Part shown: piece after piece, positions 1 to 40,229 of the stretch | How the letters are laid out: every line of letters begins with the position of its first letter | Numbering within the stretch: position 1 is the first letter of the stretch | DNA from: Lysobacteraceae bacterium | Lineage (GTDB): Bacteria > Pseudomonadota > Gammaproteobacteria > Xanthomonadales > Rhodanobacteraceae | Assembly: GCA_028866435.1 (NCBI GenBank) | Contig: JAGWIC010000018.1 | Span: 1-40,229, forward strand | Length of the DNA stretch: 40,229 nucleotides | Direction: 5' to 3' | The notes under the pieces: model-generated | The model's database searches: none | The model's input: the letters and a program-made list of their open reading frames with translations, nothing else | What the model was told of the DNA's origin: nothing | Made by a program: the position numbers and the translations under genes

Positions 1-2934
1 CGCTACAACGGCACCAAGACGGTGGCGATCACGCCGGACTACGCCGAGGTCGCCAAGCTCACCGATCACTGGCTGCATCCCAAGCAGGGCACCGACGCGG
101 CGCTGGCGTTCGCCTTCGGCCACGTCATCCTGAAGGAGTTCCACGTCGACCGGACGGTGCCGTATTTCAACGACTACTGCCGCCAGTACAGCGACATGCC
201 GTTGCTGGTGCAGCTGGAGCGGCGGGCCGATGGCCGGCTGGTGCCGGGGCGCTTCCTGCGCGCCAGCGACCTGGGCGGGCTGGGCGAGGCGAATCATCCG
301 GACTGGAAGACCCTGGCCTGGGACGAGAACAGCGGGCAGATCGTCGTGCCCAACGGCTCGGTCGGCTTCCGCTGGGGCGAGCAGGGCAAGTGGAACATCG
401 AGGAAAAGGACAGCGCCGGTCGCGCCACCCGCCTGCGCCTGAGCCTGGCCGACTTCAACGACGGCATCGAGGCGGTCAGCTTCCCCTACTTCGGCGGCAT
501 CGAGCACGATCGCTGGACCGCCTCGAAATTCGACGACGTGCTCGAGCGCAACATTCCGGTCCGCAAGCTGCAGCTGGCCGACGGCAAGCAGTGGGAAGTG
601 GCCACCGTGTACGACCTGCTGCTGGCGCAGTACGGCGTCGACCGCGGGTTCGGCGGCGGCAACGTGGCCAGCAGTTTCGACCAGGATCTGCCCGGCACAC
701 CGGCGTGGCAGGAAAGGATCACCGGCGTGCCGCGCGCCGAGGTGATCGAGATCGCCCGCGAATTCGCCGACACGGCCGCCAAGACCGGCGGCCGCAGCAT
801 GATCATCGTCGGCGCCGGCATGAACCACTGGTTCCACAACGACATGAACTACCGCGGCCTGATCAACATGCTGATCATGTGCGGTTGCGTCGGCCAGACC
901 GGCGGCGGCTGGGCGCACTACGTGGGACAGGAAAAGCTGCGGCCGCAGACCGGCTGGCAGCCGCTGGCGTTCGGCCTGGACTGGAGCCGCCCGCCGCGGC
1001 AGATGAACGGCACCTCGTTCTTCTACTTCATGTCCGACCAGTGGCGTTACGAAAAACTGGCGATGAAGGAGATCCTGTCGCCGCTGGCCGACCCCGCCAA
1101 GTACAGCGGAAGCCAGGCCGACTTCAACCTGCGGGCGATCCGCATGGGCTGGCTGCCGAGTGCCCCGCAGCTCGACCGCAACCCGCTGCAGATCGCCGCG
1201 GCGGCGGCAAAGGCCGGGCAGGCGCCGGCCGACTACGTGGTCGACCAGTTGCAGCGGGGCACGCTCGACTTCGCCTATGCCGATCCCGATGCGCCGGCCA
1301 ACTTCCCGCGCGTGATGTTCATCTGGCGCTCGAACCTGCTCGGTTCGTCGGGCAAGGGCCATGAATACATGCTGCGGCACCTGCTCGGCACCCGTCACGG
1401 CGTGCAGGGCAAGGACCTGGGCGAACTCGGCGCGGTCAAGCCGGAAGAGGTGAAGTGGCGCGACGAGGTGCCCGAGGGCAAGCTCGACCTGCTGGTCACG
1501 CTGGACTTCCGCATGTGCACCACGGCGCTGTATTCCGACGTGGTGCTGCCCACCGCGACCTGGTACGAGAAAAACGACCTCAACACCTCGGACATGCATC
1601 CGTTCATCCATCCGCTGTCCAAGGCGGTGGACCCGGCGTGGGAGTCGCGCAGCGACTGGGACATCTTCAAGGGCGTGGCGCAAACGGTGAGTGCGATGGC
1701 GCCTGGCGTGCTCGGCGTCGAGCAGGACGTGGTGCTGGTGCCGACCCTGCATGACACGCCCGGAGAGCTGGCGATGCCGCTCGGCGTGCAGGACTGGAAA
1801 AAAGGCCAGTGCGAGCCGATCCCGGGCAAGACCATGCCCTCGATCACGGTGGTCGAGCGCGACTACCCGAACCTGTACAAGAAGTTCACCTCGCTCGGGC
1901 CGTTGCTGGACAAGCTCGGCAACGGCGGCAAGGGCATGCAGTGGGATACCCGCGACGAGGTCGATTTTCTCGGCAAGCTCAACCACGCCGTGACCGAGGA
2001 AGGCGTCAGCCAGGGCCGCCCGCGGATCGACAGCGCGATCGACGCCTGCGAGGTCATCCTGCACCTGGCACCGGAGACCAACGGCCACGTGGCGGTCAAG
2101 GCGTGGCAGTCGCTGGGCACGTTCACCGGGCGCGAGCATACCCATCTCGCCGTCGGCAAGGAACACGAGGCGATCCGCTTCCGCGACATCCAGGCGCAGC
2201 CGCGCAAGATCATCTCCTCGCCGATCTGGTCGGGGCTGGAGGACGAGCACGTCAGCTACAACGCCTGCTACACCAACGTCCACGAGCTGATTCCCTGGCG
2301 CACGATCACCGGTCGCCAGCAGTTCTACCAGGACCACGAGTGGATGATCGCGTTCGGCGAGGGTTTCATGAGCTACCGCCCGCCGGTCGACACCCGGACG
2401 GTGGAGCCGCTGCACAACAAGCGCAGCAACGGCCATCGCGAGATCCTGCTGAACTGGATCACGCCGCACCAGAAGTGGGGCATCCACAGCACCTACAGCG
2501 ACAACCTGCTGATGCAGACGCTGTCGCGCGGCGGGCCGATCGTGTGGCTCAGCGAGGACGATGCGCGCGAGGCGGGCATCGAGGACAACGACTGGATCGA
2601 ACTGTTCAACGTCAACGGTGCGATCACCGCGCGCGCGGTGGTGAGCCAGCGCGTGATGCCGGGCATGGCGATGATGTATCACGCCCAGGAACGCATCATC
2701 AACATCCCCGGCTCGGAAATCACCGGCGGCCGCGGCGGCATCCACAACTCGGTGACCCGGGTGGTGCTCAAGCCGACCCACATGATCGGCGGCTACGCGC
2801 AACTGGCCTGGGGCTTCAACTACTACGGCACCTGCGGCACCAACCGGGACGAGTTCGTGATCGTGCGCAAGATGGACAAGGTCGACTGGCTCGACGGCGA
2901 GCCGGTACCGGCCAACGCGAAGGAGGTGGCGTGA
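1..2934 (+). CDS. narG: Respiratory nitrate reductase alpha subunit NarG (5' partial)
   Basis: Catalytic molybdopterin subunit of the membrane-bound nitrate reductase, reducing nitrate to nitrite at the cytoplasmic face of the inner membrane. The reading frame is open from the first base, so the true start is upstream. About 977 residues remain of a family length near 1240, and the part carrying the N-terminal [4Fe-4S] cluster and the Mo-ligand Asp is outside the window. The remaining sequence follows E. coli NarG closely from memory, with segments such as NYRGLINMLI, CVGQTGGGWAHYVGQEKLRP, IWRSNLLGSSGKGHE, LPTATWYEK and TPHQKWGIHSTYSDN. The C-terminal molydopterin-binding barrel is complete up to the stop. 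The stop overlaps the narH start by one base (TGATG). The promoter cannot be seen. Confidence 0.98.
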   Translation, partial: RYNGTKTVAITPDYAEVAKLTDHWLHPKQGTDAALAFAFGHVILKEFHVDRTVPYFNDYCRQYSDMPLLVQLERRADGRLVPGRFLRASDLGGLGEANHPDWKTLAWDENSGQIVVPNGSVGFRWGEQGKWNIEEKDSAGRATRLRLSLADFNDGIEAVSFPYFGGIEHDRWTASKFDDVLERNIPVRKLQLADGKQWEVATVYDLLLAQYGVDRGFGGGNVASSFDQDLPGTPAWQERITGVPRAEVIEIAREFADTAAKTGGRSMIIVGAGMNHWFHNDMNYRGLINMLIMCGCVGQTGGGWAHYVGQEKLRPQTGWQPLAFGLDWSRPPRQMNGTSFFYFMSDQWRYEKLAMKEILSPLADPAKYSGSQADFNLRAIRMGWLPSAPQLDRNPLQIAAAAAKAGQAPADYVVDQLQRGTLDFAYADPDAPANFPRVMFIWRSNLLGSSGKGHEYMLRHLLGTRHGVQGKDLGELGAVKPEEVKWRDEVPEGKLDLLVTLDFRMCTTALYSDVVLPTATWYEKNDLNTSDMHPFIHPLSKAVDPAWESRSDWDIFKGVAQTVSAMAPGVLGVEQDVVLVPTLHDTPGELAMPLGVQDWKKGQCEPIPGKTMPSITVVERDYPNLYKKFTSLGPLLDKLGNGGKGMQWDTRDEVDFLGKLNHAVTEEGVSQGRPRIDSAIDACEVILHLAPETNGHVAVKAWQSLGTFTGREHTHLAVGKEHEAIRFRDIQAQPRKIISSPIWSGLEDEHVSYNACYTNVHELIPWRTITGRQQFYQDHEWMIAFGEGFMSYRPPVDTRTVEPLHNKRSNGHREILLNWITPHQKWGIHSTYSDNLLMQTLSRGGPIVWLSEDDAREAGIEDNDWIELFNVNGAITARAVVSQRVMPGMAMMYHAQERIINIPGSEITGGRGGIHNSVTRVVLKPTHMIGGYAQLAWGFNYYGTCGTNRDEFVIVRKMDKVDWLDGEPVPANAKEVA

Positions 2935-4478
2935 TGAAAGTCCGTGCCCAGATCGCGATGGTGCTCAACCTCGACAAGTGCATCGGTTGCCACACCTGCT
3001 CGATCACCTGCAAGAACGTGTGGACCTCGCGCGAGGGCGTCGAGTACGCCTGGTTCAACAACGTCGAGACCAAGCCCGGCATCGGCTACCCGAAGGAGTG
3101 GGAAAACCAGGACAAGTGGAACGGCGGCTGGGTGCGTACCCGTGCCGGCAAGCTGCTGCCGCGCGCCGGCGGGCGCTGGCGGATGCTGGCGAAGATCTTC
3201 GCCAATCCCGACCTGCCGCAGATCGACGACTACTACGAGCCGTTCGACTTCGACTACCAGCACCTGCACGATGCGCCCGAAGGCCGGCAACAGCCCACCG
3301 CGCGCCCGCGCTCGCTGATCAGCGGCGAGCGCATGCAGAAGATCGAATGGGGTCCCAACTGGGAGGAGATCCTCGGCACCGAGTTCGCCAAGCGCGCCAA
3401 GGATCGCAACTTCGACTCGATCCAGAAGGAGATCTACGGCGCGTTCGAGAAGACCTTCATGATGTACCTGCCGCGCCTGTGCGAGCACTGCCTCAATCCG
3501 GCCTGCGTGTCGGCGTGCCCAAGCGGCGCGATCTACAAGCGCGAGGAAGACGGCATCGTGCTGATCGACCAGGACAAGTGCCGCGGCTGGCGCATGTGCG
3601 TGTCGGCCTGCCCGTACAAGAAGATCTACTACAACTGGAAGAGCGGCAAATCCGAGAAGTGCATCTTCTGCTACCCGCGCATCGAGATGGGCGAGCCGAC
3701 CGTGTGCGCGGAGACCTGCGTCGGCCGCATCCGCTATCTCGGCGTGATGCTGTACGACGCCGACCGCATCCAGCAGGCCGCGTCGGTGCCCGCTGAGCAG
3801 GACCTGTACCAGGCCCACCTGGACATCTTCCTAGACCCGTTCGATCCGAAAGTGAACGAGGCGGCGCGTGCCGAAGGCATTCCGGACAACTGGCTGGAGG
3901 CCGCCAGGTCGTCGCCGGTATACAAGATGGCGATCGAGTGGAAGCTGGCACTGCCGCTGCATCCGGAGTACCGCACGCTGCCCATGGTCTGGTACGTGCC
4001 GCCGCTGTCGCCGATCCAGTCGGCCGCCGAGCGGGGCCGCATCGGCATGAACGGCGAGTTGCCCGACGTCGCCTCCTTGCGCATCCCGGTGCGCTACCTG
4101 GCCAACCTGCTCACCGCGGGCGACGAAGCGCCGGTGGTTCGCGCACTGGAACGCATGATGGCGATGCGTGCATGGCGCCGCGCGCGTAACGTCGACGGCG
4201 TCGAGGACCTGGCCGTGCTCAGGCAGGCGGGGCTTACCGTCGAGCAGGCCGAAGAGATGTACCGCTACCTGGCGATCGCCAATTACGAGGATCGTTTCGT
4301 GGTGCCCACGGCACACCGGGAATACGCCAACGACGCATTCGGCGAGCGCGGCGGCTGCGGCTTTACCTTCGGCAACGGCTGCAGCGGGAACAGCCCGGCC
4401 GACCTGTTCACCCAGCGCAGGACGACCACCTATGCCGTGCACCCGAATCGGCAGGAAAAGAACGAGGTGAGCCCATGA
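2934..4478 (+). CDS. narH: Respiratory nitrate reductase beta subunit NarH
   Basis: Electron-transfer subunit of NarGHI, carrying one [3Fe-4S] and three [4Fe-4S] clusters between the NarI hemes and NarG. The 514 residues match the usual length of about 512. Cluster ligands are visible: C16-x2-C19-x2-C22-x3-C26 near the N-terminus, C183-x2-C186-x4-C191-x3-C195, and C216-R-G-W219-x2-C222-x3-C226. In the last motif Trp219 replaces a Cys, as in the known [3Fe-4S] site. A further Cys group follows around KCIFCYPRIEMGEPTVCAETC. The start was chosen because AAGGAGG lies just upstream and the ATG overlaps the narG stop. The 3' end overlaps narJ by four bases, which implies translational coupling. Confidence 0.98.
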   Translation: MKVRAQIAMVLNLDKCIGCHTCSITCKNVWTSREGVEYAWFNNVETKPGIGYPKEWENQDKWNGGWVRTRAGKLLPRAGGRWRMLAKIFANPDLPQIDDYYEPFDFDYQHLHDAPEGRQQPTARPRSLISGERMQKIEWGPNWEEILGTEFAKRAKDRNFDSIQKEIYGAFEKTFMMYLPRLCEHCLNPACVSACPSGAIYKREEDGIVLIDQDKCRGWRMCVSACPYKKIYYNWKSGKSEKCIFCYPRIEMGEPTVCAETCVGRIRYLGVMLYDADRIQQAASVPAEQDLYQAHLDIFLDPFDPKVNEAARAEGIPDNWLEAARSSPVYKMAIEWKLALPLHPEYRTLPMVWYVPPLSPIQSAAERGRIGMNGELPDVASLRIPVRYLANLLTAGDEAPVVRALERMMAMRAWRRARNVDGVEDLAVLRQAGLTVEQAEEMYRYLAIANYEDRFVVPTAHREYANDAFGERGGCGFTFGNGCSGNSPADLFTQRRTTTYAVHPNRQEKNEVSP

Positions 4479-5158
4479 ACGTGCTGAAGCTGATCGGCGT
4501 GCTGCTGGACTATCCCCAGGACGAACTGTGGCAGCACGGCGGGGAGTTGCTGGACGCGGTGAACGTGCCGAATCTTCCGGTGGCACGCCGGACGGAATTG
4601 GCGGCGTTCGTGCAGGATCTGCTCGACATGGATTCGCTCGCCGCGCAGGACAGGTGGCTGCAGACGTTTGATCGCGGCCGCTCCATGAGCCTGCTGCTGT
4701 TCGAGCATATCCACGGCGAATCGCGCGATCGTGGCCAGGCGATGGTCGACCTGATCGAAGCCTACCGCCGCCAGGGTTTCGATCTGGCCGCCAGGGAACT
4801 GCCCGACTACCTGCCGCTGGTGCTGGAATTTCTGGCGCAGCGGCCGCAAAACGAGGTGCAGGACTGGCTTGCCCACATCGGCCACATCGTCGGCATGCTG
4901 GCCGCGCGCGCCGGCGAGCGCGGCAGCCCTTACCGGGTGCTGTTCGAGCTGTTGCTGGAACTGGCCGATGGCAAGCTGGACCTGACCGCACTGCGCCTGC
5001 GTGCCAGCGAGGAGCCGCGCGACGACACCGCCGAGGCGATGGACCGCCTGTGGCAGGAGGAAATGGTTCGATTTGGCGCCCAGGCACCCGCCGACGACTG
5101 CCGGCCGGCCACCCGCGGGGCGCCTTTCTCCACGGTTACCCCGCAGGTGCAGCCATGA
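4475..5158 (+). CDS. narJ: Nitrate reductase assembly chaperone NarJ
   Basis: System-specific chaperone of the TorD/NarJ family. It binds apo-NarG and promotes molybdenum and Fe-S cofactor insertion before the complex docks on NarI, and it is not part of the final enzyme. The 227 residues fit the family size of about 230. The protein is mostly helical and acidic, with the typical N-terminal LKLIGVLLDYPQDELWQH and the central ELPDYLPLVLEFLA segment of NarJ. The ATG overlaps the narH stop (ATGA) and its own stop overlaps the narI start in the same way. Identity rests on motif recognition and on position between narH and narI. Confidence 0.96.
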   Translation: MNVLKLIGVLLDYPQDELWQHGGELLDAVNVPNLPVARRTELAAFVQDLLDMDSLAAQDRWLQTFDRGRSMSLLLFEHIHGESRDRGQAMVDLIEAYRRQGFDLAARELPDYLPLVLEFLAQRPQNEVQDWLAHIGHIVGMLAARAGERGSPYRVLFELLLELADGKLDLTALRLRASEEPRDDTAEAMDRLWQEEMVRFGAQAPADDCRPATRGAPFSTVTPQVQP

Positions 5159-5859
5159 GCTATCTCGACCAGTTCGCGTTCCAGTTCTATCCCTACATCG
5201 CCATGGCGGTGTTCTTCATCGGCAGCTGGGCCCGTTTCGACCGCGCCATGTACACCTGGCGCACCGGTTCGAGCCAGCTGCTGTCCGGCCGCGGCATGCG
5301 GGTCGGCAGCAACCTGTTCCACGTCGGCATCCTGATCATCCTTGGCGGGCATCTGGTCGGCCTGTTGACCCCGCACGAGGTCTATACGCTGCTGATCACC
5401 GCCCCGCAGAAGCAGTTGCTGGCGATGTCGGTCGGCGGGGTGGCCGCGGTGTTCTGCTTCATCGGCATCGGCATCCTGCTGGTCCGCCGCCTGGGCAACC
5501 CGCGCGTGCGCGCCACCGGCACCACCGGCGACACGCTGATCCTGGTCCTGCTGTTCGTCCAGCTGCTGCTGGGCATGGGCACGATCGTCGTGTCGTCGCA
5601 TCACCTGGACGGCGGCGAGATGATCCTGCTGGGCGACTGGGCGCAGCACATCGTGACGTTCCGCCCCGGTGCGGCCGCCTACATCGCGGGTGTTTCGTGG
5701 ATCTACAAGGTGCACGTGTTTCTCGGCATGACCCTGTTCCTGCTCGCACCGTTCACCCGGCTGGTGCATGTGTGGAGCATCCCGGTCAGCTATCTGTGGC
5801 GGCCGTACCAGGTGGTGCGCCGACGGCAGGCGACCTTGCGCTACGGGCCGAGGGCGTGA
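5155..5859 (+). CDS. narI: Respiratory nitrate reductase gamma subunit NarI (cytochrome b)
   Basis: Membrane anchor that oxidises quinol and passes electrons through two b-type hemes to NarH. It has 234 residues with five hydrophobic segments. The four heme-ligand histidines are visible at His56, His66, His187 and His205, the same numbers as in E. coli NarI, within NLFHVGILIILGGHL and KVHVFLGMTLFLLAPFTRLVH. The frame is open further upstream, but the start at the narJ overlap (ATGA) was chosen because it gives the standard MSYLDQFAFQFYPYIA N-terminus. The quinol it uses may be supplied by the anaerobic ubiquinone genes found later in this window (inference). Confidence 0.98.
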   Translation: MSYLDQFAFQFYPYIAMAVFFIGSWARFDRAMYTWRTGSSQLLSGRGMRVGSNLFHVGILIILGGHLVGLLTPHEVYTLLITAPQKQLLAMSVGGVAAVFCFIGIGILLVRRLGNPRVRATGTTGDTLILVLLFVQLLLGMGTIVVSSHHLDGGEMILLGDWAQHIVTFRPGAAAYIAGVSWIYKVHVFLGMTLFLLAPFTRLVHVWSIPVSYLWRPYQVVRRRQATLRYGPRA

Positions 5860-5861
5860 GC

Positions 5862-6773
5862 ATGGGCGGCACGGATCCGGGCATGCGGCGCATTCCGCTG
5901 ACCGTCATCGGCTCGGCCAAGCCGATGACGCAGGAGGCGCGGGAACACGAGCACGATGCCGCCGGCGAGGGGCCGCGCAGCTTCGGCCAGGCGGCGCCGT
6001 GCTACCTGTTCGTCGCCGACACCCCGATCAGCGAGGCGCAGATCGCGCAGGAGATGCAGCATCACCGCGCCATCACGCCGGAACGCTCCCGCGCCGATGC
6101 TGCCCGCGCCCTGGTGGTGCGCGAGCTGCTGCGGCTGGAGGTGCTGCGGCTCGGCCTTGCCGACGCGGTCCGTCCGCTGGGTCAGGAGACGCCGGAGGAG
6201 GCCAGCATCAGGCTGCTGCTCGAGCGCGAGACCGAGGACCGGCTGCCCAGCGAGGACGACTGCCGCCGCTACTACGCGCAGAACCGGGAGCGGTTCCGGG
6301 CGCCGGATCGCATCAGTGTACGCCACATCCTGCTCGCCGCCGCCACCGACGATGTCGCCGGGCGCATTCGCGCCCGTGCCGAAGGCGAGCGGCTGATTGG
6401 CGAACTCAAGCACAACCCCGTGCTGTTTGCCGATTTCGCCATGCGCCATTCCGATTGCCCGTCGAAAGAGCAGGGCGGTGCGTTGGGCTGGCTGCAGCGC
6501 GGCCAGACCACGCCCGAATTCGATCGGCAGATTTTCCGCCTGCGCGAAGGCCTCGCGGCGTTTCCGGTGGAATCGCGCTGGGGCTACCACGTGGTCGCCA
6601 TCGACGAAATCCAGGCGGGCGAGGCGCTCGAGTTCGAGCAGGTGCGGGTACGGATCTCCGACTACCTGGAACTGCAGGTGCGCCAGCGCGAACTGCAGCA
6701 TTACCTGCACGAGTTGAAACAGCGCCACGAGGTGCGCGGCCTGGACGAGATCGAGGCGCTCGCCGGGGCCTGA
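5862..6773 (+). CDS. Cytoplasmic PpiC/NifM-like peptidyl-prolyl isomerase of the nar operon
   Basis: Parvulin-type prolyl cis-trans isomerase of 303 residues. The parvulin domain spans roughly residues 150-252 (ISVRHILLAA, CPSKEQGGALGWLQRGQ, ESRWGYHVVAIDEI). The N-terminal half is helical and resembles the chaperone part of SurA/NifM proteins. There is no signal peptide and no membrane segment, so it should act in the cytoplasm, unlike SurA or PpiD. It starts two bases after narI and is clearly in the same transcript. From general knowledge, PpiC-type genes occur in other proteobacterial nar operons, for example in Pseudomonas, and NifM matures the nitrogenase iron protein. Help with NarG/NarH folding is therefore a reasonable guess but not shown. 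An alternative in-frame ATG lies seven codons downstream. Confidence 0.85.
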   Translation: MGGTDPGMRRIPLTVIGSAKPMTQEAREHEHDAAGEGPRSFGQAAPCYLFVADTPISEAQIAQEMQHHRAITPERSRADAARALVVRELLRLEVLRLGLADAVRPLGQETPEEASIRLLLERETEDRLPSEDDCRRYYAQNRERFRAPDRISVRHILLAAATDDVAGRIRARAEGERLIGELKHNPVLFADFAMRHSDCPSKEQGGALGWLQRGQTTPEFDRQIFRLREGLAAFPVESRWGYHVVAIDEIQAGEALEFEQVRVRISDYLELQVRQRELQHYLHELKQRHEVRGLDEIEALAGA

Positions 6774-6855
6774 GCAACCTTCTTGCGGTGCCGCCACCGC
6801 CGCGTTCGCGCCGCGCCGGTGGAATCGCCGCCCACCCAACAACGGAAGCCGCACC

Positions 6856-8169
6856 ATGCCAGATCAGGTCAACGTGTCGAACGGCGAGCAGCAGCGCGCG
6901 CTGTGGCTGGGTACCTTTGCGTTCACCGTGTGCTTCGCGGTGTGGACGCTGTTTTCGATCATCGGCATCCAGATCAAGCAGCAGCTGGCACTGAACGACA
7001 CCGAGTTCGGCCTGCTGGTCGCCACCCCGGTGCTCACCGGTTCGTTGTCGCGCACCCTGCTGGGCATCTGGGCGGATCAGTTCGGTGGCCGCAGGATCCT
7101 TGCCCTGGTGATGCTGAGCAGCGCCGTGGCGACCTGGCTGCTGACCTGGGCCGCGAGTTACCCGATGTTCCTGCTGGCGGCGTTGTTCATGGGCCTGGCC
7201 GGCGGTTCGTTCCCGGTGGGCATCGCCTATGTCGCGAGCTGGTTTCCGGCCCGCCGCCAGGGCACTGCGCTGGGCATCTTCGGCGCCGGCAACGTGGGCG
7301 CGGCGGTGACCAGCCTGCTCGCGCCGACGGTGATGGTGGCGTACGGCTGGATGGCGGTCGCGCGCACCTGGTCCGTCGGCCTGGCGCTCGCCGCCGTGGT
7401 CTTCTACGCGTTCAGCAAGGAAGATCCGCTGCGGGCAGCGCGCCGCACGTCGGGTGTCGCGTCGATGCCGTTCCTGAAGCAGATCGAGCCGTTGAAGAAC
7501 CTGCAGGTATGGCGATTCTCGCTGTACTACTTCTTCGTGTTCGGCGGCTTCGTGGCGCTGGCGTTGTGGCTGCCGCGCTTCCTGATCGGTGCCTACGGGC
7601 TGGACATAGAGGCGGCCGGCATGGTGGCCGCGTTCTACACGCTGCCGGCCAGCCTGTTCCGCGCCGGCGGCGGCTGGCTGTCCGACCGGATCGGCGCCCG
7701 CCGGGTGATGTACTGGACCTTCTCGGTCGGCGCGCTGTGCACCTTGCTGCTGTCCTATCCGGATACGCGGTACCTGGTGAAGGGCGTGCACGGCGACCTC
7801 AGCTTCCACCTGGCGCTCGGCGTAGTTCCGTTCACCGTACTGGTGTTCGTGCTTGGCTTCTTCATGTCGCTGGGCAAGGCCGCGGTGTACAAGCACATCC
7901 CGGTCTACTACCCGAGCCATGTCGGCGCCGTGGGCGGCATGGTGGGCATGATCGGTGGCCTGGGCGGCTTCGTCCTGCCGATCACCTTCGGCGCCCTGAA
8001 CGACCTGGTCGGGGTATGGACCAGCTGCTTCATGCTGCTGTTCGTGCTGGTCACCTGCGCGCTGGCATGGATGCATTTTGCGATAAGGCGGATGGAGCGC
8101 CGGCAATTCCCGCAGGTGGGGCGCGCCGGCGACCTGCCGGAGATCATGGCGGCGCGGGAGCGGGCGTGA
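6856..8169 (+). CDS. narK: Nitrate/nitrite transporter, NarK family (MFS)
   Basis: Inner-membrane major facilitator of 437 residues with about 12 hydrophobic segments, bringing nitrate in and/or exchanging it for nitrite. Visible family marks are the first Gly-rich nitrate signature GAGNVGAAVTSLLAP, the second one GGMVGMIGGLGGFVLPI, and the Arg in SLSRTLLG that aligns with the nitrate-binding Arg89 of E. coli NarK. The single-unit length and 12-helix pattern fit a NarK1- or NarK2-type protein, but I cannot say which, so proton symport versus nitrate/nitrite antiport stays open. It lies 82 bp behind the prolyl isomerase gene with no terminator between, so it probably belongs to the nar transcript. 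That position differs from the common narK-first order. Confidence 0.95.
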   Translation: MPDQVNVSNGEQQRALWLGTFAFTVCFAVWTLFSIIGIQIKQQLALNDTEFGLLVATPVLTGSLSRTLLGIWADQFGGRRILALVMLSSAVATWLLTWAASYPMFLLAALFMGLAGGSFPVGIAYVASWFPARRQGTALGIFGAGNVGAAVTSLLAPTVMVAYGWMAVARTWSVGLALAAVVFYAFSKEDPLRAARRTSGVASMPFLKQIEPLKNLQVWRFSLYYFFVFGGFVALALWLPRFLIGAYGLDIEAAGMVAAFYTLPASLFRAGGGWLSDRIGARRVMYWTFSVGALCTLLLSYPDTRYLVKGVHGDLSFHLALGVVPFTVLVFVLGFFMSLGKAAVYKHIPVYYPSHVGAVGGMVGMIGGLGGFVLPITFGALNDLVGVWTSCFMLLFVLVTCALAWMHFAIRRMERRQFPQVGRAGDLPEIMAARERA

Positions 8170-8263
8170 CCGCGCCGACAGCCGCCCTAACGAGGCATCC
8201 GCGCGACGTCACGCTGCGGCCTTCGGCCCTGCGCTCGCTGCCCGCGGCCATGGATGCGCAATC

Positions 8264-8665
8264 ATGCTGAGCAGCTTCCAGGATCTTCTCGCCGCCGCGC
8301 ACCGGCAAGCCGAGCCGCAACGGTTGTTGCTGGTGTTCGCCAGGGCCGAGTTGCCCGATGCCGCCACCGCCGCCCAGCGCGAGCGCTTCGATGCCGGCGA
8401 GGGCGGCGCGCTCTCGCCGGTGCTGTGCGTGGACAAGGCGCCGGCGGAGATCGCCACGTTCGATGCGCTGGTGGCGGAGTCGGCGCGCACCGGCATGGGC
8501 TGGGACGTCGTCTTCGTGGCCAGCCTGGCCGGTCGCGCGGGCACGGCGCCCGGCCCCGACGAGGCGGCCCAGCCGCTGAGGTTCATGGTGAATGCGATCA
8601 ACCAGGGACGGCTGGCCGAGTTCGCGGCGTTCGACCGCCTTGGCAACGTGTTGCAGTTCGGTTGA
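8264..8665 (+). CDS. Conserved hypothetical protein (often mislabelled ribonucleotide reductase subunit alpha)
   Basis: Cytosolic protein of 133 residues with no signal peptide or membrane segment. I recognise the sequence type (FQDLLAAAHRQAEPQRLLLVF, GEGGALSPVLCVDK, WDVVFVASLAGRAG, QPLRFMVNAINQGR) as a conserved family of beta- and gammaproteobacteria. To my knowledge it carries the database name ribonucleotide reductase subunit alpha without having any ribonucleotide reductase motif, and its function is unknown. The 94 bp between narK and this gene hold no clear terminator or FNR box. The gene ends one base before the stop of the convergent membrane-protein gene, so the two transcripts must overlap at their ends. 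Confidence 0.8.
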   Translation: MLSSFQDLLAAAHRQAEPQRLLLVFARAELPDAATAAQRERFDAGEGGALSPVLCVDKAPAEIATFDALVAESARTGMGWDVVFVASLAGRAGTAPGPDEAAQPLRFMVNAINQGRLAEFAAFDRLGNVLQFG

Positions 8666-8666
8666 T

Positions 8667-8987
8667 TCAGTGCAACAGCTGCAGTTCGAGGAAGAACACC
8701 AGCAGGACCGTGTTGATCCCCCAGGCGACGGTCAGCGCCCTCGCGACCAGGCCGTAGCGCCGATCGCCGACGTTCGGTGCCGCCAGCCATACCGCACGGA
8801 CGATCCAGGCGGTGAACAGCAGCAGTGCCAGCAGCAGGCCGCGGACCAGCTCGAGGTGTGCTCCGGCAGACATCATCCACAGCACCGCGGCCCACGCCAG
8901 GTTGCTGGGGATCACGCCGTACAGCCAGAAGACCCGCCACAGCGGGGCGCGTTCCGCCCAGGCCATCACGCGTATTGCCATCGTCAT
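8667..8987 (-). CDS. Small hypothetical membrane protein (three predicted TM segments)
   Basis: A 106-residue protein with three strongly hydrophobic stretches at about residues 20-40, 48-68 and 84-104, separated by short charged loops. It is probably an inner-membrane protein. I do not recognise the family. A GGGGA-like ribosome site precedes the ATG, and a second ATG two codons later is possible. It is transcribed toward the preceding gene, with only one base between the two stop codons. Coding is supported by the clean hydrophobic pattern and its fit between neighbours, not by homology. Confidence 0.65.
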   Translation of the reverse strand: MTMAIRVMAWAERAPLWRVFWLYGVIPSNLAWAAVLWMMSAGAHLELVRGLLLALLLFTAWIVRAVWLAAPNVGDRRYGLVARALTVAWGINTVLLVFFLELQLLH

Positions 8988-9069
8988 TCCCCGTCACGTT
9001 TTCCATTGAAAGACTAGCAGCAATCCGGAGCATCCGGACCGCGCAAACCCGGTCGCCGCGGCCCCGTTC

Positions 9070-9087
9070 CGCCGCCCGCCGGCGGCG
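9070..9087 (-). terminator. GC-rich hairpin, possible weak terminator
   Basis: A 7-bp perfect stem (CGCCGCC/GGCGGCG) with a 4-base loop lies 40 bp downstream of the broken carboxymuconolactone decarboxylase gene on the minus strand. There is no T-tract, so its termination role is uncertain. Nothing else was seen in the region 8988-9126. Confidence 0.25.
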
Positions 9088-9126
9088 TTCCGGCCTGGCA
9101 TCCGGCACCCGCCGGACGATGGTCGC

Positions 9127-9461
9127 TCAGGCCTCGTGCTCGTGCCGCATGGCGTCCAGCGCCAACGCGGAGTGTGCGTAGGCGGCGCCGGCACGCATCT
9201 CGGCGGCGACCCAGATCGCCTCCATGATCTGCGCCTCGCTGGCACCGTGCCTGAGCGCCGCGCTGGTGTGTCCCTGCAATAAGGGCATTGCGTGACGTGC
9301 GCCACCGCCACGGCGATCAGCTGCTTGGTCACGCCCGGCAGCGCGCCTTCGGCGAACACCGCCGCACTGAAGGCCTTGAATGCCTGCAGGGGTTCGGGCG
9401 CCAGTTCCCGGCGCTTGCGCGCCAGCTCGGGCGTGGCATGCGGGTACATCGGATGGTCCAT
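9127..9461 (-). pseudogene. Carboxymuconolactone decarboxylase / AhpD-like protein, frameshifted at the CxxC motif
   Basis: The first 62 codons read as a normal family N-terminus, with LARKRRELAPEPLQAFKAFS and VTKQLIAVAVAHVTQCPYC. The frame then breaks at about 9274-9278. A second frame continues for 50 codons with the expected C-terminal half (QGHTSAALRHGASEAQIMEA, then MRAGAAYAHSALALDAMRHE) to a TGA at 9127-9129. Compared with the family spacing C-x2-C-x3-H, four bases are missing right after the second Cys codon. The intact protein would be about 113 residues and might have had thiol-based peroxide-handling activity. ATG 9461 is chosen because AGGAG precedes it by seven bases. The lesion is either a real inactivation or an assembly error. 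Confidence 0.8.
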
Positions 9462-9508
9462 GGTCAAGCTCCTGCCAGTGGCTCGGGGTCAGGTGACGGA
9501 AGGTCGTT

Positions 9509-10495
9509 TCACAAGCCGAGGTTGTTGCGTTCCAGTACGCGCTCGGCGCGGTAGCTGGAACGCACCAGCGGGCCGGCCACGGCCTCCAGGAAACCCTTGC
9601 CCAGGGCCAGTTCGCGATAGCGAAGGAACTGCTCGGGGGTGACGAATCGCTGCACCGGCAGGTGGTGCGGGCTGGGCCGCAGGTACTGCCCCAGGGTGAC
9701 CACGTCGACCTCGGCGCGGCGCAGGTCGTCCAGGGTGCGATCGATTTCCTCGTCCGTCTCGCCCAGGCCCAGCATCAGGCTGGTCTTGGTCAGCGTGGCG
9801 GGGGCGTGGCGCTTGGCGAAAGCCAGTATCGCCAGGGTCTGCGCGTAGCCCGCGCGCGGGTCGCGCACGGGATGGGTGAACCGCTCGACCGTCTCCAGGT
9901 TTTGCGCATAGGTGGCCAGGCCGGCATCGAGCACGGTCGCGACGGCGTCGAGCTGGCCGCCGAAATCGGGCGTCAGCGCCTCCAGCGCGGTCGCCGGCGA
10001 GCGCTGGTGAATCGCCCGGATGCACGCCGCGTAATGGGCGGCGCCGCCGTCCGCGAGGTCGTCGCGGTCCACCGAGGTCAGCACCACGTAGTCCAGCTTC
10101 ATCAGCGCCACCGCGTGGGCCACCCGCGCCGGCTCCAGCGGGTCGAGCCAGCCGTGCGGATTGCCGGTGCTGACCGAACAGAACCGGCACGCCCGCGTGC
10201 ATACCGAACCCATCAGCATCAGCGTGGCGGTGCCGCGGCTCCAGCACTCGGCGATGTTCGGGCATTTCGACTCCGCGCACACCGTGTTCAAGCGGTGCGT
10301 GTCCACGATCTGGCGGATGTCCTGGTACCGGGCGCCGGCCGGCAGGCCGACCCGCAGCCAGGGCGGCTTGCGTCCCGCGTCCGGCAGGCCGCTCAGGGCA
10401 TTGGGACGGATCCCGCCCTTGATCGCGCGCGTTCCCTGCGGGCTGACAAACTTGCTGCCGTCGGGGAGCGCGGAGCGGGATTCGTTGTTCGGCAT
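9509..10495 (-). CDS. lipA: Second lipoyl synthase (LipA paralog), probably FNR-controlled
   Basis: Radical-SAM enzyme that inserts two sulfur atoms into protein-bound octanoyl groups to make the lipoyl cofactor of 2-oxoacid dehydrogenases and the glycine cleavage H protein. The 328 residues carry both iron-sulfur motifs: auxiliary cluster C73-x4-C78-x5-C84 and radical-SAM C99-x3-C103-x2-C106, plus the C-terminal RSSY ligand motif. It is therefore expected to be active. It differs clearly from the lipB-linked LipA at 23720, for instance [10 protein letters not shown] against [10 protein letters not shown] after the radical-SAM motif, so it is a divergent paralog, not a recent copy. Upstream in-frame starts exist at 10528 and 10558, but ATG 10558 lies inside an FNR-like box, so ATG 10495 is preferred. 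It is transcribed divergently from glpK. Confidence 0.88.
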
Positions 10496-10551
10496 GAGAT
10501 GGATGGGCTTTTGCGATGCATGCACCATGCCGGGTCGTGCGCGCCAGTGCA

Positions 10552-10565
10552 CTGACATACATCAA
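10552..10565 (-). promoter_or_regulatory. FNR-like box upstream of the lipA paralog
   Basis: Plus-strand CTGACATACATCAA, minus-strand TTGATGTATGTCAG, matches TTGAT-N4-ATCAA at eight of ten defined positions. Its centre is 63.5 bp from ATG 10495. An activator site at -41.5 would place the transcript start near 10517, with a CATGGT -10-like hexamer at 10529-10524. It could also influence glpK, whose ATG is 104 bp away. Confidence 0.6.
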
Positions 10566-10650
10566 GCTTCCGTGCGCGGCCGGGCACGCCTGGTGGCCGG
10601 CCGCGTGGAAATCCGGCCGGCGTGTGGCTGCCCGTACCGATGCAACTTGC

Positions 10651-12171
<1,521 letters not shown>

Positions 12172-12173
12172 GC

Positions 12174-12205
12174 GCAGCGCGGCTCGCCGTCGGGAGCCCC
12201 GCTGC
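12174..12205 (+). terminator. Hairpin after glpK
   Basis: Twelve-base arms at 12174-12185 and 12194-12205 pair with one mismatch around an 8-base loop, starting three bases after the glpK stop and just before the end of the convergent kinase gene. No T-tract follows, so it may act as a GC-rich bidirectional barrier or as a Rho-assisted end. Confidence 0.45.
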
Positions 12206-12225
12206 GACCGCCTGTGGCGGCGGGT

Positions 12226-13161
12226 TCAGTCCAGCGCGTAGCCAAACTGGTCGAGGAATTCCGCGGCGAACTCGGCGTAGCCGAAGCGCTGGTTCTGGGT
12301 GCCCGGATGCTCGACCTTGAGCGCGCCCATCAGCGACGCGATGCGGCCGGTCGTGGGCCAGTCCTTGCCGTTCATGATGCCGAAGATCAGGCCGGCGCGG
12401 TACGCGTCGCCACAGCCGGTCGGGTCGATCACGCGGCGTTCGCGTGCCGGCGGGATGTGGTGGCTTTCGCCGCCGACGTGGATGACCGAGCCGCGCGGCC
12501 CGTGGGTGACGATGTAGGCGGTGACGCGGGAGGCGATCTCCGCGGCGCTCCAGCCGGTGCGGGCCTGCAGCAGCTGCGACTCGTAGTCGTTGACGATCAC
12601 GTAGGTCGCCTTTTCGATCATCGCCCGGAACTCGTCGCCGCTGAACAGCGGCATCGCCTGGCCCGGATCGAAGATGAACGGCACGCCGCGGGCGGCGAAT
12701 TCGTCCACGTGCTGCAGCATCGCGTCGCGGCCGTCCGGCGCCACGATGGCGAAATCGATCTGCCCAAGGTCGCGGACGTGGTTTTCCTGGGCGCTGGACA
12801 TCGCGCCGGGGTGGAAGGCGGTGATCTGGTTGTTGTCCAGGTCGGTGGTGATGAAGCACTGCGGGGTGAACTGGTCGTCGAACACGCGGATGCTTTCCAG
12901 CCGGATGCCGCACTCTTCCAGGTGCTGGCGATACGGGCCGAAATCCTGGCCCACCGCCGCCACCGGCAGCGGGTCGCCACCGAGCAGCTTGAGGTTGTAG
13001 GCGATGTTCCCTGCGCAACCGCCGAATTCGCGGCGCATCCGCGGCACCAGGAAGGACACGTTCAGGATGTGCATCTGGTCGGGCAGGATATGGTTCTTGA
13101 ACTGGTCCTGGAACACCATGATGGTGTCGTAGGCCAGCGATCCGCAGATGACGGCAGGCAT
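12226..13161 (-). CDS. PfkB-family carbohydrate/nucleoside kinase (adenosine kinase-like)
   Basis: Cytosolic ribokinase-fold kinase of 311 residues. The N-terminal substrate region has GGCAGNIAYNLKLLGGDPLPVAAVG. The C-terminal signature DPTGCGDAYRAG places the catalytic base at about Asp252, although the usual anion-hole GAGD is GCGD here. The early ICGSLAYDTIMVFQDQF and the overall pattern are like bacterial proteins annotated as adenosine kinase or sugar kinase. Substrate cannot be decided from sequence alone. ATG 13161 was chosen over the TTG three codons upstream. It is convergent with glpK and divergent from mreB, with 277 bp between the two start codons. Confidence 0.88.
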   Translation of the reverse strand: MPAVICGSLAYDTIMVFQDQFKNHILPDQMHILNVSFLVPRMRREFGGCAGNIAYNLKLLGGDPLPVAAVGQDFGPYRQHLEECGIRLESIRVFDDQFTPQCFITTDLDNNQITAFHPGAMSSAQENHVRDLGQIDFAIVAPDGRDAMLQHVDEFAARGVPFIFDPGQAMPLFSGDEFRAMIEKATYVIVNDYESQLLQARTGWSAAEIASRVTAYIVTHGPRGSVIHVGGESHHIPPARERRVIDPTGCGDAYRAGLIFGIMNGKDWPTTGRIASLMGALKVEHPGTQNQRFGYAEFAAEFLDQFGYALD

Positions 13162-13367
13162 GATGGGCAAAAACCCCCGGGCAAGGTGGACGGGTCGGGA
13201 CGTAAGGTGCGCGACCTGAAACTGGACCGGGAGCTTCCGGCCAAAGGGTCAATCGTACCGGCATCCCGACCGGTTGGCGACTTTCCACGCAACTGGCCAG
13301 TTCACTTTTTCGTGCAGGAAATCGGCTTACGACGATGTTGTAGAAGGGTTTCTTAACGCTATTTTCC

Positions 13368-14484
<1,117 letters not shown>

Positions 14485-14699
14485 GGCGACAGCCCGCCCG
14501 TGGCCGCCGACTGCCCCGCGTTGTCATTGGGTGGCCGCCATGCGGCAGGCCATGGCGCGGCCGGCTGGCGGCGGCAGCCGCGCGCTGTCAGGGGTGGTCG
14601 GCCGGTCGTGGCCGCCCGCCCGCTGCTTCGTCCTGCCCCGGCCTGCGCGCAAGCGGCTCCCGGCGCGGGGCGCCTGAAGACCGTGGGCAGGCGCTGACC

Positions 14700-15665
14700 G
14701 TGGCGCGCACGCGCGATGAGTCCTCGCCGCTGTTCGCCGGCAATGCGGCCGGTACCCTGCGCCTGATCATCTACCTGGCCCTGGCGATGGCGTTGATGGT
14801 GCTGGACCAGCGCAATGGCTGGCTGTGGCGCCTGCGCTACGGCGCGTCGGCGGTGGTCGAGCCGATCTACCGGCTGGCCGGGCTGCCGGCGGCGGGTATC
14901 CGCACGGCGAGCGTGGCGTTTGCCGACCGGCAAGGCCTGACCGTGCAGAACCGGCGTCTTCGCGAGGATCTGCTGCTGGCCAACGCCAAGCTGAACCGGA
15001 TGTCCGCGGTGGCCGAACAGAACCAGCGGCTGAAGCAATTGCTCGACACCCAGCACAGCCTGAAGCTCAACGTGCAGCTGGCGCGGGTGATCGGCGTGGA
15101 CATGGGCGCCTTTCGCTACCAGTTGACCCTGGACGTGGGCGCGCGCGACGGCGTCAAGCCCGGCCAGCCGGTCATCGACGCGCACGGTGTGATGGGGCAG
15201 GTGAAAGAGGTGTTGCCGACGACGTCGATCGTGATGCTGGTCACCGATCCGGAGCACGCCATACCGGTGGTGGACGAGCGCACCGGGCTGCGCACGGTGG
15301 CCTACGGTTCACGCGAAGGGGAGCAGTTGAGCCTGCCCGACATTCCACTGGCGGCCGACGTGCGCGCGGGCGACAAGCTGCTGACTTCCGGTGTGGGCGG
15401 GCGCTTCCCGCCGGGTTTCCCGGTGGGCGAGATCCGCGACGTCGCGCCCGCCGATACCGGCATGTTCCTGGTCGCGCATGCGAGCGTGGCGGCGGATATC
15501 GACCGCAGCGCCGAAGTGCTGCTGCTGCACGACCAGGCCGAGCCCGCTGGCCCGCCGCCGCCGATCGTTCCGATGGGGCCGCCCGCCGAGCTGGCGCCGG
15601 CGGCGGCCGCATCGGCGCCGGTCGCCCCACCGCCGGCCCGCGGCAACGGCGGGGTGCGGCGATGA
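14700..15665 (+). CDS. mreC: Rod-shape determining protein MreC
   Basis: Periplasmic scaffold of the elongasome, anchored by one N-terminal membrane helix (about residues 20-37, LRLIIYLALAMALMVLDQ), followed by a coiled-coil stretch (residues 77-120) and the beta-barrel MreC core (LARVIGVDMGAFRYQLTLDV, PVIDAHGVMGQV, SGVGGRFPPGFPVGEI). The C-terminus is a Pro/Ala-rich tail of about 45 residues, common in this group. The frame is open far upstream through mreB, but GTG 14700 is the best start because it places the membrane helix near the N-terminus. That gives 321 residues. The stop overlaps the mreD ATG (ATGA). Confidence 0.93.
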   Translation: MARTRDESSPLFAGNAAGTLRLIIYLALAMALMVLDQRNGWLWRLRYGASAVVEPIYRLAGLPAAGIRTASVAFADRQGLTVQNRRLREDLLLANAKLNRMSAVAEQNQRLKQLLDTQHSLKLNVQLARVIGVDMGAFRYQLTLDVGARDGVKPGQPVIDAHGVMGQVKEVLPTTSIVMLVTDPEHAIPVVDERTGLRTVAYGSREGEQLSLPDIPLAADVRAGDKLLTSGVGGRFPPGFPVGEIRDVAPADTGMFLVAHASVAADIDRSAEVLLLHDQAEPAGPPPPIVPMGPPAELAPAAAASAPVAPPPARGNGGVRR

Positions 15666-16147
15666 ACCGGCAGCGCCTGGGCCGATGGCTGTTCGCCGGC
15701 ACGCTGATGCTTGCGCTGCTGTTGATGCTGGTGCCCCTGCCCGGCGTGCTGGAGCCGTTCAAGCCGTACTGGCCGGCCCTGGTGCTGCTGTACTGGGCGC
15801 TGGAGTCGGAGGACCGGGTCGGCCTGGGGTTGGCGTTCAGCGTCGGCCTGGGGGCGGACCTGCTCAACGGCATCGTGCTGGGCGAACAGGCGCTGCGGCT
15901 GTGCGCGCTGGTGTTCATCGCCCTGCGCTTCCGCTCGCGGCTGCGCTTCTTTCCGATGTGGCAACAAACGCTGGCCGTGCTGGCGCTGCTGTTGAACGAC
16001 CGCGTCCTGCTGCTGGTGGTGCGCATGCTGGCCGGGTCCTCCCTGCCGCCGGTGAGCTGGTGGGGAGCGCCTTTCGTCGGCGCCATGATGTGGCCGTTCC
16101 TGTTCCTGCTGCTGGACGACCTGCGCGCGCGACTGCGCGTCCAGTGA
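15662..16147 (+). CDS. mreD: Rod-shape determining protein MreD
   Basis: Small polytopic inner-membrane partner of MreC, 161 residues with five to six hydrophobic segments and few polar loops. The typical MreD pattern is present: PYWPALVLLYWAL, then LGLGADLLNG-like GLGADLLNGIVLGEQALR, then a C-terminal RLRV tail. It overlaps mreC by four bases and ends one base before mrdA, so translation is coupled throughout. Identification depends as much on position as on sequence, because MreD is weakly conserved. Confidence 0.93.
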   Translation: MNRQRLGRWLFAGTLMLALLLMLVPLPGVLEPFKPYWPALVLLYWALESEDRVGLGLAFSVGLGADLLNGIVLGEQALRLCALVFIALRFRSRLRFFPMWQQTLAVLALLLNDRVLLLVVRMLAGSSLPPVSWWGAPFVGAMMWPFLFLLLDDLRARLRVQ

Positions 16148-16148
16148 G

Positions 16149-18149
16149 ATGAAAAGCCGGCGATCGATAAAGGATGCACGCGGCGAGGGCGAGTTGTTCC
16201 GCCGCCGCGCGCTGGCGGGCTTCGTGCTGATCCTGCTCGGGCTGGGTCTGCTGGTCGGGCGCTACGTGTATCTGCAGGTCGCGCGGCACGACGAGTTCGC
16301 CATGCGCTCGACCAACAACCGGGTCAAGCCACGGGCGATCCCGCCGGCGCGGGGCCTGATCTACGACCGCAACGGCGTGCTGCTGGCCGACAACGTGCCG
16401 GCGTTCCGCCTGGAAGTGGTGCCCGAGCAGGTGCGCAACATGCCCGAGCTGCTGGCGCGGCTGGGCAAGGTGGTGCCGTTGGGCCAGGACGACCTGAACG
16501 CGTTCAACAAGCAGCTCGCGCAGAGTCGCCGCTTCCAGAGCGTGCCGCTGAAGATGCACCTCACCGAGGACGAGATCGACCGCTTCGCGGTGAACCGCTG
16601 GCGCTTCCCCGGCGTGGACGTGGTGCCGTACCTGACCCGCCGCTACCCGTTCGGCGGCTTGTTCGCGCACGTGGTCGGCTATGTCGGGCGGATCGACGCG
16701 GACGACCTGCAGCACCTCGATCCGCAGCGCTACCAGGGCACCAGCCATGTCGGGCGCAGCGGCATCGAGCGCTCCTACGAGGACGTGCTGCATGGCACGC
16801 CGGGCTACGAGCTGCTGGAAGTGAATGCGGACGGACGGACCCAGCGCGTGCTGGAAACCCACCCGCCCACGCCCGGGCGCAACCTCTACCTCAGCATCGA
16901 CGTGCGCCTGCAGAAGGCGGCCGAAAACGCGCTGGCCGGGCGGCCGGGCGCGGCGGTGGCGATCGATCCGCGCAACGGCCAGGTACTGGCCATGGTCAGC
17001 GAACCGACCTTCGATCCCAACCTGTTCGTCAACGGCATCAGCCAGGCCGACTACAGCGCGCTGACCGACGACCCGGCCACGCCGCTGTACAACCGGGCCT
17101 TGCGCGGCGCCTATCCGCCCGGCTCGACGGTGAAGCCGCTGCTCGGCCTGGGCGGGCTCGAGCTGGGCCTGCGCACGCCGCAGGACACGGTGGTTTCCAC
17201 CGGCGTGTTCTACATCCCGGGGCAGAAGCGCGGCTATCGCGACGACCAGCGCGGCGGCGTCGGCAGGGTCAACCTGATGCAGGCGATCGAGATGTCGGTC
17301 AACACCTACTTCTACAAGTTGGCGCTCGACATGGGCATCGACCGCTTCAGCGCATGGATGGGCAAGTTCGGCTTCGGCAAGCCCACCGGCATCGACCTGG
17401 TGGGCGAAGCGTCCGGCATCCTGCCTTCGCGCGCATGGAAGATGGCCCATTCCAGGCAGCCCTGGTACCCGGGCGAGACGGTGATCGCGGGCATTGGCCA
17501 GGGTTACTGGACGGTCACGCCGATCCAGCTGGCCCACGCGTTCGCCACCTTCGCCGACCATGGCCTCCCGCATGCGCCGCGGCTGGTGATGGCGACGCAG
17601 GGGCCGATCGGCAGTCCGCGCCAGCCGCTGTCCAACCCGCCCAGCGGGCCATCGCTGGTCAACAACCCGGCCGACTGGGACGCGGTCAACCAGGGCATGC
17701 AGATGGTGATCTACGGGCCGACCGGCACCGGCCGCAGCCTGGCCAGCGGGTTCCCCTACCTGATGGCGGGCAAGAGCGGTACCGCCGAGCGCTACTCGCG
17801 GACCACCGATGCGTACAATACCGACAAGAACAACGCCTACCTGGCCAGCCGTCACCGCGCCTGGTTCGTCGCCTACGCCCCGGCCAACGAGCCGCGGATC
17901 GTGGTGGTGGCGATGCTGGAGTCCGGCGCCTGGGGTGCCGAGGATGCCGGCCCGATCGTGCGCAAGATACTCGATGCCTGGCTGGCCACGCACGGCGGCG
18001 TGATTCCCGGCGGTGCCCCGGCACCCGCGGCCGCCATGGCGCCGCCCGCACCGGCCGCGCCCGCGGCGCCCGCCGCACCAGCGACGACCGCCGGTGCCGG
18101 CGGCGACAATCTCCCGGCAGCCGCCGCTTCGGCAGGAGGCAACCCATGA
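16149..18149 (+). CDS. mrdA: Penicillin-binding protein 2 (MrdA)
   Basis: Elongation-specific peptidoglycan transpeptidase, anchored by one N-terminal helix (residues 22-42) with the catalytic domain in the periplasm. The dimerisation domain is followed by the three transpeptidase motifs: S326-T-V-K329 with the acylated Ser326, S383-V-N385 and K542-S-G544. The N-terminal RGLIYDRNGVLLADN motif is also typical. The protein has 666 residues, longer than the E. coli 633, because of a low-complexity Ala/Pro-rich tail of roughly 50 residues after the catalytic domain. It overlaps rodA by four bases, in keeping with the obligate RodA-PBP2 pair. Confidence 0.97.
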   Translation: MKSRRSIKDARGEGELFRRRALAGFVLILLGLGLLVGRYVYLQVARHDEFAMRSTNNRVKPRAIPPARGLIYDRNGVLLADNVPAFRLEVVPEQVRNMPELLARLGKVVPLGQDDLNAFNKQLAQSRRFQSVPLKMHLTEDEIDRFAVNRWRFPGVDVVPYLTRRYPFGGLFAHVVGYVGRIDADDLQHLDPQRYQGTSHVGRSGIERSYEDVLHGTPGYELLEVNADGRTQRVLETHPPTPGRNLYLSIDVRLQKAAENALAGRPGAAVAIDPRNGQVLAMVSEPTFDPNLFVNGISQADYSALTDDPATPLYNRALRGAYPPGSTVKPLLGLGGLELGLRTPQDTVVSTGVFYIPGQKRGYRDDQRGGVGRVNLMQAIEMSVNTYFYKLALDMGIDRFSAWMGKFGFGKPTGIDLVGEASGILPSRAWKMAHSRQPWYPGETVIAGIGQGYWTVTPIQLAHAFATFADHGLPHAPRLVMATQGPIGSPRQPLSNPPSGPSLVNNPADWDAVNQGMQMVIYGPTGTGRSLASGFPYLMAGKSGTAERYSRTTDAYNTDKNNAYLASRHRAWFVAYAPANEPRIVVVAMLESGAWGAEDAGPIVRKILDAWLATHGGVIPGGAPAPAAAMAPPAPAAPAAPAAPATTAGAGGDNLPAAAASAGGNP

Positions 18150-19261
18150 TCGGCACGATCCACGTCCGCGCCCGCCGCTTCCTGCGCCGCATCCTGACCC
18201 GCCCGCGGATCGACCTGCCGCTGGCGGTCGGCCTGGTCCTGCTCGCGGCGATCGGGTTGGTCACCCTGTACAGCGCCAGCGACGGCGATCTGGGGCTGGT
18301 CGGCGGCCAGGCCGCGCGCTTCGTGCTGGGCGGGGCCCTGCTGCTGGTGGTTTCGCGCATTCCGCCGGCGGTGCTGCGCAGCTGGACGCCGTGGTTGTAC
18401 GCGGGCAGCACCGCCTTGCTGGTCGTGGTGGCGATCCTGGGCGAAGGGCGCGGCTCGATGCGCTGGCTGGACCTGGGGGTGATGCGCTTTCAGCCTTCCG
18501 AGCTGCTCAAGCTGACCATGCCGATGATGGTGGCGTGGTACCTGCACCCGCGCCAGCTGCCGCCGCGCTGGAAGGACATGGCGGTGGTCGGCCTGCTGAT
18601 TGCCGTGCCGGCCGGGTTGATCGCCGAACAGCCGGATCTGGGTACGGCGGTGCTGGTGACCGCCGCGGGCGCGTTCGCGCTGTTCCTGTCCGGCATGGGC
18701 TGGTGGCGCATCGGCGCGCTGCTGGCGGCGATCGGCGGCATGGTCCCGGTCGGCTGGCATTTCCTGCACCAGTACCAGCGTGATCGCGTGCTGACCCTGC
18801 TCAATCCGGAATCCGACCCGCTCGGCAATGGCTGGCACATCATCCAGTCGCAGATCGCGGTGGGCTCCGGCGGCATCTTCGGCAAGGGCTGGCTGCACAG
18901 CACGCAGTCGCGGCTGGATTTCCTGCCCGAGCACACCACCGACTTCATCTTCGCGGTGTTTTCGGAGGAATTCGGCCTGATCGGCGTATGCGCGATGATC
19001 CTCCTGTATGCCTTCATCATCGGCCGCTGCCTGTGGATCGCGATGGAGGCGCGCGACACCTATTCGCGGCTGCTGGCCGGGGCGATCGGCATGAGTTTCT
19101 TCGTCTACGTCTTCGTCAACGGCGGCATGGTCGCCGGCATGCTGCCGGTGGTCGGCGTGCCGATGCCGATGGTCAGCTACGGCGGGACCTCGGCCGTCTC
19201 GCTGCTGGCCGGCTTCGGTGTGCTGATGTCGATCCACGCCCACCGCAAGACGCATATCTGA
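18146..19261 (+). CDS. rodA: Peptidoglycan glycosyltransferase RodA
   Basis: SEDS-family polymerase that joins lipid II into glycan strands in partnership with PBP2. It has 371 residues and about ten membrane segments. Family motifs are RGSMRWLDLGVMRFQPSE, KGWLHSTQSRLDFLPEHTTD with the conserved catalytic-region Asp, FAVFSEEFGLIG, and the C-terminal PMVSYGGTSAVSLLAGFG. The ATG overlaps the mrdA stop and follows a strong AGGAGG site. The frame is open upstream inside mrdA, but that extension is the shadow of mrdA and was discarded. Confidence 0.97.
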   Translation: MIGTIHVRARRFLRRILTRPRIDLPLAVGLVLLAAIGLVTLYSASDGDLGLVGGQAARFVLGGALLLVVSRIPPAVLRSWTPWLYAGSTALLVVVAILGEGRGSMRWLDLGVMRFQPSELLKLTMPMMVAWYLHPRQLPPRWKDMAVVGLLIAVPAGLIAEQPDLGTAVLVTAAGAFALFLSGMGWWRIGALLAAIGGMVPVGWHFLHQYQRDRVLTLLNPESDPLGNGWHIIQSQIAVGSGGIFGKGWLHSTQSRLDFLPEHTTDFIFAVFSEEFGLIGVCAMILLYAFIIGRCLWIAMEARDTYSRLLAGAIGMSFFVYVFVNGGMVAGMLPVVGVPMPMVSYGGTSAVSLLAGFGVLMSIHAHRKTHI

Positions 19262-19358
19262 CGGCCGCCCCCGCCGCGCCGGCGAACCGGCCCAAGTCGG
19301 CGCGGTCCGCATGCTAGGCTTTCGGCTGGTCCGGACGCTCTGCCAACGAAGGCTCTTG

Positions 19359-20369
19359 ATGATCGCGATTTCCGCGCTGCACCCGGTTCGATGCCTCGCT
19401 GTCCTGGGCTTTCTGGCCGTCGGCGCAAGCCTGCCGGCAAGGGCGGCGACCCATCCCGGCCAGGCCGAGCTGGTGCGCGAAGTGGTCCGCGACACCGGCA
19501 AGGACCCGCAGGCATTGAATGCCTTGCTGGATGCGGCGAAGGAGCAGCCGGCCATCCTCGCCGCGATCAGCCGGCCGGCGGAAAGCAAGCCGTGGAAGGA
19601 CTACCGCCCGATCTTCCTGACCGCCAAGCGCATCGACGACGGCATCGCGTTCTACCGCGAGCATCGCCAGCTGCTCGAGCGCATTGCGCGGCAGTATGGC
19701 GTGGCGCCCCAGTACATCGTGGCGATCATCGGGGTGGAGACCAGCTACGGCCGCAACACCGGCAGCTACAAGGTGCTCGATGCGCTGGTCACGCTGGGGC
19801 TGTACTACCCGCCGCGGGCGAAATTCTTCCGCGAGCAGCTGAAGACACTGCTGGAAATGCCGGACAGCCAGCTGGCCGGTCCGCTCGACCAGCTCACCGG
19901 TTCCTATGCGGGTGCGCAGGGCTGGGGCCAGTTCATGCCCAGCAGCATCCGCGATTTCGCGGTGGATGAGGACGGCGACGGCCATATCGACCTGCAGCAC
20001 TCGCTGCCGGACATCCTCGCCAGCGTGGCCAATTATTTCGCCAGGCACGGCTGGGTCAGCGGCGAACCGGTGGCGGCGCGGGCGCAGCCGGATCCGTCCG
20101 CCGAGCCGGTCACGGTCGACCACAGCAAGCCGTTGTGGCCGCTGGAGCAGTTCGAGGCCTGGGGTTACGCGCCGCTGCGGCGGATCCCGCCGGCCCAGCC
20201 CACCACCTTGCTCGAGCTCGATGGCGCCCAGGGGCCGGAATACTGGTTCACGTTCCAGAATTTCTACGTGATCACCCGTTACAACCGCAGCCCGCTGTAC
20301 GCCATGGCCGTCACCCAGCTGGCCCAGGCGATCGCCGCCGGCGTCGGCCCGGAGGATGCGGCGCGATGA
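19359..20369 (+). CDS. mltB: Membrane-bound lytic murein transglycosylase B
   Basis: Cleaves the MurNAc-GlcNAc bond of peptidoglycan, forming 1,6-anhydro ends. The mature protein is periplasmic. Starting at ATG 19359, preceded by GAAGG, gives 336 residues with a signal peptide ending near ASLPARAA. The catalytic Glu is E127 in GVETSYGRNTGSY, followed by AGAQGWGQFMPSSIRDFAVD and the Asp-rich EDGDGHIDL segment of family 3 transglycosylases. There is no lipobox at the signal-peptide end, so it may be soluble in the periplasm, not lipid-anchored as in E. coli. An alternative ATG 48 bp upstream would spoil the signal peptide. It overlaps rlpA by four bases. Confidence 0.95.
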   Translation: MIAISALHPVRCLAVLGFLAVGASLPARAATHPGQAELVREVVRDTGKDPQALNALLDAAKEQPAILAAISRPAESKPWKDYRPIFLTAKRIDDGIAFYREHRQLLERIARQYGVAPQYIVAIIGVETSYGRNTGSYKVLDALVTLGLYYPPRAKFFREQLKTLLEMPDSQLAGPLDQLTGSYAGAQGWGQFMPSSIRDFAVDEDGDGHIDLQHSLPDILASVANYFARHGWVSGEPVAARAQPDPSAEPVTVDHSKPLWPLEQFEAWGYAPLRRIPPAQPTTLLELDGAQGPEYWFTFQNFYVITRYNRSPLYAMAVTQLAQAIAAGVGPEDAAR

Positions 20370-21286
20370 GGGTCGCGGCAGCGACCGCGTTGCTGGCGAT
20401 CGTGCTGCTGGCCGGTTGCAGCGGCGCGAAAACCCGCACGCCGGCCACGGCGGCCGCCGGCCGCGGACACAGCGCCGGCGGGCGTGGCCACGCCAGCGGC
20501 GGTGGCGCGGCGGACCGCTTCCACGACGACATCGACCTGCCGCAAAGCACCCGTTACCGCGACAACAGCGACAGCGTGCCCGGCACCGCACCCGACGTGA
20601 GCAAGCTGGCCGAGCCGGTGCCCAAGGTCGAGCCGCGCTCGCTGTACGGCAACAAGTCGCCCTATACCGTGCTGGGCAGGACCTATCGGGTGCTGCCGAG
20701 CGCGCGCGGCTACGACGAGCGCGGCATCGCCTCGTTCTACGGCAGCAAGTTCCACGGCTACAAGACGTCGAACCTGGAAACCTACGACATGTATGCCTTC
20801 ACCGCCGCCAGCAAGACCTTGCCCCTGCCCAGTTACGCGCGGGTAACCAACCTGCAGAACGGCAAGAGTGTGATCGTGCGGGTCAATGACCGCGGCCCGT
20901 TCCACGAGAACCGCCTGATCGATCTTTCCTTTGCGGCCGCGGTGAAGATCGGCATCTGGCCCAAGGGCACCGGGCTGGTCGAGGTGCGTGGCATCGATCC
21001 GGCCAGTCCGGCGCGGGAACTGCCGCCGCCCGGCGTGGTCAGAGGCGGGCATCCCGGCATCTATCTGCAGGTGGGCGCGTTCTCCGATGTGGCCAACGCC
21101 GAACGGCTGGCGCAGCGTTTGCGCCAGGCAAATCTCGGCAACGTGCAGGTGCTGGACGCCCAGGTCAACGGTCGCCACGTGCGGCGGGTGCGCGTCGGGC
21201 CGCTGCCGGATGTCGATCAGGCCGACCGAATCAGTGCCCGGATTGAAGCGATGGGGCTGCCGCCGCCCCAGGTCGCGGTAGACTGA
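20366..21286 (+). CDS. rlpA: Septal-ring lipoprotein RlpA (lytic transglycosylase with SPOR domain)
   Basis: Outer-membrane lipoprotein of 306 residues that acts on denuded glycan strands. The N-terminus is a lipoprotein signal with lipobox LLAGC (modified Cys18). A Gly/Ala/Ser-rich linker follows. The double-psi beta-barrel domain lies at about residues 125-205 (GIASFYGSKFHGYKTSNLE, RVTNLQNGKSVIVRVNDRGP, RLIDLSFAAA). The C-terminal SPOR domain (IYLQVGAFSDVANAERLAQ to the end) binds denuded peptidoglycan at the septum. It is translationally coupled to mltB. A T-rich stretch after CCCCC at 21303-21310 may help end transcription before dacA, but no strong stem is seen. Confidence 0.95.
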   Translation: MRVAAATALLAIVLLAGCSGAKTRTPATAAAGRGHSAGGRGHASGGGAADRFHDDIDLPQSTRYRDNSDSVPGTAPDVSKLAEPVPKVEPRSLYGNKSPYTVLGRTYRVLPSARGYDERGIASFYGSKFHGYKTSNLETYDMYAFTAASKTLPLPSYARVTNLQNGKSVIVRVNDRGPFHENRLIDLSFAAAVKIGIWPKGTGLVEVRGIDPASPARELPPPGVVRGGHPGIYLQVGAFSDVANAERLAQRLRQANLGNVQVLDAQVNGRHVRRVRVGPLPDVDQADRISARIEAMGLPPPQVAVD

Positions 21287-21372
21287 GCGGGATCCGTACC
21301 CCCTTTTTTGTTCACCCCCATTCCCACCGGCATGCGCCACCTCGGCATGCAGAAACTGGACCGAAGCACACG

Positions 21373-22614
21373 ATGAAATTCCTCCGCCGCACCCTGATCC
21401 CGTTCGCCGCCGCCGTGTTCCTGGCAGGTGTCGCCGTCGCCCAGACCCCGCCGCGTCCGTCGGCGGTGCCGCGTCCGGTGGTGCCGGCGATGCCGGTGCC
21501 GCCGGCACCGGACGTGGATGGGCAAAGCTGGGTGCTGATGGACTACACGACCGGGCAGATCCTCGCCTCGAAGAACCCCGACGCGCGCCGCGCGCCGGCC
21601 TCGCTGACCAAGGTGATGACCGACTACGTGGTCTCGGCCGAGATCGCCGCCGGCCGCATCCACCCCGACGACATGGTGACCATCAGCGAGCACGCCTGGC
21701 GCGCCGGTGGCGCCGGCACCGACGGCTCCACCAGCTTCCTCAAGCTGGGCAGCCAGGTGAAGCTGGAGGATCTGCTCAAGGGCATGATCGTGCAGTCCGG
21801 CAACGATGCGGCGATCGCGCTGGCCGAGCACACCGCCGGTACCGAGCAGGCCTTTGCCGGCCTGATGAACGCCTACGCCAAGCAGCTGGGCATGACCGAC
21901 ACGCATTATTCGGATGCCTCGGGCTATCCGGTCCCCGACCATTACTCGTCGGCGCGCGACATCGCCATCCTCACCCGCGCGCTGATCCGCAACTTCCCGG
22001 ACGACTACGCGGTTTCCAAGATCAAGCAGATCACCCTGAACGGCATCACCCAGCCCAACCGCAACACGCTGCTGTGGCGCGACCCCTCGGTGGACGGGGT
22101 GAAGACCGGCTATACCGCCGCGGCCGGCTATTGCATGGACGCCTCCGCCCAGCGGGGCAACCAGCGCATGATCGCGGTGGTGATGGGCGCCAGCAGCGAG
22201 CAGGCGCGCGCCGACTCGGCGATCGCCCTGCTCAACTACGGCTTCCGCTTCTACGAGACGCACAAGCTGTACGACGCCAGCAAGCCGCTGGCCACGCCGC
22301 GGCTGTGGAAGGGCGAGTCGGACCAGTTGCCGATCGGCGTGGCCGCGGACGTCATGGTCACGGTCAAGACCGGCCAGTACGACCAGCTGAAGGCGAGCAT
22401 GGACATCCCGGCGACGCTGATCGCGCCCTTCAAGAAGGGCCAGCAGGTCGGCACGCTGCGGGTCACCCTGGATGGCCAGCCGATCCAGACGGTGCCGCTG
22501 ATCGCGTTGGACGACGCCCCGCAGGGCGGTTTCTTCTCGCGCCTGTGGGACAGCATCCTGTTGTGGTTCCATCACGACAAGGGCACCGCCGAACAATCCC
22601 CCGCCAAGCCGTGA
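21373..22614 (+). CDS. dacA: D-alanyl-D-alanine carboxypeptidase DacA (PBP5/6 type)
   Basis: Removes the terminal D-Ala from peptidoglycan pentapeptides on the periplasmic side of the inner membrane. It has 413 residues with a signal peptide ending near AGVAVAQ, a Pro-rich linker, then the S11 peptidase motifs S77-L-T-K80, S142-G-N144 and K244-T-G246. The C-terminal PBP5 beta domain follows, and the end has an amphipathic helix (GGFFSRLWDSILLWFHHD) that would anchor the protein on the membrane. Its position between rlpA and ybeD-lipB matches the usual gammaproteobacterial order. Confidence 0.97.
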   Translation: MKFLRRTLIPFAAAVFLAGVAVAQTPPRPSAVPRPVVPAMPVPPAPDVDGQSWVLMDYTTGQILASKNPDARRAPASLTKVMTDYVVSAEIAAGRIHPDDMVTISEHAWRAGGAGTDGSTSFLKLGSQVKLEDLLKGMIVQSGNDAAIALAEHTAGTEQAFAGLMNAYAKQLGMTDTHYSDASGYPVPDHYSSARDIAILTRALIRNFPDDYAVSKIKQITLNGITQPNRNTLLWRDPSVDGVKTGYTAAAGYCMDASAQRGNQRMIAVVMGASSEQARADSAIALLNYGFRFYETHKLYDASKPLATPRLWKGESDQLPIGVAADVMVTVKTGQYDQLKASMDIPATLIAPFKKGQQVGTLRVTLDGQPIQTVPLIALDDAPQGGFFSRLWDSILLWFHHDKGTAEQSPAKP

Positions 22615-22621
22615 GCAGGCC

Positions 22622-22915
22622 GTGATACAGCCGATCGATTTCAGCAAGGCGCGGCAGGAAGGCAAGGGCTTCCAGTTCCCCGGTGAGTTCGAGATCACCG
22701 CGGTCGGCAACGCCAGCGCCAACCTGCCGGTTCACGTGCCGGAACTGCTCGAGCGCGCCGGCCTGCACGTGCTGCACGAGACCGTGAAGCACCGGCACTC
22801 CGGTGCCGGCAACTTCGTCTCGGTCACGGTCAGCTTCCGCTGCGAGAACCGCGACCAGTACGAGGCGGCGCATGCGGCACTGCGTGACAGCCCGGATATC
22901 CGTTATACGATGTGA
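22622..22915 (+). CDS. ybeD: YbeD / DUF493 family protein
   Basis: Small cytosolic protein of 97 residues with the DUF493 pattern (FSKARQEGKGFQFPGEFEIT, ENRDQYEAAHAAL). The E. coli homolog has an ACT-like regulatory-domain fold, and no biochemical function is established to my knowledge. It starts with GTG seven bases after the dacA stop, with GAGCAGG as ribosome site. It is located between dacA and lipB as in E. coli, which strongly supports the call and suggests a link to lipoate metabolism. Confidence 0.93.
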   Translation: MIQPIDFSKARQEGKGFQFPGEFEITAVGNASANLPVHVPELLERAGLHVLHETVKHRHSGAGNFVSVTVSFRCENRDQYEAAHAALRDSPDIRYTM

Positions 22916-23011
22916 GTGGACCGTCGCGCTTCGACCTCGGGGGTGGAAACGAGGCGCAGCGGCCCATATCAACCATGCTTCCGCCCACCCCGCCGTCGTC
23001 AAGATCAACCC

Positions 23012-23710
23012 GTGAACAGCGCCCCACCACCACCGGCTTCCGCCTCCCGCGTCCTGAAAGTCCGCCGCCTCGGCCGCCAGTCCTACGAGGCGACCTGGAA
23101 GGCGATGAGCGCGTTCACCGACAACCGTACCGCGGACACGCCCGACGAGCTGTGGCTGCTGGAGCACGACCCGGTGTTCACCCTGGGCCAGGCCGGCAAG
23201 ATGGAGCACGTGCTGGCCGCCGGCGACATACCGGTGCTGCCGGTCGACCGCGGCGGCCAGGTGACCTATCACGGCCCGGGCCAGATCGTGGGCTACCCGC
23301 TGCTCGACTTGCGCCGGGTGGGCGTCGGCGTGCGGGAGCTGGTGCATCGCATCGAGCAGGCGCTGATCGACACGCTGGCCCACTGGGACGTGCAGGCGCT
23401 ACGGCGCGAGGGGGCGCCCGGCGTCTACGTCGGCGAGGCCAAGGTCGCCGCGCTGGGGCTGCGCGTTCGCCGTGGCTGCAGTTTCCACGGGCTGGCCTTC
23501 AACGTGGCGATGGACCTGGAGCCGTTTCAGCGGATCAACCCTTGCGGTTACAAGGGTTTGGCGGTCACACAGCTGCTAGACTTGGGCGGTCCTTCGCGAC
23601 TGGCGGAGGTCGAGGACGTGCTGGTCGGCGAATTCTGCCGTCAGTTCGGCTTCGACGCCGAGCCAGCCGCCCCCCAGATTCCCGAACTCCCCGCTCGCGC
23701 GGCGGTCTGA
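23012..23710 (+). CDS. lipB: Octanoyltransferase LipB
   Basis: Transfers octanoyl from octanoyl-ACP to the lipoyl domains of 2-oxoacid dehydrogenase complexes, the step before LipA. It has 232 residues from the GTG at 23012. Motifs are [37 protein letters not shown], the catalytic Lys in [11 protein letters not shown] (K144) and the acyl-accepting Cys178 in [10 protein letters not shown]. The frame is open to a GTG at 22916 next to the ybeD stop, but the extra 32 residues are not family-like. The ribosome site before 23012 is weak, so the exact start is uncertain. Nine bases separate it from lipA. Confidence 0.95.
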
Positions 23711-23719
23711 GCACCCTAG

Positions 23720-24730
23720 ATGAGCGAAACTTCCCCGACCCCCCCGCGCACTATCCCGATCAGCGTCGTCGCCACCCCCGCCGCGGGGGAGAAGCAGCTG
23801 GGCAATGACAAGATCGCCCTCAACCGTGCCGGTTTCGACACCGGCGTGGCGACCCTGCGCAAGCCCAGCTGGATCCGCGTGCGGCTGCCGCAGGGCAACG
23901 CCGTGCAGCAGTTGAAGGCGCGCCTGCGCGGGAACGCGCTGGTCACGGTGTGCGAGGAAGCCTCCTGCCCCAATATCCACGAGTGCTTCAGCAAGGGCAC
24001 CGCCACCTTCATGATCCTGGGCGAGGTGTGCACCCGGCGCTGCTCGTTCTGCGACGTGGCGCATGGCCGCCCGCAGCCGCCCGACGAGCTCGAGCCGGCG
24101 CGGCTGGCGCAGACCATCGCCGACATGCGGTTGCGCTACGTGGTGATCACCTCGGTCGATCGCGACGACCTGCGCGACGGCGGCGCGGCGCATTTCGCCA
24201 GTTGCATCCGTGCCGTGCGCCATGCCAGCCCGAGCATCCGCATCGAGATCCTCACCCCGGACTTCCGTGGCAAGGGCCGCATGGAGCGGGCGCTGGAGGT
24301 GCTGAAGGAATACCCGCCGGATGTGTTCAACCACAATCTGGAGACCGTGCCGCACCTGTATCGTGAAGTGCGTCCTGGCGCCGACTACCAGTGGTCGCTG
24401 GACCTGCTCAAGCGCTTCAAGGCGCAACACCCGGAGGTGCTGACCAAGTCCGGCATCATGCTCGGCCTCGGCGAGACGCACGAGCAGGTGCTCGAGACCA
24501 TGCGGGACCTGCGCGCCCACGACGTCGAGATGATCACCATCGGCCAGTACCTGCAGCCCACGCCGCACCACCACCCGGTCGTGCGCTACTGGAGTCCTGA
24601 AGAATTCGAGGCCCTGCGCGTGGCCGGTGACGAGATGGGTTTCCATCACGTCGCCTCCGGTCCGCTGGTCCGTTCGTCCTACCACGCCGACCTGCAGGCC
24701 CATGCAGCCGGTGTTACCGAGTCCGCCTGA
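23720..24730 (+). CDS. lipA: Lipoyl synthase LipA (canonical copy)
   Basis: Radical-SAM enzyme that completes lipoyl groups on octanoylated proteins. It has 336 residues, with the auxiliary cluster motif C78-x4-C83-x5-C89, radical-SAM motif C104-x3-C108-x2-C111, and the C-terminal [10 protein letters not shown] segment. Its linkage to lipB marks it as the housekeeping copy. The paralog at 9509-10495 shares all of these motifs but has its own FNR-like box. No FNR box is seen near this copy. Confidence 0.97.
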
Positions 24731-24738
24731 GAGCATTC

Positions 24739-27006
24739 ATGAAATTTCGTCCCGCGCTGGTCCTGCTGTTCGTCCTCACCGCTACCGGCGCATTCGCTCA
24801 GTCGGCGCAAGAGCTGGGTGGCGGCATACACCGCAAGGCGGCCACCTGGCCGCTGGCACCGACCACCGAAGAGGCGCAGGCGGCGCAGTTGTCCGCGCGC
24901 TTCCTGACACGATTCCATTACGACGCCCAGCCGCTCGACAATGCCATGTCCGAGCGCATCTACAAGGCGTACTTCAAGCTGATCGACGGCGAGAAGGTGT
25001 TTTTCACCCAGGCCGACATGGCCAGGTTCGCGCCGTTGAAGACCAAGCTGGACGACGCGATCTGGAACGAGGACCTGTCCGCCCCGTTTTCCATCTTCAA
25101 CTTCTACGTGCAGCGCGCGGTCGAGCGCATGACCTATGCGCGCGCGCTGCTCAAGAAGGGCTTCGACTTCTCGATCGACGAGAACTACACCTTCGATCGT
25201 GACCATGCCGACTGGCCCAAGGACCAGACCGCGCTGAACGACCTGTGGCGCAAGCGCACCAAGAACGACTGGCTGCGGCTGAAGCTGGCCGGCAAGGACG
25301 ACGCCGAGATCCGCAAGACGCTGGACAAGCGCTACGCCGGCTACATCGAGCGGGTCAAGCAGTTGGACAGCGAGGACGCCTTCCAGACCTTCATGACCGC
25401 CTATGCGGAAACCACCGACCCGCATACCGACTACCTCGGCCCACGGGTGGCGGAGAACTTCGACATCTCCATGAAGCTGTCGCTGGAAGGCATCGGCGCC
25501 CAGCTGCAGTCGCGCGACGACAACACCATGATCGTCAAGCTGATCCCGGGCGGTCCGGCGATGAAGTCGCACAAGTTCAAGCCCGGCGACCGCATCCTCG
25601 CGGTGGGCCAGGGCAAGAGCGGCCCGATGGTCGACGTGGTGGGCTGGCGCATCGACGACGTGACCGCGCTGATTCGCGGCAAGAAGGGCACCGTGGTGCG
25701 GCTGGAGATCCTGCCGGCGGATGCCGGGCAGGACGGCAAGCACGAGCTGGTCACCCTGGTGCGCGACAAGATCAAGCTCGAAGATGCCGCCGCCAGCAAG
25801 AAAGTCATCGATATCAAGGACGGCGACGTCACCCGCAAGATCGGCGTGATCGACCTGCCCTCGTTCTATTCCGACTTCGGTGCCCGCAGCGAGGGCGACA
25901 AGAACTACCGCAGCACCACCCGCGACGTGGCCAAGCTGATCGGCGAGCTCAAGCAGGAGGGCGTGCAGGGCATCGTGGTGGACCTGCGCAACAACGGCGG
26001 CGGCTCGCTGGCCGAGGCCATTTCGATGACCGGGCTGTTCATCGACAAGGGGCCGGTGGTGCAGGTGCGCGACGCCCGCGGCGAAGTGCAGGTGCAGGGC
26101 GACGACGACCCCGGCATGGCCTGGAGCGGCCCGCTGGCGGTGCTGGTCAACCGCGGCTCGGCCTCGGCCTCGGAAATCTTCACCGCGGCGATCCAGGACT
26201 ATCACCGTGGCCTGGTCATCGGCGAGCCGACCTTCGGCAAGGGTACCGTGCAGAACCTGGTCGACCTGGACCGCTTTGTGCAGAGTGACGGCGAGAAGCC
26301 GCAACTGGGCGAGCTGAAGATGACCATCCAGGAATTCTTCCGCATCAACGGCGGCTCCACCCAGCTCAAGGGCGTCACCCCGGACATCGAGTTTCCCAAG
26401 AACGGCGACGACAAGGACTTCGGCGAGTCGACCTACAGCAACGCCCTGCCGTGGACCCATATCGCCCCGGCCGACTACCAGCCGGTGGCCAACCTCAAGG
26501 CCTATCTGCCGCAGTTGCAGGTGCTGCACGAGGATCGCGTGGCGAAGTCGCCGGCGTGGAAGCTGATGCTCGACGAACTGGCGCAGTACAAGTTGATGCG
26601 GGCCAAGACCACGGTTTCGCTGAACTTCGCCACCCGCGAGGCCGAGCGCAAGGCGCAGGAGAAGATCCAGGCCGAGTTCCGCGCCCGCCACAAGGCGATC
26701 GATGGCAACGATGCCCTGCTCGCCGACGAGGACAAGTCGCTCGACGACGGCCTCAACGCCAATGAGCGCAGCATCAAGAGCGAGCTCAAGGAGGAACAGG
26801 ACGCCAAGAAGGCCAAGGACGTCGAGCTCAACGAGACCGCGCACATCCTGTTCGACGCGGTAGGCATGATCAAGTCCGATCCGAAGCTGGCCAGCGAAGT
26901 GCTGCCGTATGGCGGCAAGTTCAGCGGCAAGTACCTCGCTTCGCTCAGCGAGCCGGCGAAGCCGCGGACGGCGCTGGCGGCGCCGGTACCTGCCGCCGCG
27001 CACTGA
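24739..27006 (+). CDS. prc: Tail-specific periplasmic protease Prc (Tsp)
   Basis: S41A carboxy-terminal processing protease that degrades periplasmic proteins and trims envelope enzymes, including peptidoglycan hydrolases and PBPs in other bacteria. It has 755 residues with a signal peptide ending near ATGAFAQ, an N-terminal helical domain, a PDZ domain at about residues 235-320 (SLEGIGAQLQSRDDNTMIVK, GDRILAVGQG), and the protease core. By alignment with E. coli Ser430/Asp441/Lys455 the active residues are Ser476, Asp487 and Lys501 (GSASASEIF, FGKGTVQ). A Lys/Glu-rich C-terminal domain follows. It lies nine bases after lipA. A strong terminator follows it. Confidence 0.96.
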   Translation: MKFRPALVLLFVLTATGAFAQSAQELGGGIHRKAATWPLAPTTEEAQAAQLSARFLTRFHYDAQPLDNAMSERIYKAYFKLIDGEKVFFTQADMARFAPLKTKLDDAIWNEDLSAPFSIFNFYVQRAVERMTYARALLKKGFDFSIDENYTFDRDHADWPKDQTALNDLWRKRTKNDWLRLKLAGKDDAEIRKTLDKRYAGYIERVKQLDSEDAFQTFMTAYAETTDPHTDYLGPRVAENFDISMKLSLEGIGAQLQSRDDNTMIVKLIPGGPAMKSHKFKPGDRILAVGQGKSGPMVDVVGWRIDDVTALIRGKKGTVVRLEILPADAGQDGKHELVTLVRDKIKLEDAAASKKVIDIKDGDVTRKIGVIDLPSFYSDFGARSEGDKNYRSTTRDVAKLIGELKQEGVQGIVVDLRNNGGGSLAEAISMTGLFIDKGPVVQVRDARGEVQVQGDDDPGMAWSGPLAVLVNRGSASASEIFTAAIQDYHRGLVIGEPTFGKGTVQNLVDLDRFVQSDGEKPQLGELKMTIQEFFRINGGSTQLKGVTPDIEFPKNGDDKDFGESTYSNALPWTHIAPADYQPVANLKAYLPQLQVLHEDRVAKSPAWKLMLDELAQYKLMRAKTTVSLNFATREAERKAQEKIQAEFRARHKAIDGNDALLADEDKSLDDGLNANERSIKSELKEEQDAKKAKDVELNETAHILFDAVGMIKSDPKLASEVLPYGGKFSGKYLASLSEPAKPRTALAAPVPAAAH

Positions 27007-27034
27007 GCGGGGCGGTCGGGACATTCCAGGCAAG

Positions 27035-27062
27035 CGGGCGGCGCGCAGGCGCCGCCCGTTTT
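27035..27062 (+). terminator. Intrinsic terminator of the prc transcript
   Basis: A perfect 10-bp stem CGGGCGGCGC/GCGCCGCCCG with loop GCAG is followed directly by TTTT. It lies 28 bp after the prc stop and separates the envelope/lipoate block from the FNR-controlled genes that follow. Confidence 0.9.
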
Positions 27063-27129
27063 CATGTGTGCGCCCGGCAGCAGATGAACATCCTCCCGCT
27101 CCGCCGACGACGGGCTCCCGCGCGCCGGA

Positions 27130-27143
27130 TTGACGTGAATCAA
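27130..27143 (+). promoter_or_regulatory. FNR box upstream of the leader ORF/decarboxylase/ubiD unit
   Basis: TTGACGTGAATCAA matches the TTGAY-N4-ATCAA consensus at every defined position. Its centre is 60.5 bp upstream of ATG 27197. If it sits at -41.5, transcription starts near 27178 and CATAGG at 27169-27174 lies in the -10 region. The prc terminator lies upstream, so it can only serve the rightward genes. Confidence 0.85.
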
Positions 27144-27196
27144 TGCACGAATCGCCGGTACAGCCGAGCATAGGGGATTCTCCGGAGGACGCTGCA

Positions 27197-27319
27197 ATGA
27201 TCGGTGGTGGGCTTGGCATTTTTACGAACGGCAACCGGGCGGCCCGGCTCCACCGGCGCGCACGCACCGTCGCCGTCAGCGCCCCCGATTCGGCCGGCAG
27301 CCGTGGGTTGCCCGCATGA
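27197..27319 (+). CDS. Short leader ORF (40 codons) coupled to the decarboxylase gene
   Basis: ATG 27197 follows a good GGAGG ribosome site by eight bases and opens a 40-codon frame rich in Arg, Gly and Ala, without a recognisable domain or signal peptide. Its TGA overlaps the ATG of the decarboxylase gene (ATGA). The decarboxylase has no ribosome site of its own, so translating the leader probably delivers ribosomes to it. It could be a real small protein, a regulatory leader peptide, or only a translation-coupling device. The ORF lies 60 bp behind a perfect FNR box. No homology was recognised. Confidence 0.5.
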   Translation: MIGGGLGIFTNGNRAARLHRRARTVAVSAPDSAGSRGLPA

Positions 27320-29280
27320 GCGCCGCCCAGCCCCTGCCGCAGATCGGCCCGCACGACCACACGCTCGACGCCTGCTTTCTCGGCCCGTACGGGGAAAACG
27401 ACAGCTTGCTGGAGAAACTCATGGTGGAGTTTCTGCGCGACCACGTGTACTGGCGCCGCAATTTCCATCCGGAGGATCCGCCGGCCATCGCCACCTCGGC
27501 GGCACGGGATCCGGGCTACCTGGCCTTCGAGTCGCGCATGCGGCGCGAACTGCACCAGCTGTCCGCGGCGCTGAAGAAGTCGGTACCGTTCCACAGCCCG
27601 CGCTACATGGGGCACATGGCATCGGACCTGCTGCTGCCGGGCCTGGCGGCACAGATACTGACCCTGCCGTACAACCCCAACAATGTCAGCGAGGACGCGG
27701 CGCCGGTCACCGTGGACATGGAGGTGCAGGTCGGCCTGCAGCTGGCGCGCATGTTCGGTTATCCGCACGACCCGCTGCAGCCGGCCTGCGCGTTCGGCCA
27801 CCTCACCTCCGGTGGCACGCTGGCGAACTACCAGGCGCTGCGGCTCGCGCTGGCCCTGAAGGCGTTCCCGGTGGCGCTGCGCGCCGCCGGGGTGCCGGAG
27901 CTCGCCTTGCCGAACGATGACTGGGCAGCCTTCAACCTCTCGCCGGCGGCCGGGATCGCCTTGCTGGAAACGTGGCAGCGCTGGCTGGCGGCGTTGCCGG
28001 CATCGCAGCGTACCCACTGGCGGGCTCGGGTCGAGGCCGAGCGCATCGAGCAACTGGGCCTGGCCGGCTTCTTCGCCGCCCATCCGGAACTGCGGGTGCC
28101 GCTGGTGCTGGCGCCGGTCACCGCGCACTATTCGTGGAGCAAGGGGGTCAAGCTGCTGGGCCTGGGGCGGGCGCAGCTCGAACTGCTGCCAACCCGTGGC
28201 ATGCGGCTCGATACCGACGCGCTCGAGGCCACCCTCGAGCGCTGCGCCAGGGAGCGCCAGCCGGTCCTGCTGTGCGTGGGCGTGCTGGGCGGGACCGAGT
28301 ACGGCACCATCGACCCGCTGGACGGCGTGCTCGCCGCGCGCGAGCGCGCGCGGGCGCTGGGGCTGGATTTCTCGGTCCACGTGGATGCCGCCTGGGGCGG
28401 CTACCTGGCAACCATTTTCCGTCGCGAGGACGGCGGCCTGCGTCCCCGCGACGAGGTTGCCGGCGAGTTCACCCAGTTCCCGTCGCCGGCGGTGCACGCG
28501 GCGTTCGCGGCGCTGAGCGGGACGGATTCGGTCACGGTCGACCCGCACAAGCTCGGTTACCTGCCCTACGGCGCCGGTGCCTTCGTCTGCCGCGACCATC
28601 GCGCGGTCGCGCTGCTGGCCGAGCGGGCCGACTACGTGTTCCACGGCGGCACCCCGCAGGATTACCTCACCCGCTATCGCAGCCTCGGCCAGTTCGTACC
28701 CGAGGGCTCCAAGGCGGGGGCGGCGGCGGCCGCGGTTTACGTCACGCACAAGGTATTGCCGCTGGATCACCGCCACTTCGGCCGCCTGCCGGCGCAAACC
28801 GTGCGCTGCGCGGAAATTTTCCACGCCCACGCCAAGCGCTTCGCCCTCGACATTGCGGACCGGTTCCTGGCGATGGTGCCGGTGACGCCGGACAGCAACC
28901 TGGTCTGCCTGGCCATCAATCCGCGCGGCAACACTTCCGTGGCGAAGGCCAATGCATTCCTGCGCGCGCTGCACGACACCTTGCGCTGCGATCCGCGCCA
29001 GCCGCTGCAGACCAAGGAGTACTTCGGCTCGGTGACCACCTTGCGCCCGGAGATGCTCGGCGCGGCGGAGACCAGCCGCATCTTCGCCGCGCTCGGGCTG
29101 GACGAGGCCACCCTGGGCGACGAGGAGGACAGCGACCGCCTGATGATCCTGCGCCATACGCTGATGAACCCCTACCTGATCGACCACGAGAACGACATCA
29201 GCTACATCGAGGGCTATTTCGATTTCCTGACGCGCCGGCTGCGCGGGCTGTCCGAGCCCGCCGCGGACGCCCGCCGCTGA
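27316..29280 (+). CDS. Group II PLP-dependent amino acid decarboxylase (tyrosine decarboxylase-like)
   Basis: Cytosolic PLP enzyme of 654 residues. The Schiff-base Lys is K412 in VDPHKLGYLPYGAGAF, and the cofactor-binding Asp is about D357 in HVDAAWGGY. The N-terminal WRRNFHPEDPPAI, FHSPRYMGHMASDLLLPGL and YNPNNVSEDAAPVT segments resemble, from memory, the long tyrosine decarboxylases of enterococci (about 620 residues) more than the shorter GadA or MfnA types. Substrate is not settled: tyrosine, another aromatic amino acid or an acidic amino acid are all possible. The gene is coupled to a short leader ORF behind an FNR box and lies 52 bp before ubiD, so it is probably made anaerobically with UbiD. 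A role in acid tolerance or in aromatic precursor supply is conceivable. Confidence 0.85.
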   Translation: MSAAQPLPQIGPHDHTLDACFLGPYGENDSLLEKLMVEFLRDHVYWRRNFHPEDPPAIATSAARDPGYLAFESRMRRELHQLSAALKKSVPFHSPRYMGHMASDLLLPGLAAQILTLPYNPNNVSEDAAPVTVDMEVQVGLQLARMFGYPHDPLQPACAFGHLTSGGTLANYQALRLALALKAFPVALRAAGVPELALPNDDWAAFNLSPAAGIALLETWQRWLAALPASQRTHWRARVEAERIEQLGLAGFFAAHPELRVPLVLAPVTAHYSWSKGVKLLGLGRAQLELLPTRGMRLDTDALEATLERCARERQPVLLCVGVLGGTEYGTIDPLDGVLAARERARALGLDFSVHVDAAWGGYLATIFRREDGGLRPRDEVAGEFTQFPSPAVHAAFAALSGTDSVTVDPHKLGYLPYGAGAFVCRDHRAVALLAERADYVFHGGTPQDYLTRYRSLGQFVPEGSKAGAAAAAVYVTHKVLPLDHRHFGRLPAQTVRCAEIFHAHAKRFALDIADRFLAMVPVTPDSNLVCLAINPRGNTSVAKANAFLRALHDTLRCDPRQPLQTKEYFGSVTTLRPEMLGAAETSRIFAALGLDEATLGDEEDSDRLMILRHTLMNPYLIDHENDISYIEGYFDFLTRRLRGLSEPAADARR

Positions 29281-29332
29281 ACGCCGGCGCGCCCCGGTGC
29301 GCCGTCCGGCAACCCACCACGACGATCCCCGC

Positions 29333-30811
29333 ATGAGCCATCACGACCTGCGCACGTTCATCGCCCAACTCGAGCGTGAGCGGCAGTTGCTTCGCGTCGC
29401 CAGCCCGGTCGACCCCGAGCTGGAGTCGACCGCGCTGTGCCTGCGCGCGCTGAAGGAGGGCGGGCCGGCGCTGCTGATGGAGCATGCGGGGCAGTCGCCG
29501 CAGCCGCTGCTGGGCAACCTGTTCGGCGATCGTCGACGGATCGAGAGCGCACTGGCCGGGCGGCCGCTGGCGAGCCTGCGCGAACTCGGGCAGCTGCTGG
29601 CCTCGATCAAGGAGCCGCGCTGGCCGTCCAGCCTGCGCGACGCGCTGGCGACCTGGCCGGAGCTGGCGCAGCTGGCCCACGTGGCGCCGCAGCGCGTGCG
29701 CGAGGCGGCGTTCGAGTACGAGACCTTGCGCGGCGGCGAGATCGACCTGGCGCGCCTGCCCATCCAGCGCTGCTGGCCGCAGGATGCCGGCAAGCTGATC
29801 ACCTTCGGCCTGGTGATCACCCGCGGCACGCTCAAGCCGCGGCAGAACGTGGCGATCTACCGGCAGCAGCTGATCGGACCGAACAAGCTGATCATGCGCT
29901 GGCTGCCGCATCGCGGCGGTGCGCTGGACTACGCCGACTGGCGAGTCGCCCATCCGGGCAAGCCGTTCCCCGTGCTGGTCGCGATCGGTGCCGATCCGGC
30001 CACCATGCTGGCGGCGGTGGCGCCGGTGCCGGATACCCTGTCCGAATACGAGTTTGCCGGCCTGCTGCGCGGCCAGCGCACCCGGGTATGGCGCAGCGAG
30101 CTGACCGGGCTGGACGCGCCGGCCGGTGCGGAGATCCTGCTGGAAGGCTTCATCGCGCCGGAGGAGACCGCGCTGGAGGGTCCGTTCGGCGACCACACCG
30201 GCTATTACAACGCGCAGGACCACTTCCCGGTGTTCACCGTCGAACGCATGCGCCTGCGCCACGGGGCGATCTATCACGGCAGCTACATGGGCCGTGCGCC
30301 GCACGATGAGCCGTCGGTGCTGTCGATGGCCTTGAACGACGTGTTCGTGCCGATCCTGCAGAAGGTGTTTCCGGAGATCGTCGATTTCCACCTGCCGCCG
30401 GAGGCCTGCTCGTACCGCATCGCCGTGGTCAGCATCCGCAAGCAGTATCCCGGCCACGCGCGCCGCATGATGATGGGCATCTGGTCGTACCTGCGCCAGT
30501 TCACCTACACCAAGTTCGTGATCGTCACCGACGACGACATCGACGTGCGCGACTGGTCGCAGGTGATCTGGGCACTCGCCACCCGGGTCGATCCGGCGCG
30601 CGATTCGATGCTGGTGGAGAACACGCCGATCGACTACCTCGACTTTTCCAGCCCGACCCCCCATCTGGGCTCCAAGCTGGGCATCGACGCCACCAACAAG
30701 TGGCCGGCCGAAACCACCCGCAGCTGGAGCAAGCCGATCGTGCCCGATCCCGAGGTAGAGCGACGGGTGGATGCGCTGTGGGCGAGCCTGGCCGGCTCAG
30801 CGGGCGGCTGA
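29333..30811 (+). CDS. ubiD: 3-Polyprenyl-4-hydroxybenzoate decarboxylase UbiD
   Basis: Prenylated-FMN-dependent decarboxylase that removes the carboxyl group from polyprenyl-4-hydroxybenzoate in ubiquinone synthesis. It has 492 residues, close to the E. coli 497. Motifs include LRTFIAQLERERQLLRV, YRQQLIGPNKLIMRW, LEGPFGDHTGYYNAQDHFPV, TVERMRLRHGAIYHGSYMG and the C-terminal LGIDATNKWPAE. The start at 29333 was chosen over an in-frame ATG 12 codons upstream because it gives the usual N-terminus. UbiX, which makes the cofactor, is not in the window. It lies behind the FNR-linked decarboxylase gene and 450 bp before ubiU. Its last 15 bp overlap the tail of the opposite Cys-rich gene. Confidence 0.95.
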   Translation: MSHHDLRTFIAQLERERQLLRVASPVDPELESTALCLRALKEGGPALLMEHAGQSPQPLLGNLFGDRRRIESALAGRPLASLRELGQLLASIKEPRWPSSLRDALATWPELAQLAHVAPQRVREAAFEYETLRGGEIDLARLPIQRCWPQDAGKLITFGLVITRGTLKPRQNVAIYRQQLIGPNKLIMRWLPHRGGALDYADWRVAHPGKPFPVLVAIGADPATMLAAVAPVPDTLSEYEFAGLLRGQRTRVWRSELTGLDAPAGAEILLEGFIAPEETALEGPFGDHTGYYNAQDHFPVFTVERMRLRHGAIYHGSYMGRAPHDEPSVLSMALNDVFVPILQKVFPEIVDFHLPPEACSYRIAVVSIRKQYPGHARRMMMGIWSYLRQFTYTKFVIVTDDDIDVRDWSQVIWALATRVDPARDSMLVENTPIDYLDFSSPTPHLGSKLGIDATNKWPAETTRSWSKPIVPDPEVERRVDALWASLAGSAGG

Positions 30812-31129
30812 CGGCGGCGTGGACGTGCTTTCGGCGGTGCCGTCGTCCGGCCTGGCGATCCATTCGCGCGCGCGTTGCTGCAGCGCGCGCCAGTTGCGCT
30901 CCCACTGCCCGTCGCGGGGCTCCGACCACGCCAGCTGCAGCAACACCGCCTGCAATCCGTGCAGTTGCCGTTGCGCGTCCGCCAGTTCGGCCAGTACCTG
31001 CGCGTGATCGTCCTTGCTCACCATCAGTACTTTCTTGTCGCGGCATACGCCGATGCACGGTTGCGGCGCCTCGATCTTGCCGCAGCCGATGCACTGCCAG
31101 GCCTGGATGTATTCAATCGCTGCGCTCAT
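30797..31129 (-). CDS. Small Cys-rich protein, possible Fe-S or zinc site
   Basis: A 110-residue soluble protein. Near its N-terminus four cysteines form C13-x2-C16-x8-C25-x3-C29 (QCIGCGKIEAPQPCIGVC), which could bind an iron-sulfur cluster or zinc. A basic patch follows, then a predicted helical coiled-coil-like region (about residues 40-80) and a variable tail. The family is not recognised. ATG 31129 was chosen because the further upstream frame has no family-like content. It diverges from ubiU, and one FNR box lies 67.5 bp from its start and 63.5 bp from that of ubiU, so the two may be co-induced. Its 3' end overlaps ubiD tail to tail by 15 bp. Confidence 0.75.
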   Translation of the reverse strand: MSAAIEYIQAWQCIGCGKIEAPQPCIGVCRDKKVLMVSKDDHAQVLAELADAQRQLHGLQAVLLQLAWSEPRDGQWERNWRALQQRAREWIARPDDGTAESTSTPPSAAR

Positions 31130-31189
31130 GCGGGTCGGTGATGCCATGGGGGACGCCAACATGCTAGTGCAAGCCGCCACCGGCCCGAT

Positions 31190-31203
31190 CTGATCCAGGT
31201 CAA
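31190..31203 (+). promoter_or_regulatory. FNR box between the Cys-rich gene and ubiU
   Basis: CTGATCCAGGTCAA fits TTGAT-N4-ATCAA with two deviations (first and tenth positions). The centre is 63.5 bp from the ubiU ATG and 67.5 bp from the opposite ATG, so one site could activate both divergent promoters. Confidence 0.65.
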
Positions 31204-31259
31204 CGACAGCGCCGTGGCCGCGTGACACGATGCCGCCTGGCACTTTTCGTGAGGTGTGT

Positions 31260-32258
31260 ATGCAACTGGTCTGTCCTGCCGGCAACCTGCCTGCGTTGAC
31301 CGCCGCGATCGAGGCTGGCGCCGATGCGGTCTACGCGGGTCTCCGCGACCAGACCAATGCGCGTGCCTTCCCCGGCCTGAACTTCAGCGACGACGAACTG
31401 CGCGCCGGCATCGCCCTGGCGCACGCGCGCGGGCGCAAGGTCTACCTGGCGCTCAACACCTACCCGGACAGCGCGCGGCTGGCGCAGTGGTTCGCGGCGG
31501 TGGACAAGGCGGCCGAGTTCGGCTGCGACGCGATCATTGCCGCCGAAATGGCCGTGCTCGACTACGCCGCCCGCACCCATTCCGCGCTGCCGCGGCACCT
31601 GTCGGTGCAGGGCTCGGCGACCACCGCCGCGGCGCTGCGCTACATGCACGAGCGCTTCGGCATCAGCCGCGCGGTGCTGCCGCGGGTGCTGTCGCTGCAG
31701 CAGGTCGAGCGCCTGTGCGAGAACTCGCCGGTGCCGCTGGAGGTGTTTGCCTTCGGCAGCCTGTGCATCATGGTCGAGGGCCGCTGCCAGCTTTCCAGCT
31801 ACGTCACCGGCGCCTCGCCGAATCGCCATGGCGTGTGCTCGCCGGCGAAGTTCGTGCGCTGGGAGGAGCATGGCGATGGCGAGCGCAGCGTGCGCCTGAA
31901 CGATGTGCTGATCGACCGCTTCCAGGCGCGCGAGCCCGCCGGCTATCCCACCGTCTGCAAGGGGCGTTTCGATGTCGGCGGCGACATCTTCCATGCGCTG
32001 GAGGAACCGACCAGCCTCAACACCCTGGAGCTGCTGCCGCGGCTGGCGCAGGCCGGCGTGGTGGCGCTGAAGATCGAGGGTCGCCAGCGCGGCGTGGCCT
32101 ATGTGCGTTCGGTGACGCAAACCTGGCGCGAGGCACTGGACCGCTACCGGGCCGCGCCGGGGCCATGGGCATTGCAGGCCGACTGGCAGCGCTCGTTGTC
32201 GGCCCATGCCGAGGGTCACCAGACCACGCTCGGTCCCTATCACCGCAGCTGGCACTGA
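31260..32258 (+). CDS. ubiU: O2-independent ubiquinone hydroxylation protein UbiU (U32 peptidase family)
   Basis: With UbiV it forms a [4Fe-4S]-bearing heterodimer needed for hydroxylation of the ubiquinone ring without oxygen. It has 332 residues (E. coli 331). Sequence agreement with E. coli UbiU is extensive: CPAGNLPALTAAIE, GADAVYAGL, EVFAFGSLCIMVEGRC, SPAKFVRW and the C-terminal QTTLGPYHRSW. Cluster ligands are Cys169, Cys176, Cys193 and Cys233, matching the four E. coli ligands. The frame is open ten codons upstream, but ATG 31260 has GAGGT before it and gives the standard N-terminus. An FNR box lies 63.5 bp upstream, consistent with anaerobic induction. ubiV follows directly. Confidence 0.97.
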   Translation: MQLVCPAGNLPALTAAIEAGADAVYAGLRDQTNARAFPGLNFSDDELRAGIALAHARGRKVYLALNTYPDSARLAQWFAAVDKAAEFGCDAIIAAEMAVLDYAARTHSALPRHLSVQGSATTAAALRYMHERFGISRAVLPRVLSLQQVERLCENSPVPLEVFAFGSLCIMVEGRCQLSSYVTGASPNRHGVCSPAKFVRWEEHGDGERSVRLNDVLIDRFQAREPAGYPTVCKGRFDVGGDIFHALEEPTSLNTLELLPRLAQAGVVALKIEGRQRGVAYVRSVTQTWREALDRYRAAPGPWALQADWQRSLSAHAEGHQTTLGPYHRSWH

Positions 32259-32286
32259 ACCGATGGCACCGACGCGCACGAACGAC

Positions 32287-33171
32287 ATGATGAAACTGAG
32301 CCTGGGTCCGCTGCAGTATTTCTGGCCGCGCGAACGCACGCTGGCGTTCTACCGCGAGAGCATGGGCTGGCCGGTCGAGATCATCTACCTGGGCGAGACC
32401 GTGTGCAGCAAGCGGCGCGAGCTCGGCACCCGCGACTGGATCGCGCTGGCCGAGGAGCTGCGCGCCAGCGGCAAGCAGGTGGTGCTGTCATCGCTGGCCC
32501 TGATCGAGGCCGAATCCGAACTGGGTGCGTTGAAGCGGCTGATCGGCGACGGCGGCGGCTGGATCGAGGCCAACGACTTGTCGGCGGTGCAATTGTGCCG
32601 CGAGCGCGGGATCCCGTTCGTCGCCGGCCCCACGCTCAACATCTACAACCACCGTGCGCTGGCCATGCTGATCGAGGACGGGCTGCGGCGCTGGGTGCCG
32701 GGCGTGGAGCAGGGCGAGACGCTGCTGCGCGAAATGCAGGCATCGATGCATGCCGGAGGGCGGCCCATGCCGGAGCTGGAGGTGATCGCGTTCGGTCGCC
32801 TGCCGCTGTCCTTCTCCGCGCGTTGCTTCACCGCGCGTGCGCTGGACGTGGCCAAGGACCACTGCGAATTCCGCTGCATCGAATACCCCGACGGCATGCC
32901 GCTGGCCACGCGCGAGGGAAAGCCGTTCCTGCGCATCAACGGCATCCAGGTCCAGGGCGAGGAGATCACCGACCTCGGGCCGGAGCTTCCGGCGCTGCGC
33001 GAGCTTGGCGTGGACGTGTTGCGCCTGTACCCGCAGGTGCACGCCATGGCCGACGTGGTGGCGCACTTCGACCTTGCCCGCCGCTCACCGCAGGCACCGC
33101 CGAGGGTCGCCGCGCGCAACGGCTACTGGCACGGCGAGCCGGGCATGCCGCTGCCCGCCCGGAACGCGTAG
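32287..33171 (+). CDS. ubiV: O2-independent ubiquinone hydroxylation protein UbiV (U32 peptidase family)
   Basis: Partner of UbiU in anaerobic ubiquinone hydroxylation. It has 294 residues (E. coli 292). Matching segments are KLSLGPLQYFWPRE, IIYLGETVCSKRR, LPLSFSARCFTARA and the ending GYWHGEPG. Cluster ligands are Cys40, Cys180, Cys193 and Cys197, as in E. coli UbiV. Possible starts are 32263, only four bases after the ubiU stop, and 32287 or 32290, which align with the E. coli N-terminus. None has a clear ribosome site, which suggests coupling to ubiU. The gene is convergent with fabB, with a hairpin between. Confidence 0.96.
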   Translation: MMKLSLGPLQYFWPRERTLAFYRESMGWPVEIIYLGETVCSKRRELGTRDWIALAEELRASGKQVVLSSLALIEAESELGALKRLIGDGGGWIEANDLSAVQLCRERGIPFVAGPTLNIYNHRALAMLIEDGLRRWVPGVEQGETLLREMQASMHAGGRPMPELEVIAFGRLPLSFSARCFTARALDVAKDHCEFRCIEYPDGMPLATREGKPFLRINGIQVQGEEITDLGPELPALRELGVDVLRLYPQVHAMADVVAHFDLARRSPQAPPRVAARNGYWHGEPGMPLPARNA

Positions 33172-33241
33172 CACGGCGACGCGAGGGGTTGCCGCGCGGC
33201 AGGCCGCCGGCCGCCGGCACCGTCCATGGCTGCTGCCGTTG

Positions 33242-33266
33242 GCGGCGAGTCGCGCCGACTCGCCGC
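33242..33266. terminator. Convergent hairpin between ubiV and fabB
   Basis: A perfect 11-bp stem (33242-33252 with 33256-33266) and a 3-base CGC loop stand between the stop codons of the convergent ubiV and fabB. No T-tract is present on either side. The position suits a bidirectional transcription barrier. Confidence 0.55.
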
Positions 33267-33283
33267 GTCGCGGGCCGCCGCCG

Positions 33284-34492
33284 TCACACCCGCGCGAACA
33301 CCAGGCTGCCGTTGGTACCGCCGAAGCCGAAGCTGTTCGACATCACCGTGTGCAGCTGCGCCTCGCGGCTCTCGCGCAGGATCGGAAAGCCCTCGGCGCG
33401 CGGATCGAGCTGGTCGATATGGGCCGAGCCGGCCATGAACCCGCCCTTGAGCATCAGCAGGCTGTAGATCGCCTCGTGCACGCTGGCGGCGCCGAGCGAG
33501 TGGCCGGTCAGCGCCTTGGTCGAGGAAAGCGGCGGCACCGCCGTGCCGAATACCTCGCGCACCGCCTGCAACTCCACGATGTCGCCCACCGGGGTGGCGG
33601 TGCCGTGGGTGTTGAGGTAGTCGATCGGCGCGTTCAGGTCACGCATGGCCATGCGCATGCAGCGCACGGCGCCTTCGCCGGAGGGCGCGACCATGTCGCC
33701 GCCATCGGAGGTCACGCCGTAGCCGACCAGTTCGGCATGGATGCGCGCACCGCGCGCCCGCGCATGCTCGTACTCCTCCAGCACCAGCATGCCGCCGCCG
33801 CCGGCGATGACGAAGCCGTCGCGGCCGGCGTCATAGGGGCGCGAGGCCACCTGCGGGGTTTCGTTGTAGCCGCTGGACAGCGCGCCCATGGCGTCGAACT
33901 CGACCGTCATGCCCCAATGCTCTTCCTCGCCGCCGCCGGCGAACATCACGTCCTGGGCGCCGTGGCGGATCAGGTCGGCGGCCGCGCCTATGCAATGCGC
34001 CGAGGTGGCGCAGGCGGCCGAGATCGAATAGCTCAGGCCGTGGATGGCGAACGCGGTCGCCAGCGTGGCGGACACCGTCGAGCACATCGTGCGCGGCACC
34101 ATGTACGGACCGACCTTGCGCACGCCCTTCTCGCGCAGCAGGTCGGCGGTCTCGATCTGCCACTGCGCCGAACCGCCGCCGGAGCCGGCGATCACGCCGC
34201 AGCGCGGATCGCTTACCTGTTCGGCGCTGAGCCCGGCATCGGCGATCGCGTCGCGCATGGCCACCCAGGCATAGGCCGCGGCATCGCCCATGAAGCGCTT
34301 GCGCTTGCGGTCGATCTCCGCCACCAGGTCGATCTGCGGCACGCCGGCGACCTGGCTGCGCATGCCGCGCGCGGCGTAGTCCGGCATCGCCGAGATGCCG
34401 CTGCGCAGGTCGCGCAGGGAGCGTTCCACGGTGCTGGCCTCGTTGCCGATGCAGGACACGATGCCCATGCCGGTGACGACGACCCGGCGCAT
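33284..34492 (-). CDS. fabB: Beta-ketoacyl-ACP synthase I FabB
   Basis: Condensing enzyme that elongates the cis-3-decenoyl-ACP made by FabA, so it is essential for oxygen-independent unsaturated fatty acid synthesis. It has 402 residues. The nucleophile is Cys161 in [14 protein letters not shown], and the catalytic His residues lie in [11 protein letters not shown] and [11 protein letters not shown]. The C-terminal [14 protein letters not shown] is standard. The ATG overlaps the fabA stop by one base (TGATG), so the pair is translated together and should share the FNR-linked promoter upstream of fabA. Confidence 0.97.
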
Positions 34493-35007
34493 CAGAAACC
34501 CTCCGTCGACTGGAACAGGCCCACGCGCATGTCGTCGGCCTCGTAGATCAGGCGGTCGTCGACCAGCACCCTGCCATTGGCAATCACCAGCGCCAGCTTG
34601 CCGCGCATCACCCGGCGGATGTCGATTTCATAACGCACCAGCTTTGCGCTCGGCAGCACCTGGCCGGAAAACTTCACCTTGCCCACGCCCAGTGCGCGGC
34701 CACGTCCCGGCTCGCCCATCCATGGCAGGAAGAATCCGCTGAGCTGCCACAGCGCATCCAGCCCGAGGCAGCCGGGCATCACCGGATCGCCCTCGAAATG
34801 ACAGCCGAAGAACCACAGGTCGGGGCGGATATCCAGCTCGGCGCGGATGCACCCCTTGCCGGCGGCGCCGCCGTGGTCGTCGATATGCGTGATGCGGTCG
34901 AACATCAGCATGGGTGGCATCGGCAACTGCGCGTTGCCGGGACCGAACATTTCGCCGCGGGCGCAGGCGAGCAGCTGGTTGTAGTCGAACGACGAAGGGC
35001 GTGTCAT
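34492..35007 (-). CDS. fabA: 3-Hydroxydecanoyl-ACP dehydratase/isomerase FabA
   Basis: Dehydrates 3-hydroxydecanoyl-ACP and isomerises trans-2 to cis-3 decenoyl-ACP, the branch point to unsaturated fatty acids without oxygen. It has 171 residues, with catalytic His70 and Asp84 at the same numbers as in E. coli ([24 protein letters not shown]). GCAGG precedes the ATG by seven bases. The 129 bp between nadB and fabA contain an FNR box 63.5 bp from the start codon, which suggests that fabAB expression rises without oxygen. Confidence 0.98.
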
Positions 35008-35063
35008 GTAAGAACCTGCAGAAAATGTGGGGGGAAGTTTGGGAGACTCGCACGCTATGCGTC

Positions 35064-35077
35064 TTGATGCCAGTCAA
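35064..35077 (-). promoter_or_regulatory. FNR box upstream of fabA-fabB
   Basis: Plus-strand TTGATGCCAGTCAA matches TTGAT-N4-ATCAA at nine of ten positions. Its centre is 63.5 bp from the fabA ATG, the same spacing as at ubiU and the lipA paralog. A start near 35029 with a CAAACT -10-like element at 35041-35036 is predicted. Confidence 0.75.
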
Positions 35078-35136
35078 GTCGGCTGCAACATACGCGGGCG
35101 TCTGTTCCGGCGCAGACATCCGCCGCGGTCACGGCA

Positions 35137-36579
35137 TCATGTCGCATCGGTCCGATAGTGTGCACCAAGGCTTCGATCACGCTGCAGCGCAGCCGTCAGC
35201 AGGCAGTGCGCCAGCTGCGCCTGCCATCCATCCTTGCGCCACGCCGCGCAGGTCTGCAGCGCGCTCTTCAGGCCGGCCGCGTCACGTTCCGGCCCGGCGG
35301 CCTGCCACAGCAGGTCGCGCAGCGCGGCCGACTCGGCGGGGGGCAGTTCGGCCCCGCGGCCGACCCAGTGGTGGGCGCCGGCCGGCACCGTCGAGCGTGG
35401 CAGCCTGGCCAGCGATTCGCCGACGCGGCGGCCGCACAGCACGCCTTCCAGCAGCGAATTGCTGGCCAGGCGGTTGGCGCCGTGCACGCCGTTGCAGGCC
35501 ACCTCGCCCACGGCGTACAGGCCGGCCACGCTGCTGCGGCCATCGGCATCGACCGCCACGCCGCCCATGTGGAAATGCGCCGCGGCGGTCACCGGAATGC
35601 GTTGCCGCCGGGGATCGATGCCGTGGGCCAGGCAGGCGGCCAGCACGGTGGGAAAGCAGCGCTCCCAATCGCTATCCAAGTCGCGGGCATCCAGCCACGC
35701 ACCGCCGTCGGTCCGCTGGGCCTGCGCGACCCGCCGTGCCACCACGTCGCGCGGTGCAAGATCCTCCAGCGGATGCAGGCCGGCCATCAGCGGGCGTCCC
35801 GGGCCGTCCTGCAGGCGCGCACCGGCCCCGCGCAGCGCTTCGGTGATCAAGGGCAGGCAATGTCCGCCGGCGATGTCCAGCGCGGTAGGGTGGAACTGCA
35901 CGAATTCGATGTCGCGCAGGCGGGCGCCGGCCGCCATGGCCAGTGCCAGGCCACTGCCGTTGGCTCCCGCGGGGTTGCTGGTGCGCGCGAACAGCGCGCC
36001 GATGCCGCCGGTGGCCAGCACCACGGCGCGGGCGTCCATGTCGTGCCGCCGGCCGCGGCTGTCCAGTACCCGCACCCCGTCGACGGTGCCGCCGCGCAAG
36101 CGCAAGGCCTGGACGTCGACATCGCTTCGCCACTGGATATGCCAGGCGTGCTGGGCGCGCCGGCGGAGCCCGCGGGTGATCGCCGCGCCGCTCGCGTCGC
36201 CACCGGCATGCACGATGCGCGAAGCCCGGTGACCGCCTTCGCGGCCCAGCTGAAGCCGGCCGGCCGCGTCGCGGTCGAAGCCGACACCCTGGGCCTCCAG
36301 CCAGCCGATCGCCGCGGGCGCCTGCCGGCACAGCCAGCGCACCATGGCGGCGTCGTTGTGGCGGGCGCCGGCGACGAGCGTGTCGAGCGCATGGGCGTCG
36401 CTGCTGTCGGCGCGATCGACGGCCGCGGCGATGCCGCCCTGCGCCAGCGCGCTGGCCGTGTCGCTGCCCTGGTTCGCCCGGCACAGCAGGCGTACCGGCC
36501 GCGGCGCGAGCGCGAGCGCGGTGGCAAGACCCGCCACCCCGCCGCCCACCACGATGATCGGTGCTCCGGCGCGCGTCAC
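35137..36579 (-). CDS. nadB: L-aspartate oxidase NadB
   Basis: FAD enzyme oxidising L-aspartate to iminoaspartate, the first step of de novo NAD synthesis. It can use oxygen or, anaerobically, fumarate as electron acceptor in characterised homologs. It has 480 residues, shorter than the E. coli 540, because the C-terminal helical domain is reduced. Motifs are the N-terminal Rossmann IIVVGGGVAGLATALALA, SALAQGGIAAA, REGGHRASRIVHAGGDASGA, FVQFHPTAL, RDVVARRV, HFHMGGVAVD and GEVACNGVHGANRLASNSLLEG. It starts with GTG overlapping the nadA stop (GTGA). Confidence 0.95.
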   Translation of the reverse strand: MTRAGAPIIVVGGGVAGLATALALAPRPVRLLCRANQGSDTASALAQGGIAAAVDRADSSDAHALDTLVAGARHNDAAMVRWLCRQAPAAIGWLEAQGVGFDRDAAGRLQLGREGGHRASRIVHAGGDASGAAITRGLRRRAQHAWHIQWRSDVDVQALRLRGGTVDGVRVLDSRGRRHDMDARAVVLATGGIGALFARTSNPAGANGSGLALAMAAGARLRDIEFVQFHPTALDIAGGHCLPLITEALRGAGARLQDGPGRPLMAGLHPLEDLAPRDVVARRVAQAQRTDGGAWLDARDLDSDWERCFPTVLAACLAHGIDPRRQRIPVTAAAHFHMGGVAVDADGRSSVAGLYAVGEVACNGVHGANRLASNSLLEGVLCGRRVGESLARLPRSTVPAGAHHWVGRGAELPPAESAALRDLLWQAAGPERDAAGLKSALQTCAAWRKDGWQAQLAHCLLTAALQRDRSLGAHYRTDAT

Positions 36580-37601
36580 ACTGCTTCGTGCCGTCCGATC
36601 GCCAGCATCCGGTCCAGTGCCGCGCGCGCACGTGTGGCCACGTCGGCGGGCACCTCGACCTCATGCCGCCGATCGCGCAGGCAGGCGTAGATGTTCTGCA
36701 GGGTGATCTGCTGCATGTGCGGGCACAGGTTGCACGGCTTGAAAAACTCGATGTGGCTGAATTGCGAGCGCAGGTTTTCCGCCATCGAGCACTCGGTGAT
36801 CAGCGCGACGCGCGGCGGATTCTCCTTCGCCAGCCAGCGGGTCATGGCGCTGGTGGAGCCGACGAAATCGGCTTCGGCCCAGACCTCGGGCGGGCATTCC
36901 GGGTGCGCGATCAGCTTGGCGTCGAAGCGTTCGCGCGCGTGGCGCGCCTGTTGCGCGGTGAACTTTTCATGCACTTCGCAGCGGCCATGCCACAGCAGCA
37001 ATTCCACCTTGGTCTTGCTGGCCACGTAGCTGCCGAGGTAGCGGTCCGGCAGGAAGATGACCTGCTCCGTGCCCATCGCCTCGACCACCTCGACCGCGTT
37101 GGCCGACGTGCAGCAGGCATCGGATTCGGCCTTCACCTCGGCCGAGGTGTTGACGTAGCTGACGACCGGCACGCCCGGGTGCCGTGCGCGCAGGGCGACG
37201 ACATCGGCGGCGGTGATCGAGCTGGCCAGCGAGCAGCCCGCGTCGAGATCGGGGATCAGCACGGTCTTGCCGGGCGCGAGGATCTTTGCGCTCTCGGCCA
37301 TGAAATGCACGCCGCACATCACGATCACCTCGGCGGCGCAGGTGGCCGCCTGCTGGGCCAGCGCGAGCGAGTCGCCGGTGATGTCGGCCACGCCGTGGAA
37401 GATCTCCGGCGACTGGTAGCTGTGCGCCATGATCACGGCGCCGCGCTGGGCCTTCAGGCGGTTGATCGCATCGATCCACGGCAGGTGCCACGACCATTCC
37501 AGGCAGGGCACCTGGCGCTCCATGCGCGCGGTGAGCCCGGCGTACTCGTGCTCAAGTTCGTCACGCCATACCGGCATGGGCAGGGTATCGGGGTGGGTCA
37601 T
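36576..37601 (-). CDS. nadA: Quinolinate synthase NadA
   Basis: [4Fe-4S] enzyme that condenses iminoaspartate with dihydroxyacetone phosphate to quinolinate. It has 341 residues. Cluster ligands are probably Cys96 (MCGVHFMAESAKIL), Cys208 (GRCEVH) and Cys293 of the C-terminal CNLCPHM motif. Further motifs are MAHSYQSPEI, DLDAGCSLASS and YVNTSAEVKAESDACCTSAN. The frame is open upstream, but ATG 37601 gives the correct N-terminus. It lies 41 bp behind the chorismate mutase-UbiT gene, so it may be transcribed from the FNR-controlled ubiT promoter. It overlaps nadB. Confidence 0.96.
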   Translation of the reverse strand: MTHPDTLPMPVWRDELEHEYAGLTARMERQVPCLEWSWHLPWIDAINRLKAQRGAVIMAHSYQSPEIFHGVADITGDSLALAQQAATCAAEVIVMCGVHFMAESAKILAPGKTVLIPDLDAGCSLASSITAADVVALRARHPGVPVVSYVNTSAEVKAESDACCTSANAVEVVEAMGTEQVIFLPDRYLGSYVASKTKVELLLWHGRCEVHEKFTAQQARHARERFDAKLIAHPECPPEVWAEADFVGSTSAMTRWLAKENPPRVALITECSMAENLRSQFSHIEFFKPCNLCPHMQQITLQNIYACLRDRRHEVEVPADVATRARAALDRMLAIGRHEAV

Positions 37602-37642
37602 GGCATTCCGTGGTGTGGCTCGGCGGTTGCCGTCGTGGCGGC

Positions 37643-38503
37643 TCAGGCCGCCTCGCCGTGATGGGCGGCGCGGGCGGCGCGGGCGAATCGCGCGCCGCGG
37701 TTCATGACGATGCGCAGCGCCAGCGGGATCGATTCCCAGGGCAGCCGGTCGAGCATGTTGCGGGCGGTCAGTCCGAGCTCGGTATCCCCGGTGAGGCGCA
37801 GGCGCCGCTGGAAGAACAGGGTATCGGCATCTTCGAGGCGCCCGGCCAGCAGCAGCAGGTCGGTGGCGCTGCCCCATACGCTGGCATCGGCTTCACCGTC
37901 GGTCACGTGGCACTGGTCGCCGCGCAGTTCCACCACCCAGCGCAGGCGCAGGTCTTCCACCTCGATCGCGATGCGCCGGTCGCGCATGAAGTCCAGCGAA
38001 CCGTCGCGCAGGGGAGCGGCGAGCACGTGGCTCATGGCGGTCTGCAGCAGGCGCTGCTGCCAGCGCGACGGCAGCAGGCGCAGCAGCGGCGCCGCCCGCC
38101 GTGGAGGCGGCAACAGCCGCAACAGGCGCGGCGCGAGGGGGGAATCGGCGAAGGTCATGGGCATGATGGCAGCCATTGTCGGTGCAGGGCCGGTATCGCC
38201 GCATTGATCCGGGTCAAATGACAGGCCTTGCTGGCGACAGCCGTCGCCGATGACCAGGTCGAGCAGCTCCTGCACGGTGCTGCCGGGCAGGTCGAGCCGT
38301 GCAGCCAGGCGGAACGCGCGCTGGCGCACCCTCTGTTCGCGCGCGAGGTCGCGCGGCGGCACGCGGGCACGCGATTTGAGCGTGGCCACCCGGCTCACCA
38401 TGTGGCGGCGCGCCGCCAGCAACAGCAGCAGGCTGTCGTCGATGCGGTCGATCACGCCGCGCGTGCGCGCCAGGGCCAGTCGTTCAGGCAGATACGTAGT
38501 CAT
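37643..38503 (-). CDS. ubiT: Chorismate mutase-UbiT fusion protein
   Basis: One uninterrupted frame of 286 residues with two domains. Residues 8-95 are an AroQ-type chorismate mutase that aligns without gaps to the E. coli P-protein mutase (offset four). Arg15, Arg32, Lys43, Asp52, Arg55, Glu56 and Gln92 correspond to E. coli Arg11, Arg28, Lys39, Asp48, Arg51, Glu52 and Gln88. Only Ser84 is changed, to Gly88. From about residue 116 the sequence is a complete UbiT (SCP2-like lipid-binding factor of O2-independent ubiquinone synthesis), with ADTLFFQRRLRLTGDTELGL as in E. coli. A perfect FNR box encodes linker residues 96-100. Internal Met codons at 38176, 38164 and 38158 could start a free UbiT. 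The gene follows the TusA-like gene by 48 bp and precedes nadA. Confidence 0.92.
   Translation of the reverse strand: MTTYLPERLALARTRGVIDRIDDSLLLLLAARRHMVSRVATLKSRARVPPRDLAREQRVRQRAFRLAARLDLPGSTVQELLDLVIGDGCRQQGLSFDPDQCGDTGPAPTMAAIMPMTFADSPLAPRLLRLLPPPRRAAPLLRLLPSRWQQRLLQTAMSHVLAAPLRDGSLDFMRDRRIAIEVEDLRLRWVVELRGDQCHVTDGEADASVWGSATDLLLLAGRLEDADTLFFQRRLRLTGDTELGLTARNMLDRLPWESIPLALRIVMNRGARFARAARAAHHGEAA
38204..38217 (-). promoter_or_regulatory. Perfect FNR box inside the chorismate mutase-ubiT frame
   Basis: Minus-strand TTGACCCGGATCAA fits TTGAY-N4-ATCAA at all ten positions. It lies in the linker-coding DNA between the two domains, and its centre is 52.5 bp upstream of ATG 38158 and 46.5 bp upstream of ATG 38164. 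Activation at -41.5 would start a transcript near 38169 encoding only UbiT and the genes downstream. Confidence 0.8.
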
Positions 38504-38551
38504 CGGGGTGCCCGGTGGCGTGGATGGGGGCGACAGCCGGCGGGAACCGCC

Positions 38552-38839
38552 TCATGGTGGAGCTTGGGCATCCCGTGATGGCCGGTGGATTTTCACGCAG
38601 ATGTCGCCGTTTGGCAGGGTCCGCGCCTCGGTCTGCAGACCCAGCCCGGCGAGCAGGGCCAGCAGCGAGGTCGGGCTTTGCGGGCTCAGCAGCCACACCG
38701 TCTGTCCGGGTGTCAGGGCGCCGGCCAGGACCTGTGCCAGCTGCAGTGGTGGCGGGCAGGGCAACCCACCCGGCACGCCTGCATGCAGGTGTCCCGCGGC
38801 GTCAGGCACAGGCGCATCCGATGGCGGCAGCTGGTGCAT
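38552..38839 (-). CDS. TusA/SirA-like small protein
   Basis: A 95-residue soluble protein. Residues 24-86 follow the TusA pattern: GGLPCPPPLQLAQVLAGALTPGQTVWLL, with Cys28 at the position of the persulfide-carrying Cys of the CPxP motif. TusA-family proteins pass sulfur for tRNA thiolation, molybdenum cofactor or other pathways, and some have redox roles. The second half (LLALLAGLGLQTEARTLPNGDICVKI) keeps the fold pattern but is divergent, so the call is moderate. An FNR-like box lies 42.5 bp upstream of the ATG. A GTG ten codons downstream is an alternative start. It sits between fnr and the ubiT fusion gene. Confidence 0.6.
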   Translation of the reverse strand: MHQLPPSDAPVPDAAGHLHAGVPGGLPCPPPLQLAQVLAGALTPGQTVWLLSPQSPTSLLALLAGLGLQTEARTLPNGDICVKIHRPSRDAQAPP

Positions 38840-38874
38840 GCTGGCATTGGAGCACGGCTGGCCGTGGCGACGCT

Positions 38875-38888
38875 CTGACGTGGGTCAA
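38875..38888 (-). promoter_or_regulatory. FNR-like box upstream of the TusA-like gene
   Basis: Minus-strand TTGACCCACGTCAG has the TTGAC half-site intact and TCA of the second half (eight of ten). The centre is only 42.5 bp from ATG 38839, so a -41.5 activator site would predict an almost leaderless transcript or a start at the downstream GTG. Confidence 0.55.
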
Positions 38889-38946
38889 ACGCTGCCCCGG
38901 CGAGGATGCGCGGGACCGCGCAGGCGCCGCCGACCGGCTGCCGGGG

Positions 38947-39711
38947 TCAGCCCTGCAGCAGGCTTTTGCCGATGTCGCGCAAACGGGGCGGGTCGCACAG
39001 GAACAGTTCGCGTCCCTCGATTTCGACCAGGCCGGTGCTGCGGAAACGGCCGAGCACGCGGCTTACGGTCTCGGAGGCGAGGCGCAGGTAGTTGGCGATA
39101 TCGGCACGCGACATGCTCAGGCGGAAGCGCGAGCTGGAAAAACCTCGCACGGCGTAGCGCTCGCTCAGGTCGATGAGAAAGGCCGCCATGCGTTCGTCGG
39201 CGCTGTAGTCGCCGACCAGCAGGCCGACCGTGCCGATCTCCTTGCTGAGCATGCGGAACAGGTGTTGCTGCACCACCGGCATCCGCGTCGCCAGCGCGCT
39301 TATCGCGGGAAAGGAGAAGCGGCAGAACTGGGCAGGTTCCAGTGCGATGGCATTGCATGGAAAACGGTCGGGGTGGATCGCGTCGAGGCCGATGACTTCG
39401 CCGGGCAGGTGGAAGCCCAGCACCTGCTCCCGTCCGGCGTGGTCGATGGTGCTGGTCTTCGCCGCGCCGGTACGCACGGCGAAGATGGCGCGGAAAGGGT
39501 CGCCTTCGCGGAACAGGTAGCCCCCCGGGGGCAGCGGACCGACGCTCTCGACCAGGCAGTGCAGGGCGCTGAGTTCGGTCTTGCCACCGCCCACCGCCAG
39601 GCAGGCGCGGGCGAAGGCGCAGGTCCGGCAGAACCCCGCTTCATCAGCCGCCTCATCGGCGAGCGGGTTCGGCGGCTCGGGATGTCTGCCATCGCGGCTG
39701 GTCTGATGCAT
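38947..39711 (-). CDS. fnr: FNR/ANR-type oxygen-sensing transcription regulator
   Basis: Crp/Fnr-family regulator of 254 residues that dimerises on FNR boxes when its [4Fe-4S] cluster is intact, that is, without oxygen. Three N-terminal cluster Cys are C28, C31 and C37 (FCRTCAFARAC), the same spacing as E. coli Cys20, 23 and 29, and Cys130 (EPAQFCRFSF) corresponds to Cys122. The cyclic-nucleotide-like domain is followed by a winged helix with Glu214, Ser217 and Arg218 (ASETVSRVLGRF), the residues that read TTGAT half-sites. It is therefore an FNR and not a heme-type DNR. ATG 39711 was chosen over 39741/39744 because a TATGAT -10 element covers the latter. It probably controls the six boxes listed in this window (inference). 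Confidence 0.94.
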   Translation of the reverse strand: MHQTSRDGRHPEPPNPLADEAADEAGFCRTCAFARACLAVGGGKTELSALHCLVESVGPLPPGGYLFREGDPFRAIFAVRTGAAKTSTIDHAGREQVLGFHLPGEVIGLDAIHPDRFPCNAIALEPAQFCRFSFPAISALATRMPVVQQHLFRMLSKEIGTVGLLVGDYSADERMAAFLIDLSERYAVRGFSSSRFRLSMSRADIANYLRLASETVSRVLGRFRSTGLVEIEGRELFLCDPPRLRDIGKSLLQG

Positions 39712-39739
39712 CGGAACATACTGGTGGGGAGGCGGCCCC

Positions 39740-39745
39740 ATCATA
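39740..39745 (-). promoter_or_regulatory. Candidate -10 element of fnr
   Basis: TATGAT on the minus strand matches five of six -10 positions. The predicted start near 39733 leaves a leader of about 22 nt before ATG 39711. No good -35 is visible at the right distance, and no FNR box was found here, so autoregulation is not supported by the sequence. Confidence 0.4.
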
Positions 39746-39892
39746 TCCCCAGTATCCGGGCTGGCTCGCGTCGCCGGCACCCGGCGCGGCGCATGGTGAG
39801 CCGGGCGTCCGGCCCGCCAGCGTGCGGCAAAACCGTTATGGACGGGGCTCCTGAGGGCGTTTCCCCGCTCCAGGGGACCCGGCCAGGCGCCC

Positions 39893-39913
39893 GCTGCGAC
39901 AGCTTGTCGCAGC
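39893..39913. repeat. Inverted repeat between the edge gene and fnr
   Basis: Nine-base arms GCTGCGACA and TGTCGCAGC are separated by GCT. The repeat lies 36 bp after the stop of the upstream minus-strand gene and about 180 bp before the fnr start. It may be a terminator hairpin without T-tract or an operator. The rest of 39746-39892 shows nothing recognisable. Confidence 0.5.
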
Positions 39914-39948
39914 ATGGCTGCATCGCGCCGGGCTCGCGCAGGACATCC

Positions 39949-40229
39949 TCAACGCTTGTGGATCAGGAACGCCTGGGTCGCGACCGGCTTGCCGTCGAGG
40001 CGGATCTCGACCTGGTATTTGCCTTCCGGCCAGAGGTCCGGATTCTCCAGCTTGAAGGTGGTCACCGCCGGACCGTCGGTGGCGATCGACTGGGTGACAT
40101 CGCCGATCAGTTGCCCCTTGCCTTCCAGGTAGCGCCACCTGGCGTTGAGCGTGGCGTCGCTGCTGCTGCCGCGGGTGTCGACGCTGGCGTAGAGGGTCTT
40201 GCTGTCGCTGGCGAAGCTGTTGCTGGCGG
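39949..40229 (-). CDS. Unknown protein, C-terminal part only (start beyond window)
   Basis: About 93 C-terminal residues are visible up to the TGA at 39949-39951. The frame reads through the window edge. The sequence alternates polar and hydrophobic residues as in beta-sheet domains (TLNARWRYLEGKGQLIGDV, TTFKLENPDLWPEGKYQVEI, RLDGKPVATQAFLI), suggesting an immunoglobulin-like or beta-sandwich C-terminal domain of a possibly exported protein. I do not recognise the family. It is transcribed toward fnr and is followed by an inverted repeat. Confidence 0.7.
   Translation of the reverse strand, partial: ASNSFASDSKTLYASVDTRGSSSDATLNARWRYLEGKGQLIGDVTQSIATDGPAVTTFKLENPDLWPEGKYQVEIRLDGKPVATQAFLIHKR

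Follow-up and report, generated by a model that had tools for sequence, protein, structure and literature searches.

Why should a chorismate mutase (CM) be encoded in the same reading frame as UbiT, the SCP2 accessory factor of O2-independent ubiquinone synthesis? The gene that raises this question lies in a 40,229-nucleotide stretch of DNA from a Lysobacteraceae bacterium (contig JAGWIC010000018.1), the whole of which was analysed and is hereafter called the window. The gene, which we call CM-UbiT, and its parts are as follows:

37643..38503, minus strand: whole CM-UbiT gene, one frame, 286 aa
38222..38473, minus strand: AroQ-type CM domain, residues 11-94
38138..38221, minus strand: linker, residues 95-122, with pLDDT <50 at residues 101-119
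37643..38164, minus strand: UbiT part and possible UbiT-only product of 173 aa from internal Met114 (the ATG is read directly; its use as a start is putative)

Chorismate mutase and UbiT are joined in a single frame

The fusion of an AroQ chorismate mutase with a complete UbiT in one frame, as originally predicted, is confirmed by domain models at 37643-38503. The CM_2 domain of the window protein scores 48 bits against a curated cut-off of 27 and is predicted to adopt a three-helix fold; the UbiT equivalog model NF047962 matches above its cut-off at residues 141-257, and the UbiT part has the SCP2 fold. All seven catalytic residues of AroQ CMs (R11, R28, K39, D48, R51, E52 and Q88) are present, with Gly at position S84, and the domain is plausibly an active AroQ enzyme, as had been proposed.

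CM-UbiT is a new arrangement of known parts, and in the open-licence PMC literature we found neither a paper naming both UbiT and chorismate mutase nor one combining chorismate mutase, SCP2 and ubiquinone. With E. coli UbiT it shares the UbiT domain above the equivalog cut-off, the proximity of ubiU and ubiV and an Fnr site before ubiT, as at E. coli ubiTp2 (PMC10470549); it differs in its N-terminal CM domain and in having the Fnr-type site inside coding sequence. Relative to the AroQ domain of E. coli PheA (1ecm), 103 of the 104 distinct fusion proteins described below have Ala or Gly instead of S84, and the partner of the CM is a lipid-binding domain rather than an amino-acid enzyme. The ubiT-ubiU fusion of Zymomonas mobilis, as presented in the relevant part of PMC6747719, is likewise a fusion within the anaerobic ubiquinone pathway; it joins two pathway genes, whereas CM-UbiT would join a co-substrate maker to one. 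The U32 proteins TrhP and RlhA share a need for prephenate and act on RNA, according to the sections of PMC6599085 that deal with them; the UbiU of the window is weakly TrhP-like, reaching 149 bits against the TrhP model, below its cut-off.

Genomic context of the fusion gene

The window is an anaerobic respiration region with part of narG at its start. The features nearest to the question are:

31260..32258, plus strand: ubiU (NF047963, 522 bits, above cut-off)
32290..33171, plus strand: ubiV (NF047965, 348 bits, above cut-off)
29333..30811, plus strand: UbiD-family decarboxylase (TIGR00148, 476 bits, above cut-off)
38552..38839, minus strand: DUF2249-like small gene directly upstream of CM-UbiT (E 0.0062, below the Pfam cut-off)
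38875..38888, minus strand: Fnr-type box with one mismatch, upstream of the DUF2249-like gene and CM-UbiT
38947..39915, minus strand: Crp/Fnr-family regulator, longest ORF (best NCBIfam match Fnr, 192 bits, cut-off 228)

UbiT thus co-occurs with ubiU and ubiV, both of them within the window and ~4.5 kb from CM-UbiT. The plus strand carries these two genes and the UbiD-family gene, and the minus strand carries fabB, fabA, nadA, CM-UbiT and the Crp/Fnr-family regulator; nadB was assigned from a FAD_binding_2 match and its place beside nadA. The DUF2249-like gene is possibly co-transcribed with CM-UbiT, and the true start of the regulator is probably further inside its longest ORF. A scan of the window with the Fnr box consensus returned seven sites at ≤1 mismatch, compared with 1.1 by chance. 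A 363-aa frame of the host genome gives one further CM match, so prephenate has a second source besides the fused CM.

The fusion is common in Xanthomonadales and accompanies UbiU

Both domains were found in one frame in 14 of 41 genomes (11 of the 25 from the genus and three from other families). A survey of 398 genomes of the order Xanthomonadales, in which the best six candidates per genome were scored, gave the CM-UbiT fusion in 59, and among the matches listed there were 38 genomes with UbiT and no fused CM. A UbiU match (E <1e-40) was present in all 59 fusion genomes and, again among the matches listed, in 36 of the 38 with CM-less UbiT; none of the 299 genomes without UbiU had the fusion. 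Among named genomes, 79 of the best 80 of 357 loci had both domains in one frame, with Rhodanobacter, Dyella, Frateuria, Dokdonella, Arenimonas, Thermomonas, Lysobacter, Luteimonas, Stenotrophomonas, Pseudoxanthomonas, Xanthomonas and others represented. Outside the order, no fused CM was seen in 86 UbiT matches from a class sample of 369 genomes, nor among the phylum matches listed (samples of 369 and 398 genomes). Mapping of two-domain proteins, which had been proposed when the fusion was first noticed, therefore places them commonly across Xanthomonadales and nowhere else in our samples.

A second CM match is present in 13 of the 14 fusion genomes of the 41-genome set (G011 has the fusion only), which makes the fused CM an extra one. 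UbiT occurs without a fused CM in G001, G007 and G272, and UbiU is also present in G001 and G272.

Several individual loci deserve mention. In L171 (Arenimonas daejeonensis, chromosome record) the CM and UbiT parts occupy separate frames that overlap, 3727-4041 and 3998-4612; the gene may be naturally split or decaying, or the record may contain a sequence error. The fusion-profile match at G203:C1:1525588-1526259 (L089) begins at position 57 and contains a TGA, in a genome with no UbiU match, and is an apparent case of decay of the pathway. Frames of ~700 aa in L029, L031, L043 and L066 were considered as triple fusions with the upstream membrane protein; this was rejected, as the part before the CM reads as low-complexity sequence, unlike the membrane protein, which, judged by eye, is in another frame. 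The upstream membrane protein gene was labelled NnrS by eye, and its L050 copy matches no Pfam family. In G022 a CM match was also rejected as a fusion, as by eye it sits at the end of a TyrA-like protein, not UbiT.

The catalytic residues of the fused domain are conserved

Frames from the fetched loci were pooled and identical ones dropped, giving 104 distinct fusion proteins. R11, R28, K39, R51 and E52 are invariant in all 104, while Q88 is kept in 103 (one His) and D48 in 99 (five Asn); position S84 is Ala in 94, Gly in nine and Ser in one. Identity among the CM domains falls to a minimum of 24%, with a median of 43%. Only eight of 81 CM positions are identical in at least 103 fusions, and six of the seven catalytic positions are among them (p 6e-7, not corrected for relatedness; in this test, as in our Fisher tests, genomes were treated as independent, so that significance is overstated). 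Median dN/dS is 0.49 for the CM domain and 0.35 for UbiT (1961 non-independent pairs), both below 1, and the CM domain evolves faster than UbiT.

In a tree of 47 CM domains, 18 of them fused, the fused domains group with two stand-alone CMs of the order (93/94 support). The other CMs (PheA, TyrA and similar, under one label) and the CMs encoded next to ubiT fall outside this group; long branches make the finer branching of this tree unsure. In G307 separate CM and UbiT genes share a contig, with 35 kb between them: the CM adjoins fabA and fabB, and UbiT sits with UbiU and UbiV. This stand-alone CM keeps all seven catalytic residues. In the stand-alone CM of G041 (L050, 2049-2351, minus strand) Arg replaces K39; this genome yielded neither a UbiU match nor a UbiT match better than 1e-15, and the replacement may reflect constraint that was relaxed once the pathway had been lost.

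Stand-alone chorismate mutase genes beside ubiT in other families

We then consider ubiT outside the order, where up to 6 kb around 86 class loci was examined (several contigs ended inside these flanks). A CM gene lies directly beside ubiT in five of them (L239, L240, L241, L286 and L312, from five families), in clusters that also contain ubiU and ubiV, and the remaining 81 have no CM gene in the stretch examined. None of 14 further ubiT loci, taken from the phylum matches, has a CM gene beside ubiT. In the first 60 of these genomes there are five CM_2 frames shorter than 200 aa, and four of these are the ubiT neighbours.

The neighbour CMs match Pfam CM_2 at 53-67 bits and keep R11, R28, K39, R51 and E52; they lack Q88 and mostly D48, which makes their activity doubtful. 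They therefore support the association more than the chemistry, and they belong to another CM lineage than the fused CMs. In G590 the neighbour CM is the sole CM found and may be a housekeeping enzyme. When the five neighbour-CM rows are placed on a UbiU tree (FastTree), four changes are needed, at least three of them forced, with gains indistinguishable from losses. Given G001, G007 and G272 and the 81 of 86 loci without a linked CM, a dedicated CM is at most helpful to the pathway, not required.

An Fnr-type box lies within the linker

The linker of the window gene contains two further elements:

38204..38217, minus strand: exact Fnr-type box in coding sequence, in codons F96-D-P-D-Q100
38175..38180, minus strand: putative -10-like hexamer GACAAT, its first base 30 nt from the box centre

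A linker box (≤1 mismatch) is present in 69 of the 104 fusions, 12 of them exact and all in the same reading phase, compared with one Fnr-type site in the 70,414 positions of the rest of the fusion genes. When synonymous codons were shuffled according to each gene's own codon usage (200 trials), a mean of 6.3 and a maximum of 13 linkers contained a box. At 74 of 74 sites (≤2 mismatches) the motif opens with a codon ending in T, although the encoded amino acid varies widely, and the motif Gln is encoded by CAA in 46 cases and CAG in 25, against 141 and 558 elsewhere; both codon counts are partly circular, because the sites were picked by consensus, and the synonymous shuffle is the fair test.

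Boxes also occur at ubiT genes that have no fused CM. L013 and L014, CM-less ubiT loci of the Rhodanobacter genus, retain an exact box 82 nt ahead of the UbiT domain. Among the first 60 class ubiT loci, 32 (a raw count) have a box 26-120 nt ahead of this domain. Within the fusions, a box in the 250 nt before the CM start is found in 21 of 33 genes without a linker box and in 17 of 69 with one (Fisher p 2e-4, relatedness ignored).

Class II Fnr-dependent promoters have their -10 hexamer ~30 nt from the box centre. Across the 69 linkers, +30 is the best TATAAT offset of 20-49; synonymous shuffles score nearly the same and do not separate the hexamer from amino-acid conservation. A sigma-70 scan of 37500-39000 returned no site. 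The idea of a Shine-Dalgarno sequence before a linker ATG was weakened: a best SD of at least 4 occurs in 19 of 104 linkers and at 182 of 2080 single control codons, and since a linker could contribute more than one ATG, this excess does not amount to clear enrichment.

The linker box suggests an embedded anaerobic promoter that would make UbiT alone. E. coli ubiT has one Fnr-controlled and one aerobic promoter, as described in the promoter sections of PMC10470549. We infer that extension of a CM frame across the Fnr promoter of ubiT gave rise to the fusion, and that this swallowed promoter would in many species still yield UbiT alone, with Met114 as the start in the window.

A probable dedicated prephenate source for UbiU and UbiV

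A molecular rationale for the fusion is offered by recent work on the pathway. Prephenate is named as the hydroxyl source of anaerobic ubiquinone synthesis in the relevant passages of a review (PMC11574389, citing PNAS 2024), which describe the exact chemistry of the U32 enzymes and direct evidence for it as still to be demonstrated. E. coli TrhP, of the U32 family, needs prephenate for hydroxylation, according to the part of PMC6599085 devoted to it. The Discussion of a 2023 E. coli study raises the idea of prephenate as donor too, and UbiT is suggested there to provide substrates to UbiUV in an anaerobic complex (PMC10470549). With prephenate as the reported oxygen donor, the CM reads as a co-substrate maker, not as a diverter of chorismate. 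The original prediction had linked chorismate metabolism to anaerobic ubiquinone synthesis and had seen the CM as a competing branch-point enzyme; the link stands, whereas competition as its nature is probably wrong, since the product of the CM is what these passages report as the hydroxyl source.

The supply of the ring precursor appears to be separate from CM-UbiT. No UbiC match was found in 15 genomes of the order (13 with the fusion, G307 with its split CM and G001 without a linked CM), and each of the 15 carries a relative of the FkbO/Hyg5 chorismatases that scores below the curated cut-off of that family and is a candidate source of 4-hydroxybenzoate. A tyrosine-based route to the ring, also entertained when the fusion was first noted, is therefore not needed.

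We consider it probable that CM-UbiT is an anaerobic, dedicated prephenate source for UbiUVT, accompanied by a separate UbiT product. The protein would be bifunctional within the O2-independent ubiquinone pathway: its N-terminal AroQ domain would convert chorismate to prephenate, and the UbiU-UbiV hydroxylases would use this prephenate as organic oxygen donor on a ring held by the SCP2 domain of UbiT. The fusion would place the co-substrate maker at the point of use, allowing local supply, and would make the fused CM subject to anaerobic control, separately from the genome's other CM. The linker DNA, which in many species keeps what seems to be ubiT's own Fnr site, would provide extra UbiT alone. 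Domains, catalytic residues, conservation, UbiU co-occurrence, neighbour CMs and the box enter this proposal from sequence, and the donor role of prephenate from the papers cited. Some further steps are possible, and we put them forward tentatively: that the CM hands prephenate directly to UbiUV, that the swallowed promoter sets the CM-UbiT:UbiT ratio, giving two proteins in one frame, and that CM and ubiT became linked on at least two occasions, in one order through fusion and elsewhere through a different CM lineage being recruited next to ubiT.

Other explanations for the fused domain can be weighed against the same data. The CM fold might serve only to dimerise UbiT or to dock it to UbiUV, as a pseudoenzyme or scaffold without catalysis. 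AroQ domains are dimers, and the absence of Q88 from the neighbour CMs and a dN/dS above that of UbiT would both fit such a role; we nevertheless think it unlikely, given five catalytic residues that are invariant in 104 of 104 proteins whose CM domains otherwise diverge to 24% identity. The same invariance at such low identity makes the pure chorismate sensing suggested earlier less likely. A domain that bound chorismate or prephenate, and so gated UbiT or tuned chorismate flow, would have conserved binding residues, as is seen here, but the catalytic residues K39, E52 and Q88 are kept as well and the reported donor role of prephenate already accounts for the link, so that a sensor seems quite unlikely.

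The absence of UbiC could instead point to a PchB-like activity, with the AroQ-like domain acting as a chorismate or isochorismate lyase that makes 4-hydroxybenzoate; we regard this as highly improbable, and the isochorismate lyase model NF005475 (PchB) is absent among the 16 NCBIfam matches of the window protein at E ≤1. A fusion of neighbours by chance read-through, with no functional meaning, would leave an apparent ubiT promoter site in the linker just as observed, but it would hardly be expected to be conserved across four families of the order, to co-occur strictly with UbiU, or to be mirrored elsewhere by CM genes of another lineage beside ubiT, and we judge it very unlikely.

That an organic molecule can serve as oxygen donor in hydroxylations is a recent proposal, and how this works is poorly understood. 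The natural fusion of the prephenate-making enzyme to the lipid-binding factor of the pathway, together with the neighbour CMs of a different lineage in other families, provides genomic support for organic-donor chemistry. Point mutations in this compact protein could address co-substrate supply, assembly of the complex and hydroxylation, and its linker appears to retain a DNA element for regulation within the coding sequence of the joint.

Other features of the locus

An exact Fnr-type box at 35064-35077 lies upstream of fabA (34492-35007) and fabB, and suggests anaerobic control of unsaturated fatty-acid synthesis here. Another exact box, at 27130-27143, is upstream of a tyrosine decarboxylase-related gene at 27316-29280 that scores 320 bits against TIGR03811, far below the cut-off. 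Two frames within the one 40-kb window, at 9509-10558 (minus strand) and 23720-24730 (plus strand), resemble lipoyl synthases, a label given by eye. In the flanks of loci L105-L184, the NAD synthesis genes nadA and nadB often follow CM-UbiT, and the commonest arrangement, found in 10 of 79 loci, is a seven-gene order running from the DUF2249-like gene to fabB.
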